DNA of 64,000 bases. It comes from Candidatus Sulfopaludibacter sp. SbA3 (GTDB taxonomy: Bacteria; Acidobacteriota; Vicinamibacteria; Vicinamibacterales; UBA2999). Position numbers and translations under genes: made by a program. The stretch is from the NCBI GenBank assembly GCA_945903265.1, contig CAMDNQ010000003.1:124001-188000 (forward strand), given 5' to 3'. The stretch's first letter is position 1, and the number at the start of each line of letters is the position of its first letter. The notes below the pieces were generated by a model. It searched no databases and was not told the origin of the DNA. It worked only from the letters and a program-made list of their open reading frames with translations. Positions 1-64,000 of this stretch are shown here, piece after piece.

Positions 1-628
1 TTTCGGGCGCGTAATCCGACGTGCCGCCTGACGGCGTCGTGAGGGCGGAGATCAGACCCGGAAAGCGAACGCATCGGAAATCGACGTGGCCGGCGGGCTC
101 GGCCGCAAGCTGCTTGTAGTGCCGCGTGTAGTAGCGGCCCAGGTGCTCGCAGTACAGCTTGTTGCACCCGTACATCGTCGTCGGCGTATTCCACTCGTCC
201 TCGCGCACCCGCTTTGCGCGATTCTTTGTCTCGATGTCCGGCAGCCCGTAGGCGGCAATGGACGAGGGATACATGAAGACCACCGGCCGCCCGTGCGACA
301 GCCCCTCGTAGTGCGCGAATTCGAGGAGGTGGAGCGTGCCCTCGACGTTCACCTGGTGAGCGCTCATGGGCGTGAATTCGGATCGCGTCGAGAGCAGCGC
401 CGCCAGGTGGAAGACGAGATCGATCTCGAACTCCGAGAGGATGCGTTCCAGGAGGCCGAGGTCGGTAATCGAGCCAGTGAACTCCCGCCGAACGAGCTTC
501 GCGAGCTGCGGCTCCAGCGGCGCGATATCGAGCGTGACGATCGAACGGCCGTCGGCGGCCAGGCGCGTGAGCAGGCCGTGCCCGATTTCTCCGTTTGCGC
601 CGGTGACGAGAACTGTGGCTGCGCGCAT
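1..628 (-). CDS. NAD-dependent epimerase/dehydratase, extended SDR (C-terminus lies outside the window)
   Basis: About 209 N-terminal residues are visible from an ATG at 628; the frame runs off the left edge. A Rossmann glycine motif TGANGEIG lies at residues 9-16, a serine cluster YPSSIAAYG near residue 128, and the catalytic pair Y153/K157 in YGCNK, so this is an extended short-chain dehydrogenase. The late stretch FPGLISALTTPSGGTSDYA resembles the segment of SDR-type L-threonine 3-dehydrogenases and related UDP-sugar epimerases. The family is therefore secure, but the substrate (threonine or a nucleotide sugar) cannot be settled from the visible part. It is the last gene of a minus-strand run after the AIM24 gene, 51 nt downstream of it. 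Confidence 0.85.
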   Translation of the reverse strand, partial: MRAATVLVTGANGEIGHGLLTRLAADGRSIVTLDIAPLEPQLAKLVRREFTGSITDLGLLERILSEFEIDLVFHLAALLSTRSEFTPMSAHQVNVEGTLHLLEFAHYEGLSHGRPVVFMYPSSIAAYGLPDIETKNRAKRVREDEWNTPTTMYGCNKLYCEHLGRYYTRHYKQLAAEPAGHVDFRCVRFPGLISALTTPSGGTSDYAPE

Positions 629-679
629 CAGCGTTGGCGGGTCCGCGGCTCGCCGGCGCCCGTCTCCCGCGGAGCCGCC

Positions 680-1486
680 CTACGTACCATCGCCGCCGAT
701 CAGGTCGCCCAGTCCGCCGAGGACCGACCCGCCTTCGCGGCGACTTCCGCCGGCCGCCGGCGCCGCCTTGTAGATACGGTCGGCCATCCGGCTGAACGGC
801 AGCGACTGCAGCCAGGCGCGGCCCGGACCTGTCAGCGACGCGAAGAACAATCCCTCGCCGCCGAAGAGCGCTGACTTCACGCCGCCGACATACTCGATGT
901 CGTACGTGACCTCCGGCTGCAATGCGACGAGGCAGCCCGTGTCGACCCGCAGCTTTTCGCCCGGCTGCAACTCCACCGGATGCACGGTGCCGCCCGCGTG
1001 CACGAAGCACAGGCCGTCACCGGTCAGGCGCTGCATGATGAAGCCCTCGCCGCCGAACATGCCGACGCCGATCTTGCGCTGGAACGCGATGCCGACCGCC
1101 ACGCCCTTGGCCGCGCAGAGGAACGAATCCTTCTGACAAATCAGCTCGCCGCCCAGCTGCTTCAGGTCCATCGCGAGAATCTTGCCGGGGTATGGCGCCG
1201 CAAACGCGACGTGCTGTTTGCCGGCTCCCCCGTTGGTAAAGACCGTCATGAAGAGGCTCTCACCGGTGATGAGCCGCTTCCCTGCGCCCAGCAGCGCGCC
1301 CATCACGCCCGATCGATGCTGTCCGCTGCCGTCGCCGAAGATGGTTTCCATCTGAATCGACGGTTTCATGTACATCATCGATCCGGCTTCGGCGATTGCG
1401 CTTTCGCCCGGGTCGAGCTCTATCTCGACGAACTGCATCTCGTTGCCGATGATGCGGTAGTCAACTTCGTGTTGTTGTTGCGCCAA
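680..1486 (-). CDS. AIM24 / TIGR00266 family protein
   Basis: The 268-residue product has the repeated beta-strand pattern of the AIM24 fold (MQFVEIELDPGESAIAEAGS near the N-terminus and paired GGEGF/GGEGLFF segments later), and its length fits the family. No signal peptide or membrane segment is evident, and the C-terminal 30 residues are glycine-rich and low in complexity. The biochemical role of bacterial members is not established; mitochondrial AIM24 is linked to inner-membrane organisation. The start used is a TTG at 1486, inside the 3' end of the ABC exporter gene (26-nt overlap), which suggests translational coupling. Confidence 0.8.
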   Translation of the reverse strand: MAQQQHEVDYRIIGNEMQFVEIELDPGESAIAEAGSMMYMKPSIQMETIFGDGSGQHRSGVMGALLGAGKRLITGESLFMTVFTNGGAGKQHVAFAAPYPGKILAMDLKQLGGELICQKDSFLCAAKGVAVGIAFQRKIGVGMFGGEGFIMQRLTGDGLCFVHAGGTVHPVELQPGEKLRVDTGCLVALQPEVTYDIEYVGGVKSALFGGEGLFFASLTGPGRAWLQSLPFSRMADRIYKAAPAAGGSRREGGSVLGGLGDLIGGDGT

Positions 1487-3368
1487 CGTAGCTCTTCTCC
1501 GGTTCCGGCGTGAAGTCCTCGCCGGGGTTGATGAACCTGTTCATTTCGAAGTGGTACTGCTTGTCGTACAGCTGCCGGTAGCGGCCGTTCAACGCCAGCA
1601 GCTCGGTGTGCGTCCCCCGTTCCACAATCTCGCCCCCTTCCAGCACCAGGATCTGATTCGCGCTGCGGATGGTCGACAACCGGTGCGCAATGACAAAGGT
1701 CGTCCGCCCCGAGCGGAGCCGGTTCAGGCCGTCCTGGATCATCTGCTCGCTGTCGCTGTCGAGGCTCGATGTCGCCTCGTCCAGGATGAGGATGCGCGGA
1801 TTGGCGAGAATGGCGCGCGCGATAGACACGCGCTGCCGCTGGCCGCCCGACAGTCTGACGCCCCGCTCGCCGACGATCGTCTGGTAGCCGTCCGGGAAGC
1901 GGCTGATGAACTCGTCGCAGTGCGCGATGCGGCACGCGTCCGTGATTTCCTCCAGCGTCGCCCCGGGCTTCGCATATCCGACATTGTCCGCAATGGTCCC
2001 GTCGAACAGGAAGTTGTCCTGGAGCACCGAGGCCACCTGCTCCCGGTAATCCCGCAGCCGAGTGTCGGCGAGGTCCTGACCGTCCACCCGCACACGGCCT
2101 TTGCCAGGCCGGTTGAACGCCATCACCAGGCTGATCAGCGTGCTCTTTCCCGATCCGCTGGAACCGACGAGCGCCGTCGTCGTGCCCGGCGCGGCGACGA
2201 AAGACACGCCTCGCAGGACCGGCTGGCCTTCGACGTACTCGAACCAGACGTCCTCGAACGCCACTTCCCCGCGCAGCGGCCCGATCGGCTGCCGCGAGGC
2301 GTCCTCGTCGATCTCCGTGGGCATGTCGAGAATCTCGCGGATCCGGTCGAGGCCTGCCAGCGCTTCAGTGATCTGCGTCCCGATAGATGCAATCGAGACG
2401 ACCGGCGCGGCGACGAGACCGACAAAGAAGATGTACATCATCAGGTCGCCGAGCGTCATCTCTCCAGCGATGATGGCGCGGCCGCCGAGCCAGATCATCA
2501 GCACTCCGATGACGCCGACGACGACGGTGCTGCCGGCAGTCGTCGCGGAGACGCCGGTCATCGACTTCGCTACATTGCGGTACAGACGGTGGGCGCCTCT
2601 GGCGAAGACGATCGCCTCGCGGTGCTCGGCGGTGTAGGACTTCACGACCCGGATGCCGCCAAGGGCCTCGGTCAGGCGGCCGGTGACTTCCGCGTTGATC
2701 TTCCCGCGCTCGCGGAAGAGTGGGCGCAGCGTCCGGAACGCGTACGCCATACCGCCGCCAAAGGCGGCGAGCACCAGCAGCGTGACCGCCGTGAGCCGCC
2801 AGTTCAGCCAGAAGAGGACGCCCATGCCGAGAATCGCGGTGACGAAGCCGCCCACCAGCTGCACGATTCCCGAGCCGACGAGGTTTCGAATACCGTCGGC
2901 GTCACTCATGATCCGCGACACGAGGACCCCGGTCTGCGTGGAGTCGAAGTACCGGACCGGCAGGCGCATGACGCGGGCCTGGACGCGCTTCCGCATGTCG
3001 GCGATTGCGCGCTGCGCCGCCACGCCCAGGATCTGAGATAGGCCGAACATCGTGACGGCCTGCACCAGGGTCGCGGCGCCGGCCGCCAGCGCAAGCGGCA
3101 TCAGCAGTTCGGTCCGGCCCTTCGCCAGCACCTCGTCAATGAGCCACTTGGATGATGCAGGCAGGACAAGGCCGGCGAGCCGGCCGACGAGCATCAGGCC
3201 AAGCCCAAGTGCGAGCCGCCGGCGGTGCGCCCAGATGAGCGTCTTCGCCTCGCGCCAGGCGGCTTCCGCCGACACTTTCTTTTTCGGCGCGTCTATTGCC
3301 AGATTCCCCACGATACTACGGCCCGAGCGCTCGCCGGTGTGGAGAGTCCGAAAGTTCAGTGTGGCCAT
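1461..3368 (-). CDS. ABC exporter, fused permease and ATPase (MsbA-like)
   Basis: A 635-residue half-transporter of the type IV exporter class. Residues about 50-340 form the six-helix membrane domain. The nucleotide-binding domain follows with Walker A GSSGSGKST (about 400-408), a Q-loop (VLQDNFLFDG), signature LSGGQRQR (about 508), Walker B ILILDEATSSLD and the H-loop IAHRLST. It should work as a homodimer in the inner membrane, exporting a lipid, drug or other hydrophobic compound. MsbA itself flips lipid A precursors, but the sequence alone does not identify the cargo. The ATG at 3368 follows a short divergent gap shared with apaG, and the AIM24 gene is overlapped downstream. Confidence 0.9.
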   Translation of the reverse strand: MATLNFRTLHTGERSGRSIVGNLAIDAPKKKVSAEAAWREAKTLIWAHRRRLALGLGLMLVGRLAGLVLPASSKWLIDEVLAKGRTELLMPLALAAGAATLVQAVTMFGLSQILGVAAQRAIADMRKRVQARVMRLPVRYFDSTQTGVLVSRIMSDADGIRNLVGSGIVQLVGGFVTAILGMGVLFWLNWRLTAVTLLVLAAFGGGMAYAFRTLRPLFRERGKINAEVTGRLTEALGGIRVVKSYTAEHREAIVFARGAHRLYRNVAKSMTGVSATTAGSTVVVGVIGVLMIWLGGRAIIAGEMTLGDLMMYIFFVGLVAAPVVSIASIGTQITEALAGLDRIREILDMPTEIDEDASRQPIGPLRGEVAFEDVWFEYVEGQPVLRGVSFVAAPGTTTALVGSSGSGKSTLISLVMAFNRPGKGRVRVDGQDLADTRLRDYREQVASVLQDNFLFDGTIADNVGYAKPGATLEEITDACRIAHCDEFISRFPDGYQTIVGERGVRLSGGQRQRVSIARAILANPRILILDEATSSLDSDSEQMIQDGLNRLRSGRTTFVIAHRLSTIRSANQILVLEGGEIVERGTHTELLALNGRYRQLYDKQYHFEMNRFINPGEDFTPEPEKSYVGATTTRS

Positions 3369-3373
3369 ACAAT

Positions 3374-3404
3374 CAGTTGGTAGCCGGTAGTCAGTAGTTG
3401 GTAG
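3374..3404. repeat. Short degenerate intergenic repeat, apaG/ABC exporter gap
   Basis: The 47-nt divergent gap holds reiterated GTTGGTAG and CGGTAGTCAG words. It belongs to the same style of low-complexity junction as those at 20802, 23272 and 63967. It lies where the promoters of both flanking genes must be, and no clear -35/-10 pair was recognised. Confidence 0.5.
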
Positions 3405-3415
3405 GCTGAGGATTC

Positions 3416-3799
3416 ATGAGCGATACGACGACGCGAGGTGTTCGCATCCAGGTCAAGAGCAGTTATCTTGCCGACCGCAGTTCCACGCGCGACAGCCAGT
3501 ACCTCTTCTCGTATCACATCCGCATCTCGAACGTCGGGTCGGAAACGGTGCAGCTGGTCTCGCGCGAATGGATCATCACGAGCGCGGACGGCGAAGTCGA
3601 GCGCGTCAAGGGACCCGGTGTGGTGGGCGAGCAGCCCGTGCTCGCGCCGGGTGCCGCGTTCGAGTACACGAGTTATTGTCCGTTGAAAACGACCGTCGGG
3701 TCGATGCAGGGCAGCTATCAGATGGTGACGGCCGACGGCGAAAAGTTCGACGCGGCCATCGCGCCGTTTACGCTCGCGGCACCGCACGCACTTCACTGA
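3416..3799 (+). CDS. apaG: ApaG domain protein
   Basis: The 127-residue product matches ApaG over its whole length: the opening strand TRGVRIQVKSSYLADRSS, then YLFSYHIRISNVGSETVQL, the WIITSADG segment, and the conserved VVGEQPVLAPGAAFEYTSY block with GSMQGSYQMV near the C-terminus. ApaG is a small fibronectin-III-like beta-sandwich linked in enterobacteria to cobalt/magnesium tolerance and diadenosine tetraphosphate metabolism; its exact function is unsettled. The ATG at 3416 is preceded by a GAGG at short spacing. It is followed after 12 nt by the STAS gene, so the two probably share a transcript. Confidence 0.93.
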   Translation: MSDTTTRGVRIQVKSSYLADRSSTRDSQYLFSYHIRISNVGSETVQLVSREWIITSADGEVERVKGPGVVGEQPVLAPGAAFEYTSYCPLKTTVGSMQGSYQMVTADGEKFDAAIAPFTLAAPHALH

Positions 3800-3811
3800 T
3801 TGGGAGAACAC

Positions 3812-4156
3812 ATGCACCTCGAAGAACGAATCGCAGGGAACGTCGCCGTCGTGACGGTGACGGGGGACATCAAGGGCGGAGACCTCCTCCTCAAAGACAA
3901 GGTGCAGAGCCTTCTGCAGCAGGGATACAAGAGCATCCTGGTCGACCTTGGGGGCGTGTCCTACGTGGACAGCGCGGGCCTCGGCCAGCTGGTGCAGGCG
4001 TACGTGACGACGAAGAACAAGGGCGGGACGTTGAAGCTGTCGAACGTCGCCAAACGGTTGAACGATCTGCTTGTCCTGACGCGTCTCGTCACCGTGTTCG
4101 AGACTTTCGACAGCGAAGCGAAGGCGCTCGCCAGCTTCGGCGCCGCCTCGGCGTAA
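3812..4156 (+). CDS. STAS domain anti-sigma factor antagonist (SpoIIAA-like)
   Basis: A 114-residue single STAS domain. The strand-helix pattern (VAVVTVTGDI, then ILVDLGGVSYVDSAGLGQLV) includes the DSAGL loop, whose first serine is the phosphorylation site in SpoIIAA/RsbV proteins. Such proteins bind an anti-sigma kinase when unphosphorylated and so release a sigma factor. No kinase, phosphatase or sigma gene lies next to it, so its partner is elsewhere. The ATG at 3812 is chosen over an in-frame TTG at 3800 because GGGAG (3802-3806) sits 5 nt upstream of it. Confidence 0.88.
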   Translation: MHLEERIAGNVAVVTVTGDIKGGDLLLKDKVQSLLQQGYKSILVDLGGVSYVDSAGLGQLVQAYVTTKNKGGTLKLSNVAKRLNDLLVLTRLVTVFETFDSEAKALASFGAASA

Positions 4157-4185
4157 TTCCGCACGCCTGCGCGCTACCATCGGGT

Positions 4186-6936
4186 GTGGCGTCCGATCCG
4201 CACCAGCCGCTCCGCGACGACGTCCGGCTGCTCGGCGAACTGCTCGGGCAGACGCTTCGCGAACAGGAAGGCGACGCACTCTTCCAGCGCGTCGAACGCG
4301 TCCGCGGCCAGGCCAAAAGTGCCAGGCACGGCGACGGCCCCTCCGCTGCGCTCGGGACAGGCGGCGCCTTCGACACCCTCGCATCCGAACTCTCGGCCAT
4401 GCCGGTCGACGCCGCGGTTCCTGTTGCGCGCGCATTCGCCCACTTCCTCAACCTCGCCAACATCGCCGAACAGCATCACCGCATCCGACGCCGGCGCGCC
4501 TACCAGCGCGATCCGTCCGCCAGTCCGCAGCGAGGCTCCTGCGACGACCTGTTTCCGCGGCTCATTGCCGGAGGGCTCTCGCCGGAGCGGCTGTTCGAGG
4601 CGGTAGCGTCGCTGCAAATCGAGCTCGTGATGACGGCGCACCCGACCGAAATCGCGCGCCGCACGCTCGTCCACAAATACAACCGGATCGCCAGGGGGCT
4701 CGCACGGCGGGACCGGGCTGACCTGACGCTGCCCGAGCGGGCGGGCATCCAGGCGGGACTGCTGCGCGAGATCACGAGCGCCTGGGGCACGTCGGAGATC
4801 CGCGAGCAGCGGCCGACGCCGCTCGACGAGGTCCGCGGCGGCCTGACGCTCTTCCAGGAAAGCCTCTGGGAGGCGCTCCCCCGCTACGTGCGCGCGGTGG
4901 ACCGCGCCCTGCGCGCCGCCACCGGCCGGAGCCTGCCGCCGCGCGTCATCCCGATCCGCTTCGGTTCCTGGATTGGCGGCGACCGGGACGGCAATCCGAA
5001 CGTCACGGCGGACGTCACGCGGCGCGCCAGCCTGCTTGCCAGGTGGGTGGCCGCCGACCTGTATCTCGAAGATATCGAAGCACTTCGGGACGAGTTGTCG
5101 ATGGGGCGGGCCACGCCGGCGGTCCGCGATGCCGCCGGTGGCGCCACCGAGCCCTATCGCGAAGTGATGCGCCGGCTGCGCTCGCGGTTGACCGCGACGC
5201 GCGCCTGGACGGAGCGGTGTCTTGAAGGCGACGTCAACGACGCGCCCGGGCCGGACGTCCTGGTGGAGGCCGCCGATCTCGAAGCGCCGCTCCGCCTGTG
5301 CCACGACTCCCTCCGCCAGAACGGCTACGCGATCGTCGCCGCCGGCCGGCTGGCGGACACGCTGACACGGGTGGAAGCGTTCGGCCTGACCCTGGCGCCG
5401 CTCGACGTCCGCCAGGAAGCGTCGCGGCACACCGACGCCGTGGCGGCGCTGGCGCAGGCGCACGGGTGGGGCGATTACGCGGCGCTCGACGAAGCAGGCC
5501 GGGTGCGTTTCCTGACCGAACGGTTACAGGCCTGGTCAGACTCGTCTCGCGGACCTGACCCCTCGGCTTCGCTCGGGACAGGCAAGGTCCGCCAGACGGA
5601 CGTGTCCGCCGACGTCCGCGAGGTGCTGAATACATTCCGGATGATCGCGGACAGTCCCGCAGGCTCGCTGGGCGCCTACGTCATCACGATGGCGAGCTGC
5701 GCGTCCGACGTCCTCGCCGTGGAGCTTCTTCAGGCCGTAGCCGGCGTGGATCACCCGCTGCGCGTGGTGCCCTTGTTCGAGACAGGACGCGACCTGCAGA
5801 ACGCCGGCTCGGTGCTGACGGAGCTGCTGTCGCTGCCCTGGTACCGTGCGCGCATCAACGGGCGGCAGGAAGTCATGGTCGGCTATTCGGATTCGGCCAA
5901 GGACATTGGCCGCTTAGCCGCCGGCTGGTTTCTCTACAAGGCGCAGGAGGACATCGTCCGCGCCTGCCGTGACAGCGGCGTCGAGGTCACGCTCTTCCAC
6001 GGCCGCGGCGGCAGCGTCGGGCGAGGCGGCGGGCCCACGTATCTGGCGCTGCAGTCGCAGCCGCCAGGGTCGTTGAGCGGCTCCATCCGCGTCACGGAGC
6101 AGGGCGAAATGCTGCAGGCGCTCTTCGGACTGCCGGATATCGCCGTGCGGACGCTGGAGGTCTACACGACGGGCGTACTGGATGCCTGGCTGGCGCCGGC
6201 CGCCGAGCCGCGAGCCGAATGGCGCGCGGAGATGGACCGGCTCGCGACCGACGCGCGGGCCGCCTATCGCGGGTTCGTGTACGAGGAGCCCCGCTTCGTG
6301 GAGTACTTCCGCCTGGCGACGCCGGAGCGCGAGCTCGGCGCCATGAACATCGGCAGCCGCCCGGCCCGCCGTGCGCCTGTGGATGGCGACCGCGGCGACG
6401 GGGACAGTAACGCCGACAAGGGCGGCGTCGCCTCTCTGCGCGCGATCCCCTGGCAATTCGCGTGGACGCAGACCCGGCTCCTCCTCGGTGCGTGGCTGGG
6501 CGCCGAGGATGCGTTCGAACAGGCCGCTGCGCGGGGACAGCAGGACTTCCTGCGCGGCATGTATCGCGACTGGCCGTTCTTCCGGTCGCAGATCGATCTG
6601 ATTGAAATGGTGCTGGCGAAATCAGAAGGCGGCATTGCCGCCGAGTACGACCGCCGCCTGGTCCCACCCGATCTGCAGCCGTTCGGGGCAGAGCTGCGGC
6701 GCCGGCTGGAGCGCGCGATTCAGGCGGTGCTGGCCGTGACGGGCCACAGCGAGCTGCTCGAGTCAAATCCGGTGCTGCGCCGCTCGATCGACGTGCGCAA
6801 CCCGTACGTCGATCCCATCAACCTGGTGCAGATTGAGCTCCTGCGGCGTCTGCGCGAGCAGGACGATCCACAGGTGCGTGCGGCGCTGATGGTGACGATC
6901 AACGGGATCGCCGCCGGAATGAGAAATACCGGATGA
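4186..6936 (+). CDS. ppc: Phosphoenolpyruvate carboxylase
   Basis: Converts PEP and bicarbonate to oxaloacetate, the anaplerotic feed of the TCA cycle. From the GTG at 4186 the product is 916 residues, normal for the family. It shows VMTAHPTEI (about 148), the GGDRDGNPNVTADV block (about 264), the PEP-binding loop FHGRGGSVGRGGGP (about 604) and the canonical C-terminus MRNTG. The start is set by homology (VASDPHQPLRDDVRLLGELLG is the usual family N-terminus); the open frame further upstream overlaps the STAS gene and has no similarity. Two in-frame palindromic repeat insertions add residues near 51-60 and 457-468 (listed separately). A GTG start with no clear ribosome binding site is somewhat unusual. 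Confidence 0.96.
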   Translation: MASDPHQPLRDDVRLLGELLGQTLREQEGDALFQRVERVRGQAKSARHGDGPSAALGTGGAFDTLASELSAMPVDAAVPVARAFAHFLNLANIAEQHHRIRRRRAYQRDPSASPQRGSCDDLFPRLIAGGLSPERLFEAVASLQIELVMTAHPTEIARRTLVHKYNRIARGLARRDRADLTLPERAGIQAGLLREITSAWGTSEIREQRPTPLDEVRGGLTLFQESLWEALPRYVRAVDRALRAATGRSLPPRVIPIRFGSWIGGDRDGNPNVTADVTRRASLLARWVAADLYLEDIEALRDELSMGRATPAVRDAAGGATEPYREVMRRLRSRLTATRAWTERCLEGDVNDAPGPDVLVEAADLEAPLRLCHDSLRQNGYAIVAAGRLADTLTRVEAFGLTLAPLDVRQEASRHTDAVAALAQAHGWGDYAALDEAGRVRFLTERLQAWSDSSRGPDPSASLGTGKVRQTDVSADVREVLNTFRMIADSPAGSLGAYVITMASCASDVLAVELLQAVAGVDHPLRVVPLFETGRDLQNAGSVLTELLSLPWYRARINGRQEVMVGYSDSAKDIGRLAAGWFLYKAQEDIVRACRDSGVEVTLFHGRGGSVGRGGGPTYLALQSQPPGSLSGSIRVTEQGEMLQALFGLPDIAVRTLEVYTTGVLDAWLAPAAEPRAEWRAEMDRLATDARAAYRGFVYEEPRFVEYFRLATPERELGAMNIGSRPARRAPVDGDRGDGDSNADKGGVASLRAIPWQFAWTQTRLLLGAWLGAEDAFEQAAARGQQDFLRGMYRDWPFFRSQIDLIEMVLAKSEGGIAAEYDRRLVPPDLQPFGAELRRRLERAIQAVLAVTGHSELLESNPVLRRSIDVRNPYVDPINLVQIELLRRLREQDDPQVRAALMVTINGIAAGMRNTG
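4338..4362 (+). repeat. In-frame intragenic repeat in ppc, copy 1
   Basis: A 25-nt element matching the copy at 5559-5583 at 23 of 25 positions. Both carry a GCTCGGGACAGGC tail preceded by CCCCTC. It is translated as PSAALGTGG inside an otherwise normal PEP carboxylase N-terminal region. Confidence 0.75.
5549..5592 (+). repeat. In-frame palindromic repeat in ppc, copy 2
   Basis: The core at 5559-5583 repeats copy 1 and forms an imperfect hairpin (CCTG..CCC against GGG..CAGG). The outer arms GCGGACCT (5549-5556) and AGGTCCGC (5585-5592) pair perfectly. It is translated as RGPDPSASLGTGKVR without breaking the frame. Confidence 0.75.
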
Positions 6937-6937
6937 T

Positions 6938-7044
6938 GCGCACGCTGAAGCGTGCGCTCTACATTCGGCCGTAGAGCGCATTGGACGTGCGCATTGGACG
7001 TAGAGCGCAGCATTCGGACGTAGAGCGCAGGCTTCAGCCTGCGC
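6938..7044. repeat. REP-like array between convergent ppc and lactonase genes
   Basis: Two full units with 9-bp perfect stems: 6938-6957 (GCGCACGCT/AGCGTGCGC, CTAC tail at 6959-6962, so minus orientation) and 7025-7044 (GCGCAGGCT/AGCCTGCGC, preceded by GTAG at 7020-7023). Two further GTAGAGCGC starts lie at 6971 and 7000; the one at 6971 has a weaker GCGCA/TGCGC stem. The block fills the whole gap between the two stop codons and could act as a bidirectional terminator. Confidence 0.8.
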
Positions 7045-7045
7045 G

Positions 7046-8299
7046 TTAGATCGCTGCGAACTTCACGCAGACCGGCCTGGGGACTTCGACCTTCGCGCCC
7101 GTCGGCGTCAGCTTCCCGGTATCCGGATCCACGGTGAACGTGACGATGTTGCTCGACCCCTGGTTGGCCGCGAAGATGAACCGGCCGGTCGGATCGAAGT
7201 TGAACGCGCGCGGGGTGTTGCCCTGTGTGGGCGTGATCTCGACGAGCGCCAGGCGGCCCGTCGCCTCGTCTATCCGGAAGATGGCAAGGCTGTTGTGGCC
7301 GCGATTGCTGCTGTAGACAAACCGGCCGTTCGGATGCACGTGCACGTCGGCCGGCGTGCTGCGCCCTGTGAAGCCCTGCGGAACGGTCGGGACCGTCTCG
7401 ATGAAGGTGATGTCCGCCGTCGGCGCATCGTAGCGATAGACCGACAGGCTCGACTCGCGCTCGTTCACGACATACACATACGGAAGCCGCGGGTGGAACG
7501 CCGAGTGCCGCGGCGCAATGCCGGGCGCCGTCTTGAACGCCCTCGGATTCGCAAGCGTCCGTCCGTTTTCGATCCGGTAGGTGTAGATGTGGTCGGTGCC
7601 CTTGTCTGCCGCCAGCGCCATCCGGTAGCTCGGATCGAAATTCACGGAATGCGCGTGCGAGCTGCGCTGCGAATACGTATCGACGCTCGTCGTCCGCTCG
7701 AGAACATGGACATCTGACGCGCGGTCCAGCGTGCCGTCTGGCTTCACCGGAAAAATAGACACCGTCCCGTCGTCCCACACCTTCTCGATCTCAGGCACGC
7801 CGTTCTTCTTGACCACGCGGACCGAGGCATCGTAATTCCCGTGGTTGGCGATGATGACCATCGTGCCGGCCTTGTCGATCGCCAGATAGGCGGGATAAAC
7901 GCCCATCGAGTGCTGTTTGCTGACTTCCGTGATCGATCCGTCCGCCTGGTTGATCGCGAACGTCACCACCGAACCGCCGTTGAACTCTCCGTCGTGGTTC
8001 TCGACCTCGTTGGTCGCATACAGGAAGCGTCCGTTCGGCGAGACCTGCATGTAGCCGACATGGAAGTTTTCGTAGGCGGGACCTGTCGTCCTCATAACGG
8101 GCGTGAGCGCTCCGTTGGTCATGTCGACGGAGAACACGTGAAGGCCACCGCCCCCACCCGTTCCGAACGGCCCCATCGTCCACGAGCCGACGTAGGCGAA
8201 CATCCGCTTGCCGGACTGGGCCCGGACGGCGCCCGTCGAGGCCAGAAGTCCCGTCCCCGCGAGCGCGAGGAATTCCCGTCGAGACACGTCGTTGTTCAT
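7046..8299 (-). CDS. Lactonase-type seven-bladed beta-propeller protein, Tat-exported
   Basis: The 417-residue product opens with a twin-arginine signal (SRREFLALAGTGLLAS, residues 6-21) and AQSG at the likely cleavage site, so export of a folded protein is expected. The rest is a propeller of the 6-phosphogluconolactonase (Pgl/YbhE) family, with repeated blades such as SPNGRFLYATNEV, HPRLPYVYVVNE, HPNGRFVYSSNRG and DPTGRFIFAANQG. Cytoplasmic Pgl hydrolyses 6-phosphogluconolactone; Tat-exported relatives are usually only called lactonase family and their substrates are unknown. It is bracketed by REP-like doublets on both sides, and its stop codon follows the downstream one by 1 nt. Confidence 0.85.
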   Translation of the reverse strand: MNNDVSRREFLALAGTGLLASTGAVRAQSGKRMFAYVGSWTMGPFGTGGGGGLHVFSVDMTNGALTPVMRTTGPAYENFHVGYMQVSPNGRFLYATNEVENHDGEFNGGSVVTFAINQADGSITEVSKQHSMGVYPAYLAIDKAGTMVIIANHGNYDASVRVVKKNGVPEIEKVWDDGTVSIFPVKPDGTLDRASDVHVLERTTSVDTYSQRSSHAHSVNFDPSYRMALAADKGTDHIYTYRIENGRTLANPRAFKTAPGIAPRHSAFHPRLPYVYVVNERESSLSVYRYDAPTADITFIETVPTVPQGFTGRSTPADVHVHPNGRFVYSSNRGHNSLAIFRIDEATGRLALVEITPTQGNTPRAFNFDPTGRFIFAANQGSSNIVTFTVDPDTGKLTPTGAKVEVPRPVCVKFAAI

Positions 8300-8319
8300 G
8301 GCGTTGGATTATATCGATC

Positions 8320-8377
8320 GCGCACGCTGAAGCGTGCGCCCTACGTTCGGGAGTAGGGCGCGGGCTTTAGCCTGCGC
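8320..8377. repeat. REPIN-like inverted doublet between lactonase and ubiD genes
   Basis: The left unit at 8320-8339 (GCGCACGCT/AGCGTGCGC) has CTAC at 8341-8344. After an 8-nt spacer, GTAG (8353-8356) opens the right unit, 8358-8377 (GCGCGGGCT/AGCCTGCGC, one G-T pair). The geometry is the same as at 6938-6992, including the 8-nt spacer. Confidence 0.8.
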
Positions 8378-8381
8378 GTTG

Positions 8382-10178
8382 TCAATCGAGGTGGCCGCGC
8401 TCCGCGTCGCCCATCTCCACCTTGCCGGAAGGAAAATACTCCTTCCAGCGGCGCGTGACGAGCGCCGCGGTGTCGGGGTCGCACGAAAGTTCCTTCGGAA
8501 AACCTGGCTTCAGCCGCGCGTCGATGGCAATCGGGGCGCGATACGCGATGTGATTGCGGACGATGCGGCGTTCGGCCGCATGGATGTCGGCCCCCGGCTC
8601 GAAGCGCGTAAATGTGGTCCAGAGGAAATTGATCGGGCTCGCGGCTGCGCGGGCGGGCTCGTCGGTCACCACCACGAGCGGCCAGTCCTTGAACGCCGCG
8701 GAGGCCGCGATCCTGGCAGCGGCATCCGGCTCTGACGCAAACGGCGCCGCGCCCACCACAAGGCATCCTGCGCAGAAGACATGCACTTCCGTGACGCCCT
8801 GCGGCAGCGTGGCGGCGCTGAACTGGCGCGGCAGGTCTCGGATCGGGTCGCCGAGTCCGAGCCACACGCCCTTCGATCCTTCGTTGACCTTGGGACCGGT
8901 GTAGTCGAGCGTGTCCATCGACAGATTCGAGAACACGTACAGGTCGGTCTCGGTGTTCGTCCGCGCCAGGACGTGCTCGAGCGTCTTCCGGAAGTCGTGC
9001 AGGTCCACATGCCGATCCGTCATCAGCAGGAATTTGGTGAGCGACAGCTGCCCTTCGCCGAGGATCCGGAACGCGCTGGCCATCGCCTCGCGTGTATAGC
9101 GCTGCTTGACGATCGCGGCCGCCAGCGAGTGATAGCCGGTCTCGCCGTACGACCAGAGCTTCTCCACCGCCGGCATCACGAGCGGGAATAGCGGCGACAG
9201 CAGGTCCTGCAGCAGGTCGCCGATGAAGAAGTCCTCCTGGCGGGGTTTGCCGACGACGGTGGCCGGATAGATGGCGTCGCTGCGATGCGCGATGCGCTGG
9301 ACGTCGAACACCGGGTAGTCGTGCTGCAGCGAGTAATAACCGTAGTGATCGCCGAACGGCCCTTCCGGCCGGCGGACGTGCGGCGCCACGTCGCCCATCA
9401 GCGCGAACTCCGCCATCGCGATGAGCGGATGCGGACCCTGCCCATGGACCTGCGGGAGCCGCTCGCCGGAGATGAGCGACGCGAGGAGAAGCTCGGGAAT
9501 GTTCTCCGGCAACGGAGCGATGGCCGACAAAATGAGCGCGGGCGGCCCGCCGACGAACACGGTGGCCGGCAGCCGCTGGCCGCGGGCTTCGGCGACCGAA
9601 TAGTGAAAGCCGCCGCCCTTCCCGATCTGCCAGTGCATCCCGGTCTGCTTCGGCCCGTAGACCTGCATCCGGTACATACCGAGGTTATGGCCGCGACGTT
9701 CCGGATGCTGGGTGTAGACAAGCGGGAGCGTGATGAAAGGGCCGCCGTCTTCGGGCCAGCAGGTCAGCGCCGGCAGCCGATCGAGCCGCACGTTCGAAGT
9801 GACGACTTCGGTGACGGGCCCCTTCGGCACGCGGCGCATGCCGATCTTCAGCAGGTCGAGTCCGATGTCGCGCGCGCCCCAGAGCGCCGCCGGCGTGGGG
9901 GGCAGGAGGGTTTCCGCCAGCTCTACGAGCCGGCGCACCAGGCGCAGCGGCCGCTCACCGAAGGCCAGCTCCGCCCGCTTTGCCGTGCCGAAGAGATTCG
10001 TGGCCAGGCGGTAGTCGGAGCCCTGTACGTGGGTGAACAGCAGCGCCGGCCCGCCGGCCGCGATCACACGGCGGTGGATCTCGGCGGCTTCGAGATGCGG
10101 GCTGACAGGGGCCTCCACCGTGACGATGTCGTTGTCACGGCGAAGGCGGTCGATGAAGGTGCGAAGGTCGGGGAAAAT
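8382..10178 (-). CDS. UbiD family (prenyl-FMN dependent) decarboxylase
   Basis: A reversible (de)carboxylase of aromatic or alpha,beta-unsaturated acids. The UbiD core is clear: GPVTEVVTSNVRLDRLPALTCWPEDGGPFITLPLV, then the GMYRMQVYG strand and the RRPEGPFGDHYGYYS block carrying the Arg/Glu of the active site. No ubiX-type prenyltransferase lies nearby, and the substrate is unknown. The nearest conventional start is a GTG at 10118, but the 20 codons before it still read as UbiD sequence (FPDLRTFIDRLRRDNDIVTV) back to an ATT at 10178, which directly abuts the stop codon of the DinB-fold gene and has GGAG 9 nt upstream. I therefore call an ATT start (598 residues). It is the last gene of the ettA unit. 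Confidence 0.88.
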   Translation of the reverse strand: MFPDLRTFIDRLRRDNDIVTVEAPVSPHLEAAEIHRRVIAAGGPALLFTHVQGSDYRLATNLFGTAKRAELAFGERPLRLVRRLVELAETLLPPTPAALWGARDIGLDLLKIGMRRVPKGPVTEVVTSNVRLDRLPALTCWPEDGGPFITLPLVYTQHPERRGHNLGMYRMQVYGPKQTGMHWQIGKGGGFHYSVAEARGQRLPATVFVGGPPALILSAIAPLPENIPELLLASLISGERLPQVHGQGPHPLIAMAEFALMGDVAPHVRRPEGPFGDHYGYYSLQHDYPVFDVQRIAHRSDAIYPATVVGKPRQEDFFIGDLLQDLLSPLFPLVMPAVEKLWSYGETGYHSLAAAIVKQRYTREAMASAFRILGEGQLSLTKFLLMTDRHVDLHDFRKTLEHVLARTNTETDLYVFSNLSMDTLDYTGPKVNEGSKGVWLGLGDPIRDLPRQFSAATLPQGVTEVHVFCAGCLVVGAAPFASEPDAAARIAASAAFKDWPLVVVTDEPARAAASPINFLWTTFTRFEPGADIHAAERRIVRNHIAYRAPIAIDARLKPGFPKELSCDPDTAALVTRRWKEYFPSGKVEMGDAERGHLD

Positions 10179-10191
10179 TTACTTCTTCTCC
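10179..10191 (-). promoter_or_regulatory. Ribosome binding site deciding an ATT start of ubiD
   Basis: On the minus strand GGAG (10191-10188) is followed by nine bases that contain the last two sense codons and the TAA of the upstream gene; the ATT codon then begins at 10178. The spacing is ideal, which supports ATT initiation by translational coupling. Confidence 0.6.
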
Positions 10192-10688
10192 GAATCGGCG
10201 CTGGGGCCGTAGATGTCCGGCACCTTCGATCCGAGCGCGCGCAGGTAAGCCGCGAGCTGTCCGCGGTGATGGATGCTGTGATTGTTGGCGAAAAGAACGA
10301 AGTTCGCGCGCGGCATCTTCATGAAGCCGAAGAAATCGAGGTTCTCCGTCAGCTTCTCGGCCGGCATGGCTCGCACGGCTCTGAGCTTCTCCGGCAAGGT
10401 CTTCCGGTAGTACTCCACGATGTCGTTCACCGTCTTGAACTGCGATTCGGCGCGCTTCGCCGCTTCCGGATCGAACAGGAAGGACCCGTTGATGATGCTC
10501 TCGATGAACCACACATCGGCGGTGGCGATATGCGTCGCCAGATCCCAGGCGCTCCGTGACTTCGGATCCGGCTTGTAGTCGCGGTTCGCGTCCTTCACAG
10601 CCGCCAGCACCTGGCATGTCGACTTGTGCTCGTGCTCCCACATGTTCGTGGTGACGTTGACGACGGCGGCAGCTTCTTGTGGCGTCAT
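10179..10688 (-). CDS. DinB-fold (YfiT-like) metal-binding protein
   Basis: A 169-residue four-helix protein of the DinB superfamily (unrelated to polymerase IV). The putative metal-binding histidines are in SAWDLATHIATADVWF (about residue 53) and in NNHSIHHRGQLAAYLRALG (about 136-146), matching the usual three-histidine arrangement. Bacillithiol or mycothiol transferases and detoxification enzymes share this fold, but most members, including this type with the PDIYGPSAD C-terminus, have no assigned reaction. It lies 8 nt downstream of ettA and directly abuts ubiD, so the three genes are probably co-transcribed. Confidence 0.82.
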   Translation of the reverse strand: MTPQEAAAVVNVTTNMWEHEHKSTCQVLAAVKDANRDYKPDPKSRSAWDLATHIATADVWFIESIINGSFLFDPEAAKRAESQFKTVNDIVEYYRKTLPEKLRAVRAMPAEKLTENLDFFGFMKMPRANFVLFANNHSIHHRGQLAAYLRALGSKVPDIYGPSADSEKK

Positions 10689-10696
10689 GGCTTCTC

Positions 10697-12367
<1,671 letters not shown>

Positions 12368-12408
12368 TGAGTCCTGGTGGGATACGAAACCCTGAGTATA
12401 TCAACCCG

Positions 12409-12436
12409 GGGATCAGGGATCAGGGATCAGGGATCT
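12409..12436. repeat. Tandem heptamer, GGGATCA x 4
   Basis: Three perfect copies and one copy ending in T, upstream of ettA and just after the stop of the M16 peptidase gene. The same heptamer recurs at 18014-18035. Confidence 0.85.
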
Positions 12437-12451
12437 GGATTCGGACTACCA

Positions 12452-15340
12452 CTACCGGGCGGCGACGGGTTTGGGCGTCGCCGTCTCCGGCATCAGCGTG
12501 ACGACGGTGTGGCGGTCCTGCGGGAAGTATTTGCGGAACGCGGCGTGGATGTTGTCCTTCGACAGCGATTCGGCGCGCTCGGTGCGCTGGAGGATGCGGA
12601 GCGGATCGCGGCCGAGCAGGTGCTGCGCCTGCAGTGAGTTGAGCCAGTAACCGTTCTGCTTCAGCGATGTCTCGAGCTCCCGCTTCTCGGTTTCCTTGAC
12701 AATCTGCACCTCAGAATCGGTCGGCCCCTCGCGGCGGAGCTTCTCGAGCTCCTCCATCACAACGGTCGTGAGCTTCGCGGCGTTCTCCGGCGAGCTGCCG
12801 AACTGCACCGTGGTCGTCCCGAATCCAGGCTGCGGCGCTGTGTCGGAGTAGCCGACGCCCACCGAATACGTTCCCCCCAGTTCCTCGCGCAGGACGTCGC
12901 GGAGCCGCATCTGCAGCACGCTCGTCGCGGCGCGGAGCCGATGCGTTTCGAACTCGTCGAGGCCGGTGTCCGAGAAGAAGGTAATCGCGGTCTGGCTCCG
13001 GGGCTCCTGCCCCTTCATCACCGAGTCGCGCTGCACCGTCGCGGGAAATCTCAGACCGACGTCGCGCAGCTGCGCGTCCGGCTTCCCCGTTGACGGCAGC
13101 GAGGCCACGTAGGTGGCGAGGAGCGGCGTGATCTGCGCCTCCGTGAACGCGCCGACAAGGAAGAACGTGAAGTCAGCCGCGTTGCGGAACCTCGCCGTAT
13201 AAAACGACATCATTTGATCCGCGTTGAGACGCGCCACATCCTCTGACCGCATCGGCCGCGCCGAGTAGTGGTCCATCGTGTTCACGCGCCGGACCTGTTC
13301 GCCGAAGACCGTCCCCGGGTTCTGCCCCTGATTGGCCAGGCTGGCCTGCAGCCTCCGCGTCATGAGATCGAACGCCTGCGGATCCCGGTTCGGGGCGGTG
13401 AATTGCAGATACATCAGCTGCAGCGCCGTCTCGAGGTCCTTCGGCGTGCTCCCGCCAGAGACCCCGTGCGTGTACGTGGACATGAACGCCGATGCGTTCG
13501 CGATGCGGCCGGCCAGGAGCTTGTCGAGGTCAATGGGATTGAACCCGCCGACGCCGGAAATGCCGACGAGCGACGTGCTGAACGAGGCGTCCAGATACTG
13601 TTCCGGCGACGCCAGCGAGGTGCCGCCGCGCGAGTAGGCCATGAAGGAGATCTGGTCGTTCCTGAAATCGGTCGGCTTGAGCCACACCTCGACGCCATTC
13701 GACAGCGTGAGCACCGTCACGCCGAGTGCCGGAATCTCGCGACGCGCCCGGACCGAGCCGGCCGTCGGCGCCATGGCGAGCAGAGGGCGTCCAGCCATGT
13801 CGTCGCGCCACGGCTCGACCTTCGCGGTCAGCCCGCTCGTCAGCGCGCCACGGAGGCTCGCTTCAGTCGACGGACGGATGCCTTCTTTGACCGGAAACGA
13901 CGCCAGGACGACACGGTTGTCCTCGGTGAGGAGACCGCGGGCGACCGTGCTGATCTCGGCGGCGGTGATCGTCGGCGAGAAGCGCCGGACCAGCTCGAGC
14001 TCGGTGGCGATCCCGGGCACCGGCTCGTCGGTGAGGAAGTGACGTACGAGCTCGGAGGCCAGGCCGCCGGTCTGCTGCTTGTCGCGCTCGTTGAACGCAC
14101 GCTCGTAAGAGGCGAATAGATCCTTCTTGGCGCGTTCGAGCTCGGCCTCTCCAAAGCCGTGCTCCCGGACACGCGCCAGTTCCTGGCCGATCGCGTCGAG
14201 ACCAGGCTCGATGCTGCCGTCGTTGACGCGCGCGGACACGGCGAACGTCTCCACGTCGCGGCCGAGCGTGCCATCGCCCGAGGAGGCGCGCAGGAACGGG
14301 GCGGTCGGCCGCCTGGCAATTTCGGCGAACCGCGAGTTCAACATCGTGTGCATGTAGCTGCGCACGAGCGAGGCACGATAGTCGGCAGCGCTGCGCGCGG
14401 GACGCAGCGGCTGCTTGTACATCAGCGTCACGGAGGAACTTTGCGCTTCCGGGTCCGACGACACCGCGTAGCGGGTTCCGGTGTTCGCCGGAACAGGATG
14501 GACCGGGCGCGCCGACGCCGGGCGCGTCGCAAGGCCGCCGAAGTTCTCACGGATCAGGGCCTCCATCCGGTCGGGATCGAAGTCGCCGACCGCGACGACC
14601 GCCATCCGATCGGCGCGATAGAAGTCGCGGTAGAACTCGCGCAGCCGCTCGGGCGCGAACGTCTTGAGCGTCTCCGGCAGGCCGATTGGCAGCCGCTCCG
14701 TGTAACGCGAGTCGCCGAAGAGCGCGCGCATCTCCACGTCCTGCATGCGCGAGCCCGCGCCCTGCCGGCCGCGCCATTCTTCGATGACCACGCCGCGCTC
14801 GCGGTCGATCTCCGACGTCTCGAGCGCGATCCCACCGGCGAAGTCGCTCAGCGCTTCCATGCCGCGGCGGACGACGTCATCGCGGTCTGTCGGCACCTCG
14901 AGCATGTAGACGGTTTCGTCGAAGCTCGTATACGCGTTGACGTCCGGGCCAAAACGCGAGCCGAGCGACTCCAGATAGTCGACGAGTTCGCCCGACTTGA
15001 AATGGGTCGATCCATTGAAGGCCATGTGCTCGAGCAGATGCGCAAGGCCGCGCTGATCGTCGGCTTCGTCGATCGAGCCTGCCTTGACCGCGAGCCTGAG
15101 GGCTGCCCGCTTCGCCGGCTCGGTGTTCCGGCGGATGAAGTACGTAAGGCCGTTCGGCAGCGTGCCGGTGCGGACCGCGGGATCGAGCGGAAGGGGCGCG
15201 GCATCCTGCGCGGCGGCGGCCGTCATGGACAGTGTTGCCCCCAGCGTCATCACAAAGGCAAACGACAGCAGGTATGCTGCGTTGATGCGGCTCAAAATTC
15301 GTCGTCTGGATCCCACTGTTCCTCTTCCTGCGTACGGCAC
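12452..15340 (-). CDS. Secreted M16 (insulinase/pitrilysin) family zinc peptidase, full length
   Basis: The 962-residue product has an N-terminal hydrophobic segment (AAYLLSFAFVMTLGATLSMTAAAAQ, residues 21-45), so it is exported to the periplasm. The inverted zinc motif HLLEH is at residues 101-105 in an otherwise canonical GLAHLLEHMAFNG, with the distal glutamate region ERGVVIEEWR following. Four M16 half-domains fit the length, as in pitrilysin. The start is uncertain: an ATG at 15340, a GTG at 15316, a TTG at 15295 and an ATG at 15250 are in frame, and the first three overlap the divergent dut gene (start 15285). The TTG at 15295 would give the neatest signal peptide. Substrate unknown. 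Confidence 0.88.
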   Translation of the reverse strand: MPYAGRGTVGSRRRILSRINAAYLLSFAFVMTLGATLSMTAAAAQDAAPLPLDPAVRTGTLPNGLTYFIRRNTEPAKRAALRLAVKAGSIDEADDQRGLAHLLEHMAFNGSTHFKSGELVDYLESLGSRFGPDVNAYTSFDETVYMLEVPTDRDDVVRRGMEALSDFAGGIALETSEIDRERGVVIEEWRGRQGAGSRMQDVEMRALFGDSRYTERLPIGLPETLKTFAPERLREFYRDFYRADRMAVVAVGDFDPDRMEALIRENFGGLATRPASARPVHPVPANTGTRYAVSSDPEAQSSSVTLMYKQPLRPARSAADYRASLVRSYMHTMLNSRFAEIARRPTAPFLRASSGDGTLGRDVETFAVSARVNDGSIEPGLDAIGQELARVREHGFGEAELERAKKDLFASYERAFNERDKQQTGGLASELVRHFLTDEPVPGIATELELVRRFSPTITAAEISTVARGLLTEDNRVVLASFPVKEGIRPSTEASLRGALTSGLTAKVEPWRDDMAGRPLLAMAPTAGSVRARREIPALGVTVLTLSNGVEVWLKPTDFRNDQISFMAYSRGGTSLASPEQYLDASFSTSLVGISGVGGFNPIDLDKLLAGRIANASAFMSTYTHGVSGGSTPKDLETALQLMYLQFTAPNRDPQAFDLMTRRLQASLANQGQNPGTVFGEQVRRVNTMDHYSARPMRSEDVARLNADQMMSFYTARFRNAADFTFFLVGAFTEAQITPLLATYVASLPSTGKPDAQLRDVGLRFPATVQRDSVMKGQEPRSQTAITFFSDTGLDEFETHRLRAATSVLQMRLRDVLREELGGTYSVGVGYSDTAPQPGFGTTTVQFGSSPENAAKLTTVVMEELEKLRREGPTDSEVQIVKETEKRELETSLKQNGYWLNSLQAQHLLGRDPLRILQRTERAESLSKDNIHAAFRKYFPQDRHTVVTLMPETATPKPVAAR

Positions 15341-15716
15341 CGCTGAAGCAGCGGGCTTCGACCTGGCGGCGGCTCACGATATGGATGTGCAACCGGGTGG
15401 CGTGGCGCTGGTCCGAACGGGCCTCGTCATCGAAGTGCCGTCGGGGCACTTCCTCGGCATTTTCGCCCGAAGCAGCACCCCACTCAAGCGCGGCCTGATG
15501 GTCGCGAACGGCGTTGGCGTCGTGGATCCCGACTATTCAGGCCCGGAAGACGAGGTCATGATCCAGGTCCTCAATTTCTCGACGTCCGTGGTCGCGATCA
15601 AACGCGGCGACCGCCTCGCCCAGGGCATCGTGCTCCCGGCCCCCCGGGTGACGTGGAACGAGGTCAGCGATACCGGTCAGGTGACACGCGGCGGGTTCGG
15701 GTCGACCGGAACCTGA
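15285..15716 (+). CDS. dut: dUTP diphosphatase (dUTPase)
   Basis: Hydrolyses dUTP to dUMP and pyrophosphate, keeping uracil out of DNA and feeding dTMP synthesis. The 143-residue product has the trimeric dUTPase motifs in order: AAGFDLAAAHD (motif 1), FARSSTPLKRG (motif 2), GVVDPDYSGP (motif 3), KRGDRLAQGIVLP (motif 4) and the glycine-rich C-terminal arm RGGFGSTG (motif 5). The ATG at 15285 matches the family length. It overlaps the 5' end of the divergent M16 gene by up to 56 nt, and its stop codon lies inside a 12-nt tandem repeat that separates it from dinB. Confidence 0.95.
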   Translation: MRLKIRRLDPTVPLPAYGTAEAAGFDLAAAHDMDVQPGGVALVRTGLVIEVPSGHFLGIFARSSTPLKRGLMVANGVGVVDPDYSGPEDEVMIQVLNFSTSVVAIKRGDRLAQGIVLPAPRVTWNEVSDTGQVTRGGFGSTGT

Positions 15717-15749
15717 ACACGAACCTGAACACGAACCTGAACACGAACC
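15711..15749 (+). repeat. Tandem 12-mer ACCTGAACACGA x 3
   Basis: Three perfect copies plus ACC. The dut stop codon (15714-15716) is in the first copy. Related GAACACGAAC words followed by GAGAAGCGAG also occur at 52245-52270. Confidence 0.85.
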
Positions 15750-15770
15750 GAGAAGCGAGCACACAGAAGC

Positions 15771-16883
15771 GTGAACGGCCTGAGGCGCATCGTCCATATC
15801 GACATGGACGCGTTCTACGCGTCCGTCGAACAGCGCGACCGGCCCGACCTTCGCGGCCAGCCGGTCGTCGTGGGCGGATCGCCGGAACAGCGCGGCGTGG
15901 TCGCCGCGGCCAGTTATGAAGCGCGGACGTTCGGCGTCCACTCGGCAATGCCGATGTCGCGCGCGGTCCGCCTCTGCCCGTCGCTGATCATCGTTCGTCC
16001 CGACTTCCAGAAGTACCGCGCCGTGTCACAGCAGATCTTCGAGATCTTCCGGAGCGTCACGCCGCTGGTGGAGGGTCTGTCGCTCGACGAGGCGTATCTC
16101 GACGTCACGGAGAATGCGTGGGGAGCAACGCTCGGCACCGATGTCGCGCGGCGGCTGAAGGCCGAGATTCGCGCCGCGACATCGCTCACGGCGTCAGCGG
16201 GCGTCGCGCCAAACAAGTTCCTGGCAAAGATTGCCTCCGGCTGGCAGAAGCCGGACGGCCTCACGGTCATTCCGCCCGAGAAGGTCGAAAGCTTTCTGCA
16301 GCGGCTGCCGGTCGATGCGCTCTGGGGCGTCGGTCCCGTGACAACGCGCAAGCTGCGCGCGCGCGGCATCGAGCGGCTGGTCGACGTGCGTGCCGCCGAC
16401 CTCGGAGTGCTGCGCGAGACGGTGGGGTCGCTCGCCGACTGGCTCCAGCAGCTGGCGCGCGGCGAAGATGACCGGCCGGTCGTCCCCGACCACGACGCGA
16501 AATCGTCTGGCAGTGAAAATACGTTCGCCCGCGACCTCACGGACATTCACGAGATGCGCAACGAAGTGTCCGAGATGGCGCGCGATGCAGCCCGGTGGCT
16601 CGTCCGGCACGAACGCTACGCGCGGACGGTGACGATCAAGGTCCGGTACTACGACTTCACGACGATTACCCGCAGCCACAGCGACGAGCCGACGCGTGAC
16701 GAAGATGCAATTGTGGCGCGCGCGATTGCGCTCCTGGACCGCACCGACGCGAACACGCGCGCCGTGAGGCTTCTCGGTGTCAGTGTGCACAACCTGGTAA
16801 CGGAATTGATTGAGCTTCCGGAGCCGCAACCGAAGCTCCCGTTCGACGAGGCGGGTCCGAAAGGACCCGCCCTACATCTGTAG
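15771..16883 (+). CDS. dinB: DNA polymerase IV (Y-family translesion polymerase)
   Basis: A 370-residue error-prone polymerase. Catalytic carboxylates are in HIDMDAFYASVEQ (residues 9-21) and SLDEAYLDV (about 104-112). SASAGVAPNKFLAKIAS-type palm sequence (here LTASAGVAPNKFLAKIAS), the helix-hairpin-helix region LWGVGPVTTRKL and a little-finger domain follow. QPKLPF near residue 356 is a good beta-clamp binding motif. The start is a GTG at 15771. The final residues (GPKGPALHL) and the stop codon are encoded by a REP-like hairpin, and the TAG is part of its GTAG. Pairing with dut places two nucleotide-pool and lesion-tolerance functions together; no LexA-type box was recognised. Confidence 0.95.
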   Translation: MNGLRRIVHIDMDAFYASVEQRDRPDLRGQPVVVGGSPEQRGVVAAASYEARTFGVHSAMPMSRAVRLCPSLIIVRPDFQKYRAVSQQIFEIFRSVTPLVEGLSLDEAYLDVTENAWGATLGTDVARRLKAEIRAATSLTASAGVAPNKFLAKIASGWQKPDGLTVIPPEKVESFLQRLPVDALWGVGPVTTRKLRARGIERLVDVRAADLGVLRETVGSLADWLQQLARGEDDRPVVPDHDAKSSGSENTFARDLTDIHEMRNEVSEMARDAARWLVRHERYARTVTIKVRYYDFTTITRSHSDEPTRDEDAIVARAIALLDRTDANTRAVRLLGVSVHNLVTELIELPEPQPKLPFDEAGPKGPALHL

Positions 16884-16904
16884 GCCGGGTCCTTTGGACC
16901 CGGC
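16851..16904. repeat. REPIN-like inverted doublet at the dinB/PPIase convergent junction
   Basis: The left unit, 16851-16870 (GCGGGTCC/GGACCCGC, GAAA loop), has CTAC at 16872-16875. After a 4-nt spacer, GTAG (16880-16883) opens the right unit, 16884-16904 (GCCGGGTCC/GGACCCGGC, TTT loop). Both stems are perfect. It supplies the 3' end of dinB and ends 1 nt before the stop codon of the opposing gene. Confidence 0.85.
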
Positions 16905-16905
16905 G

Positions 16906-18000
16906 TTACGGCGCGACGACCCGAACGCGGACGACTTCGATTCGGTCGACCGGCGTCTCGCCGTTGACCGCGACCGCCTCGATCTTGTCGAGCACGTCCA
17001 GGCCTTCCACGACCCGGCCGAACACCGTGTAGCGGTTGTCGAGCGCCGCGACACGGCCCAGCACGATGAAGAACGACGAGGTGGCGCTGCCGGGATCGTC
17101 GCCGCGCGCCATCGACATGATGCCGCGCTCGTGGGGCGTCGGACTGAACTCCGGCGGGAGCTGCCGGACGTACGACAGCTGCTTCGGCTCGAGCAGATCG
17201 CGGCGGCTCGGCAGGTATCCGCCCTGCGTCACAAACCCCTTCGCCACGCGATGCAGCGCGGTGCCGTCGTAGACGCCGCTGGCGGCCATCCTGAGGAACG
17301 CGCGCACATGCCCGGGGGCCCGATCCGGAAAGAACTGCACGGTCATGTTTCCGAGCGACGTCTCGATCACCGCGCGAGTCCGCGTGAGCTGATCAACCGG
17401 GGTGTCCAGGAACGGTTCGGGCTCGGGCGCCGGCCTCTCGCGGATCGTCGCCTTCTTGATCTCAATGCGCTCTGCCGGCACGTTCGTCGCGGTGTCCGAG
17501 GCGACGGTCGAAATCTTCTGCGCGACACCGAGCCCCTCGACGACCCGCGCGAACACGGTGTACTGCCCGTCGAGCGCCACCTGATCGGTGATGCAGATGA
17601 AGAACTGCGACCCGCCGCTGTCACGCTGGCCGGGCACGAGCACCGCTGACACGGCGCCGCGCGTGTGCTTCTCCGCGTTCGCCTCGAAGCGCAGCACACC
17701 GAGGCCGCCGGTGCCGTATTTCGCCTGCTGCGTCGGATCTTTCGACAGCGGATCACCGCCCTGGATGATCCCCATGGCAATGACCCGATGGAACGCGGTG
17801 CCGTCGTATGCGCCCTCGCGCGCACGCGTGATGAAATGCGCGACGTGGTTGGGCGCTGCGTCCGCCAGCAGGTCGAGGACGATGGTGCCGTAGCTCGTTT
17901 CGAGGACCGCCTGCTTGTTCTGCAGGTCGGCGGGCGGAAGCGTGGACGTGAAGAACGTCTGCGCCTGAACGAGACCAAACAGCATGAAGGCCAGCAGCAT
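16906..18000 (-). CDS. Secreted peptidylprolyl isomerase with two cyclophilin domains
   Basis: The 364-residue product starts with a signal peptide (MLLAFMLFGLVQAQ) and contains two cyclophilin-type cis-trans proline isomerase domains, roughly residues 30-190 and 215-362. Each has the strand ETSYGTIVLDL or ETSLGNMTVQF, a YDGTAFHRV or YDGTALHRV block, and a substrate-pocket segment: GGSQFFICI with FARVVEGL in the first, ATSSFFIVLG with FGRVVEGL in the second. The first retains the FHR and QFF pocket residues more closely; the second has LHR and SFF and may be weaker. It probably assists folding of periplasmic or outer-membrane proteins. Confidence 0.9.
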   Translation of the reverse strand: MLLAFMLFGLVQAQTFFTSTLPPADLQNKQAVLETSYGTIVLDLLADAAPNHVAHFITRAREGAYDGTAFHRVIAMGIIQGGDPLSKDPTQQAKYGTGGLGVLRFEANAEKHTRGAVSAVLVPGQRDSGGSQFFICITDQVALDGQYTVFARVVEGLGVAQKISTVASDTATNVPAERIEIKKATIRERPAPEPEPFLDTPVDQLTRTRAVIETSLGNMTVQFFPDRAPGHVRAFLRMAASGVYDGTALHRVAKGFVTQGGYLPSRRDLLEPKQLSYVRQLPPEFSPTPHERGIMSMARGDDPGSATSSFFIVLGRVAALDNRYTVFGRVVEGLDVLDKIEAVAVNGETPVDRIEVVRVRVVAP

Positions 18001-18013
18001 CGGCGGATTATAG

Positions 18014-18035
18014 GGGGATCGGGGATCAGGGATCA
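18014..18035. repeat. GGGGATC / GGGATCA tandem tract
   Basis: Three to four copies of the GGGATCA-type heptamer occupy the rsgA/PPIase gap. The rsgA stop codon (18033-18035) falls inside the last copy. This is the same unit as at 12409-12436. Confidence 0.8.
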
Positions 18036-19121
18036 GGTGAAGCGCTTTGATTTGATGTGCTTGCCCAGCGCCTTCCCGGCAATTTTCGACTGCCGCTTCT
18101 CGTCGAGGGCGGCGCGCTCGTCCTGCCGGTCTCCGAGCACGCGAAGTTCGTCCTGCAGCTTCAGATAGCTTTCAAGCCGCCGCGCATCCAGGGTCCCGGC
18201 GGCGGCTGCCGCCTTCACGGCACACCGGGGCTCGTCGCGGTGCCGGCAGTCGGTGAAGTGGCACCCCGCCGCGAGCGCCTCGACGTCCTCGAACGCGTCA
18301 CGCCCGGCGCCGTCGACCTCCCAGAGCTGCAGTTCCCGCATCCCGGGCGTATCGACGATGAGGCCGCCGTTCGGCAGGACAATCAGCTCCCGGTGTGTGG
18401 TCGTGTGGCGCCCTTTTGAGTCCGCCTCACGCACCTCGCGCGTCTTCTGGACGTTCTCGCCAATCAGCCTGTTGATGATCGTGCTCTTGCCCACCCCGGA
18501 CGAACCCAGCAGCGCGCCGGTCCGGCCGTGCGGCAGGAACTCCGCGACCGCCTCGAGGCCGACGCCAGCCTTCGGTGCGACCACACGGACCGGCACCGCG
18601 GGCGCAACCCCGGCAACCTCGGCGACGCGCGCCTGCACCGCGTCCGTGACGTCCGGCTTCGTCAACAGGACGACAGGGACGGCTCCGCTGTCCTGTGCGA
18701 GCAGCAGGTAGCGCTCGAGTCGAGGAATGCTGAAATCGGCGTCGAGCGCCATGACGATGAAGACGACGTCGACGTTAGCGGCGACGACCTGCTCGTCGGT
18801 CGTCGTCCCGGCTGCCTTCCGCGAGAACGCGCTGCGGCGCGGCAGCACGGCGACAATCGCGCCCTGATCCTGATCGCCCCTCTTTCGGAGCGCGACCCAG
18901 TCGCCGACCGCGGGCATCTCGCTGCGCCGCGCGGCGCGATGCTTCAAGCGGCCTGAGGCCGTAGCGTCCTGCTCGCCGTCCTCGGCCCAGACCCGGTACA
19001 GGTAATTGAACTCAATGACGACACGCGCCGGCTGCAGGTCGGCGCCTGGAGAGCCGCTAGGAGACAGGGCCTTGAATGCGGCGGCGAACGCCTCGTCCCA
19101 TCCAAGGTCGGCCAGGCGCAT
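18033..19121 (-). CDS. rsgA: Ribosome small subunit-dependent GTPase A
   Basis: A circularly permuted GTPase acting in late 30S subunit maturation. An N-terminal OB-fold (about residues 20-110) precedes a G domain with motifs in permuted order: LLTKPDVTD (G4), GSSGVGKSTIINRL (G1, about 205), a switch region with KGRHTTTHRELI (G2), and DTPGMRELQL (G3). A zinc-finger knuckle follows, GCHFTDCRHRDEPRCAV, in a helical C-terminal domain. The length of 362 and the ATG at 19121 are typical. It sits 10 nt downstream of terC and is probably co-transcribed with it. Confidence 0.95.
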   Translation of the reverse strand: MRLADLGWDEAFAAAFKALSPSGSPGADLQPARVVIEFNYLYRVWAEDGEQDATASGRLKHRAARRSEMPAVGDWVALRKRGDQDQGAIVAVLPRRSAFSRKAAGTTTDEQVVAANVDVVFIVMALDADFSIPRLERYLLLAQDSGAVPVVLLTKPDVTDAVQARVAEVAGVAPAVPVRVVAPKAGVGLEAVAEFLPHGRTGALLGSSGVGKSTIINRLIGENVQKTREVREADSKGRHTTTHRELIVLPNGGLIVDTPGMRELQLWEVDGAGRDAFEDVEALAAGCHFTDCRHRDEPRCAVKAAAAAGTLDARRLESYLKLQDELRVLGDRQDERAALDEKRQSKIAGKALGKHIKSKRFT

Positions 19122-19131
19122 ACGGAGGGTG

Positions 19132-19875
19132 CTAACGCTCGTCGGAATACCGCTGATGCAGTTGCACGGGCGCGGTCTTGCCGCGGACGCGCAGGTTGAT
19201 CATCTCCACGAAGACCGAGAAGCCCATGGCGAAATAGATATAGCCCTTGGGAATGTGCTGGTCGAAGCCCTCGGCCATGAGCGACATGCCGATGAGGATG
19301 AGGAAGCTGAGGGCCAGCATCTTGACGGTCGGGTGTTTCTCGACGAATTCGCCGATCGCGGTCGACGAGAGCAGCATCACGCCGACGGCGATGACCACCG
19401 CGATGATCATCACGGCCACCGACTCCGCCATGCCCACGGCCGTGATCACCGAGTCGAGCGAGAACACGACGTCGAGCAGCAGAATCTGAATGATGACGGC
19501 GTTGAACGAGGCCACCACTTTGGCAGACGCGTGCCCTTCCTCGCCTTCGAGCTTGTCGTGAATCTCGTGCGTGCTCTTGGCCAGCAGAAACAGGCCGCCG
19601 ATGATCAGAATCAGGTCGCGGCCGGAGATCTCCTGGCTGAAGACCTCGAAGAGCGGGTCCGTCAGCCGCATCACCCAGGTGATCGAGAGCAGCAGCGCCA
19701 CCCGCATGACCATTGCGAGCATCAGGCCCACCTTGCGCGCGCGCTCCCGCTGCGCCGCGGGCAGCTTCCCCGCCAGGATGGAGATGAAGACGATATTGTC
19801 GATGCCGAGGACGATCTCGAGCACCGTCAGCGTCAGGAGGGCAATCCACCCCTCGGGGGTCGACATCCATTCCAT
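19132..19875 (-). CDS. TerC family integral membrane protein
   Basis: A 247-residue inner-membrane protein with about seven hydrophobic helices and the family's acidic transmembrane signature: LTVLEIVLGIDNIVFISIL near residue 20 and LLDVVFSLDSVITAVGMAES near residue 130. TerC proteins are named from tellurium resistance; several relatives (Alx, MeeF types) export manganese or help metallate secreted proteins, so metal efflux is the best guess. The ATG at 19875 has an AGGAGCG-like ribosome site just upstream. Confidence 0.9.
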   Translation of the reverse strand: MEWMSTPEGWIALLTLTVLEIVLGIDNIVFISILAGKLPAAQRERARKVGLMLAMVMRVALLLSITWVMRLTDPLFEVFSQEISGRDLILIIGGLFLLAKSTHEIHDKLEGEEGHASAKVVASFNAVIIQILLLDVVFSLDSVITAVGMAESVAVMIIAVVIAVGVMLLSSTAIGEFVEKHPTVKMLALSFLILIGMSLMAEGFDQHIPKGYIYFAMGFSVFVEMINLRVRGKTAPVQLHQRYSDER

Positions 19876-19884
19876 CGGTCGCTC

Positions 19885-20418
19885 CTAGGTGGTGGACGAG
19901 GCGGCGCCGGCGGATTCGGGCTGCATGAGCGGAAGGTCAGCGAGGCCGCCCCAGGTCTCGGGGTCCTGCCACAGCAGCGTGGAGAAGTAGAGCGCCACGT
20001 CGGCGGCGGGATGGCTTCCCGTCAGCGTCGTCGCCGCGGTGGCGAGCTTCGACGCGTCCGGCGCCGTCAGCTCTTCGTCGGCAATCATCCCGTCTTCGTG
20101 CGCGATGCCGAGCGCGTCCAGGAACGCCGCCATCATCGGCCGCTGATGCTGCAGGTGGAAGGAGACGAGCAGCCGCGCCGCCATGGCTTCCGACACCGCC
20201 GGGAGCGCAACGAGATGGCGCGCCTTCTTCTCGACCGGGAGCGACTGCACGCTCTTCAGGCGGAACTTGATGCGCTGGGCGATCGTGGCGATCGCCTCGG
20301 CCTGCTCCGCGAAGGCATTCTCGTCCTTCCAGAAGGCATCGGCCGCCTGGAGCCGGCGATCGGCGGCGAGTTCTTTCCAGATCTGCGAGGGACGTTTCGT
20401 CTGAGCCAAATCGACCAT
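19885..20418 (-). CDS. Conserved protein of unknown function
   Basis: From the ATG at 20418 the product is 177 residues, mainly alpha-helical and soluble, with no signal peptide. It opens MVDLAQTKRPSQIWKELAADRRL and contains a Lys/Arg-rich central helix (IAQRIKFRLKSVQSLPVEKKARHL) and a histidine-containing helix (LLVSFHLQHQRPMMAAFLDALG). I do not recognise the family. The frame stays open further upstream, but that part is antisense to the ferredoxin gene starting at 20446, so the start at 20418 is preferred. It is 9 nt upstream of terC and probably shares its operon; the shared 27-nt divergent gap links its regulation to the ferredoxin. Confidence 0.7.
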   Translation of the reverse strand: MVDLAQTKRPSQIWKELAADRRLQAADAFWKDENAFAEQAEAIATIAQRIKFRLKSVQSLPVEKKARHLVALPAVSEAMAARLLVSFHLQHQRPMMAAFLDALGIAHEDGMIADEELTAPDASKLATAATTLTGSHPAADVALYFSTLLWQDPETWGGLADLPLMQPESAGAASSTT

Positions 20419-20445
20419 GGGAATCGATACGGTAACATAGCCGCC

Positions 20446-20802
20446 ATGTCGAAACTTTCGGTCGAGGGCTTCCCCACCGTCGAGGTGGCAGCTGACAAAC
20501 GTCTCGTGCTCGCCATTGAACAGGACGCGGGCGTCGATATTCTGCACGCCTGCGGCGGGAACGCCCGCTGCACCACGTGCCGCGTCGAGTTCGTATCCGG
20601 CGAGCCGCAGCAGATGACGCAGGCGGAGAAAACGCGGCTGGCGGAGCGGGGATTAACGGGGGTCCGGCTCTCGTGCCAGATCTTCTGCGATCACGATATG
20701 ACGGTGCGCGCGATCAGCCGCCTCGAAGGCAGCGGCCGTCCGGATCCCGGCCGCACACCCGAGCCGACGATTCAGCCGCCGCCGGAGTGGACCACGAAAT
20801 AG
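20446..20802 (+). CDS. Plant-type [2Fe-2S] ferredoxin
   Basis: A 118-residue electron carrier. The cluster ligands are visible as CGGNARCTTC (about residues 40-49) in HACGGNARCTTCRVEFVSG, with the fourth cysteine in RLSCQIFC near residue 85. The core is ferredoxin-length; the C-terminal 25 residues (PDPGRTPEPTIQPPPEWTTK) are a proline-rich tail. The ATG at 20446 is chosen because the longer open frame upstream is only antisense to the terC operon. No dedicated reductase or oxygenase is adjacent, so the partner is unknown. Confidence 0.9.
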   Translation: MSKLSVEGFPTVEVAADKRLVLAIEQDAGVDILHACGGNARCTTCRVEFVSGEPQQMTQAEKTRLAERGLTGVRLSCQIFCDHDMTVRAISRLEGSGRPDPGRTPEPTIQPPPEWTTK

Positions 20803-20832
20803 GTTGGTGGTTGGTGGTTGGTGGTTGGTGGT
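20802..20832 (+). repeat. Tandem heptamer GGTTGGT (about 4.4 copies)
   Basis: Uninterrupted copies start at the last base of the ferredoxin stop codon and run into AGGGGTCAGGGGTTAG words just before the next start codon. A slippage-prone array. Confidence 0.85.
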
Positions 20833-20854
20833 CAGGGGTCAGGGGTTAGTGGTT

Positions 20855-21175
20855 ATGAGGACTGCCCTGTTGGCGCTGCTTGTCGTCGCCGGCCTTGCCG
20901 CACAGGGTGAGGAACTGAAGGATGTGCCGGGCGCCATCCTGGAAGTGAACGCGAAGAATGGCTGGTATGCGATCGTGCCGGACAGCGTGTCAGACGGCGT
21001 GCCGGACGGCGACCGGGGCACTCGTTATGCCCCCGATCGCCTGTCCGACGAGTTCAAGAAGGACGGCCTTCGCGTGATCTTCAGCGGACGCGTAGGCCGG
21101 GTCGACGCGAATGTGCGGGCCTGGGGCGTTCCCCTGGCCCTGACCGCGATCCGCCTCGCCCCCCTGCGCCGGTAG
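20855..21175 (+). CDS. Small secreted protein of unknown function
   Basis: A 106-residue product from the ATG at 20855, with a short signal peptide (MRTALLALLVVAGLAAQG) and a mature part of about 88 residues. It reads like a small beta-barrel or OB-type domain: GAILEVNAKNGWYAIVPD, then a polar loop and LRVIFSGRVGRVDANVRAWGVPLALTAIRL. I do not recognise the family. The frame is also open over the preceding GGTTGGT array, but that would give only a low-complexity Trp/Val-rich leader. It is probably co-transcribed with the ferredoxin. Confidence 0.6.
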   Translation: MRTALLALLVVAGLAAQGEELKDVPGAILEVNAKNGWYAIVPDSVSDGVPDGDRGTRYAPDRLSDEFKKDGLRVIFSGRVGRVDANVRAWGVPLALTAIRLAPLRR

Positions 21176-21178
21176 GTA

Positions 21179-22051
21179 CTACTTCCCCTCCCGATACAAC
21201 GCCCAGGACGCCTGGTTCCGCTCGAACTGGCCCGCCGTGAAATGATTCATGCAGGAGTCGTCGGTGTAGTCCATGAAGTTATGAATAGGGTCGAGCGCCG
21301 CTACGCCTCTCGTGCACGAATCGCGCGCCGCCGGACAGCCGAATGCTGGCGAACGCTCGGCAGGCGTGTCGCTCACGAAATCGCCGCGCCGTTCGTTACA
21401 GCCGCCCTGGAATGTGTGGTGCGACCCGAGCCAGTGTCCCACTTCGTGCGTGCCTGTGTCGCCCAGGTTGTACGGCGCCGCAACACCTCCGGGGATCGAG
21501 GAAAACAGGAGTACGACGCCGTCCTCCTTCGGATTCCTGGCATAGCTTGACGGGAACGTCGCCCAGCCGAGAAGCCCGTCGCCGATGTTCGCGGTGTAGA
21601 TATTGAGATCGTCCGCGCTCCCCTGCAGGAGCGCGTTCTTTGCGGCCTTCTCCTCACGAGAGCCCGGAGTCATTGTGTACCAGGCCGCGTTGGTCGTCCT
21701 GGTCACATTACCCATGACGAACTCGATGCCCGACGTCCCGAGGTCACCAGGGTCAAACGCTTCTCTCAGCACTTCGAACTGGGCCTGAAGCTGTTCAATC
21801 GGCACGTTGCCGTTCGCAATGCCGACGCCGTTGTTGATGACGTTGAAGTGGACCGTGATGGTGGCCCCGGTAAACTGTGCCCCGATGACATCGCGGAACT
21901 GCAGGTGCTGCCGGACCGCTTGATCCACACGACCCCGTTCGGCGTCATCGAGATCGCGCGTACCGCAGCGGATGCCGGATTGGCCCTGGGCCAGTGTCAG
22001 CGTGCTGAGCAGGACCCAGACGCACGCGGTAGCGAATCGTTGTGATCTCAT
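21179..22051 (-). CDS. Secreted zinc metalloprotease, M43 (pappalysin-like) family
   Basis: The 290-residue product has a signal peptide (residues 1-24, ending AQGQS). It carries the metzincin zinc site HEVGHWLGSHH, with ligands H202, H206 and H212 and catalytic E203, followed by HTFQGGCNE and the Met-turn segment HNFMDYTDDSCMNHF. Cysteines in the mature region probably form disulfides, as in other M43B enzymes such as ulilysin. Secreted M43 enzymes degrade proteins outside the cell or process surface proteins. It stands 3 nt from the convergent small secreted gene. Confidence 0.9.
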   Translation of the reverse strand: MRSQRFATACVWVLLSTLTLAQGQSGIRCGTRDLDDAERGRVDQAVRQHLQFRDVIGAQFTGATITVHFNVINNGVGIANGNVPIEQLQAQFEVLREAFDPGDLGTSGIEFVMGNVTRTTNAAWYTMTPGSREEKAAKNALLQGSADDLNIYTANIGDGLLGWATFPSSYARNPKEDGVVLLFSSIPGGVAAPYNLGDTGTHEVGHWLGSHHTFQGGCNERRGDFVSDTPAERSPAFGCPAARDSCTRGVAALDPIHNFMDYTDDSCMNHFTAGQFERNQASWALYREGK

Positions 22052-22094
22052 CGCGCCTCCTTCAAGGACGCGCGAAGTATAGCTGAGGCCGAGG

Positions 22095-23117
22095 CTATTC
22101 CAGCGTGACTTTCCGCAGCAGCGGGAAATCGGACAGCATCTTTCCCGCCCCGAGCACCACCGATGACAGCGGATCTTCGGCTACCTGCACAGGGACGCCG
22201 GTCTCGTCCTGGATGCGGCTATCGAGATTTCGGAGCATCGCGCCGCCGCCGCTGAGGACGATGCCGCGGTCGCAGATGTCGGCCGAGAGCTCGGGCGGCG
22301 TCTGTTCGAGACCGTTCCGAATTGCCTGAATAATCTGGCGGACCACCTCCGCGAGCGCGTCGCGAACTTCGGCGTCGCTCAGCAGGACCGTCATCGGCCT
22401 GCCTTCGATGGCGTGACGGCCCTTCACTTCCATCCGCTTCGGCGCATCGAGCGGCGCGGCCGACCCTAGCTCAATCTTGACCGCCTCCGCCGTCCGCTCG
22501 CCGATGAGCAGATTCTTCTCCCGCTTCACGTACTGCGTGATGGCTTCGTCCATCGCGTTGCCGGCGACGCGGACCGAGCGGCTGTACACAATTCCCGCGA
22601 GTGAAATCACGGCGATGTCGGTGGTGCCGCCGCCGATGTCGACAATCATGTTGCCGCACGCCTCGGTAATCGGCATCCCCGCGCCAATCGCGGCCGCCAT
22701 GCCTTCCTCGACCAGGTAAACCTCGCTGGCGTGTGCGCGGTGGGCGCTGTCCTTGACCGCGCGGCGCTCCACCTGCGTGATCTGCGACGGGACCCCGATG
22801 ACCACGCGCGGGCGGACGAACCGCCGGCGGCCGTGCGCCTTCTTGATGAAGTAGCCGAGCATCTTTTCCGCGGCGTCGAAATCAGCAATGACACCGTCGC
22901 GCATCGGCTTGATCGCCCGGATGGAGCCGGGCGTGCGCCCTACCATCGCTTTGGCGTCATTCCCGACTGCCTCGATGCGGTCGTTGATAGTGTTGAACGC
23001 GACGATGGACGGCTCGCTCAGCACGATGCCCTGGCCTCGGGCAAAGACGCACGTATTGGCGGTGCCAAGGTCAATGGCCAGGTCGTTCGAGAACATCGAA
23101 AAAGCGCCGAGCAGCAT
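22095..23117 (-). CDS. mreB: Rod shape-determining protein MreB
   Basis: A bacterial actin that forms membrane-associated filaments and guides the elongation machinery. The 340-residue product shows the actin-fold phosphate loops: NDLAIDLGTANTCVF near the N-terminus, MIVDIGGGTTDIAVISL in the centre and GIVLSGGGAMLRNLDSR near the C-terminus. The AMVGRTPGSIRAIKPMRDGVIADFDAAEKML segment is standard MreB. The ATG at 23117 has GGAG 5 nt upstream. No mreC or mreD follows, so mreB is separated from the usual mre operon here. Confidence 0.96.
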   Translation of the reverse strand: MLLGAFSMFSNDLAIDLGTANTCVFARGQGIVLSEPSIVAFNTINDRIEAVGNDAKAMVGRTPGSIRAIKPMRDGVIADFDAAEKMLGYFIKKAHGRRRFVRPRVVIGVPSQITQVERRAVKDSAHRAHASEVYLVEEGMAAAIGAGMPITEACGNMIVDIGGGTTDIAVISLAGIVYSRSVRVAGNAMDEAITQYVKREKNLLIGERTAEAVKIELGSAAPLDAPKRMEVKGRHAIEGRPMTVLLSDAEVRDALAEVVRQIIQAIRNGLEQTPPELSADICDRGIVLSGGGAMLRNLDSRIQDETGVPVQVAEDPLSSVVLGAGKMLSDFPLLRKVTLE

Positions 23118-23343
23118 GTCGTCTCCGATTCAGTAGGTGAAATTGTTCAGGTATAGAACGTTAGGGCAATTGCTAGACCTCAATTTCGCTCATCCGTAGT
23201 GCCCGAAATGTCACGCCGTTGCACACTTTCAACCCGACGCCATGGACACGGTATAAAAACCCGTTAATACACAACTCCCAACTTCCAACACGCCAACCCC
23301 CAAGACGATCATTTTGGGAGTTGCGTGGTTGGGAGTTGGGGGT
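23118..23343. other. Intergenic region upstream of mreB and downstream of typA
   Basis: 226 nt without a gene, the most AT-rich gap in the window. It must contain the mreB promoter, but I could not fix a -35/-10 pair. The typA-proximal third is occupied by an inverted repeat listed separately. Confidence 0.6.
23272..23338 (-). terminator. Hairpin downstream of typA
   Basis: CAACTCCCAAC (23272-23282) pairs perfectly with GTTGGGAGTTG (23328-23338), and the interior also pairs partially (CCCAA against TTGGG). It lies immediately after the typA stop. The arms are built from repeated AACTCCCAA words, so it may be repeat-derived rather than a dedicated terminator. Confidence 0.5.
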
Positions 23344-25176
23344 TCACTGTTCTTTCTTCGGCCTCATATTCCCAGCAAGAATCCGCTTTCTCAGCCGGAT
23401 GCTCTTCGGCGTCACTTCCACCAGCTCGTCGTCGTTGATGAACTCGATCGCCTGCTCGAGGTTCAGGAGGCGCGGCGGCACCAGGCGAATGGCCTCATCG
23501 GCCGATGAGGCGCGCATGTTCGTCTGCTTCTTTTCCTTACAGACGTTGACGTCCATGTCGCTCTGGCGGGCGTTCTCCCCGATGACCATCCCCTCGTACA
23601 CGTGGGTCGCCGCCTGGATGAAAATTTCGCCGCGCTCCTGCAGGTTGAAGATGGCGTAGGCGGTCGCAATGCCGGTGCGATCCGCGACCAGCGCGCCCGT
23701 GGGCCGCGCGGCAATCACGCCGTGCCACGGCTCCCACCCCGCGAACAGGTGATTCATGATGCCGGTGCCCTTGGTGTCGGTCAGAAACTGGGACCGGAAG
23801 CCGATGAGGCCCCGCGCGGGTATGCGGAACTCGAGCCGAACGCGCCCGCTGCCGTGATTCACCATCTTGCTGAGTATTCCGCGCCGCGTCCCCGCCTGCG
23901 CGATGACGACGCCCTGGAACTCCTCGGGCACGTCGATGACCAGGTCCTCGACCGGCTCCATCCTGACGCCCTTGATCTCCTTGGTGACGATCTCCGGCCG
24001 CGAGACCTGCAGCTCGAAGCCCTCGCGGCGCATCATCTCGATCAGGATCGACAGCTGCAGCTCGCCGCGGCCGATCACTTTCAGCTGCTCGGGCGACTCC
24101 GTGTCCTCGACCCGCATCGAGACATTCCCGATCAGCTCGCGCGTGAGCCGGTCGCGAAGGTTTCGAGACGTGACGTACTGACCGTCCCGGCCCGCGACGG
24201 GTGACGTGTTGACCCCGAAAATCATCGACACGGTCGGCTCGTCGATGGCGGTCGGCGGAATCGCGACGCGCGTCTCGAAGTCCGAGATCGTCTCGCCGAT
24301 GGTGATGTCCTCGATCCCGGCGAGGCAGATGATGTCGCCCGCGGCAGCCTCGGTAATCTCGACGCGCTTCAGGCCGTCAAAGCCGAACATCTTGGTGACC
24401 TTGGTCTGCTGCTCGGAGCCATCGAGCTTGATGACCGCCACCTGATCGTTCAACTTGACCCGGCCCTGGAAGATCCGCCCGATCGCGATGCGCCCGAGGT
24501 AGTCGCTCGCATCGAGATTCGCGACGAGCATCTGCAGCGGGGCCTCGGGGTTGCCGTGCGGCGGAGGCACATGGTCGACGATCGCCTTGAAGAGCGCGCT
24601 CAGGTCGGTCGCCTTCATGTCGGGATCCAGCGTCGAGATGCCTTCGCGGGCATTCGTGTAGAGCACCGGGAATTCGATCTGATCCTCGGTCGCGTCAAGG
24701 TCGATGAAGAGGTCGTACACCTCGTTCAGCACTTCCTTCGCCCGGGCATCGGGTCGGTCCATCTTGTTCAGGACGACGATCGGCGGCAGTCCGCGCTCGA
24801 GCGCCTTGCGGAGGACAAACCGTGTCTGCGGCAGCGGGCCCTCGGACGCGTCAACGAGCAGCATGATGCCGTCGACCATCGACAGCGCCCGCTCGACTTC
24901 GCCGCCGAAATCGGCGTGGCCGGGGGTGTCGACGATGTTGATCAGGAAGTTCTCGAAATGGACCGCGGTGTTCTTGGCGAGAATCGTGATGCCGCGCTCC
25001 CGCTCGAGATCGGTGTTGTCCATGACCCGATCGGCGACCTGCTGATTGGCGCGGAACGCGCCACTCTGGCGCAGCAGGGCGTCGACGAGCGTGGTCTTGC
25101 CATGGTCGACGTGCGCGACGATCGCGACATTCCGACGAAGGGGGTTGGCGATCTGTCGCGGGCGTGTTGGTGACAT
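23344..25176 (-). CDS. typA: Translational GTPase TypA/BipA
   Basis: A ribosome-associated GTPase involved in 50S assembly and stress or cold adaptation. The 610-residue product is of standard length: G1 [10 protein letters not shown] (about 20-29), G2 in [10 protein letters not shown]3 [12 protein letters not shown] and G4 LNKMDRPDA, then beta-barrel, EF-G III/V-like domains and the C-terminal domain ([38 protein letters not shown]). The ATG at 25176 lies 29 nt from the divergent FmdB-like gene. Confidence 0.97.
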
Positions 25177-25205
25177 TCAGTTATGATCCTATAGAGGAAC
25201 GATCG

Positions 25206-25460
25206 ATGCCGTTGTACGAATACTCGTGTAAAGCCTGCGCGCATCAGTTCGAGCTGCTGGTGCGCACCGGCGAGATCCCGGAATGCCCGGCCTGCCGCGC
25301 CCAGGAGCTCGAGCGCCGGTTTTCGGTGTTTGCCGCCCACAGTGCTGGTCCCCGAACGCCAGGAGCTGCACCCCGGGCCGCTGCGCCGCGGCCTGCCGGG
25401 CCGGGATCCTGCGGCAGCTGCGGAGACCCACGCGGTCCCGGCAGCTGTTCGATGAACTAA
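25206..25460 (+). CDS. FmdB family zinc-ribbon protein
   Basis: An 84-residue protein. The N-terminal MPLYEYSCKACAHQFELLVR and PECPACRAQELERRFSVF give two CxxC pairs that bind zinc, which is the FmdB regulatory-domain pattern. The C-terminal half is an Ala/Pro/Gly linker ending in a second Cys cluster (GSCGSCGDPRGPGSCSMN). FmdB proteins are commonly found but poorly characterised. The ATG at 25206 gives the standard N-terminus. It converges on the anchor-protein gene with a 4-nt overlap of the two 3' ends. Confidence 0.88.
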   Translation: MPLYEYSCKACAHQFELLVRTGEIPECPACRAQELERRFSVFAAHSAGPRTPGAAPRAAAPRPAGPGSCGSCGDPRGPGSCSMN

Positions 25461-25963
25461 CGCTCGGGAATCAGAATCCGCTCCGGCGGCTGGTTCAGTC
25501 GAAACAGCCGCCCCTCTGAGAAGAACCCCGCCGCGTCGAGCGTCACAACGACATCCGCGTCGTAGACGTTTTCCCAGTACCACCCGTGAATGCCGTCGTA
25601 GGGCGCCGTGTAACTGCCCTGCTTCTCAGCGGCCTCGCCCCGCTCGAATGTCTCCGACGCCGACGGCGGCTGCCCCGCCGGCTCCGTGTGGAAATCAAAA
25701 TCGACCGGAGCCGTCGCGCGCCACGAATAGACCATCGCCGCCCCTCTGGCGAGCTGGTACTTGAACTCGACGCTGCCCAGCGACGGGACCGTAATCGTCC
25801 GCGAATCAGTCCGATAGCCGGCCGCCTGCGCGACAACAGGCCCGCCCTCGGCCGCAACGATCGGCGGAGGTGCGGCGTTGAAGAGATTCAGGAGTCCGAG
25901 CGCGCGGCCGGTCCCGAGCGGGTCGAGACCGTATTCGGCGGGAAGGACAGCGGTAACGAGCAC
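25457..25963 (-). CDS. Membrane-anchor protein of the metal-handling cluster
   Basis: 168 residues from a GTG at 25963. The LVTAVLPAEYGLDPLGTGRALGLL segment is characteristic of proteins annotated as transmembrane anchor proteins next to HupE, CzcA or copper genes; the rest is a soluble periplasmic beta-domain (GSVEFKYQLARGAAMVYSWRA, a HGWYWEN motif). The family normally starts with a membrane helix, yet the GTG cuts that helix off. The frame stays open to an ATT at 26005 and codes SIGKASALAFAAALVV, which completes the helix. The true start is therefore probably a non-canonical codon upstream, or sequence has been lost here. Last gene of the copper cluster; role unproven. Confidence 0.7.
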   Translation of the reverse strand: MLVTAVLPAEYGLDPLGTGRALGLLNLFNAAPPPIVAAEGGPVVAQAAGYRTDSRTITVPSLGSVEFKYQLARGAAMVYSWRATAPVDFDFHTEPAGQPPSASETFERGEAAEKQGSYTAPYDGIHGWYWENVYDADVVVTLDAAGFFSEGRLFRLNQPPERILIPER

Positions 25964-26018
25964 GACCAGCGCCGCCGCGAAGGCGAGGGCGCTGGCTTTT
26001 CCAATAGACAGCAGGCGG

Positions 26019-26342
26019 CTACCGCGATGCGACAGGCACGGCCGCGGCGAGCATCACGGACGACGCAATCATGTCCTTCTCGCTCGCGACCTCAGCCACG
26101 ATCCGCTCGCCGACCTTGAGCACGCTGGCATCGACCTTCTGCTTGCCGCGCGCGTAGGTTGTCTTGGCGTTGACCGTCACAGTCACCACCTTGCCTTCCG
26201 GCGTCTTCAGCTCGACGCGGTTCGCCTGGACGGCGGAAATCGTCCCGAGGATCTTGTGCGCGTGCCCTTCATGTGCGGCCACGAGGCCGGGAACGAGCAG
26301 GGACGCGACCAGCGCACAGATGCCGAACCACTTGATGCTCAT
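26019..26342 (-). CDS. Secreted DUF5666-like small protein, copper cluster
   Basis: A 107-residue product from an ATG at 26342 that has AGGAG 6 nt upstream. It has a signal peptide (MSIKWFGICALVASLLVPGLVAAHEG) and a mature N-terminal HEGHAHK cluster suited to metal binding. A single beta-rich domain follows (ILGTISAVQANRVELKTPEGKVVTVTVNAKTTY) that resembles DUF5666/OB-type folds. It lies between the cytochrome c gene and the anchor gene, and a periplasmic copper-binding role fits its histidines and neighbours but is inferred. Confidence 0.72.
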   Translation of the reverse strand: MSIKWFGICALVASLLVPGLVAAHEGHAHKILGTISAVQANRVELKTPEGKVVTVTVNAKTTYARGKQKVDASVLKVGERIVAEVASEKDMIASSVMLAAAVPVASR

Positions 26343-26409
26343 CTTCAGCTCCTGATACACGATACCGCATCGAGCCGGCCCGGGACCTGACGTTTTCCTG
26401 AATGTCCTG

Positions 26410-26991
26410 TCAGGGTTGTCCCGAGAGGAACCGCTCGGCCTCGATTTCCTGACGAATCTCGGCCGGCGGACGAGGATTCATCCCTTCCATCTCCTCGATC
26501 TCGGCGGCGGTCAGATCGGGAAGATGCCGGATGAAGTGCACCAGATGCCAGCTCGCAGCCTCGCCGTCCGGCGTTCCGGTGGACCAGCCAGGCATGCCTG
26601 TGAAGCGAATACCGTTTTCGATAATCCAGAACAGCTCGCCGTCGGTGAGCTGCTGGGTGGCCGCCTGCCGCATGTCCGGCGATTTCGGAAACAGGTTTCG
26701 TCCCATCTGGACGTTGCCGCTCCCGTCATTCGCGTGGCAGCTCGCACAGTGATCGGCAAAGTGCGCCCGGCCGTCGGCGAGCGCCTCCACTGACGGCGCG
26801 ACGGGATTCCGCGCGTCACGCGCCTGCGCCGATATTGCAGCGGCGCGCACCGCCCTGGCGACGCGCGCCTCCACCGTCGAGGGTTCACTCCGTGCGGTCA
26901 ACCCTGTCGCGCGAACGTACCAGAATCCGATCGCGGCCGCGATCGCCAGGGTGAGCAGCGAGCCGAGCAGGACGCGAAGCGCCGTCGTCAT
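26410..26991 (-). CDS. Membrane-anchored monohaem cytochrome c
   Basis: 193 residues with an uncleaved-looking N-terminal helix (VLLGSLLTLAIAAAIGFWYV), then a class I cytochrome c domain. The haem-binding site is CASCH near residue 82, and the axial methionine is probably in GIRFTGMPGW. The domain resembles the small c-type cytochromes that sit beside copper-export genes. The start ATG overlaps the stop of the upstream outer-membrane gene by 4 nt (ATGA), indicating translational coupling. Its redox partner is not apparent. Confidence 0.88.
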   Translation of the reverse strand: MTTALRVLLGSLLTLAIAAAIGFWYVRATGLTARSEPSTVEARVARAVRAAAISAQARDARNPVAPSVEALADGRAHFADHCASCHANDGSGNVQMGRNLFPKSPDMRQAATQQLTDGELFWIIENGIRFTGMPGWSTGTPDGEAASWHLVHFIRHLPDLTAAEIEEMEGMNPRPPAEIRQEIEAERFLSGQP

Positions 26992-28334
26992 GGCGCCATC
27001 GCGTGGGCGGCCGGCCTGACAGTCAGAAACAGACCGACACCGAACCCGACGCCTCCGTAACGCGGCCGCAGCGCCTCAGGCACCAGCGCTGCAGAAACGG
27101 TCCCCCCTAGGCCAGGCGTGACGCCATGCCGCGCCGGCAGGTAGTGCGTGTAGCCCCCTTGAAGCTTCCCCACCGTGAATACCTCGTTCGATTCGTGGAT
27201 GTGCAAATCGTGCGCGGGCTTGCCGTTGATTTCAGCGCGGCCAAAGACGGTGTGCCGGTCGGACAACGCCGTGCTCCACTCGGCCGTCAGCCCGTGAGTT
27301 GTTTCTCCCTCTTCCCGATTCAGGCCCCACGCGAGCGTCCCGGCCCACAGGCCCGCGGCGCCGAACCGCCGATGGTATGTGGCCGATGCGGTGACGCGGT
27401 CGACATCGATGCCCGGGCCTCCTGCGTGCGACGGTTCGGCCTCGGTCAGATGGCCCGCTGAGACCTGCAGCGCCAGCGCGGGTGACGGCATCAGCGATAA
27501 CCGGCCGGACACGGAGTCGAGCACAGCGAAGTCGAAATCGTATCTCGCTTCGTCGGGCTCACGCCCGTTGAATAAAGAACCTTCGGCCTTCCACCGTTGC
27601 GCGTAGACGCCGCTGGTGACCACGCCGAAGGTGATGTGCGTGGCATCAAGCCAGTGATGAGCGATCGGCGAGATCGGATTCGGCATGGCCGACAGCCGAT
27701 GCGGAAATCCCGGAGGGCCGAGGGCCGGTTCCCCCGCGAGCCCGCCATACAGCTGCCAGCGCAGCGTCGCGCCAAGTGGGTGCTCGTACTCCGCGGCAAC
27801 TTCCATGAACAGATCGTGGGGATGCTGCTTGTCGTGGATGCTATCGCCGTCGCAGAATTCGCCCGTCGCCAGCAGATTCGGATACCCGCACCCGACAATC
27901 GTCCACGGCTCGAGGCTCATCATCGCGCGCACACCGAACCGGCCCGTGCCAGCCGGACGGCGCGCCATGCCCATGACCCAGTTGATGCTGCCCAGTTGAC
28001 TGGCTCCGCGATGCTCCGGCGCGGCCTCGTGAAGGAACTGCACGAACGCGTTGCCATGGACCATCGTTTCCCATCGGCCGGCCTGGCCGTGGATGCCAAA
28101 CATTGGCGTGAGATCCGGCACCCACGCGGTGCCAGATGCCTCTCGTGGACTGAAGAGGCCGGCGGCGGCGCCATGTTGATGCTCCTGCTGCACCGGCTCA
28201 TTTGGATCCGCCGGCGCGGGCGTCGGCGCGGGGTGCTGGTGAGGCGGGACGCTCTCCTGGGCAAGAGCCCCTGCTGCAGTAAAGACGGTTAGAACAATCG
28301 CGACGGCAAGCTGCGACACGCAACGCATGGACAT
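26988..28334 (-). CDS. Predicted outer-membrane protein with His-rich N-terminus, copper cluster
   Basis: 448 residues with a signal peptide (residues 1-25) and a histidine-rich mature start (PPHQHPAP, QEHQHGAAAG). The body is made of alternating amphipathic strands typical of an outer-membrane beta-barrel (TASATYHRRFGAAGLWAGTL, ALSDRHTVFGRAEINGK, YGGVGFGVGLFLTVR). Two cysteines (CGYPNLLATGEFC) and a HDKQHPHD segment add possible metal ligands. Proteins of this kind often accompany copper ATPases and may bind or channel copper at the outer membrane; no enzyme motif is present. Confidence 0.75.
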   Translation of the reverse strand: MSMRCVSQLAVAIVLTVFTAAGALAQESVPPHQHPAPTPAPADPNEPVQQEHQHGAAAGLFSPREASGTAWVPDLTPMFGIHGQAGRWETMVHGNAFVQFLHEAAPEHRGASQLGSINWVMGMARRPAGTGRFGVRAMMSLEPWTIVGCGYPNLLATGEFCDGDSIHDKQHPHDLFMEVAAEYEHPLGATLRWQLYGGLAGEPALGPPGFPHRLSAMPNPISPIAHHWLDATHITFGVVTSGVYAQRWKAEGSLFNGREPDEARYDFDFAVLDSVSGRLSLMPSPALALQVSAGHLTEAEPSHAGGPGIDVDRVTASATYHRRFGAAGLWAGTLAWGLNREEGETTHGLTAEWSTALSDRHTVFGRAEINGKPAHDLHIHESNEVFTVGKLQGGYTHYLPARHGVTPGLGGTVSAALVPEALRPRYGGVGFGVGLFLTVRPAAHAMAP

Positions 28335-28383
28335 ATCCCTGCTCCTTCAGACATGTAACGGGTCTGCGGTGACGGAGCGGGGT

Positions 28384-28770
28384 TCAGATACGTAGCGCGA
28401 GGGGGGACTGGAGGCGGCCGGGAGCCGCGGAGCGCGTGAATGCGTCGATCACACGTGTCGACACGCCCTGCGCCGGGAGCGACACACTCATACCTGGAGA
28501 GACAGCGACGTCGGGCGGGGGAATTTTTCCAGCGGGCGGCATCGCCTCTTCATGGCCGCAGGCATGTGTGCCGGCCGCCATCGAAAGCCCTTCTGTGTGG
28601 GTGGTGCCATGACACGAGTGAGCGGATGGCGCCGCGGCTGACTCCACCGGCACGCTCGCGCACACGATCTCGCACGCGGTCAGCGCGGCGGGAGCCGCGC
28701 CGACGACGATCGCCATGAGCAGCGCTGCGAGACGCATCGCCCCCAGTATATGCCCGCGAAACGACGGCAT
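28384..28770 (-). CDS. Small secreted Cys/His-rich protein, copper cluster
   Basis: 128 residues from an ATG at 28770, one base after the copA stop codon, with GGAG 7 nt upstream that lies inside copA, so its translation is probably coupled. A signal segment (MRLAALLMAIVVGAAPAALTA) is followed by CEIVC, HSCHGTTH and THACGHEE, a spacing of Cys and His that suggests copper coordination. The remainder is a Pro/Ala-rich tail. I do not recognise a named family. A second in-frame ATG at 28737 would drop the first 11 residues. Confidence 0.65.
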   Translation of the reverse strand: MPSFRGHILGAMRLAALLMAIVVGAAPAALTACEIVCASVPVESAAAPSAHSCHGTTHTEGLSMAAGTHACGHEEAMPPAGKIPPPDVAVSPGMSVSLPAQGVSTRVIDAFTRSAAPGRLQSPLALRI

Positions 28771-28771
28771 C

Positions 28772-31126
28772 TTATAGCTCCGTGCGACGCAGCCGCAGCG
28801 CGTTGCCAATGACCGAGACCGAGCTGAGCGTCATCGCTGCGCTCGCCCAGATGGGGCTGATCAGTACGCCCAGAATCGGAAACAACACGCCCGCCGCGAC
28901 CGGCACGCCGAGCGCGTTGTAGACGAACGCCAGAAAAAGATTCTGCCGCACGTTTCGCATCGTCGCGCGGCTCAATCGCCGCGCTCGAGCGATCCCGCGC
29001 AGGTCACCTTTCACCAATGTGATCCCCGCGCTTTCCATCGCGACGTCGGTCCCGGTCCCCATGGCGATGCCCACCGATGCCTCCGCCAGCGCGGGCGCGT
29101 CGTTGATGCCGTCTCCCGCCATGGCGACGCGATGGCCATCGCGCTGCAGCTGCTGAATGACCTCGCGCTTCTGTGCCGGCAGCACATCGGCGCGCACATC
29201 ATCGAGCCCCAGCCGGCGCGCTACTGCCTGCGCCGTCGTCGCATTGTCGCCGGTGAGCATCACGATGCGGAGCCCCTCCCGATGGAGCATCTCGATCGCC
29301 TCACGCGTCGATGCCTTGATCGGATCGACAACACCAATGAGACCCGCAGCCTTGCCGTCGATGGCCACGAACATCGCCGTGCCGCCGTCCTGCCGCAGCT
29401 CGTCCGCCCGTGCGGCCAGCGCTGCGACGTCGACACTGATGGCCTGCATGAGCGCCAGGTTGCCCAGCGCCACGCGTCGGGAATCGACGTGGCCCGTCAC
29501 TCCCTTGCCAGTGTGCGACTCGAAATCGGCTGCGGCCGGAACGTCGAGGCCGCGCGCGCGCGCACCTCCCACAATGGCCGCGGCGAGCGGGTGCTCGCTG
29601 CCCTGTTCGAGGCCCGCGGCCAGCCGCAGCACCTGGTGCTCCAGAAAGCCTTCGGCCGCTATGACGCTCGAGAGCGTGGGCTTGCCTTCCGTCAACGTCC
29701 CGGTCTTGTCCACCACGACCGTGTCGACACCTTCGAGAAGCTCCAGCGCCTCCGCGTTCTTGATCAGGACGCCTGCCTGCGCGCCGCGTCCGGTGCCGAC
29801 CATAATGGCCATCGGCGTTGCCAGTCCCAGCGCGCACGGACAGGCAATGATCAGCACCGCCACTGCCGTGACCAGGCCCATGGCCAGGCGCGGCTCGGGC
29901 CCCCAGAGGCTCCACGCGGCAAATGCCAGCAGCGAGACGGCGACCACCACGGGAACGAACCACGCGGCCATCCGATCGGCGAGCTTCTGAATCGGCGCGC
30001 GGCTGCGCTGCGCTTCGCTCACCATCCTGACGATTTGCGCGAGCAGCGTATTGGCGCCGACGCGCTCAGCGCGCATGACGACGCTGCCCGTGCCGTTGAC
30101 GGTGCCGCCGGTGAGACGCGCACCGGCATCTTTTTCAACCGGTACAGCTTCGCCCGTGACCATGGACTCATCCACCGACGTGCGTCCCTCGACGACGACG
30201 CCGTCGACCGGAACCTTCTCTCCTGGACGGACGCGAAGCAGGTCGTCGATCACGACGTGCATCAGTGGAACGTCCTCCTCCACGCCAGTGCGAATGCGCC
30301 GGGCCGTCTTCGGCGCCAGACCAAGGAGGGCCTTGATGGCCGTGCTCGTCTGGCTCCGCGCGCGCAGTTCGAGCACCTGACCCAGGAGCACCAGCACGGT
30401 AATCACAACGGCGGTATCGAAGTACGTTTCGACGACCCCGTGCAGGCGGAAGCCTTCGGGGAACAGCCAGGGCGCAACCGTGGCGAGCGCGGAAAACAGA
30501 TATGCCGCGCCCACACCGAGCGCGATGAGCGTGAACATGTTGGGACTGCGGTTTGCGATCGACGCCCAGCCCCGCTCGAAGAACGGCCAGCCGGCCCACC
30601 AGACGACGGGGGTCGCGAGCGCCAGTCCCAGCCAGTTGGCCCACCGTACGTCCACGCGTCCGCCCAGTCCCATGCCCAGGACCATGTCGCCCATCGCCAC
30701 CAGAAAGACGGGCGCCGCGAGCGCGGCGGCAATCCAGAATCGCCGTGTCATGTCGACGAGCTCCGGATTAGGACCGTCGTCAAGCGAGACGGTCATCGGC
30801 TCGAGCGCCATGCCGCATAACGGACACGACCCGGGGCCGTCGCGCACGACCTCGGGATGCATCGGGCAGGTCCACTTCCCCTCGAAAGGCGCCCCGACCG
30901 GCGCCTCGACCGCCAGGGCCTCGGTCTTCGCGAGGAAGCGCTCCGGATCAGCGCGGAACTTCTCCAGACAGCTTTTGCCGCAGAAGTAGTAAGTGTGACC
31001 GGCGTGCGCATGCTGCCCCGCCGCCTTCGCGGGGTTCACGGTCATGCCGCACACCGGGTCGATCACGGTCGGTCCCGTGGGCTCGGCCGGGGGCGTCTGA
31101 ATTACGGGTAAATGGCGTGGCGTCAC
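28772..31126 (-). CDS. copA: Copper-translocating P1B-type ATPase
   Basis: Exports Cu(I) or Ag(I) from the cytoplasm at the expense of ATP. From the GTG at 31126 it is 784 residues: an N-terminal YHS/TRASH-type domain ([11 protein letters not shown]...[12 protein letters not shown], about 20-70), a second metal-binding knuckle [26 protein letters not shown] (about 85-110), eight predicted membrane helices with the ion-site motif [10 protein letters not shown], then the phosphorylation site DKTGTLTEG and the hinge [10 protein letters not shown]. It lacks a classical GMTCxxC heavy-metal domain. The GTG overlaps the TGA of the upstream VTT gene (GTGA), which fixes the start; the open frame beyond it is antisense or shadow sequence. 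Confidence 0.95.
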
Positions 31127-31545
31127 GTGCGGACACTCTGCGACTGTGCAATCCACGCTACCACGAGGTACCTGGCGGCCTTGCCGAGCACGGTCCAGAA
31201 CGAAAACGTTCCGACCGGCACTCGGGCCGCGCCCGCAAGGATGACGATACCGTCGCCGATAAGCGGCACCCAAGATAGCAGCAGCGCCGGCGGACCATAG
31301 CGCTGGAACCAGTCCAGTGCACGCGCGGAGCGAACGGCCGTGGCGCGGCCAATGCGCGAGGAGGCTGCGCGCGCAAGCGCGTAGGTCGTGCAGGCACCGA
31401 GGTAATTGCCGAGGGTGGCGATGGCCACAGGCAGGAAAAGATCGCCATCGCGGCTGACGAGGAGCGCGAGCGGAACCTCAGAGGCGAGGGGCAGGATTGT
31501 CGCGGCCAGAAAGGCGGCGACGAACAGCCCCGCAAGTTCCATCAC
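31123..31545 (-). CDS. YqaA/DedA (VTT domain) membrane protein
   Basis: A 140-residue integral membrane protein with four or five hydrophobic segments and VTT/SNARE-associated features: [12 protein letters not shown], the helix [13 protein letters not shown], and [25 protein letters not shown]. YqaA-like proteins are small DedA relatives; the larger family contains lipid scramblases and flippases, but the function of YqaA is not defined. It is the first gene of the copper cluster, joined to copA by a 4-nt overlap. A copper-related role is suggested only by position. Confidence 0.85.
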
Positions 31546-31563
31546 GGCGTGGTTGAAGAGGTC

Positions 31564-32784
31564 CTAGGGAAGCGTTGCCGTGGCCGTATAAACCTGCAGC
31601 ACATTCGGCGCAGCGCCAGATGGAGCCGCGCTCCAGGCGAACACGAGTTCGTCACCGTCGCGGGCCATTCGGGGAAATCCAGCGGCCCTGCTGCCACCAA
31701 CAGCCGCCACTGTCACGGGCGCCGACCGCTCTCCTTCAGGATGAATCAGACGCAGTCGAAGCTCCGACGATTCCTTGCGGTACTCCACCCACGATGCCAC
31801 GGCCGTCCCATCGTCGAGCAACTCGATGTCGACGCGTCCGAGCGAACCGGCCTCGTCCAGGCGGATTGGTGTCCCCCACGTCTTGCCGCCGTCGCCGGAG
31901 AACGCGGCGTACGCCTGACCGAGGTCGTTCTTCACCGTGAACCAGGCCACAGCCGCCTGCTGGCCGCGCACAGACACCGCTGGCCCGTTGACGGGACACG
32001 CGTAGAGCTCCCAGTTGTCGTTGTGGACAACCGATTCAGGCGTCCACGTGCCGTTGACGAGACGCGAAGTCGCAATGTCGCGAATTTCCTTGTCGGTATG
32101 GTTGCGGTACACGACAAGCGGCCCGTCCGGTGTGACGGCGGCGTCTGTCGAACAGCACTCGCAGACGTTGTGATCGATCTCGGTGTCCACCGTCTGCTTC
32201 CACTGCGCGTCGAACGCGGCATACCGCAGCGTCATGGTCCCGCTCGCCGGATCGTTCTCGAAGTACTCGCTGTTGCGCCCGTCCAGCCAGATGACGCCGA
32301 GGCCGTCGTCCGGCAGGTTCATGAACGAGGCAAAGCCGTGCTGAAACCGCGTGCCGTCGTGGTGAGGCGTAAACGGCGTCGCCCATGTCTTCCCGTTGTC
32401 GGTCGAGTACGACAGCAGCAGGTCGTAGCCTTCGACCTTCACATCGGTGTTGCGGAGCCACTGCGCGACGAGCGTCCCGTTCGTCTTGCGCATGACGGAC
32501 GGCACGTCGGCGTAGCTGAGAAACCAGTCGCTGCCGGACGTCACCGTGATCGGCTGCGTCCATCCGGAAGCCGTGCGCTCGGCAAATTTCAGTGCGACCG
32601 TGTTGCCGGCATGTTCGAGCCAGCTGACGAGGACGCCGCGATCGGACACGGCAAGCTGCGGCTCGCTGCTGTGCCCGCCTGCCGGCGACTCCACAGTCGA
32701 GACATCAACCGTCCATTCGGCGGGATTGGCACTGCCGCACGATACAGCCGCCAGGATCGTCAGGACCGCAAGGGCGTATCGCAT
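31564..32784 (-). CDS. Sialidase-fold (BNR/Asp-box) lipoprotein, paralog A
   Basis: From the ATG at 32784 a 406-residue product begins with a lipoprotein-type signal (MRYALAVLTILAAVSCGSA). The mature protein is a six-bladed sialidase-type propeller with Asp-box motifs STDNGKTW and SGDGGKTW. It lacks the arginine triad of true sialidases as far as I can see, so glycosidase activity is doubtful. It has a CECC motif (HNVCECCSTDA) and an ACPVNGP cysteine. Both are shared with the paralog at 33573-34829, which is strongly similar along its whole length. A metal-binding or sensing function is possible given the neighbouring copper genes. Confidence 0.8.
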   Translation of the reverse strand: MRYALAVLTILAAVSCGSANPAEWTVDVSTVESPAGGHSSEPQLAVSDRGVLVSWLEHAGNTVALKFAERTASGWTQPITVTSGSDWFLSYADVPSVMRKTNGTLVAQWLRNTDVKVEGYDLLLSYSTDNGKTWATPFTPHHDGTRFQHGFASFMNLPDDGLGVIWLDGRNSEYFENDPASGTMTLRYAAFDAQWKQTVDTEIDHNVCECCSTDAAVTPDGPLVVYRNHTDKEIRDIATSRLVNGTWTPESVVHNDNWELYACPVNGPAVSVRGQQAAVAWFTVKNDLGQAYAAFSGDGGKTWGTPIRLDEAGSLGRVDIELLDDGTAVASWVEYRKESSELRLRLIHPEGERSAPVTVAAVGGSRAAGFPRMARDGDELVFAWSAAPSGAAPNVLQVYTATATLP

Positions 32785-32807
32785 CCATGAATGATAGCGG
32801 GGATTCC

Positions 32808-33542
32808 TCATCCGACTTCCAGGCCCCGGATGAGCATCGCCCCGCCGAGCACGGCGAGAATGACTGCTACCACTCGACGAAACGATCGCTCGGGAATCCG
32901 GTCGAGCACCTGCAGTCCGGCGAGCGTGCCGATGACAACTCCCGTCGTCGCGATGGCGATCCACGCAGCGAGCTGCCATATCTCGCTACCCATTGACCAC
33001 AGATACACGGGCACGCGCGCGGCGTCGACCATCAGCGCCACGGCCGTCGCCGTCGTCACGAAGGCGTGCTTGGGGAGATCGACCCCCAACAGCGCGGCCG
33101 ACCGAATTCCACCCTGGTTGCCGACGAGACCGCCGAGAAGACCCGACAGCGCGCCGGCAATCCAGGCCAGCGCACCGCCAAGCTGCATGCGCCGGCCAAA
33201 TCCGGTCAGTTCAGCCGCGGAAGAAAACAGGAGCAGTCCGCCGAACAGGATGAGAAGCGCCGGCGTAGTGGCCCGCTCCTGTAGCAGCGCTCCCAGCAGG
33301 CCGCCCGCCGCGCTCATCACGCCGAAACTCGCGAGCACCCTCCGGTCCACGCGCCCCCCGAGCCGCCAGAAGCGAACGGCGGTGCCGACGACGTGCGGGA
33401 TCGACACGGCCGCCACCGCAAGCTTCGCATCCAGCAGGTGCCACGCGAGCACCGGCGTGACGAGGCTGCCGATGCCGAAGCCCGCGACGGAGGCGACGAT
33501 ACCGCCGGCCACAGCCGACAGCAGGATGAGCGTTTCGACCAC
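32808..33542 (-). CDS. TauE/SafE family permease
   Basis: 244 residues from a GTG at 33542, with about eight hydrophobic helices. The family signature is clear in the two halves: GIVASVAGFGIGSLVTPVLAWHL near the N-terminus and GLLGGLVGNQGGIRSAALLG in the second half. TauE/SafE proteins export sulfite, sulfoacetate or other organosulfur anions, or import related compounds. It stands between the two sialidase-fold paralogs and starts 30 nt from the divergent one, so shared regulation is likely. The extended open frame beyond 33542 is antisense to that paralog. Confidence 0.9.
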   Translation of the reverse strand: MVETLILLSAVAGGIVASVAGFGIGSLVTPVLAWHLLDAKLAVAAVSIPHVVGTAVRFWRLGGRVDRRVLASFGVMSAAGGLLGALLQERATTPALLILFGGLLLFSSAAELTGFGRRMQLGGALAWIAGALSGLLGGLVGNQGGIRSAALLGVDLPKHAFVTTATAVALMVDAARVPVYLWSMGSEIWQLAAWIAIATTGVVIGTLAGLQVLDRIPERSFRRVVAVILAVLGGAMLIRGLEVG

Positions 33543-33572
33543 GACCCGATGGTATGCTTTGCGGCCAGAATC

Positions 33573-34829
33573 ATGACAATACGCACACGTCCGGCGGAAG
33601 CCGGACACTACGTACCCGGGATGATTGTCGGCGTGTGTATCGCCCTCACGATCGCGTGCTCGCGGCCCGCGGATCCCGCCGAATGGACGATGGCGGTTCA
33701 GCGGGTAGCGGCGCCGTCGGGCGTCAACAGCAGCGAGCCGCAGTTCGTCGCGTCGCAGGGCGGCGTCGTCCTCAGCTGGGTCGAGCGTGAGGGCAAGACG
33801 ACGTCGCTGAAATACGCGGAGCGCAGCGGCGCCGGCTGGACGAGCCCTGTGACCGCGGCATCCGGAGACGACTGGTTCCTGAGCTACGCCGATGTGCCCT
33901 CGGTGATGAAGCTGTCGAACGGCACCTACGTGGCGCAGTGGCTCCAGCAGCTCGATCCCTTCCTCGAGGCGTACAACCTGCGCATGGCGTATTCGAAGGA
34001 CAGCGGCAAGACGTGGTCGCCGTCGTTCCTGCCGCATCACGACAACACGCGAACGCAACACGGATTCGCGTCGCTCGTCGAGCTGCCCGGCAGCACCGCG
34101 GGCGTCGTGTGGCTCGACGGGCGCAACAGCGAGTTCGACTTTGATGACCCGGACACCGGGACCATGACGCTCCGCTACGGAGCATTTGACGCCAACTGGA
34201 AACAGATCGCCGATGTGGAAATCGATCACAAGGTGTGCGAGTGCTGCCCCTTGAGCGTCGTGCCCACTGGCGACGGCCTGCTCGCCGGGTTCCGCGATCG
34301 ATCGGACACCGAGGTACGTGACATTGCCGTGTCGCGGCTCGAAGGCGGGAAGTGGACGACTCCGACACCGGTCTTCAACGACAACTGGCAGCTCGATCTC
34401 TGCCCGGTGAACGGACCGATGCTCTCCTCGCGCGGCCGCGATGTGGCCGCCGCCTGGTTCACGGTCAAGAATGATCTCGGCCAGGCATACGCGGCATTCT
34501 CGAGCGACGCCGGCCGCACGTGGACGACCCCGATCCGGCTCGACGATCGCGGGTCGCTCGGCCGGGTCGATGTCGAATTACTGGAGGATGGGTCCGCGCT
34601 GGCGTCGTGGGTCGAATACGCCGAAGGCGCCGCCGACTTCCGCGTGCGCCGCATCGATCGCTCGGGTGCGAAGTCGGGGGCAATCAACGTGGCGCCGGTC
34701 AGCGGCGGTCGCGCGAGCGGGTACCCGCGCATGGCGCTTCAGGGAGAGACGGTGATGTTTGCGTGGACCGACAGTGACGACGCGACCGGTCAGCTGCAGA
34801 TGATGACCGCGGTCGGCGAACTTCCCTAG
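33573..34829 (+). CDS. Sialidase-fold (BNR/Asp-box) lipoprotein, paralog B
   Basis: A 418-residue product, close paralog of the gene at 31564-32784: DWFLSYADVPSVM, WLDGRNSE, TMTLRY, CECC, CPVNGP and AAWFTVKNDLGQAYAAFS are shared. Asp-boxes are SKDSGKTW and SSDAGRTW. The ATG at 33573 is used because a later ATG at 33621 would leave a signal peptide with no positive charge. With the longer start, the N-region RTRPAEAGHYVPG is encoded by a REP-like hairpin and supplies the basic residues. The hydrophobic stretch MIVGVCIALTIAC ends in a possible lipid-modified cysteine, although the lipobox is imperfect. Confidence 0.8.
   Translation: MTIRTRPAEAGHYVPGMIVGVCIALTIACSRPADPAEWTMAVQRVAAPSGVNSSEPQFVASQGGVVLSWVEREGKTTSLKYAERSGAGWTSPVTAASGDDWFLSYADVPSVMKLSNGTYVAQWLQQLDPFLEAYNLRMAYSKDSGKTWSPSFLPHHDNTRTQHGFASLVELPGSTAGVVWLDGRNSEFDFDDPDTGTMTLRYGAFDANWKQIADVEIDHKVCECCPLSVVPTGDGLLAGFRDRSDTEVRDIAVSRLEGGKWTTPTPVFNDNWQLDLCPVNGPMLSSRGRDVAAAWFTVKNDLGQAYAAFSSDAGRTWTTPIRLDDRGSLGRVDVELLEDGSALASWVEYAEGAADFRVRRIDRSGAKSGAINVAPVSGGRASGYPRMALQGETVMFAWTDSDDATGQLQMMTAVGELP
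33589..33611 (-). repeat. REP-like unit inside the signal peptide region of sialidase-fold paralog B
   Basis: GTCCGGC (33589-33595), loop GGAA, GCCGGAC (33600-33606), then ACTAC (33607-33611). Read on the minus strand it is GTAG, one base, and a perfect 7-bp hairpin. Its loop and arms differ in sequence from the units at 6938 and 16851 but follow the same layout. Confidence 0.7.
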
Positions 34830-34833
34830 AGAG

Positions 34834-34852
34834 ACTAGAGACTTCCTCTAGT
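34834..34852. terminator. Small hairpin between convergent genes
   Basis: ACTAGAG (34834-34840), loop ACTTC, CTCTAGT (34846-34852). It spans the gap between the stop codons at 34829 and 34848. A weak 7-bp stem with no T-run; a bidirectional terminator is possible. Confidence 0.35.
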
Positions 34853-35246
34853 TCATCATCTGGCGGCCTGGCGGCATCTTCCAGTCCAGGCCGTCCTTGA
34901 CCCGCCGCAGGCTCAACATCCGCACACGGTTATCGCCCGCGGTGGCGCCCGGCATTCCGCTGATGACGACGCGGTCGCCCTGCTTCAGCGTGGTCCGCGT
35001 GATGCCGTCACGCACCAGCTCGCCGGCACCCACCCACTCGACGTCGTAACGCACGCGCGCGCCGCGCTGCTGCACCACCACCTGGATGAACGAATGGGGA
35101 TTCCGGAAGACGATCTGGGCGAGCTCGCCCTCGATCGTGACCGTCCGATTCTCGATGTACGTGCCGGGAAACGAATGGTGGGCGGACGCCGCAGGCGCGA
35201 GCGCGCATGCGCCAGCCGTCAGCACCGCCGCCACAACACGTCTCAT
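34848..35246 (-). CDS. DUF6152 family secreted protein
   Basis: 132 residues from an ATG at 35246, which has AGGG 9 nt upstream (in-frame ATGs at 35255 and 35267 are alternatives). A signal peptide (MRRVVAAVLTAGACALAPAASAHH) precedes a small beta-domain with the family pattern: HHSFPGTYIENRTVTIEGELAQIVFRNPHSFI, then GDRVVISGMPGATAGDNRVRMLSLRR. DUF6152 proteins are abundant in Acidobacteriota and some proteobacteria and have no known function. It stands alone, convergent with the sialidase-fold gene. Confidence 0.82.
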   Translation of the reverse strand: MRRVVAAVLTAGACALAPAASAHHSFPGTYIENRTVTIEGELAQIVFRNPHSFIQVVVQQRGARVRYDVEWVGAGELVRDGITRTTLKQGDRVVISGMPGATAGDNRVRMLSLRRVKDGLDWKMPPGRQMMN

Positions 35247-35353
35247 GCGGATCATCCCTGACAGCATACGTCCACGAAAATAGTAGCCGACCGGGGAAAT
35301 GGGGCGCCTGAATAGTCCCTGAATTCTTCGTCAGAATTTCGCCGACCTGCACC

Positions 35354-35401
35354 TTCTGGGGCCAGCCAGACACCGCCCCTGGAGTCTGGCTGGCCCCAGA
35401 A
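35354..35401. promoter_or_regulatory. Perfect 18-bp inverted repeat upstream of the polysaccharide export gene
   Basis: The left arm at 35354-35371 and right arm at 35384-35401 are exactly complementary (TTCTGGGGCCAGCC... against ...GGCTGGCCCCAGAA) around a 12-nt loop. It ends 52 nt before the start codon of the export gene, so it could be an operator for a dimeric regulator or an RNA hairpin. No T-run follows. Confidence 0.75.
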
Positions 35402-35445
35402 TCAGGGTTTTGGGGTATTGCATTCGAGGCGGCTTCCAACGACCA

Positions 35446-35472
35446 TTAGAGTCATGTTATTTAGGACTCTAA
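35446..35472 (+). promoter_or_regulatory. Hairpin enclosing the start codon of the polysaccharide export gene
   Basis: TTAGAGTC (35446-35453) and GACTCTAA (35465-35472) form a perfect 8-bp stem. The ATG (35454-35456) is the first triplet of the 11-nt loop. Such a fold could limit ribosome access to the start region. Confidence 0.5.
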
Positions 35473-36272
35473 CGGCCATAGTGTTACTCCTTACTGCCGG
35501 GCTGACCTCGGCACCGGCCCAGGACGGAGGGGTGACGCCAGCCAATTACGTGGTCGGGTCGCAGGATGTACTCGTTATTACCTCATACGACCAAAGCGAA
35601 TTGTCTGGGGAGTTCCGGGTCGAAGCCGATGGGACGTTCGGGTTTCCGCTCGTGGGCCGGATTGAGGCCGGCGGCAAGACGCTTCGTGACGTTGAAACCG
35701 CCCTCAGGCTCCAGCTGACGGAAGGCGGCTTTTTCAAACAGCCGCAGATCACTGTCGCCGTGAAGGAATACCGCAGCCGCAAGATTTTTGTTCTTGGAGA
35801 GGTCCGGAAGCCGGGGGTGCACGCTCTGTCGGGCACCATGCGGCTCGTCGAGGCGCTCGCGCTGGCCGACTCAATTACGCCGGCGGCGGGTCCCGAGGTG
35901 GTGATTATCCCGTCCTCCGACGATGCATCGAGGCCCGCGCGCGAAACAGTCAAGGTCAATCTTCGGAACCTCGAAGAGGGCGACGCGTCGCAGAACGTCC
36001 TGCTGCGCGAGGGCGACACAATTCTGGTTCCTCGAGCGGAAGACATCTATGTGTTCGGGCAGGTCAAGAGTCCCGGCGCCTATGCGTTGCGCGACGACGA
36101 GATGACCGTGCTGCAGGCGCTGTCGCTGGCCGGCGGCGTCACGGATCGCGGCGCGACCGGCCGCATTGAAATCGTCCGCATCGTCCAAGGCGAGCGCCAG
36201 GAAGTGCGCGTTGAGCTGAGCGACCAGGTCCTGCCCGGCGACACCATCGTCGTCCCGGAAAGATTCTTCTAA
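35454..36272 (+). CDS. Polysaccharide biosynthesis/export (OPX, Wza-type) protein
   Basis: A 272-residue outer-membrane polysaccharide export protein. A signal peptide (MLFRTLTAIVLLLTAGLTSAPAQ) is followed by the Poly_export domain (YVVGSQDVLVITSYDQSELSGEFRVEADGTFGFPLVGRIEAGGKTL) and two SLBB domains (about 120-185 and 205-265; KIFVLGEVRKPGVHALSGTM and DIYVFGQVKSPGAYALRDDEM). It lacks an obvious lipobox and the C-terminal amphipathic helix of Wza, so it probably needs a separate outer-membrane partner. No Wzc-type co-polymerase, polymerase or glycosyltransferase is nearby: an orphan OPX gene. Confidence 0.92.
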   Translation: MLFRTLTAIVLLLTAGLTSAPAQDGGVTPANYVVGSQDVLVITSYDQSELSGEFRVEADGTFGFPLVGRIEAGGKTLRDVETALRLQLTEGGFFKQPQITVAVKEYRSRKIFVLGEVRKPGVHALSGTMRLVEALALADSITPAAGPEVVIIPSSDDASRPARETVKVNLRNLEEGDASQNVLLREGDTILVPRAEDIYVFGQVKSPGAYALRDDEMTVLQALSLAGGVTDRGATGRIEIVRIVQGERQEVRVELSDQVLPGDTIVVPERFF

Positions 36273-36276
36273 GAAT

Positions 36277-37488
36277 TTATCGGGGCCACACCGCTCCCTG
36301 TTGCCGCGGCACCGATGCGATGCCCCGGTACACGAATTTCTGGAGCCGCTTCCCTTCCCAGGTTTCCGTCGTATAGAGATTTCCCTTCGAGTCGATCGCG
36401 ATGCTGTGGACGCCGTAGAACTGTCCCGGCTGCCGCCCGCCGTCGCCAAAACTCGCCACCACGTCCAGCGTCTCCCGCAGTACCACGTGGATGCGGTTGT
36501 TCATGCCGTCGACCACGAAGAGATAGCGCTGCTGCGGATCGCGCGAGAATGCGAGGTCCCAGACCGACCCCGCGGCCAGTGTCCGCCTGGCAATGAATCC
36601 CTCTTTGACGAACGTGCCGTCCTTGCGAAAGACCTGGATGCGGTCGTTCACGCGGTCGCACACATAGAGCAGGCCGTCGTTGGCGAGGTCCGCGCAGTGG
36701 ACCGGATTGCGGAACTGCTGCGCGGGCGGGGCGTCCGGGTTGTACGGGCCCAGATTCCGGTCGTCCGGCTTGTTGCCGTATGCGCCCCAGTAGCGCTTCA
36801 TCTTGCCGGTGTCGGCATCGAGGACCGCGACGCGCTTGTTCAGATAGCCGTCCGCGAGGTACGCCTCGTTCTCTTTCGGGTCCACGAAGATCTTCGCGAC
36901 GCGCCCGAAATTCTGCATGTCATTGCTGTCGCCGGGATAGGTCGAGAGTCCCTCCGCGTTGGTCGGGCCGCGGCGCACGGCGGCCTTGCCGTACTGCGCG
37001 ATGAACTTGCCGTTTCTCGTGAACTTCAGGACGTGCGAATCGGCGGCGCCGTTGCCGCCAATCCAGACGTTGCCCTTGTAATCGACAAAGATGCCGTGGT
37101 TCGACTGGGGCCATTCGTAGCCCTGTCCCGGGCCGCCCCACGACTGCACCAGGTTGCCGGCGGCGTCGAACTCCAGTACGGGCGGCGCGCCCGCGCAGCA
37201 CTCCGCGGTCTTCAGCTCGATGCCCTTTTCGTTGTCATCCAGCGTCGCGGAACTGCGATGAATGATCCAGACGTGGTCGCGCTCATCGACCCACACGCCG
37301 ATCGCCGAGCCGAGCAGCCAGTGATTCGGCAGCGGTTTGGGCCACAGCGGATCGACTTCGAAGCGGGGCGCGCGCACGGTGCCGCCGCCTTCCTGTGCCG
37401 TGACGCGCTGGAGAACGGCTTCAGTGACGGCCAGCGAGGCGAGCACGACGACGAAGGCTGCCGCGACGATCCGATTACGTTTCGTCAT
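36277..37488 (-). CDS. Secreted NHL-repeat beta-propeller protein
   Basis: 403 residues with a signal peptide (residues 1-32, ending RVTAQ) and a six-bladed NHL propeller. Blades include LEFDAAGNLVQSWGGPGQG, GIFVDYKGNVWIGGNG, KIFVDPKENEAYLADGYLNKRVAVLD, LLYVCDRVNDRIQVFRKDG and SIAIDSKGNLYTTETWEGKRLQKF. The architecture resembles the lyase domain of peptidylglycine alpha-amidating enzymes, but an enzymatic role is not shown. A CC pair (AECCAGAPP) is conserved-looking. The start ATG overlaps the 3' end of the hupE-like gene by 14 nt. Last gene of a long minus-strand unit. Confidence 0.8.
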   Translation of the reverse strand: MTKRNRIVAAAFVVVLASLAVTEAVLQRVTAQEGGGTVRAPRFEVDPLWPKPLPNHWLLGSAIGVWVDERDHVWIIHRSSATLDDNEKGIELKTAECCAGAPPVLEFDAAGNLVQSWGGPGQGYEWPQSNHGIFVDYKGNVWIGGNGAADSHVLKFTRNGKFIAQYGKAAVRRGPTNAEGLSTYPGDSNDMQNFGRVAKIFVDPKENEAYLADGYLNKRVAVLDADTGKMKRYWGAYGNKPDDRNLGPYNPDAPPAQQFRNPVHCADLANDGLLYVCDRVNDRIQVFRKDGTFVKEGFIARRTLAAGSVWDLAFSRDPQQRYLFVVDGMNNRIHVVLRETLDVVASFGDGGRQPGQFYGVHSIAIDSKGNLYTTETWEGKRLQKFVYRGIASVPRQQGAVWPR

Positions 37489-38812
37489 ACCGTTCCTCCC
37501 GCGCGGGCTGAAGCCTGCGCGCTACGTACGCACGAGTTGACGGCCAAAGTATACGCGCGATCCAGACGAGGCCGACGGCACCGACGAGGGCGATCAGCCA
37601 CCGCACCGCCGTCAGGAGGAACCCGGCGTCGATCGCGGGCCAGGGAAACAAGATCAGCAGCGCGCCGCGCTCCGTCATCCAGTGCCACGCCGTGTGCGCG
37701 ACGAGCGCCGACAGCACGATCGTGCCGATCCGCTCGGCCACGACGTGCCGGAACAGGAGATTCAGCACCGGCACGACGAGCAGCAGGACCAGGAGCTGCC
37801 CCGCCTCGACGCCCACGTTGAACGCCAGCAGCGCCGTCAGGAGGTGGGAGCCCGCAAACTGCAGCGAGTCGCCAAGCGCGAACGAAAACCCGAATCCGTG
37901 CACCAGCCCGAACACGAACGTGATGATCCAGCGATGCCTGACGTTCGCAGCCACGATGTTTTCGAGCGCCATGTAGACGATTGAGGCGGCTATCAGCGTC
38001 TCCACGAGAGGTGGAAACCAGAGGCCGCCGGGCGCGAATCCGTAGGCGGACGCGATGAGCGTCACGGAATGTGCCGCCGTGAACGACGTCACCACGGCCA
38101 CGAGCGTGCGCATGCGCCGAAGCGGAATGACCAGGCACAACAGGAACAGCAGGTGGTCGGTGCCGTCGAGGATGTGCGCAAAGCCGGACATGACGAAGCG
38201 GCCGGCCGCCTGATGCCATCGCGGATCCAGCTGGACGAGCCCCGGGTCGTCATGAAGCTGGAAGGCGCGCTCGCGGCCGTCGGGGGTCAGCAGCCGCATG
38301 GAGATCGTCACGCGCTGCGCCAGCGTCCTGAGGCCGGGGTCGATGGCAAATCGCGACTGATCGGACGCGATCGGATACTCGAACCAGGCATCGAGGAACG
38401 CCTGCTCCAGGTTGAGATCGACGGTATCCCCAAGCCGTGCGCCGGCCAGATGGGCGCGCGCGGTGTCGTACTCGGCGAAGGCGCGATCTGATGGCAGCGA
38501 TGCCCGGGCCGCGATGAGCACCGGCTCGCCGAGCCTGGCGGCCTCTTCGTAGAGGGCCACCTGACGGCCGATCCAGACGATGGCTGCGGTGCGCAGTGCG
38601 GCATCGGCGTTCGCGAGATCGATGTACCCCTCCCCGCGCGTGGGCACGTCGATGTCGGCCATCGCCTCGAGCGGGACCCGAACGAGGAAACGAAGGCGGT
38701 CGCCTTCGGGCTTCAGGAACGCCTGGACGACCGCGGAATCGGGAATGTCGTGCGCGAGCGCGCGTACCGGCGCGGCGACGAGGAGAAGCGCGATGAGTGC
38801 AACACTCCGCAT
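37475..38812 (-). CDS. HupE/UreJ-like membrane protein with extracytoplasmic domain
   Basis: 445 residues: a signal peptide (residues 1-20), a periplasmic domain of about 180 residues (HDIPDSAVVQAFLKPEGDRLRFLVRVPLEAM), and a C-terminal HupE/UreJ-type membrane domain of six or seven helices with histidines typical of the family: GFAHILDGTDHLLFLLCLV, TSFTAAHSVTLIASA and FGLVHGFGFSFALGD. HupE proteins transport nickel or cobalt in hydrogenase and urease systems; this two-domain form is common in Acidobacteriota and its ion is unknown. The extreme C-terminus (AYVARRLQPAREE) is encoded by a REP-like unit. Confidence 0.87.
   Translation of the reverse strand: MRSVALIALLLVAAPVRALAHDIPDSAVVQAFLKPEGDRLRFLVRVPLEAMADIDVPTRGEGYIDLANADAALRTAAIVWIGRQVALYEEAARLGEPVLIAARASLPSDRAFAEYDTARAHLAGARLGDTVDLNLEQAFLDAWFEYPIASDQSRFAIDPGLRTLAQRVTISMRLLTPDGRERAFQLHDDPGLVQLDPRWHQAAGRFVMSGFAHILDGTDHLLFLLCLVIPLRRMRTLVAVVTSFTAAHSVTLIASAYGFAPGGLWFPPLVETLIAASIVYMALENIVAANVRHRWIITFVFGLVHGFGFSFALGDSLQFAGSHLLTALLAFNVGVEAGQLLVLLLVVPVLNLLFRHVVAERIGTIVLSALVAHTAWHWMTERGALLILFPWPAIDAGFLLTAVRWLIALVGAVGLVWIARILWPSTRAYVARRLQPAREERYDET
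37501..37525 (-). repeat. REP-like unit in the 3' end of the HupE-like gene
   Basis: GCGCGGGCT (37501-37509), GA, AGCCTGCGC (37512-37520), then GCTAC (37521-37525). On the minus strand it reads GTAG plus hairpin. It is the same family as the units at 6938-7044 and 8320-8377, and lies within coding sequence just before the NHL gene start. Confidence 0.75.
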
Positions 38813-38827
38813 CGCGCCCTCACTCCG

Positions 38828-40882
38828 TCAGTTGGTCGTCGTCGCGTCCTGCGGCAGCCGGAAGGCGACCAGCTCACCGCTGTAAGTGCCGCCGCTGATC
38901 GAGACGATCAGATACTGCCGGCCATTCAGCATGTAGGTCATCGGCGAACCGGTCTGCGGCGCGGGCATATACACCTCGCCGACCTCCTGCCCCGTCGCCT
39001 TGTCGTAGGCGCGCAGCATCGCGCCGCGCTGTCCGGATGGCGTCGTGAAGAACCCGGCTTCGCCCGCGATGAGCAGTGTCTTCGTCGCCAGCACGCCGAT
39101 GCGGCCAATGCGCCCGGTGCGCGGGATCGTCAGGCCTTTGAGCGCCGGATGATTGCGGATGTTGTCCGGCGTCTCGCCGTGCGCGACCTGCCACACGAGA
39201 TCGCCCTTGTCGATGTCGAGCGCGGAGATGGTCGCGTAGGGCGGCTTGACGAGCGGCAGCCCCTGAACCAGGACGGGCGGCGCCGCTTCCCCGCCGGCCG
39301 CGCCGGCCGCGGGAAGAGCCGCGGGCGGCGCCGCCGGATTCGGCGCAGTCCCGCGCACGTAGCGCATGTCCGATCGCTTGCCGTCCGATTCGATGAGCGC
39401 CAGATCGGAGATCTGGTTCGACGAGTAGACGTACAGATAATTCGTCTCGGGATCCAGTGCACCGCCCTGCCAGTTCGCGCCGCCTGTGGTCGACGGCATC
39501 ATCAGCGTCGCGAGCGGCCCCTCCCACTTGCTGGCGACCGGAGGCGTGTAGAGCGGCCCGAGCTTGTAGCGTGCCGCCAGCTTCACGGCTTCCGCGCGAA
39601 GCGCCGGCGTGAAATCAATCAGGTCGTCAATCGTCACGCCCTGCTTGGCGAACGCCGGCGGTTTCGTGACAAACGGCTGCGTCGGCGACGCCTTCTCCCC
39701 CGGCACCGTCGACGCCTCGACCGCCCGCTCCTCGATGGGCCACACGGGTACCCCGGTCGCGCGATCGAGCACGTAGACCCAGCCTTGCTTGGACGGCTGC
39801 GCCAGTGCCTTGATCATCCGGCCGTCGACAACGATGTCGGCGAGGATTGGCGCGCACGGAATGTCGGAATCCCAGATTCCGTGGTGCACGAGCTGATAGT
39901 GCCAGCGCTTCTTCCCCGTCTTGATTTCCACGGCGATGATGCTCTCGCCGTACAGACCGTCGCCGAGCCGGTGACCACCGTAATAGTCGCCGGTCGGGAG
40001 TTCCACGGGCAGGTAGACGAGACCGAGCTCCTCGTCGATGCTCATCTGCGCCCACACGCCGGCGTTCCCGCTCTGCTCTGCCGCGGACTCCACCTCCCAC
40101 GTCTCGATGCCTGGTTCCCCCGGCCTCGGAATCGTGTGGAAGATCCACAGCCGCTTTCCCGTACGGACGTCGAAGCCGCGCACGTATCCGTTGTCGTTGT
40201 CGCGGCGGCTCGGAATGCTGCCCGGCAGGTGCGCGGCGCCGATGATGACGACGTCGCCGGAGATCACCGGCGCGGCATGGAGGCCGATCTCTCCGGTGAC
40301 CGGATCCATCTCCTGGTCGTTATTCAGCTTCAGGTCAACGATGCCGTTGCGGCCGAAGCCGGGCACGGGACGCCCCGTCTTCGCGTCGAGCGCGATCATC
40401 TGGTACCCGGGGGTCACATAGACGATGCGTTCCTGCCGTCCGTCACTCCAGTACGCGAGGCCGCGGCCCGACAGCTGGCGCGGCGCGGCTTCTCCGCGCT
40501 TGCCCTCGTTCAGGCTGTACATCCAGCGCATCTCGCCGGTGCCCGCGTCGAGGGCGACGACCGCCCGGCGCGTCCCGCCGGTCGAGTACAGCACGCCGCC
40601 CACCATCAGGGGCGTCGACTGCAGGTTGAATTCGGGCCGCGGCCCGAGCGCGTCGGTCTTGAAGCGCCACGCGACCTCGAGCTTCGAGAAGTTGTCCTTG
40701 TTGATCTGCGCCAGCGGCGAATAGCGGGTGCTGCGCAGGTCGCCGCCGTAGGTTTTCCACTCGGCGTTGGCCGCGCCAGGGCTGAAGGTGCGATTCTGGG
40801 CGACGGCCGCGAGCGACGCCATCACGACGGTGGCGGCCACAACGGCCGCGACGGCCGCGAACTTCACATGGGTCTTCGTCAT
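38828..40882 (-). CDS. PQQ-dependent dehydrogenase-type beta-propeller
   Basis: A 684-residue periplasmic quinoprotein of the membrane-glucose-dehydrogenase/acido-PQQ type. A signal peptide (FAAVAAVVAATVVMASLAAVAQ) is followed by eight W-type blades (EWKTYGGDLRSTRYSPLAQIN, VVALDAGTGEMRW, MIALDAKTGRPVPGFGRNG, KQGWVYVLDRATGVPVWPIEE, TISALDIDKGDLVW). It has HHGIWDSDIP and VVALDAGTGE segments of the active-site region. An Ala/Pro-rich insertion (about 520-555) is unusual. The ATG at 40882 has GGAG 7 nt upstream. The adjacent cytochrome c is the likely electron acceptor. Substrate not determined. Confidence 0.87.
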   Translation of the reverse strand: MTKTHVKFAAVAAVVAATVVMASLAAVAQNRTFSPGAANAEWKTYGGDLRSTRYSPLAQINKDNFSKLEVAWRFKTDALGPRPEFNLQSTPLMVGGVLYSTGGTRRAVVALDAGTGEMRWMYSLNEGKRGEAAPRQLSGRGLAYWSDGRQERIVYVTPGYQMIALDAKTGRPVPGFGRNGIVDLKLNNDQEMDPVTGEIGLHAAPVISGDVVIIGAAHLPGSIPSRRDNDNGYVRGFDVRTGKRLWIFHTIPRPGEPGIETWEVESAAEQSGNAGVWAQMSIDEELGLVYLPVELPTGDYYGGHRLGDGLYGESIIAVEIKTGKKRWHYQLVHHGIWDSDIPCAPILADIVVDGRMIKALAQPSKQGWVYVLDRATGVPVWPIEERAVEASTVPGEKASPTQPFVTKPPAFAKQGVTIDDLIDFTPALRAEAVKLAARYKLGPLYTPPVASKWEGPLATLMMPSTTGGANWQGGALDPETNYLYVYSSNQISDLALIESDGKRSDMRYVRGTAPNPAAPPAALPAAGAAGGEAAPPVLVQGLPLVKPPYATISALDIDKGDLVWQVAHGETPDNIRNHPALKGLTIPRTGRIGRIGVLATKTLLIAGEAGFFTTPSGQRGAMLRAYDKATGQEVGEVYMPAPQTGSPMTYMLNGRQYLIVSISGGTYSGELVAFRLPQDATTTN

Positions 40883-40899
40883 CGAGGCTCTCCCCGCCA

Positions 40900-41324
40900 T
40901 CACGGCTGTGGCGGATAACTGCGGTACGCGATCTGGGCCAGCGCTCCGGCGTCGGCCGGCAACGACAGCGTCCCCGCCGGAATCTTACTCAGCGACAGCA
41001 TGTACGCAAGTACGTCCGCCGTCTGCGGCCGCGAGAGCGTCCCCGGCCTGTCGATCGGCATTGTGGTCCGGATCCGGTCAGCGAGATCGGATAGGAGCAC
41101 GCCTTCCCATGTGGAGTTGAACAGATCGCCTGTCAACGGCGGCGCCGCCTCTCCACCCCTCAGGCCGTCGCCGTGGCACGACACGCACTGGGCCACGGCG
41201 AGCGCTTCCCCCTTCTTCGCCTGATCGACGGTATAGACGCCGTTCCAGACCGAGCGGGGCAGCGTCTGTGCCGACGCAGCGCCGACACAGCCTGCGACGA
41301 CCAGGCAGGCGAGCCCGGCGCGAC

Positions 41325-41328
<4 letters not shown>
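40900..41328 (-). CDS. Periplasmic cytochrome c
   Basis: 142 residues with a signal peptide (MSRAGLACLVVAGCVGAASAQ) and one class I haem site CVSCH near residue 48 in GEALAVAQCVSCHGDGLRGG. A distal methionine is available in IRTTMPIDRPGTLS or AYMLSLSKIPAG. The gene lies directly upstream of the PQQ-type dehydrogenase, the classic arrangement of a quinoprotein and its electron acceptor. Its ATG overlaps the stop of the M49-like gene by 4 nt (ATGA). Confidence 0.9.
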
Positions 41329-42893
<1,565 letters not shown>

Positions 42894-42901
42894 GCGGCGG
42901 A

Positions 42902-43453
42902 TCAATGGACGCCTGAGCTCGTCTGGAGTGCAGCCGGATCGGCCCCGAGCCGGCGGATGGCGGTTTCCCACATCTCGTCCGGGGGTACGCCAAAGATGAG
43001 GCCCGGGTCGACGTCGGCCGTCAGCCACGCGGAAGCGGCAAGCTCCTGATCCAGCTGACCGGCTGCCCAGCCCGAATAGCCGACGATCACCTTGGCGCGC
43101 GGCGTCGGCGGCTCCTGCAGCAGCCGCAGCGTCAGATCCTGCGACACCGACAGCAGCACGCCTGGCGCGACCTCGCGCTGCTCCTCGTCGGGCCCCTGCG
43201 CCTCTGACATCAGCACCCAGGCGCGCTGGATATCGACCGGTCCGCCAATCCAGAGCCGGAGATCCGGATTGACGCGCACCTCCGGCGTCGTGTTGATGAC
43301 CTGCCACGCCGGATCGGTCATCTGGCGATTGACGACAAGCCCGAACGCGCCGTCCCCGGTGTAGTCGCAGAGCAGGATGACCGTCTGCGTGAAATTGGGA
43401 TCCGCCATCTGCGGCATCGAGAGAAGAAGAAGGGGCGCGGTTCCGCCGGACAT
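42902..43453 (-). CDS. algH: YqgE/AlgH family protein
   Basis: A 183-residue cytoplasmic protein with family features throughout: PLLLLSMPQMADPNFTQTVILLCDY at the N-terminus, GAFGLVVNRQM, LWIGGPVDIQRAWVLMSE and VGYSGWAAGQLDQELAASAWL, ending GVPPDEMWETAIRRLGADP. AlgH was named from alginate regulation in Pseudomonas; its biochemical action is unknown and its broad distribution suggests a general role. It lies 9 nt after queG and is translationally close to the M49-like gene (its TGA overlaps a possible TTG start). Confidence 0.93.
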   Translation of the reverse strand: MSGGTAPLLLLSMPQMADPNFTQTVILLCDYTGDGAFGLVVNRQMTDPAWQVINTTPEVRVNPDLRLWIGGPVDIQRAWVLMSEAQGPDEEQREVAPGVLLSVSQDLTLRLLQEPPTPRAKVIVGYSGWAAGQLDQELAASAWLTADVDPGLIFGVPPDEMWETAIRRLGADPAALQTSSGVH

Positions 43454-43462
43454 GTCCCGATC

Positions 43463-44527
43463 TTACCTTTGACTTTTGCCTTTTGACCTTTGACCTTGCC
43501 CAAGGGCCCAGTCGATGTGCTCGCGGACCATCGGATCGCGCGCCGACGGCCGCTCATCCGAATCCTCGGCGAGCGCGCGCAGCGCCGATGCATCGCCGCT
43601 GTTGCCGATCGCCACGGCGAGATTGCGCCGCAGCCCGGTGATCTTCGCGTGCGTCATTGGCGTGCCGCGCACCAGCGCCCGAAGATCTGCATCCGGACGC
43701 CGCCAGAGCTCGGCGAGCGCGGGCCTGTCGAGTCCGGCACGTGGCTGCCAGGCGGCATCGGCCGAGGCGGGCGATGCCTGGTTGTAGGGGCAGACGTCCT
43801 GACAGATATCGCACCCGTACACGTGCGTGCCGACACCCTCCCGCAGTGGACCGTCGATGGCGGATCTGAGCTCGATCGTCAGGTACGACAGGCAGCGGCG
43901 GGCGTCGAGCACACCGGGCGCGACAAGCGCCTCAGTAGGACAGGCATCGAGACAGCGCGTGCACGAACCGCACTGATCGACCGCCGGAGCATCTGCCTCG
44001 ATCGGCAGCGTGCAGATGATCTCGGCCAGAAAGAGCCATGACCCCTTCTCCGCGTTGATCAGGCAGGTGTTCTTGCCGATCCATCCGAGGCCGGCGTACT
44101 GGGCATACACGCGCTCCTGGATCGGGCCGGTGTCGACGTAGGCGCTGGCCGCGAATGGCGTATCCGAGCGGGCGCGCATCCACGCGAGCAGCGCATCCAG
44201 CCGCGCCTTGAGGACGTCGTGATAGTCGTCGCCCCAGGCATACCGCGCGATGCGTGCGCGATCCGGCGGGGGGTCTTCGGGCGTGTATGGCGGAACGGTG
44301 TTGTAGAGCGTGCCGGTGACGATGACGCTGCGGGCCCCGCGCACCGCGGCGCGGGCATCGGCGCGAAGGTCGGCCGATCGCGACATGAACGCCATGTCGC
44401 CGGCGTAGCCGCGGTCGAGCCATTCACGGAGGAACGCGAGTTCGGGGAAGCTGCCAGCCGGTGCGACGCCGCACAGGTCGAACCCGAGCTCCAGCGCCTT
44501 CGTTTTAACGCTGGCCGCGGTCAGCAC
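43463..44527 (-). CDS. queG: Epoxyqueuosine reductase
   Basis: Reduces epoxyqueuosine to queuosine in tRNA anticodons, using cobalamin and two 4Fe-4S clusters. From a GTG at 44527 it is 354 residues. The N-terminal cobalamin-binding domain (ELGFDLCGVAPAGSFPELAFLREWLDRGYAGDMAFM and the GLGWIGKNTCLIN loop) is followed by the ferredoxin-like clusters CGSCTRCLDACP and CDICQDVCPYNQ, and a C-terminal HEAT-like repeat region. The last residues (QGQRSKGKSQR) are basic and repetitive. A TTG at 44539 is an alternative start. It leads the long minus-strand unit through to 36277. Confidence 0.94.
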   Translation of the reverse strand: MLTAASVKTKALELGFDLCGVAPAGSFPELAFLREWLDRGYAGDMAFMSRSADLRADARAAVRGARSVIVTGTLYNTVPPYTPEDPPPDRARIARYAWGDDYHDVLKARLDALLAWMRARSDTPFAASAYVDTGPIQERVYAQYAGLGWIGKNTCLINAEKGSWLFLAEIICTLPIEADAPAVDQCGSCTRCLDACPTEALVAPGVLDARRCLSYLTIELRSAIDGPLREGVGTHVYGCDICQDVCPYNQASPASADAAWQPRAGLDRPALAELWRRPDADLRALVRGTPMTHAKITGLRRNLAVAIGNSGDASALRALAEDSDERPSARDPMVREHIDWALGQGQRSKGKSQR

Positions 44528-44583
44528 TTCACCTACCAAGATACCAATTCGTTGGGCTACTATCCCATCGCGAGGAGATGCAT

Positions 44584-45624
44584 ATGCCCATGAAGAGCGT
44601 TGTGGTTGGACTGATGATCGCCGGCTGCGTGGCGGCCGCGGGATCGCTTCGTGTCGATGCCCAGACGCCTGCGGCCCAGAGGACGCCCGGCTCGGTGGAG
44701 CGGAACCTGACCTGGCCGGAGATGAAGACGAAGGAGGCCCAGACGCTCGTGGCGAAGGCGCGAGAGCTCGCCAAGAACGATCTCGTCTGGGAAGCCCAGG
44801 ATGCCTGTCTCGAAGACGGCCCCGCACGTGAGCCTGACGGCCGGCCGAGAATGGACACGCTGATGGAACCCCTCAAGGTGTTCGACAACCTGTACTACGT
44901 GGGGTTCGAGCAGATTGGTACGTGGACGCTCCGCACGAGCGAGGGGCTGATTCTGTTCGATACGCTGAACAATCCGATGGAGGCCGAAACCGTGCTCGAG
45001 CCCGGGTTGAGAAAGCTCGGACTCAATCCCGCGGACATCAAGTACATCATCCTGTCGCACGGGCATGGCGACCATTACGGCGGCGCGACGTACTTCCAGC
45101 AGAAGTACCCGAACGCGCGCGTGATGATGACGGCGGCCGACTGGGAGATGATCGCCCGGCCGCGCGCCCCGGGCCGCGGCGGAAATGCGGTCCCGCTGCC
45201 CAAGCGCGACATGGACATCACCGACGGGCAGAAGCTCACGCTCGGTGATACGACCATCAGCTTCGGGATATACCCTGGACACACGCCTGGCACGATCATG
45301 AACGGCGTGCCGGTGATGGATAAGGGGACGCGGCGCATGTGGGTCATCCCGGGCGGCGCGCTTCAGGTGCCGAATCGCGCCTCGCTCCAGGCGTTCGAGC
45401 ACATCATCAACGACTACTTCAAGCCGCTTCAGCCGGAGATGTTCTTCAACAGCCACCCGCAGACGATGAACGACGGCGTGGCGCAGTTGAACCAGATCCG
45501 GAAGAATCCGAACGGTCCCAATCCGCTGGTGTACGGCAAGGAACGTGGCGCCAGGATTATGGACATCTGGCTGGCGTGCCGCAGGGCATGGGTCGTCGAG
45601 AAGGAAGCCACCGCGACGAACTGA
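44584..45624 (+). CDS. Secreted MBL-fold metallohydrolase (subclass B3-like)
   Basis: 346 residues from an ATG at 44584, with GAGGAG 8 nt before it (ATGs at 44578 and 44590 are alternatives). A signal peptide (SVVVGLMIAGCVAAAGSLRVDAQ) is followed by an MBL domain. The zinc ligands SHGHGDHYGG, GHTPGT and NSHPQ make up a complete binuclear site in the B3 order. B3 beta-lactamases hydrolyse carbapenems, but many environmental relatives act on other substrates, so resistance should not be assumed. An N-terminal stretch of about 80 residues (WPEMKTKEAQTLVAKARELA) precedes the hydrolase domain. It stands alone between divergent and convergent genes. Confidence 0.85.
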   Translation: MPMKSVVVGLMIAGCVAAAGSLRVDAQTPAAQRTPGSVERNLTWPEMKTKEAQTLVAKARELAKNDLVWEAQDACLEDGPAREPDGRPRMDTLMEPLKVFDNLYYVGFEQIGTWTLRTSEGLILFDTLNNPMEAETVLEPGLRKLGLNPADIKYIILSHGHGDHYGGATYFQQKYPNARVMMTAADWEMIARPRAPGRGGNAVPLPKRDMDITDGQKLTLGDTTISFGIYPGHTPGTIMNGVPVMDKGTRRMWVIPGGALQVPNRASLQAFEHIINDYFKPLQPEMFFNSHPQTMNDGVAQLNQIRKNPNGPNPLVYGKERGARIMDIWLACRRAWVVEKEATATN

Positions 45625-45633
45625 CCTGTAGAT

Positions 45634-48378
<2,745 letters not shown>

Positions 48379-48556
48379 GAAGACCTCGATCATACCCCGC
48401 GGTCCAGTTGTGGTCGAACCGTTGACGCGCGAAGCCCCGCGTGTACTAGGGGGGAACGCGGCCGTTCGTCCCGGACCTGTGCCGCTCTATACAGCGCGGA
48501 CATTGCCGTCGGCGGCACCACGTTTGCGAACTCGTGCTCCTGGAGGTCCCTAAAAC

Positions 48557-48769
48557 ATGGATCAGGACAGGAATCAGGATCAGCAGGATCAGACTGACGA
48601 CCGTGGCAACCGCGGCACCCCGGGCAGCGAGCGCAGCCGGGGATCGCAGGGCGAACGCAACCGCGGCATGGACCGCGAGCTCGAGGAGCAGAGCGAGCTT
48701 CCGGACCGCGGCTCCAGCCAGTCCGAGAGCGACTCGGAGAGCAACTCGGACCGCGAGTCAGAACGCTAG
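48557..48769 (+). CDS. Small highly charged, probably disordered protein
   Basis: 70 residues from an ATG at 48557 with GGAGG (48542-48546) 10 nt upstream. The sequence is almost entirely D, E, R, Q, N, S and G (MDQDRNQDQQDQTDDRGNRG at the start; SQSESDSESNSDRESER at the end) with no hydrophobic core, so it is likely intrinsically disordered, similar in composition to hydrophilins or stress-tolerance peptides. I do not recognise a family. The good ribosome binding site and absence of any competing gene support it; base composition alone could also create such a frame. Confidence 0.6.
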   Translation: MDQDRNQDQQDQTDDRGNRGTPGSERSRGSQGERNRGMDRELEEQSELPDRGSSQSESDSESNSDRESER

Positions 48770-48798
48770 CGCAGCGCCCGCTTAGAACCCAACGAACA

Positions 48799-49491
48799 CT
48801 AGAACCCGACGAACACGCCGCCCGAGATCGCCATGTGCGGTCTCGGGCGAGCGTCCACCGACACCCCACCCCGCAGCACATACCCACGAACGTCGCCCCG
48901 GAGTCCGGCGGTGCGCACGAGGCCGGCGGCGCGGCTCACAAACGGGTATCTCACGCCCGCCCCCGCCTGGAACAGTTGGCCGTGTTCGATGACCGTCTGT
49001 CCTTCATGAAGCTGCCGCAGATACCCGGCGCCACCCGTCGCGAACGGCACGAGCCGGCCCAGGCTCAACTCCTCGAAGGCCATCACGACGGCGGCGTCGA
49101 AGAAATACTGGTCCACGGTCTCGCTGATCGCGAGGCCAGGCGCCCCCTCGACGTCTGCGCTGACGTCAGCGCGCAAGACCGGATGGCCAATCGTGACGCC
49201 CCCTTCCACTCCCCATCTCTCGCCAAAGAGACGGCGTGCGCGGGCATGAAACTGACGACTCCTCTCGAAGCGATGATCCGCGGTAAACATGCGGTACGGC
49301 TGCGCCGTCCGCTCGTTGGCCCGCAGGTTCGCGTCGACCGTGCCCAGCGGCGCACCGCTCAGGAATCCACCTCCCAGATCGATCTCAACCCACCGGATCG
49401 ATGGTGTCGAACCTGTCTGCGCGGATGCCTCGCGGCCAACGAATACGAGCATGACGACGAGCACAACGGTGCGAGCGATGCCCCGCGTCAC
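48799..49491 (-). CDS. Predicted outer-membrane beta-barrel protein
   Basis: 230 residues with a signal peptide (residues 1-24, ending EASAQ) and a mature sequence of eight or so alternating beta strands (WVEIDLGGGFLSG, HARARRLFGERWGVEGGVTIG, RGDVRGYVLRGGVSVDARP). It ends in phenylalanine (SGGVFVGF), the usual C-terminal signal for outer-membrane insertion. Its size fits an OmpA/OmpW-like eight-stranded barrel. It overlaps the matrixin gene by 4 nt, so it belongs to a three-gene unit; its function is unknown. Confidence 0.72.
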   Translation of the reverse strand: MTRGIARTVVLVVMLVFVGREASAQTGSTPSIRWVEIDLGGGFLSGAPLGTVDANLRANERTAQPYRMFTADHRFERSRQFHARARRLFGERWGVEGGVTIGHPVLRADVSADVEGAPGLAISETVDQYFFDAAVVMAFEELSLGRLVPFATGGAGYLRQLHEGQTVIEHGQLFQAGAGVRYPFVSRAAGLVRTAGLRGDVRGYVLRGGVSVDARPRPHMAISGGVFVGF

Positions 49492-50480
49492 TTCGGCCTC
49501 ACGGCAACTGTCACGGTCTCGCCCTGTCCGCCTGAGGGGGCGATGAAGAGGCGATTGAAGAACGTCACCAGGAACCCCAGGTCGATTGGATTCCTTGCGC
49601 TGAAGAAGCTCTCGACATCCGCGTCGTCGAGCGGCTCGACGCGAATGATGTGCGGACCGGGCTGCAGGCCGGCGATCTCGAACTCCCCGTCGTTGTTGAG
49701 GGTGAAGCCGCCGACCAGCTCGCCGCGCTCCGGGTTGAACGCCACGACATGAGCCCCGAGCACGCCCCCGCCGTTGCGAGTCACGCGGCCGCGGGCGATC
49801 CCGGTCTGCGATCGGAAATCGCCGTCGGGATACAGGTCGGACACTCCAGCGATGTCGTCGGGCTGCAGCGTGCGGTCATGGGTGACTCCCCGCCCGAACG
49901 AAATCGGAAACATGACGGCGCCGCTCGCGAGCACCCTGCGCCCGCCTTCCGGGCGCACTTCCGTTTCGCCCAGCGCCGAGTGCCCAAGGCCGAGAAAGTG
50001 CCCGATCTCGTGGACCGCCACCGATTCCAGATCGAATCGATTCGGATCCCCTGCCGCCGACGTGGACCAGGGGAAGGCTGAATTGAAGAAGATGTCGGCC
50101 TCGACGATGTCGCCGGTCACCGTGTCGACCAGAAAGCCGGTGGCCCCGAGCACACGCTCCATGTCGGGCTGATCCTGAAATCCCAGCACCGAGACACCGT
50201 CGTCATCGAATGGCTCGGCGCCGGAAAACCCGGCGAATTGAAAGGCGATGGAGGCGGTCGGCACCGCTTCCCACGTGCCGAACGCCCTGGCCATCGTCGC
50301 CTGAAATTCAGACGCACTGACGCCGGCAGCACCGCGATCGGCCGCGTGCCAGCGAACCGGTATCCGCTGCCATTTCAGCGCGCGCGTCTGACCGGCGCGC
50401 ATCACGGAGAATTGCAGGTACGCGTCCAGCGGCTGCGCGAACACGAGCACGGCCATCGCCGCGCAAAGCCACCGCTTCAT
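49488..50480 (-). CDS. Secreted matrixin-family (M10-like) metalloprotease with C-terminal sheet domain
   Basis: 330 residues: a signal peptide (residues 1-20), a zinc protease domain with HEIGHFLGLGH (H157, E158, H161, H167) and the Met-turn GAVMFP (M190), then a domain of about 75 residues (GGGVLGAHVVAFNPERGELVGGFTLNNDGEFEIAGL) resembling carboxypeptidase regulatory-like modules. No cysteine-switch propeptide of animal MMPs is present. It should cleave proteins outside the cytoplasm. It overlaps the genes on both sides by 4 nt, which makes a tight operon with an upstream unknown protein and a downstream barrel. Confidence 0.88.
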   Translation of the reverse strand: MKRWLCAAMAVLVFAQPLDAYLQFSVMRAGQTRALKWQRIPVRWHAADRGAAGVSASEFQATMARAFGTWEAVPTASIAFQFAGFSGAEPFDDDGVSVLGFQDQPDMERVLGATGFLVDTVTGDIVEADIFFNSAFPWSTSAAGDPNRFDLESVAVHEIGHFLGLGHSALGETEVRPEGGRRVLASGAVMFPISFGRGVTHDRTLQPDDIAGVSDLYPDGDFRSQTGIARGRVTRNGGGVLGAHVVAFNPERGELVGGFTLNNDGEFEIAGLQPGPHIIRVEPLDDADVESFFSARNPIDLGFLVTFFNRLFIAPSGGQGETVTVAVRPK

Positions 50481-51031
50481 CGCGCACGCCCCAGGACCGC
50501 GCGCACCTCGCGCGCAAACAGACTGGCATCGATCGGCGTCCGTGCCGGGTCGCCACGCACGACGCGCTCGGCGGATCCCCCTCGGGCCATCACCGGGGCA
50601 GCCACGATCGCCCGGCCGCCGGTTCGAGCCACGCGATACACCCCCTGGCTCAGTCCGAACAGCGACGGCACCGCAGGGGCCCGTCCGCGGAGAAACACGA
50701 ACACTTCATCGCCTTCGACGAACTCCGGCGCCCCGACCAGAATGCGGCGGTACCTGCCGACCTGTCCGTTCGGCACGCGGAAGGTGACGGTGTGCGTCGA
50801 AACGCCCTTGAGGCCGTCAATCACTTCCAATGTCACAAGGCTTTCGATCGTGCGGCGCGGGCCGACGAGCCTCGCTGTCACGTCTGTCACGCGGCCATGG
50901 ACGATCAGCGCGGACTCGGTCACGACCGTCGTGAACTCCGCGGGCAGAAGGACGGTGGCGCTCATGCGCGCGGGCGCAGCGAGCCAGCAGGCCGCCGCGA
51001 TTACGAGTGTGCGGAATGCGTTCTTGAACAT
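50477..51031 (-). CDS. Secreted protein of unknown function preceding the matrixin gene
   Basis: 184 residues with a signal peptide (FRTLVIAAACWLAAPARMSA). The mature part is a beta-rich domain (STVVTESALIVHGRVTDVTARLVG-type strands; IESLVTLEVIDGLKG; HTVTFRVPNGQVGRYRRILVGAPEFVEGDEVFVFL), similar in outline to small proteins that often sit beside secreted matrixin-like proteases. It may be a chaperone, inhibitor or substrate-binding partner; nothing here proves it. It overlaps the protease gene by 4 nt and the lpxB gene by 31 nt. Confidence 0.7.
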   Translation of the reverse strand: MFKNAFRTLVIAAACWLAAPARMSATVLLPAEFTTVVTESALIVHGRVTDVTARLVGPRRTIESLVTLEVIDGLKGVSTHTVTFRVPNGQVGRYRRILVGAPEFVEGDEVFVFLRGRAPAVPSLFGLSQGVYRVARTGGRAIVAAPVMARGGSAERVVRGDPARTPIDASLFAREVRAVLGRAR

Positions 51032-52137
51032 ATTTGAATGATGGCGTCGGCGGCGCGCGCGCTGGCGCCAGGCGCCCCGAGACGATGCCGGACGTCGACG
51101 AGGGCCTGGCGCGTGGTGTCGTAGCGATCCGTGTCGCTCAGCAGCGAAAGCACTTCGCCGGCGACACGTGGCGGCGTGAAGTCGTCCTGAATCAGCTCGG
51201 GGACAATCCGGCGGCCGGCGACAAGATTGGCCATCGCATAGGTATCAACGTTCACGAACCGGCGGCCCAGCAGGTACGTGACCGGGGAGAGCCGATAGAC
51301 GACGACCATCGGCCGTTCGTGCAAGGCGGCCTGCACCGTCGCCGTCCCTGAGGCTGTAATCACGACATCCGACGCCGCCAGCACGTCGTCGGTGCGATCG
51401 CGAACGATCGCGGCGATTCCCGTGAAGGGCGCAAACAACGCATCGGGCAGTCCAGGAGCGGCCGCGACGACGAACTGCACGCTAGGAATACCGGCGCGGA
51501 TGATCGGCAGTGACGCTGCCATGTCTCCCGCGATGCGGTGCAGCTCATTCGGCCGGCTGCCGGGAAGCAGCGCCACCGTCGGCGCGTCCGGCTGCAGGCC
51601 GTGATCGCGCAGGAACGCCGCGCGGGGCTGGGTCGCGCGCGCGAGGTCCACGAGCGGATGACCCACGAACTCCACCGGAACGCCGGCGCGCTCGTAGATG
51701 GCCGCCTCGAAGGGAAAAATCACCAGCACCTTGTCGACGAACCGCTTCATCGTCGCCATGCGCCCGGCCCGCCACGCCCAGAGCTGCGGGCTGATGTAGT
51801 AGACCACCGGGATGCCGAGCCGGTGCATCGCCCGCATCACTCGGAAGTTGAAATCCGGGAAGTCTATGGCGACAAAGACGTCTGGGCGCTCGGCACGCGC
51901 GGCGGCCACCAGCCGCCTGTAGGTCGCGTAGGAATGCGGCAGGACTCGCAGCGCCTCGGTCAACCCCGTGACCGTCATGCCGCTGTAGTCGGCCGTCAGG
52001 TTCGCCCCGGCGGCCGCGAGCTGTGGGCCTCCCAGACCGGTCACCTGCACCCCGGGCACCCGCTTCCGCAGCTCCGCGGTCAGAGCCCCCGCGTACAGAT
52101 CACCGGACGGCTCGCCGCAGGAGATTAAAACGCGCAT
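51001..52137 (-). CDS. lpxB: Lipid-A-disaccharide synthase
   Basis: A family 19 glycosyltransferase that joins UDP-2,3-diacylglucosamine and lipid X, the committed disaccharide step of lipid A synthesis at the inner membrane. The 378-residue product is canonical: MRVLISCGEPSGDLYAGAL at the start, VDFPDFNFR-type motif (here AIDFPDFNFRVM), YYISPQLWAWRAGRM, FVGHPLVD, LLPGSRPNELHRI and the GTATVQAALHERPMVVVYR acceptor loop. Its 3' end runs 31 nt into the start of the next gene. It is separated from lpxD by an M16 pair and a barrel. Confidence 0.96.
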   Translation of the reverse strand: MRVLISCGEPSGDLYAGALTAELRKRVPGVQVTGLGGPQLAAAGANLTADYSGMTVTGLTEALRVLPHSYATYRRLVAAARAERPDVFVAIDFPDFNFRVMRAMHRLGIPVVYYISPQLWAWRAGRMATMKRFVDKVLVIFPFEAAIYERAGVPVEFVGHPLVDLARATQPRAAFLRDHGLQPDAPTVALLPGSRPNELHRIAGDMAASLPIIRAGIPSVQFVVAAAPGLPDALFAPFTGIAAIVRDRTDDVLAASDVVITASGTATVQAALHERPMVVVYRLSPVTYLLGRRFVNVDTYAMANLVAGRRIVPELIQDDFTPPRVAGEVLSLLSDTDRYDTTRQALVDVRHRLGAPGASARAADAIIQICSRTHSAHS

Positions 52138-52298
52138 CCGTTCACACTTCTATGTTCTCACTTCTCAGTTCGTGTTCAGGTTCGTGTTCAAGTTCGCGCC
52201 CACCGTTCTCAGGGTTCGTCTGGAACTTGAATGCGAACGCACGAACATGAACACGAACAGAGAAGCGAGAAGGGAGAAGGGTGAACGACGGGCGGCCG
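52138..52298. other. Intergenic region between lpxB and the M16 pair
   Basis: 160 nt with no gene. It is filled by GTTCGTGTTC/GAACACGAAC words arranged as a long imperfect inverted repeat (listed separately), leaving little room for a conventional lpxB promoter. Confidence 0.55.
52156..52270 (-). terminator. Long imperfect inverted repeat between the M16 pair and lpxB
   Basis: The left arm, about 52156-52195 (TTCTCACTTCTCAGTTCGTG...TTCAAGTT), is largely complementary to the right arm, about 52222-52270 (AACTTGAATG...CGAACAGAGAAGCGAGAA). The words match those of the dut-dinB tandem at 15711-15765. A transcript would fold into a large hairpin. Confidence 0.45.
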
Positions 52299-54524
52299 CT
52301 ATTGAGGCCGCGCGAACAGTTTGTCGTCGATGGGGGTGTTGAGGGCGACCTGCGTGAGCGTGCGGGACAAAATGACGCGGCCCGCGCGGCGGACGACGGC
52401 GCGATAGGGTACCTGCACGCCGCTGACGCTGCGGTAGTCGGAAAACACTTCTTCGGCATCGACGGGCTTGCCGTCGGGGCCGGGCGCGCTGAATCGCTGC
52501 CGGGCGACGAGCCCGCTGTTCTCGACGTAGAGCCGGACCGGCTGCAGCGCCGGACCGCTGAGCTCGAGCACCTTCAGGACCTGGCCCTCGACGCCTTCAT
52601 CCGGAAGTGCGCGCACCGTGACCGTGCCGTCGGCGGCGGCCAGCAGCAGCGGAATCATGTCGCGCCGGACGCTGGCGGCGAAATCCTCGCGCATCGCCGG
52701 CGGCGCATCGTGCACGCCGGCGGGATCGCGTGCCCAGGCGTTGCCGCCGTTGAACACCTGTATGACCTGCGCGCCGGCCACCGTGGCATCGATGCGGAAC
52801 TTGTCGGGATAGGTGACGTAAGTCCGCGTCTTCGACATGACCGGCCCCTGCTCCATGCTGAAAGTCGTGTCGGCGTCGGCAATCACCGTCCGCACTTTCC
52901 GCAGCACGTCGGTACCGCCCTTGGCGTCGAGCACCCGTTTGAGGAGCGGATTGGACGTCCCAGGATTCACCTGAGACAAGGTGTATGCCAGCCGCGCGGG
53001 ATTCAGTAAGGCCGCAGGGACGTTCTCCACCCGGGTCGTCTCGCGCTTCAGCGTCGCCGACATCAGATCCAGCTGCTCGATCGGGATCACTTCGACGTCG
53101 GTAAAGCCCACGCGCTGCAACTGCGGCACGAACGCTTTGGCGTTGCCGACCAGGACGATCGACAGACGGTCCGGACGGATGTACTGCTTCGCCACACGCT
53201 GGATGTCGTCGGGCGTCACCGCCTGGACACGTTCCCGGAACGATCCGATCTCGGTCACCGGGAGCTCGTAGAAGATGACGTTCAGGACCTGCGTGGCGAT
53301 GTCGTTCGGGGTTTCAATCGTGAGCGGAAAGCTGCCGGCGAGATACGCCTGGGCATCGGACAGCTCGCGCTCGCCCACCCGCTCGCGCTGCAGCTTCGCG
53401 ATCTCATCCACCATCAGGCGCAGCGCCTCGCCGGTCGTTTCCGTGCGGGTCGCCGTTTCTGCCACGAGGTGCCCCGACTGCTTGCGCGCTTCGGAATCGG
53501 CCTGGGCGCCATATGTCAGTCCGCGCTCCGATCGCAGGACCTGGTGCAGACGGTTGGCGCCCTCACCGCCCAGGATCTTGGAGGCCAGGTCGAACGCCAT
53601 GTAGTCGTTGTGCTTGCGCGGAATCGCGAGCTGCCCGACGCGGATCTCGGTCTGTACCGCGTCCGGCTTGTCGATCACCACGATGCGGCGGGTCGGCTCC
53701 GGCGGCGCCGTCAGCGCGACGGGTGGCACCTCGCCGCGGGGCCATCCGCCGAACGCGCGATCGGCCGCCGCGAAGGCTTCCTCGCCGGTCACGTCGCCGA
53801 CGATGGCGAGCACCATGTTGTTGGGGACGAAGTATTTCCGGTGATACTCCTGCAGGTCGGCGCGCGTAATCGCCGCGAGCGTCTCGGGCGTGCCGCTGTT
53901 CGGCAGGCCATACGGATGGAACCCGTACACCAGTCGCTCCAACAGGACGCCGGCGACGTAAGCGGGGTCGTTGGCGCTGACCTGAAGGCTCGAGATCGTC
54001 TGCTCCTTCTGGCGATCGATCTCTTCCTCCGCAAACGCCGGGCTGCGCACGACGTCGGCCAGCAGATTGATCCCGACGTCGAAGGAATCTTTCATCACGA
54101 CCGCATTGGCGAAGGTGAGGTCGGATCCGGACCCGGTCGCGAGCGCGCCGCCGATGAAGTCGATCTCGTCGGCGATCTCCTCGGCGGTCTTGGATTGCGT
54201 GCCACGATCGAGCAGTGACGCGGTCAGCGTCGCCACACCGACCTTATTCGCGGGGTCCTGCACCGCGCCCGTGCGAATGAGGAGCCGCATGCTCACCGCG
54301 GGCTGCTCGTGATGCAGCACGGCGATCACCTGCATGCCGTTGCGCAGCGTGCGGATCTCGTAGGGCGGGAAATTGACGTCGCGGGCGGCGAGCGGCCGCG
54401 GCGGACGCTCCGTGGGCCACATGATGAAGCGGCCGTCCGGCGTTCTGTCGACCTGCGCGCTCACCGCTGCCGCGCACAGGACAACTCCCAGGATGCCAAC
54501 GACCAGTGCCCCGCGCCGGTTCAT
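52299..54524 (-). CDS. M16 family protein lacking the zinc motif (inactive partner subunit), with C-terminal extension
   Basis: 741 residues with a signal peptide (MNRRGALVVGILGVVLCAAAVSAQ). Two M16 half-domains occupy about 45-470, but where HxxEH is expected the sequence reads NKVGVATLTASLLDRGT, so the zinc site is missing. The family's later segments (DFIGGALATGSGSD, NNMVLAIVGDVTGEEAF) are kept. A C-terminal region of about 230 residues (AKGGTDVLRKVRTVIADADTTFSMEQ) resembles outer-membrane lipoprotein-sorting LolA-like beta folds. It overlaps the next gene upstream by 4 nt; active plus inactive pairs are known for MPP and similar M16B heterodimers. Confidence 0.88.
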   Translation of the reverse strand: MNRRGALVVGILGVVLCAAAVSAQVDRTPDGRFIMWPTERPPRPLAARDVNFPPYEIRTLRNGMQVIAVLHHEQPAVSMRLLIRTGAVQDPANKVGVATLTASLLDRGTQSKTAEEIADEIDFIGGALATGSGSDLTFANAVVMKDSFDVGINLLADVVRSPAFAEEEIDRQKEQTISSLQVSANDPAYVAGVLLERLVYGFHPYGLPNSGTPETLAAITRADLQEYHRKYFVPNNMVLAIVGDVTGEEAFAAADRAFGGWPRGEVPPVALTAPPEPTRRIVVIDKPDAVQTEIRVGQLAIPRKHNDYMAFDLASKILGGEGANRLHQVLRSERGLTYGAQADSEARKQSGHLVAETATRTETTGEALRLMVDEIAKLQRERVGERELSDAQAYLAGSFPLTIETPNDIATQVLNVIFYELPVTEIGSFRERVQAVTPDDIQRVAKQYIRPDRLSIVLVGNAKAFVPQLQRVGFTDVEVIPIEQLDLMSATLKRETTRVENVPAALLNPARLAYTLSQVNPGTSNPLLKRVLDAKGGTDVLRKVRTVIADADTTFSMEQGPVMSKTRTYVTYPDKFRIDATVAGAQVIQVFNGGNAWARDPAGVHDAPPAMREDFAASVRRDMIPLLLAAADGTVTVRALPDEGVEGQVLKVLELSGPALQPVRLYVENSGLVARQRFSAPGPDGKPVDAEEVFSDYRSVSGVQVPYRAVVRRAGRVILSRTLTQVALNTPIDDKLFARPQ

Positions 54525-55864
54525 CGCGCCCCGCCTTTCGGCAATATGTGCACCACGAGGCGATTCGACTGGTTGAAATAGGAGCGTGCGACGCGCTGCA
54601 CGTCGGCCACCGACGTCTTCATGAAGATGTCGAACTCCCCGTCGGCGGTCGTGATGTCGTTATGAATCACCGCCGCGTGCGCCAGGTGCAGCGCCTTGTC
54701 CTCGTTCGACTCGCGGCCGAGGATGTAGTCGCGCGCAAACTGGTTCTGCGAGCGCTGCAGCTCCCGTGGCGTCACGCCTTCCGTCTTCAGCTTGTCGAAT
54801 TCCGCAATCAGCGCCTTCTCGGCTTCGGCGAGCGTCCGGCCGGGCTGGACGATGCAGACGGCAAAGAACAGGTTCGGGTGCTCGGTGATATTGCCGCTTC
54901 CGGAGGCGCTGAGGCAGAGGCGCTGGTTGTAGATCAGCTCGTTCACGATCCGCGCGCTCTGTCCGTCCGACAGGATCTTCGACGTGATGTGCAGTGGATA
55001 GGCATCGGGATGCCCGTCGTACGGCACGTGGTACGCCACGACAACCGCCGGCAGCGGCCACGCTTCTTCGATGATGGCGCGGCGCTCCTGTGTCTTCTCG
55101 GGTTCCCTCGGGATGTCGCGCGGCACCGGCCTGGCGGCTTTCGGCACCCGGCCGAAGTACTGGGTGGCCATCCGGAGCGCTTCATCCGAATCGAAGTCGC
55201 CGACGATGGTCACCGTCGCGTTCTCCGGCACGTAAAACGTCCCGTGAAAGTCGCGCACGTCGGCAATCGAGGCGGCCTCGAGGTCGCGCATGCTGCCGAT
55301 CGTCGGATGCTTGTACGGATGCGCGACGAACGCGTGGTCGTAGATGATTTCGGAGAGCCGGCCGTACGGCTGGTTCTCGATGCGCAGCCGGCGCTCTTCC
55401 TTGACCACTTCACGCTCGCGCCTGAACGCCACGTCGTCGATGCGGAGCGTGGCCATCCGATCGGCCTCGAGCCAGAGCGCCAGCGGCATATACTGCGCGG
55501 GCAGCGTCTGCCAGAAGACCGTCACGTCTTCGGTCGTGTACGCGTTGCTGCGTCCGCCGACGCTCGACACGTACGACGTATGCGAATCGGGCTCGACGTT
55601 CTTCGAGCCCTTGAACATCATGTGCTCGAACAGGTGCGCGAAGCCCGTGCGTCCGGCCCGTTCGTTCTTCGAGCCGACGTGGTACCACACCGACACGTGG
55701 ACGATCGGCGTCGAATGATCCTCCGACAGGATCACGCGCAGGCCGTTCGGCAGCGTGGCTATCTGATATTGGAGCTTCGGCGGACGAACGGCCGCCTGAA
55801 GCGGAGTCAGCGCGATGGCGGCAACGATGGACGCCGCGAAAAAGACAGCGATGCGGAAACGCAT
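54521..55864 (-). CDS. M16B family zinc peptidase (active subunit)
   Basis: 447 residues with a signal peptide (MRFRIAVFFAASIVAAIALTPLQA). The zinc motif HLFEH is at residues 77-81 (TGFAHLFEHMMFKGSKNV), with the downstream glutamate region VVKEERRLRIENQPYGRL. It contains one catalytic and one inactive half-domain, the size of an M16B subunit. The start of the next gene overlaps its stop by 4 nt and encodes the HxxEH-less partner, so a periplasmic heterodimer is likely. Substrates may be signal peptides, transit-like peptides or small proteins; unknown here. Confidence 0.92.
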   Translation of the reverse strand: MRFRIAVFFAASIVAAIALTPLQAAVRPPKLQYQIATLPNGLRVILSEDHSTPIVHVSVWYHVGSKNERAGRTGFAHLFEHMMFKGSKNVEPDSHTSYVSSVGGRSNAYTTEDVTVFWQTLPAQYMPLALWLEADRMATLRIDDVAFRREREVVKEERRLRIENQPYGRLSEIIYDHAFVAHPYKHPTIGSMRDLEAASIADVRDFHGTFYVPENATVTIVGDFDSDEALRMATQYFGRVPKAARPVPRDIPREPEKTQERRAIIEEAWPLPAVVVAYHVPYDGHPDAYPLHITSKILSDGQSARIVNELIYNQRLCLSASGSGNITEHPNLFFAVCIVQPGRTLAEAEKALIAEFDKLKTEGVTPRELQRSQNQFARDYILGRESNEDKALHLAHAAVIHNDITTADGEFDIFMKTSVADVQRVARSYFNQSNRLVVHILPKGGAR

Positions 55865-55907
55865 ACGTGTCCCGATTATGTCACCCCGGCAGGTCCGAAG
55901 GACCGGC

Positions 55908-56669
55908 TTACCGGTTCGTCAATCGGAACCCCGCAGACAGCCAGGTCGTCGTCGAGAACTCCAGTTGATACGGGTCGATCCGCCGTTCGGCGGCGACGAT
56001 CAGCTCCAGCGCGGCCGCTCGTCCGTCGAACCTGACGCCCCCTTCACCGCGCACGCCGTACTGCGTGCCGCGGCCGCGGCTGCCATCGACACCAATCACG
56101 CGCAGCTGGCCCAGCGCCACAACCGCAGTGCGCGGGCGCAGCCGGACACGCGCCGCGGCCTCGGTATCCAGCTCCCATTCGTAATCGACGTACGTGTGCT
56201 GGATGACCGTGCGGAGATCGGCGCGCCCGCGCACCTGCGTCCGGCCGCGCTCGACTGACGCGAGCAGCCGTCCGCCGACCATGTTCCAGTCCACCGGAAA
56301 TCGCTTGAACCGATCGCTCAGGTGCCGCGACACGTGATGAAACACGCCGGCGACCTCCACCCCCTTCAGGCGCACCGATCCCGATCCCTCGAGCATGTAG
56401 TTTCCCTGGTTGGGATCGAAGAACCGGAACTCCTCGCCGATGATCGTCTGGTACTCGGCGGCGAACATGGCGCGTCCCGCGCCGTAATCGACAAGGTCGA
56501 GCTCGGCGGCCCACTTCGCGTCCCAGTTGTAGCGCGGGTCGTCGTGGGAGAGGTGTTCCAGCGCCACCCAGAAATCGAATCGGGAGAGAAAGGACGACGC
56601 GGGCGCAGTCTGCGCCGAGGCTGGCGCGCTCCACGCGAGCAGCGCCAGTCCCAGGAGGACGCCGGGCAT
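55908..56669 (-). CDS. Predicted outer-membrane protein downstream of lpxD
   Basis: 253 residues from an ATG at 56669 that shares its A with the lpxD stop (TGATG). The signal peptide is MPGVLLGLALLAWSAPASAQ. The mature protein is a series of amphipathic beta strands (FDFWVALEHLSHDDPRYNWDAKWAAELDLVDYG, VRLKGVEVAGVFHHVSRHLSD, TQVRGRADLRTVIQHTYVDYEWEL), so a barrel of about ten strands is plausible. The last residues (TTTWLSAGFRLTNR) do not end in an aromatic. Its role in the envelope is unknown. Confidence 0.68.
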   Translation of the reverse strand: MPGVLLGLALLAWSAPASAQTAPASSFLSRFDFWVALEHLSHDDPRYNWDAKWAAELDLVDYGAGRAMFAAEYQTIIGEEFRFFDPNQGNYMLEGSGSVRLKGVEVAGVFHHVSRHLSDRFKRFPVDWNMVGGRLLASVERGRTQVRGRADLRTVIQHTYVDYEWELDTEAAARVRLRPRTAVVALGQLRVIGVDGSRGRGTQYGVRGEGGVRFDGRAAALELIVAAERRIDPYQLEFSTTTWLSAGFRLTNR

Positions 56670-57715
56670 CACTCGGTGTCGTCTCCGGACTCGTCCAGCT
56701 GCGCGCTCAGCTCCGCGAACCGCGCCTCGAGCTCCTCGATCCGGCGCTTCAGTTCCGGAAGCCGCTTGAAGAGGACGGACGACCGGCGCCACTCGTGACT
56801 GTCGATCGCCGGATAGCCGGCGACGATCGCGCCCGCGGGCAGCGAGTTCGTGACGCCCGACTGCCCCACCGCGACGCTCCCGCGGCCGATGGTGAGATGG
56901 CCGCCGACGCCCACCTGCCCGCCAAAGACGACCGCGTCTTCGATGTCGGTGCTTCCCGCGATGCCCACCTGCGCCGCCATGAGCACGTTGCGGCCGACGG
57001 TCACCCCGTGCGCGATCTGCACGAGATTGTCGATCTTCGTTCCCGATCGAATCCGCGTCTCGCCTACCGCGGGCCGGTCGACCGTCGTGTTGGCCCCCAG
57101 CTCCACGTCGTCCTCGATCACGACGTCGGCGACCTGCGGAATTTTTTCGTGTGTGCCGTCGCTGCGGCGCACGAAGCCGTAGCCGTCACTGCCCAGGACG
57201 ACGCCGTTCTGCAGGATGACGCGGTGGCCGATGACGACCCGCTCGCGGATCGCGACGTTGGAGTGAATGACGCAATCGCTGCCGATCCGGACGCCGTCCC
57301 CAATGGTGACGTTGGGGAATACGACGGTGTTGTCGCCGACGCTCGCGCCGGCGCCAATCGAGACGAAGGCGCCAATCGAGACGTTGGTGCCCAGCTGCGC
57401 GCCTGCGGCCACGGCGGCCATCGCATGAACGCCTGGGGCCGGCCGCCACGCGGGCGCGAACAGCGCCACCGCGCGGGCGAACGCCAGATAGGGATCGGTG
57501 GCTCTGAGAACGGCACAGGGCGCGGTCAGCGCGCCTTCGCGCAGCAGGACGGCGGACGCGTGCGTGTCGGCCAGCGCCGATTCGTACTTCGAGTTGGCGA
57601 CGAACGTCAGATCGCCCGGCTTCGCATCCTGGATGCCCGATACGCGGGCGATCTCGATGTCGCCGTCGCCCTCCAGGCGACAGCCAAGGCGCTCCGCGAG
57701 CTCCCGCAGTTTCAC
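56669..57715 (-). CDS. lpxD: UDP-3-O-acylglucosamine N-acyltransferase
   Basis: Adds the second 3-hydroxyacyl chain to the lipid A precursor. The 348-residue product is typical: an N-terminal uridine-binding domain (RVSGIQDAKPGDLTFVANSKYESAL), a left-handed beta-helix built of hexapeptide repeats (LGTNVSIGAFVSIGAGASVGDNTVVFPNVTIGDGVRIG), the catalytic His region NLVQIAHGVTVGRNVLMAAQVGIAGS, and a C-terminal coiled helix (LPELKRRIEELEARFAELSAQLDE). The ATG at 57715 has the usual MKLRELAERLG start. Confidence 0.97.
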   Translation of the reverse strand: MKLRELAERLGCRLEGDGDIEIARVSGIQDAKPGDLTFVANSKYESALADTHASAVLLREGALTAPCAVLRATDPYLAFARAVALFAPAWRPAPGVHAMAAVAAGAQLGTNVSIGAFVSIGAGASVGDNTVVFPNVTIGDGVRIGSDCVIHSNVAIRERVVIGHRVILQNGVVLGSDGYGFVRRSDGTHEKIPQVADVVIEDDVELGANTTVDRPAVGETRIRSGTKIDNLVQIAHGVTVGRNVLMAAQVGIAGSTDIEDAVVFGGQVGVGGHLTIGRGSVAVGQSGVTNSLPAGAIVAGYPAIDSHEWRRSSVLFKRLPELKRRIEELEARFAELSAQLDESGDDTE

Positions 57716-57738
57716 GATCTGAAACTGTATATCAGCCG

Positions 57739-58437
57739 CTACGCGACGCGGACGACGCGATCGACGAAGGTGGTGAGGTGGGCCAGGCGGAGACGCGAAG
57801 CAATGTCGTGCACGCGACTACTGCGATCGGTCCTGTTCAACAGGACGACCGCACGCAGCTCCGACAGCGGGGGGCACGGGCGGCCGGTCCAGTGAACCTC
57901 GTGAAGGCCATGCGCGGCGCCGCGCATGGCGAGGAAATGGCTGACGGTTTGGAACCCGAAGTACAGCGCCGGCAGATTCGCGATCCCCGGAATCAGCAGA
58001 AACAGCGGCCCGAGGAGAAGGAACGTGACGACGAACAGGAGACCGTCGATGAACGTCCACCGGCGATGCCGATCGTAGTCGCACTGCAGCGTGCGGCGGA
58101 TCAGCGCGTGGACCTCCTCAAACGGCATGTCGTTCGGGTGCGACGCGACCACTTCGGTCTGGCCCCGCAGGCTCCACAGCAGGTGATGTTCGGCGGCGCG
58201 CTCGGCGACCCAGGCCATCGCCCGGTCCTGCATGCGGCCGAACAGATTTTTCGACGGGTCGTGCGAGAGGCCGGCGCGCTGCCGTTCCTCGGCCGTGCGT
58301 ACCAGTGCCGAAAATCGGTAGCGGATGCGCCCGATGAATCCGGTTGGCGGGTGTTCCTCGGTCGTCTTCGGGGCATCCGGCTGCTCGGCATAGAGCTCGT
58401 AGCGCTGCCTGCCGACCGGTATGACGAAGACCTCCAC
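57739..58437 (-). CDS. Membrane protein, possibly Mit_KHE1 (K+/H+ exchange-related) family
   Basis: 232 residues from a GTG at 58437 (another GTG at 58446 is in frame). An N-terminal soluble part begins MEVFVIPVGRQRYELYAEQPD, followed by a Glu/Arg-rich helical stretch. Two membrane helices lie at about 140-180 (FIDGLLFVVTFLLLGPLFLLIPGIANLPALYFGF), and the conserved-looking tail FLAMRGAAHGLHEVHWTGRPCPPLSEL follows. The pattern resembles the Mit_KHE1 family described from mitochondria, but I am not sure of that match. The frame upstream of 58446 is low-complexity repeat sequence. Confidence 0.55.
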   Translation of the reverse strand: MEVFVIPVGRQRYELYAEQPDAPKTTEEHPPTGFIGRIRYRFSALVRTAEERQRAGLSHDPSKNLFGRMQDRAMAWVAERAAEHHLLWSLRGQTEVVASHPNDMPFEEVHALIRRTLQCDYDRHRRWTFIDGLLFVVTFLLLGPLFLLIPGIANLPALYFGFQTVSHFLAMRGAAHGLHEVHWTGRPCPPLSELRAVVLLNRTDRSSRVHDIASRLRLAHLTTFVDRVVRVA

Positions 58438-58516
58438 GGAGCTCACGATACTACGGTGCGATGGTGCGAAGGTGCGGGAGTGCGAAGGTGCCGATGCACC
58501 TTCGCAGCTCTTCCCG

Positions 58517-58666
58517 TCAGACGACCGTCTTTCGACCAGTGAACAGATTGAAGAGGAAGACCACGGCCGCGATGACAAGCAGCACGTGAATGATCCCGCC
58601 CGCCACGTCGAACGCAAAACCCAGAACCCAGAACAGCAGCAACAGGACGATTAGCGTCCACAACAT
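58517..58666 (-). CDS. Lmo0937-type small membrane protein
   Basis: 49 residues from an ATG at 58666, with GGGAGGA 5 nt upstream. It consists almost wholly of two hydrophobic helices (MLWTLIVLLLLFWVLGFAFD and GGIIHVLLVIAAVVFLFNLF) and a short basic tail TGRKTVV. This is the pattern of the Lmo0937 family, common small membrane proteins often linked to stress conditions, function unknown. Confidence 0.85.
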   Translation of the reverse strand: MLWTLIVLLLLFWVLGFAFDVAGGIIHVLLVIAAVVFLFNLFTGRKTVV

Positions 58667-58753
58667 TGACGTCCTCCCACGGGCGTGCCCCGGTACGGGG
58701 TTGCCCATTGGCCATTCGTAGCGCAAGGGGCGTGCCTGAATAGTGCGGCGAGC

Positions 58754-60478
58754 TCAGCGGATCTTACGGATGCGGTTAGCGGGTGTTGGCGACAGAGGGG
58801 AATTGTTGAAGATGAAGTCGGCAAACAGGTCGTAATCGACCCCGACAAGGACTGCGTCGCGTCCCTGTTTCACGGCCGCGAGTTGGTCTCCGCCGTCCCA
58901 GAGGTAATTGCTCGTCGCCAGGCGGTATGTCATGGACGGGTCAAGGGGCTCCCCATCAAGGCGAATGGATGACCTGTCGATGCGCTGCCCGAATGGACGC
59001 GTCGAGTCGTAGGCGTACGTGAAGCCGTCCGACACCTGAAAAATCCGCACGCGATCGCCCGTCCCGCCTGCGCCGCCAAACTGCTCCTCGAACAGCTGAA
59101 TCAGTTCCGCGCCGGTGAGCGACTTGACGATCAGTTCGTTGCCGAACGGCACCACGGAAAACGCATGCGCGTAGGTGATCGGCGCCGACGCCGCCCCGGG
59201 CGGGACGGTGAGGTCGGCGCGGATGCCCCCGGAGTTCCAGATCGCCAGATGGGGGTCGGCGCCAGGAGTCTTGCGCGCGCCATACAGCAGCGCGTCGGCG
59301 ACGATGTCGCCCATCACCGACTCGCCCGCCGGCGTGGTGGCGCGGGTCAGGCTCCCGGTCATCGTCCCCAGGACGCGGTTGCTGACTTTTTCCGCCGCGG
59401 GCAGGTATCCCGCCAGGAGCGCCATCTGCTGCCCGTCCTTCGCGACATCGCGCGTGACGATGATGTTGCGCGCCTCCTTGGAGACGATTTCTCCGTCGGA
59501 CCGGCGGACGTCGAGATCGATATCGGTGAAGACGCGCCCTGCCGACGCGGCGCTGGTCACGAGCTTCCCGTCAATCGTGCAGTTGTAGGCCTGGTGCGAG
59601 TGACCGGACACCACGACGTCGATGTCGTCGGACATCGCCGTCACGAGATCCACGAGGTCGGACGAGATCGCCTCGCAGCCGTTCACGTCGGTGCCTTGCT
59701 GGCCGCCGCCTTCGTGCATGACGACGACAATGCCGCGGACACCCTGCGCGCGGAGCTCCGCAGCCGCTTCGTTCGCGCTCTCCGCTTCGGGCTCGAACAC
59801 GAGTCCGCGCGTGCTCGACGCCATGATCATCGTCGGCGCTTCCTGCAGGACGAGGCCGATGATGCCGATCCGGACCCCGGCGATCGTGCGAATCGAATAG
59901 GCCGGCAGCAGGGGCCGGGGCTCCTGCCCCTCGATCCCGGCCTGCGCCAGCCTCTTCGGATCGGCCGTCCGCGGATCCAGCATCACGTTGGCCGCGAGAT
60001 ACGAGAACCCCGCGGCCGCGTACGGGGTGCCGTCCTGGCAGCCGTCCACGGGATGGCACCCGCCCTTCTGGATGCGATACAGCTCCCACCACCCTTCATC
60101 CAGGTCGTGGTTGCCGAGCGCGGAAATCTCGAGACCGGCCAGGCCGAGTGCCTCGACCGTCGGTTCGTCGTGAAACAGGCTCGAGAGGAGCGGGGAGCCG
60201 CCGATGTTGTCGCCGGCGGACACGACGATCGTGTTGGGATTGGCGGCCTTGCGGGTGGCCAGATGCGTCGCGAGGTACTCGATGCCGCCCGCGTCGGTGG
60301 ATCCGATCCGTCCCGTGCCGCCGGCCGCCGGTTCGAGGCCACCGTGGAAATCGTTGAAGGCGAGGATCTGGATCTCGACGGTCGGATTGCCGACCTGCGC
60401 GAACTGCACGACGGCCGCCACCATCACGAGCAGCGATCCGACGAGCACGGCGATGCGCAATCCCTGCGTCACGATCAA
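58754..60478 (-). CDS. Bifunctional metallophosphatase / 5'-nucleotidase
   Basis: 574 residues with an N-terminal hydrophobic segment (GLRIAVLVGSLLVMVAAVVQFAQ) for export. The metallophosphatase domain has the dimetal ligands in ILAFNDFHGGLEP, SAGDNIGGSP, ALGNHDLDEGW, VVVMHEGGG and DVVVSGHSHQAYN. The C-terminal 5'-nucleotidase domain (about 360-560) carries the substrate loops NSGGIRADL and FGNELIVKSLTG. The product should hydrolyse periplasmic nucleotides or nucleotide sugars to recover nucleosides and phosphate. It is divergent from nfo with a 14-nt gap. Confidence 0.93.
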   Translation of the reverse strand: MIVTQGLRIAVLVGSLLVMVAAVVQFAQVGNPTVEIQILAFNDFHGGLEPAAGGTGRIGSTDAGGIEYLATHLATRKAANPNTIVVSAGDNIGGSPLLSSLFHDEPTVEALGLAGLEISALGNHDLDEGWWELYRIQKGGCHPVDGCQDGTPYAAAGFSYLAANVMLDPRTADPKRLAQAGIEGQEPRPLLPAYSIRTIAGVRIGIIGLVLQEAPTMIMASSTRGLVFEPEAESANEAAAELRAQGVRGIVVVMHEGGGQQGTDVNGCEAISSDLVDLVTAMSDDIDVVVSGHSHQAYNCTIDGKLVTSAASAGRVFTDIDLDVRRSDGEIVSKEARNIIVTRDVAKDGQQMALLAGYLPAAEKVSNRVLGTMTGSLTRATTPAGESVMGDIVADALLYGARKTPGADPHLAIWNSGGIRADLTVPPGAASAPITYAHAFSVVPFGNELIVKSLTGAELIQLFEEQFGGAGGTGDRVRIFQVSDGFTYAYDSTRPFGQRIDRSSIRLDGEPLDPSMTYRLATSNYLWDGGDQLAAVKQGRDAVLVGVDYDLFADFIFNNSPLSPTPANRIRKIR

Positions 60479-60492
60479 GGATCATATAGCTG

Positions 60493-61374
60493 ATGCTTCG
60501 TATCGGGGCGCATATGTCGGTCGCGGGCGGCGTCTCGAAAGCCGTCGATCGCGCAGTGGTGCACGGGTGCGAAGCGCTCCAGATTTTCACGAAGAACGCC
60601 AGCCAGTGGCGCGGCAAGCCGCTCGACCCGGCGGAGATCACGGCCTTCCGCGCACGACTCGATCAGACAGGCATCGCGCCCGTCGTGTCACACGCCAGTT
60701 ACCTGATTAACCTCGCCACGACGTTTCCGGTGCTGCGCGAACAGTCGATCGCGGCCTTCATCGACGAACTCGACCGCGCGGACGCCCTTGGGCTGCTTGG
60801 CGTGGTGATTCATCCCGGCACGTGCACCGCCGGCTCCGAGGAGGATGGATTACGCCTGATTGCCGACGCCATCCGCGTCGCCTTCAAGGCGCGGCCGCGG
60901 CGCAAGACGATGGTGATCCTCGAGCACACGGCGGGCCAGGGACGCACGCTCGGGCATACGTTCGAGCATCTCGCGGAGATCATCCGGCACGTGCGGGGCT
61001 CGGCGCGCGTCGGGGTCTGCCTCGACACCTGTCATCTCGTCGCCTCCGGCTACGACATCGTCAGCGAGGCTGGGTATCAGGAGACGTTCGAGGCGTTCGA
61101 TCGCCTGGTCGGATTCGACCGGCTGACAGTCATTCACGGCAACGACTCGAAGAAGCCGTGCGGAAGCCGAGTCGATCGCCACGAACACATCGGCCGCGGC
61201 TGCCTCGGCGAGGCGCCGTTCCGGCGGATGCTGCACGACGCGCGGTTCGCGGGGCGGCCGATCCTGATCGAAACCGAGAAGTCGAAGGACTGCGAGAAGC
61301 GCGGCACGATCATGGAGGACCCGCTGGATATGGAGAATCTGGCGACGCTGCGGCGCCTCCGCGACGAGAGGTAA
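60493..61374 (+). CDS. nfo: Deoxyribonuclease IV (AP endonuclease)
   Basis: Cleaves DNA 5' of abasic sites in base excision repair. The 293-residue TIM-barrel protein carries the Nfo zinc ligands in order: GAHMSVAGGV, VIHPGTC, ILEHTAGQG, CLDTCHLVASGYDI, VIHGNDSKKPCGSRVDRHEHIGRG and LIETEKS. All nine ligand positions of the trinuclear site appear present. The ATG at 60493 gives the standard start MLRIGAHMSVAGG. It lies 14 nt from the divergent 5'-nucleotidase gene and faces the YdjM-like gene across a long inverted repeat. Confidence 0.96.
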   Translation: MLRIGAHMSVAGGVSKAVDRAVVHGCEALQIFTKNASQWRGKPLDPAEITAFRARLDQTGIAPVVSHASYLINLATTFPVLREQSIAAFIDELDRADALGLLGVVIHPGTCTAGSEEDGLRLIADAIRVAFKARPRRKTMVILEHTAGQGRTLGHTFEHLAEIIRHVRGSARVGVCLDTCHLVASGYDIVSEAGYQETFEAFDRLVGFDRLTVIHGNDSKKPCGSRVDRHEHIGRGCLGEAPFRRMLHDARFAGRPILIETEKSKDCEKRGTIMEDPLDMENLATLRRLRDER

Positions 61375-61391
61375 CGGAGGGGGGCGGAGGG

Positions 61392-61506
61392 AACGGGACA
61401 AGATCACAGGAGGAACGGAGAAACGGAGCATAACGGAGAATGTTTCTGTAATTTTCTAACTCCGCTCGTCTCCGTTGCTCCGTTTCTCCTGTGATCTTGT
61501 CCCGTT
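61392..61506. terminator. Long inverted repeat between convergent nfo and YdjM-like genes
   Basis: A 21-bp perfect stem (61392-61412, AACGGGACAAGATCACAGGA..., with 61486-61506) is extended on both sides by imperfect CGGAGAAACGGAG-type words. The whole fold spans almost the full 148-nt gap. It probably ends transcription from both sides. Confidence 0.65.
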
Positions 61507-61522
61507 TCCTCCGTCCCCTCCC

Positions 61523-62437
61523 CTACCTCACCACCGTCGACACCTCGAATCGCGCCGGCGTCTGCCCCGCGAATCGCATGTCCGCGACGGTGACACGCGT
61601 CCCGCCAGGCACCTCCTCGAATGTCCAGTACGGGAAGCGTGACCAGACGAGGAACCCTTCCACGTTCGGGTCCTGCCGCGCCAGCGCAACACGAGGGTCC
61701 CGATCGTTCTTCGGCACAATCTGCGGGTCCCAGGTGATCGACCGTGGAATCAGGTTCAGCGCGCCGGTCTCGTACGCCAGTCCGTTGTCGACGATGACCT
61801 GCTTGCGGAACGGGGTGATCGGCTGCGGCCCGACCATGAGGCTGGCGGGGGCGCCACCACGCATGGCCCGCCATTCGGTCAGCATGATGTTGCGAGTGAG
61901 CCGCGCGTTCAGCGTCATGGCCGCGATGTACATCACGACAATCGTCAGCGCGTGCCGTGCGGCAAACGTCGTCTTGAAGCGTCTCGCGATCCAGACCCCG
62001 AGCCCGAGGATTACCCACATCCACGGGTCGATGATGAACAACGCGTCGCCATAGAACCACCGCCAGTCGAACGGCGCCAGGATGCGCAGGCCATAGGGGT
62101 TGAGCAGGTCGAGTCCGACGTGTGAGAGCACGCCGACCAGACCGAGGAGGAAGAGCCAGCGCGGACGCACCTCGGGAGCGTCCGGCGTGCCGCGCGACCG
62201 GCGAGCGAGGAGGAGCATGAGGCCGGTCAGGAGGAGCGGGAGCACGATCTGCGCGATCGGTCCGTGGGTCCAGCCGCGACGAAACGCCACCGCTGGCATC
62301 GACGTCGCGAAGACGAGCACGTCAACATCGGGAAGATTCGCGGCGACCATCAGCGTCGCGGCGCCGAAACGTGTGCGATGCTTGAGGCCGGCTTCGCCGA
62401 GCGCCGCGCCGACGAGCGTATGACACAGATTGTCCAT
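61523..62437 (-). CDS. YdjM-like metal-dependent hydrolase family membrane protein
   Basis: 304 residues from an ATG at 62437. The N-terminal DNLCHTLVGAALGEAGLKHRTRFG and the NLPDVDVLVFATSMPAVAFRRGWTHGPIAQ block contain the conserved His/Asp residues of the YdjM/DUF457 family, and LSHVGLDLLNPYGLRILAPFDWRWFYGDALFIIDPWMW is a second conserved element. At least four membrane helices are evident, and a C-terminal soluble beta-domain of about 110 residues follows. The SOS-induced E. coli YdjM is the named relative; the enzyme activity of the group is not proven. Confidence 0.85.
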   Translation of the reverse strand: MDNLCHTLVGAALGEAGLKHRTRFGAATLMVAANLPDVDVLVFATSMPAVAFRRGWTHGPIAQIVLPLLLTGLMLLLARRSRGTPDAPEVRPRWLFLLGLVGVLSHVGLDLLNPYGLRILAPFDWRWFYGDALFIIDPWMWVILGLGVWIARRFKTTFAARHALTIVVMYIAAMTLNARLTRNIMLTEWRAMRGGAPASLMVGPQPITPFRKQVIVDNGLAYETGALNLIPRSITWDPQIVPKNDRDPRVALARQDPNVEGFLVWSRFPYWTFEEVPGGTRVTVADMRFAGQTPARFEVSTVVR

Positions 62438-62522
62438 AAAGCTAAGTGACTCAGCCCGACCATTATTGGCCGCCACCGGACGCCGGGTGCCGGGGCACTG
62501 CCCTTGCACGCTCCCACGCCGC

Positions 62523-63428
62523 ATGAATCTCAGACGCGGTATTGCCTACGTCTTCGTCAGTGCGGCGATCACAATCGTATCGGCCGGCTGCAACCTGGTC
62601 GACAAGATCAAGGATGGGACCGCGGCGACTCCGACGGCTCCCACGGCCCCCGGGCCAACGAGCCCCATTCGCTACACCGCGCTCGGCGCCAGCGATGCCG
62701 TGGGCGTCGGCGCGAGCGTGGTCTGCATACCGCTCACGCAGTGCGATAACGGGACCGGCTACGTGCCGCAGCTCGCGCAGCGACTTCGAACGAGCCGCGA
62801 GGTGCGGCTGACGAATATCGGCATCCCTGCGGCAGTGTTGAGCCCAACTATCCAGCAGCTCGCGCAGGCCGCCGGCCGCGACGTGCCGGCCAACATCATC
62901 GATCGCGAAATGCCGTTCATCGCGGCAGACACGACACTGATTACGATCCTCGCGGGACCAAATGATGTGAATGCCCTCGGTGACGCCATCCAGCGCGGCG
63001 CCGCCGGGACCACCGATCCGAAGACGTATATCGAGACACAGGTGCGCGCCTGGGGCACTGACTATGATCGCCTGATCCGCGGTGCGAAGAGCCGCGCGCC
63101 GGACGCGTTCATCATCGTCATGAACGTGCCGAACATGGCCGGACTGCCCTATGCCACCAACTACACCACGCTGCAGAAGCAGGGACTGCAGGCCATCTCG
63201 GTGGGATTCACCAGAGAAGTGAACCGACAGGCCGGCTCTGGCGTCGTCGTGCTCGATCTGCTGTGCGACGCGCAGACCTACGATCGAGGCCGGTATTCGT
63301 CGGACGGCTTCCATCCAAACGACGCGGGCTATGCCTATATGGCGGATCGGCTGCTGGCGATCGCCAACGGGTCCACGCCTGGGGTCCCATCGTCGTGCGC
63401 CCAGATGACGCTGGTGCCGCCGCTCTAG
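62523..63428 (+). CDS. SGNH/GDSL-hydrolase lipoprotein
   Basis: 301 residues from an ATG at 62523. A lipoprotein signal (MNLRRGIAYVFVSAAITIVSAGC, lipobox VSAGC at 19-23) is followed by a Thr/Pro-rich linker. The SGNH core has the nucleophile in YTALGASDAVGVG (block I), GxND in LAGPNDVNAL (block III) and the catalytic Asp/His in SDGFHPNDAGY (block V). The enzyme should be an esterase or lipase attached to a membrane facing the periplasm; the substrate is unknown. Its last 4 nt overlap the convergent AMMECR1 gene. Confidence 0.9.
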   Translation: MNLRRGIAYVFVSAAITIVSAGCNLVDKIKDGTAATPTAPTAPGPTSPIRYTALGASDAVGVGASVVCIPLTQCDNGTGYVPQLAQRLRTSREVRLTNIGIPAAVLSPTIQQLAQAAGRDVPANIIDREMPFIAADTTLITILAGPNDVNALGDAIQRGAAGTTDPKTYIETQVRAWGTDYDRLIRGAKSRAPDAFIIVMNVPNMAGLPYATNYTTLQKQGLQAISVGFTREVNRQAGSGVVVLDLLCDAQTYDRGRYSSDGFHPNDAGYAYMADRLLAIANGSTPGVPSSCAQMTLVPPL

Positions 63429-63964
63429 TCTTCCCGAAACACCTCCGCCTCGAAGACGAACATCCGGGCGCCGTTCCGCCAGGCATCGGCCGGCAGGCCG
63501 GCTTTGCGGCACGTCTGGGACACGAACGTCTCCGCATCCCATCCCTGCTCGGTTGCCACCTGAGGGAGCAGCAGCCCGCGGCGAAATCCCTGCTCCACGA
63601 TCAGGCCATGACGCCCTGGCTCGATGTCGGCAATCGAGTGCACTTCCCGTTCGGGTGTGAGCACGGAAATCTCCACATCGAGGTCGTCGACTTCCGCCGG
63701 CGCGACAGGATTGAATCGCGGGTCCGAGTCCGACACCGACGCACCGAGATCCGCCACCGTCTCCGCAAGCGGCGCCTCGGGAGCAATCCGGCCCAGGCAT
63801 CCACGGAGCTCGCCGTGACGGCGAATCGTCACGAAGGCGCCGCGCGGTTCGTCCAGGACGCCGCCCTGATCCGGCGCCGGCGGCGGCTGATGGCCGACGC
63901 GCGCTTCCAGCGCGCGCCGCGCGAGGCGCAGAAGCTTCTGACGGTCGTCAGCTGGGATGGTCAC
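63425..63964 (-). CDS. amrA: AmmeMemoRadiSam system protein A (AMMECR1 domain)
   Basis: 179 residues from a GTG at 63964 with the AMMECR1 hallmarks: GVLDEPRGAFVTIRRHGELRGCLGRIAP near residue 40, DSDPRFNPVAPAEVDDLDVEISVLTP near 85, and LLLPQVATEQGWDAETFVSQTCRKAGLPADAW near 140. AMMECR1, the Memo-like protein (AmrB) and a radical SAM enzyme (AmrS) usually form one locus; the partners are not in this window but could lie just upstream, beyond the right edge. Function unknown. Confidence 0.92.
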   Translation of the reverse strand: MTIPADDRQKLLRLARRALEARVGHQPPPAPDQGGVLDEPRGAFVTIRRHGELRGCLGRIAPEAPLAETVADLGASVSDSDPRFNPVAPAEVDDLDVEISVLTPEREVHSIADIEPGRHGLIVEQGFRRGLLLPQVATEQGWDAETFVSQTCRKAGLPADAWRNGARMFVFEAEVFRED

Positions 63965-63966
63965 GG

Positions 63967-64000
63967 TTTGGGATTTGGGATTTGGCGTTTGGGATTTGTT
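63967..64000. repeat. Tandem heptamer GGGATTT (4-5 degenerate copies)
   Basis: Lies directly upstream of the AMMECR1 start and runs off the right edge. It includes one GGCGTTT variant. It is the same class of micro-repeat as at 12409, 18014 and 20802. Confidence 0.8.

Follow-up and report, generated by a model that had tools for sequence, protein, structure and literature searches.

Gene organization of the locus

The window, meaning the whole 64,000-nucleotide stretch of DNA from Candidatus Sulfopaludibacter sp. SbA3 that was analyzed, harbors two lipoprotein genes, here called propellers A and B, that are separated by the gene of a TauE/SafE-family permease (Table 1). The two propellers are 56% identical, and the CECC motif followed by the CPVNGP motif is common to both, in agreement with the first-pass annotation, which had taken them for paralogs sharing these motifs. 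It had also described a divergent pair around the permease. The permease does lie between them, but it is co-directional with propeller A and only propeller B is divergent. TauE and propeller A are 23 bp apart on the same strand and therefore probably form one transcript, and 75 bp separate TauE from propeller B. The permease matches PF01925 with 94.4 bits (Pfam cut-off 32.6) over positions 2–237 of the 237-position profile. In the listed propeller ORFs, the extra N-terminal stretches are long and seem to stem from reading on through antisense or intergenic sequence. A scan for promoters and terminators gave no result above chance.

The copper-export cluster starts 18 bp past propeller A, so its placement directly beside the pair was correctly described. 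Beyond propeller A, the gene order is VTT-domain protein, P1B-type ATPase, His/Cys-rich protein, a large unnamed protein, and cytochrome c. The ATPase scores 592 bits against TIGR01511 (cut-off 397) and carries the metal-binding YHS and HMBD domains.

A search of the genome with propeller B returned three matches, two of them the pair itself and the third a distant locus (G000:C3:10555-11163). The DNA word encoding CECC occurs at six places in the genome, as does its reversed control; without enrichment of the word, the family signal lies at the protein level.

Table 1. Features of the propeller locus, with positions in the window
Feature	Position	Strand	Evidence or remark
c-type cytochrome, CBB3-type domain	26410..26991	-	PF13442, E 6e-11
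448-aa protein in the copper cluster, probably exported, no confident family match	26988..28334	-	
Small His/Cys-rich protein, probably exported, no family	28384..28809	-	
Copper-translocating P1B-type ATPase, YHS and HMBD	28772..31273	-	TIGR01511, PF04945, PF19335; start uncertain (31273 or 31066)
VTT-domain membrane protein, 18 bp after propeller A	31123..31545	-	PF09335, E 1.1e-10
Propeller A, lipoprotein, 406 aa, seven-bladed family with CxCC and CPxxGP	31564..32784	-	lipobox AVS-C
CPVNGP motif, propeller A	31981..31998	-	fourth cysteine is residue 263
CECC motif, propeller A	32152..32163	-	residues 208-211
TauE/SafE-family permease, about 245 aa	32808..33545	-	PF01925, E 1.1e-26
Intergenic region between the divergent TauE and propeller B genes	33546..33620	.	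dispersed palindromic repeat at 33589-33613
Propeller B, lipoprotein, 402 aa, predicted seven-bladed propeller	33621..34829	+	lipobox TIA-C; pLDDT 93.7
CECC motif, propeller B	34236..34247	+	residues 206-209
CPVNGP motif, propeller B	34401..34418	+	fourth cysteine is residue 261
DUF6152 protein, convergent to propeller B	34848..35267	-	PF19649, E 5e-19

Predicted fold and the sialidase annotation

The AF2 model of propeller B (pLDDT 93.7, pTM 0.90) contains DSSP strands that fall, when grouped by hand, into seven four-stranded blades. Its best structural matches (VIA) are CylK, PLL lectins, and integrins with Z scores of 24–31, which we take to be seven-bladed propellers. Foldseek places sialidases first by E-value, with a TM score of only about 0.5. 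The pair is thus confidently predicted to be seven-bladed and not to adopt the six-bladed sialidase fold; the sialidase fold proper that had been assigned to it earlier is not what the model displays.

The pair match BNR_2 (PF13088) weakly, around its cut-off of 31.4 bits, with 32.1 bits for the mature ORF of propeller B, 31.6 for the long ORF of B, and 31.0 for propeller A; 63 of 75 family members match at E 1e-5. An Asp-box is conserved as S125-D127-G129-W132, with BNR/Asp-box matches under the Pfam cut-off. Sequence and profile searches for solved relatives returned short stretches of sialidases and no full-length relative. If the proteins really were exo-sialidases or cleaved other glycans, as the database names imply, this would account for the Asp boxes, the BNR_2 matches, these short profile matches, and the top Foldseek E-values, but such a role is at odds with the seven predicted blades and the nature of the best structural matches. 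In addition, the position of the FRIP arginine of Sialidase B aligns, in a weak alignment, with Asp91 (ADVPSV) in 130 of 130 main rows, the invariant residues of the family are cysteine, arginine, and tryptophan, and the gene context is one of copper and thiol redox. On fold, residues, and gene context, we regard sialidase activity and other glycan cleavage as extremely improbable.

Conservation of the four cysteines

The four cysteines of CxCC and CPxxGP are kept in all 81 class ORFs and in all 80 named-genome loci, which are the 80 listed of 208 matches and were found with patterns excluding the motif. The named and class sets share members (mostly L127-L146, plus L183), and their counts are not additive. 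Together with R225, R233, and W279, the cysteines are 100% conserved in 130 main and five distant alignment rows. The alignment of the class ORFs omitted eight of the 81 as near duplicates, fragments, or the two window genes, which were entered from the window. Exactly four cysteines past residue 60 are present in 121 of the 135 sequences. All four are invariant over several phyla at 35–40% identity to propeller B, a degree of conservation that very few other residues share. In the predicted model, CxCC would occupy the loop of blades 3/4 and CPxxGP the loop of blades 4/5 on the same face. On these alignments, the cysteines are a family-defining rather than incidental feature.

Pfam and NCBIfam contain no model that names the propeller group, and NCBIfam gave no name to A, B, a Roseobacter-group member, a Methylomagnum member, or the distant member in the same genome. 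A scan of IMG/VR confirmed no relative.

Copper and other metal genes around the propellers

Metal genes were searched with single reference sequences at E 1e-8, and control regions were treated identically. A copper or heavy-metal gene lies within 5 kb at 27 of 42 loci of the window’s clade versus four of 40 control regions, where the CusA and ATPase references may also catch other RND pumps and P-type ATPases, and where the controls sit at preset rather than random places in nine genomes, two of which (G148, G189) supply 22. Restricting the same test to contigs that reach 5 kb on both sides leaves 13 of 22 loci of this clade. For class loci outside the clade the fraction is 5/38, and for the other named loci (L147-L206, of which most but not all lie outside the class, from the 80 of 208 matches listed) it is 8/60. 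Neither is clearly above the control value of 4/40, and no copper link is claimed there. HMBD metal proteins occur within 3 kb of five of 45 propellers versus 0.12 expected, and two of the five are the window’s pair. This test covered 66 HMBD proteins, with repeats inside one protein merged by hand and with weaker propeller matches and one gene fragment left out.

Multicopper oxidase or other copper genes are present in nine of nine viewed regions of marine alphaproteobacterial plasmids from Rhodobacterales, which form the top of the match list, many of the 63–64 plasmids being near copies. Four of the nine have cytochrome c directly upstream of the propeller, and in four there is a gene for a protein-disulfide isomerase or a member of the DsbA family. 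CDF, mer (mercury), and arsenic genes lie near the propeller on some plasmids. A distant CxCC homolog in Methylomagnum is located 11 bp upstream of CopC. The commonest specific partners are copper ones, namely CopA, CusCBA, CopB, CopC, and multicopper oxidase. The copper link is real and lineage-dependent, applying to the window’s clade and the plasmid members. Beyond this genome, the link holds for these two groups. The first-pass annotation had named loss of the cysteines and lack of a TauE or copper link as outcomes that would speak against it: no member examined had lost the cysteines, whereas the copper link is lacking in part of the family.

TauE, TlpA, and cytochrome c as partners

Within the class, the TauE gene adjoins the propeller at six of 80 loci (tblastn with the window’s TauE), all in one small tree clade. 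PF01925 matches listed for 43 same-family genomes comprise those six and a further two lying about 6 kb off in G023, one of which adjoins a distant propeller paralog. As a general partner, TauE was ruled out on these grounds; judged by its distribution, it is an accessory that was added late, in one clade. The three-part export system and the sulfur-compound substrate suggested earlier are shown by no result here. No sulfur-metabolism family is among the top 25 families in two nearest-neighbor sets of 107 and 136 proteins (the latter being 138 less propeller B and one very long ORF), tallies that are lower bounds because the gene caller misses some membrane genes, including the window’s TauE.

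A TlpA-type protein lies within 2 kb at six of 80 class loci, half of which are fusions, and at nine of the 60 other named loci (80 of 208 matches listed), versus none of 40 controls in either case. TlpA is fused to the propeller in three of 81 class ORFs, from three genomes, and in none of the 80 named-genome loci (80 of 208 matches listed). Among the propellers, a thioredoxin domain is confined to the three fusions, where it is of the AhpC-TSA/TlpA type, and the fused or adjacent thioredoxin carries WCxxC. No copper genes lie beside the three fusions, and TlpA and metal genes occur together at one locus only (L151). Cytochrome c is found within 400 bp of the propeller at eight of 80 class loci, and relatives of the window’s c-type cytochrome directly adjoin the propeller in other genomes. 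Better partners than TauE are the copper ATPase, cytochrome c, multicopper oxidase, and TlpA-type thioredoxin.

Other window neighbors recur as well. A DUF6152 gene lies within 2 kb of the propeller at eight of 80 class loci, and VTT-domain genes that group in one gene cluster adjoin it in three Rhodobacterales loci (L171 by its own Pfam run, E 9.2e-22; L178 and L180 by clustering). Overall, the first-pass annotation is supported as regards the family-wide cysteines and the copper link of the clade and plasmids, and is not supported as regards TauE as a core component and the sialidase fold proper.

Proposed role and alternatives

The kept cysteines, the copper clusters, and the thioredoxin fusion indicate that the propellers are probably copper/thiol proteins rather than sugar-cutting enzymes. 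In the reading that we prefer, and to which we give about an even chance, the pair are exported (here lipid-anchored) thiol proteins that bind or redox-cycle copper, with TlpA-type thioredoxins or cytochrome c as partners. The functional site would be the four-cysteine cluster of CxCC and CPxxGP, which may bind copper, most likely Cu(I) as a thiolate, and may cycle between dithiol and disulfide. TlpA-type thioredoxins would reduce the site, or a c-type cytochrome would exchange electrons with it. At the window’s locus, Cu(I) would reach the periplasm through the CopA-type ATPase and could then be buffered, passed on, or oxidized by the two propellers on the envelope side. Speaking against this reading are the uneven copper link across the family, the single locus with both TlpA and metal genes, the three TlpA fusions that lie apart from copper genes, and the lower copper tolerance reported for Roseobacter litoralis. 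A bolder version, offered tentatively and at less than even chance, makes the CxCC/CPxxGP thiolate propeller a new class of envelope copper protein, hidden as “sialidase,” that performs a thiol-redox step, so far missing, after CopA has exported Cu(I) and before the multicopper oxidase/cytochrome c arm. The class would be present at least in Acidobacteriota, Bacteroidota, Gemmatimonadota, Planctomycetota, and Proteobacteria and would have spread on conjugative plasmids. In that step, Cu(I) could be bound and oxidized with electrons passing to cytochrome c, or the site could undergo TlpA-driven reduction and loading.

The cysteines could instead form two structural disulfides, with the conserved face binding a protein or ligand and the propeller serving as scaffold or adaptor of an efflux complex with no metal or redox role of its own. 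Exactly four cysteines in most sequences would suit two disulfides in an oxidizing compartment, propellers often serve as scaffolds, and proteins that would make disulfides are encoded on four of the nine viewed plasmid regions. Yet a vicinal cysteine pair such as C208-C209 is unusual for plain structural disulfides, the invariance of all four cysteines extends over several phyla despite the low identity, the WCxxC of the fused or adjacent thioredoxin suggests reduction, and invariant Arg225, Arg233, and Trp279 would be superfluous for a plain scaffold, which makes this reading rather unlikely.

An improbable reading has the propeller oxidize, reduce, or bind a sulfur compound such as sulfite, thiosulfate, or thiols, with TauE as anion exporter or importer and copper as cofactor or chance neighbor. 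The 23-bp distance of TauE from propeller A, its divergent arrangement with B, its adjacency at six of 80 loci, and the precedent of SBP56/SELENBP1, a seven-bladed copper propeller acting on thiols (PMC5739008, PMC10362175), point that way, but TauE is confined to one small clade, the neighbor sets hold no sulfur-metabolism family among their top 25, the SBP56 family is not matched, and its histidine copper motifs are not among the invariant columns. A protein for iron or several soft metals (periplasmic Fe(II), Cu(I), Ag(I), or Hg(II)) seems distinctly improbable. FeoA-FeoB follows propeller and cytochrome c in the same operon in three genomes (Pfam run on one FeoB), and this continuation of the operon makes iron possible; given the CDF and mer genes on some plasmids, the metal could be Zn, Ag, or Hg, and arsenic genes occur on some plasmids too. 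Roseobacter litoralis, a plasmid of which carries a family member, is reported to tolerate less copper and more zinc than R. denitrificans (PMC3141670). Against this, each of the three loci with FeoAB includes a CopA-type ATPase gene no more than 5 kb away, and the commonest specific partners are those of copper.

The propeller family is widespread, without a name, often found in copper-detoxification clusters, and sometimes fused to thioredoxin. If the copper/thiol role is true, many “sialidase”/BNR-repeat genes are misannotated members of copper/thiol homeostasis, a new fold is added to periplasmic copper handling, and “sialidases” in the copper-responsive clusters of ammonia oxidizers and on marine plasmids gain a candidate role.

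Comparison with known systems

No paper treating the propeller family as a copper protein was found in the literature searches, and the word “sialidase” is absent from four bacterial copper/metal papers that were text-searched for it. In the available parts of the literature searched, copper genes are accompanied by a “sialidase” only in papers on ammonia-oxidizing archaea. One figure, of Nitrososphaera viennensis gene clusters that go up under copper limitation, has labels for a “putative sialidase neuraminidase family protein” and for DsbD, plastocyanin, and multicopper oxidase genes (PMC7785015), and in N. franklandianus two “sialidases” adjoin a ccd biogenesis protein (PMC12448741). The likeness to these archaeal proteins is one of name and copper context, and the context there is copper limitation, not export.

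GH33 sialidases and BNR_2 proteins share Asp boxes, a β-propeller, and a weak sequence match with the propeller family. GH33 sialidases have six blades and the FRIP arginine, whereas the propeller family has a predicted seven blades, an aspartate at that position, four invariant cysteines, and a copper/thiol gene context.

SBP56/SELENBP1 is described as a copper-dependent methanethiol (thiol) oxidase (PMC5739008, PMC10362175). It resembles the propellers in its seven blades (predicted here), bacterial export, and copper/thiol chemistry (putative here). As reported, its copper ligands are histidines (and Asp/Glu), whereas the propeller family has invariant cysteines and lacks an SBP56 Pfam match (A and B at E 0.1; 75 members at E 1e-5). 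Its reported gene neighbors, SCO1 with mauG, mature copper proteins, whereas those of the propeller family are copper efflux genes.

TlpA is reported to reduce the copper protein ScoI in Bradyrhizobium (PMC6696091). The TlpA–ScoI/CoxB system has in common with the propellers a periplasmic cysteine protein, a TlpA-type reductant, which is adjacent or fused in some propellers, and a tie to copper. Sco proteins adopt the thioredoxin fold and bear CxxxC plus a histidine; the propellers differ in their predicted seven blades, their CxCC and CPxxGP motifs, the lack of a Pfam match to the Sco domain in A or B, and a copper binding that is putative. From their sequence pattern, the four invariant cysteines would be compatible with a Cu(I)-thiolate site like that of Sco-type chaperones. 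With Cop/Cus/Pco copper resistance clusters the parallel is one of gene content, since the propeller repeatedly has a CopA-type ATPase, multicopper oxidase, CusCBA, CopB, CopC, and cytochrome c as neighbors.

Spread and naming of the propeller family

Propellers A and B of the window belong to a family that is real and widespread and that carries no name in Pfam and NCBIfam. The only Pfam match is BNR_2, at its threshold, no NCBIfam model names propeller A or B, and members on plasmids are annotated as "sialidase family protein" in public records. A search with propeller B (E 0.001, distant paralogues counted) gave hits in 41 of the 43 genomes from the window organism's family and in 124 of the 193 from its class, and a profile search at E 1e-20 matched 71 of 297 genomes sampled across the phylum. 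A scan of named genomes confirmed at least 208 candidate stretches, 80 of which were kept as loci. By record titles, the matches listed include Acidobacteria, Gemmatimonadetes, Planctomycetes, candidate division KSB1, Alpha- and Gammaproteobacteria, and Bacteroidetes (Ignavibacteriales, Rhodothermaceae, Flavobacteriaceae, and others).

The four conserved cysteines and the predicted fold

The first-pass annotation regarded the cysteines as distinctive, and this view has held. The motifs CxCC and CPxxGP are present in all 81 ORFs from the window organism's class (a pattern match found 77, and inspection of the sequences added four that have CPHQGP, CPHHGP, or CPEDGP), and CxCC with CPxNG[PA] is present in all 80 named loci kept from the at least 208 confirmed stretches. 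The latter set overlaps with the class set; its count is not circular because the patterns used for retrieval lay in other regions of the protein. In a combined alignment of 135 rows (130 main, five distant; 75 from the class set and 60 from the named set, which share at least one record), C206, C208, C209, R225, R233, C261, P262, G265, and W279 (propeller B numbering) are 100% conserved, and 121 of the rows have no other cysteine past residue 60 than these four. H139 and H147 are conserved as well. Even a Methylomagnum homologue of 23% identity retains CTCC and CPHC.

The sialidase fold that had been assigned to the propellers was not borne out. The AlphaFold2 model (75 sequences; pLDDT 93.7, pTM 0.90) is predicted to take on seven four-stranded blades with an N-terminal strand closing the ring, as judged from our grouping of the DSSP strands. 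Foldseek ranks sialidases first by E-value, yet their TM-score is only ~0.5, and the top structural alignments are to CylK (Z 30.6), PLL lectins (~28), and integrin heads (~24.5), all of which we take to be seven-bladed. By strand order, the model places C206-C209 in the loop joining blades 3 and 4, C261 in the one joining blades 4 and 5, and R225 and R233 on either side of the B-C loop of blade 4. The four cysteines and both arginines would thus share one face around blade 4, a statement of topology and not of distances.

Gene organization of the window locus

The stretch 31564-34829 consists of three genes, encoding propeller A, a TauE/SafE permease, and propeller B; the two propellers share 56% identity. 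Past propeller A, the minus strand continues after 18 bp with a VTT-domain gene that heads the remaining copper cluster, followed by a P1B copper-type ATPase with YHS and HMBD and a small His/Cys-rich protein; the series ends with a large protein without family and a c-type cytochrome, the latter at 26410-26991. Because the genes are tightly packed, their spacing suggests a single copper operon that starts with the permease and propeller A. A promoter scan at the window locus gave nothing above chance.

Features of the window and of related loci (L-numbers denote loci of the propeller family; unprefixed positions refer to the window)
Feature	Position	Strand	Remarks
Propeller A	31564-32784	minus	lipobox AVS-C, CECC, CPVNGP
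TauE/SafE permease	32808-33545	minus	23 bp from propeller A, same strand
Propeller B	33621-34829	plus	lipobox TIA-C, lipid-anchor Cys13, CECC, CPVNGP; start 75 bp from permease, opposite strand
VTT-domain membrane protein	31123-31545	minus	adjoins propeller
VTT-domain membrane protein	L171:7010-7681		adjoins propeller
DUF6152 gene	34848-35267		convergent with propeller B, 18 bp away
NHL-repeat propeller	36277-37488		ECC motif (KTAECCAGAPPV)
Distant paralogue, same genome	L106 (G000:C3:10534-11445)		CYCC, CPENGP
Propeller-TlpA fusion	L085:9025-10644		
Propeller-TlpA fusion	L088:2792-4426		
Propeller-TlpA fusion	L092:446-2077		
~100-residue protein	L108:3289-3594		shared ER-x-CC-x-F stretch
~100-residue protein	L109:5831-6136		shared ER-x-CC-x-F stretch
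~100-residue protein	L112:3002-3307		shared ER-x-CC-x-F stretch
~100-residue protein	L084:10386-10733		shared ER-x-CC-x-F stretch

The gap between the permease and propeller B contains a perfect palindrome with 7 bp arms (33589-33613), one copy of a dispersed repeat: its 23-base core occurs in 13 genome copies at up to two mismatches (reversed control, 0), and read-through yields a PAEAGHY peptide in an over-extended ORF. VTT-domain genes lie beside the propeller in the window genome and in three Rhodobacterales loci, near copper or CDF genes. DUF6152 recurs within 2 kb of 8/80 class loci; the exported protein may begin close to a His-His pair (ASAHHSF), a feature reminiscent of histidine-brace copper proteins. 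Homologues of the NHL-repeat propeller recur near the family in several genomes, and its ECC motif is also found in the longest member of its protein cluster (cluster 16). The distant paralogue L106 neighbours a large protein of more than 900 residues (cluster 11), as does locus L104.

Copper genes in the neighbourhood

The proposed link to copper export held for the window's clade and for the plasmid members inspected; at 5 kb, the other class and named loci showed no clear excess over control. A gene of the copper/heavy-metal set (ATPase, CusA, CusB, multicopper oxidase, CopB, DUF1775, CDF) lies within 5 kb of 32/80 class loci, and these loci are concentrated in the window's clade: 27/42, compared to 5/38 in the rest of the class and to 4/40 control regions (11.2 kb each, at positions fixed beforehand in nine of these genomes; Fisher P 2.6e-7 for clade versus control, ignoring relatedness). 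Restricted to loci whose contig extends at least 5 kb either way, the clade count is 13/22. The P1B copper-type ATPase itself is found within 2 kb of 14/80 class loci, within 5 kb of 22/80, and within 100 bp of six (L049, L050, L052, L053, L071, and L121). Of 45 propellers, five have an HMBD protein within 3 kb (0.12 expected), and two of these five are the A/B pair. HMBD (7), P-type ATPase (6), DUF6152 (6), and CBB3-type cytochrome c (5) are the commonest families among 136 nearest neighbours, and cytochrome c occurs within 400 bp of 8/80 class loci. The 60 other named loci, mostly outside the class, have a metal gene within 5 kb in eight cases, no better than control; among them are three Rhodobacterales whose CDF transporter and multicopper oxidase lie ~5 kb away and one gammaproteobacterium with CusB and CusA. 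In loci L051, L124, and L126, the propeller is followed by cytochrome c, FeoA, and FeoB in that order, and a CopA-type ATPase is found within 5 kb; this arrangement may connect the handling of copper with that of iron.

Family members also occur on 63 or 64 plasmid records, nearly throughout from Rhodobacterales, of which 28 are typed conjugative. Strains with an annotated "sialidase family protein" gene on a plasmid include Phaeobacter inhibens P66 and Sulfitobacter indolifex DSM 14862. All nine plasmid regions inspected contain multicopper oxidase or other copper genes, and the gene directly upstream of the propeller encodes cytochrome c in four and multicopper oxidase in two. Against a copper link of the plasmids counts that Roseobacter litoralis, which bears such a plasmid, tolerates less copper and more zinc than R. 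denitrificans according to the excerpted text of PMC3141670. In a tenth region, from Methylomagnum, a distant member lies 11 bp upstream of CopC and ~5 kb from amo-type genes.

Thioredoxin partners and the TauE permease

Outside the copper-linked lineages, the neighbour of the propeller is a TlpA-type thioredoxin. Of the 107 nearest neighbours recorded for the other named loci, 11 are AhpC-TSA, and TlpA lies within 2 kb of 9/60 of these loci (five of the nine being one repeated Gemmatimonadetes block), of 6/80 class loci, and of 0/40 controls; nine of ten clustered TlpA-type proteins carry WCxPC. Half of the six class loci are fusions (~540 residues, three genera) of a propeller with a C-terminal TlpA-type thioredoxin, and this joining in one protein provides good evidence for an action of the thioredoxin on the propeller. 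In L085 and L088, the fusion is followed by a protein whose sequence shows a CPFC or CPYC stretch resembling that of DsbA.

The permease, in turn, had been considered a core partner of the two propellers, a role that its distribution does not support. TauE adjoins the propeller in 6/80 class loci, and the propellers of TauE loci (seven rows, including A and B) all fall within one nine-row set (100/97 support) inside the copper-linked clade. This tree placement makes the A/B pair look like the product of a duplication inside the nine-row clade, with TauE apparently recruited late. The ER-x-CC-x-F protein adjoins three TauE-linked loci and one other locus; it has no match in Pfam (L108, L109) or NCBIfam (L108).

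Proposed mechanism and comparison to known systems

The family is experimentally testable, and copper binding is putative. In the most likely mechanism, the four-cysteine face would bind copper as thiolate, and TlpA-type partners would keep or make it reduced; alternatively, the face would trade electrons with cytochrome c. The two propellers of the window would act on Cu(I) exported by the P1B ATPase.

For ammonia-oxidising archaea, a figure of copper-limitation gene clusters labels a "sialidase" together with DsbD (PMC7785015, in part), and two archaeal "sialidases" adjoin a ccd protein (PMC12448741, in part); these are candidate members of the propeller family. The propellers belong to neither the Sco proteins nor SBP56, since they lack the Sco fold as well as the SBP56 domain. 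Still, the closest functional parallel is the pair of TlpA and ScoI, as described in the excerpted text of PMC6696091, and SBP56/SELENBP1 offers the precedent of a seven-bladed copper propeller that acts on thiols (excerpts of PMC5739008 and PMC10362175).
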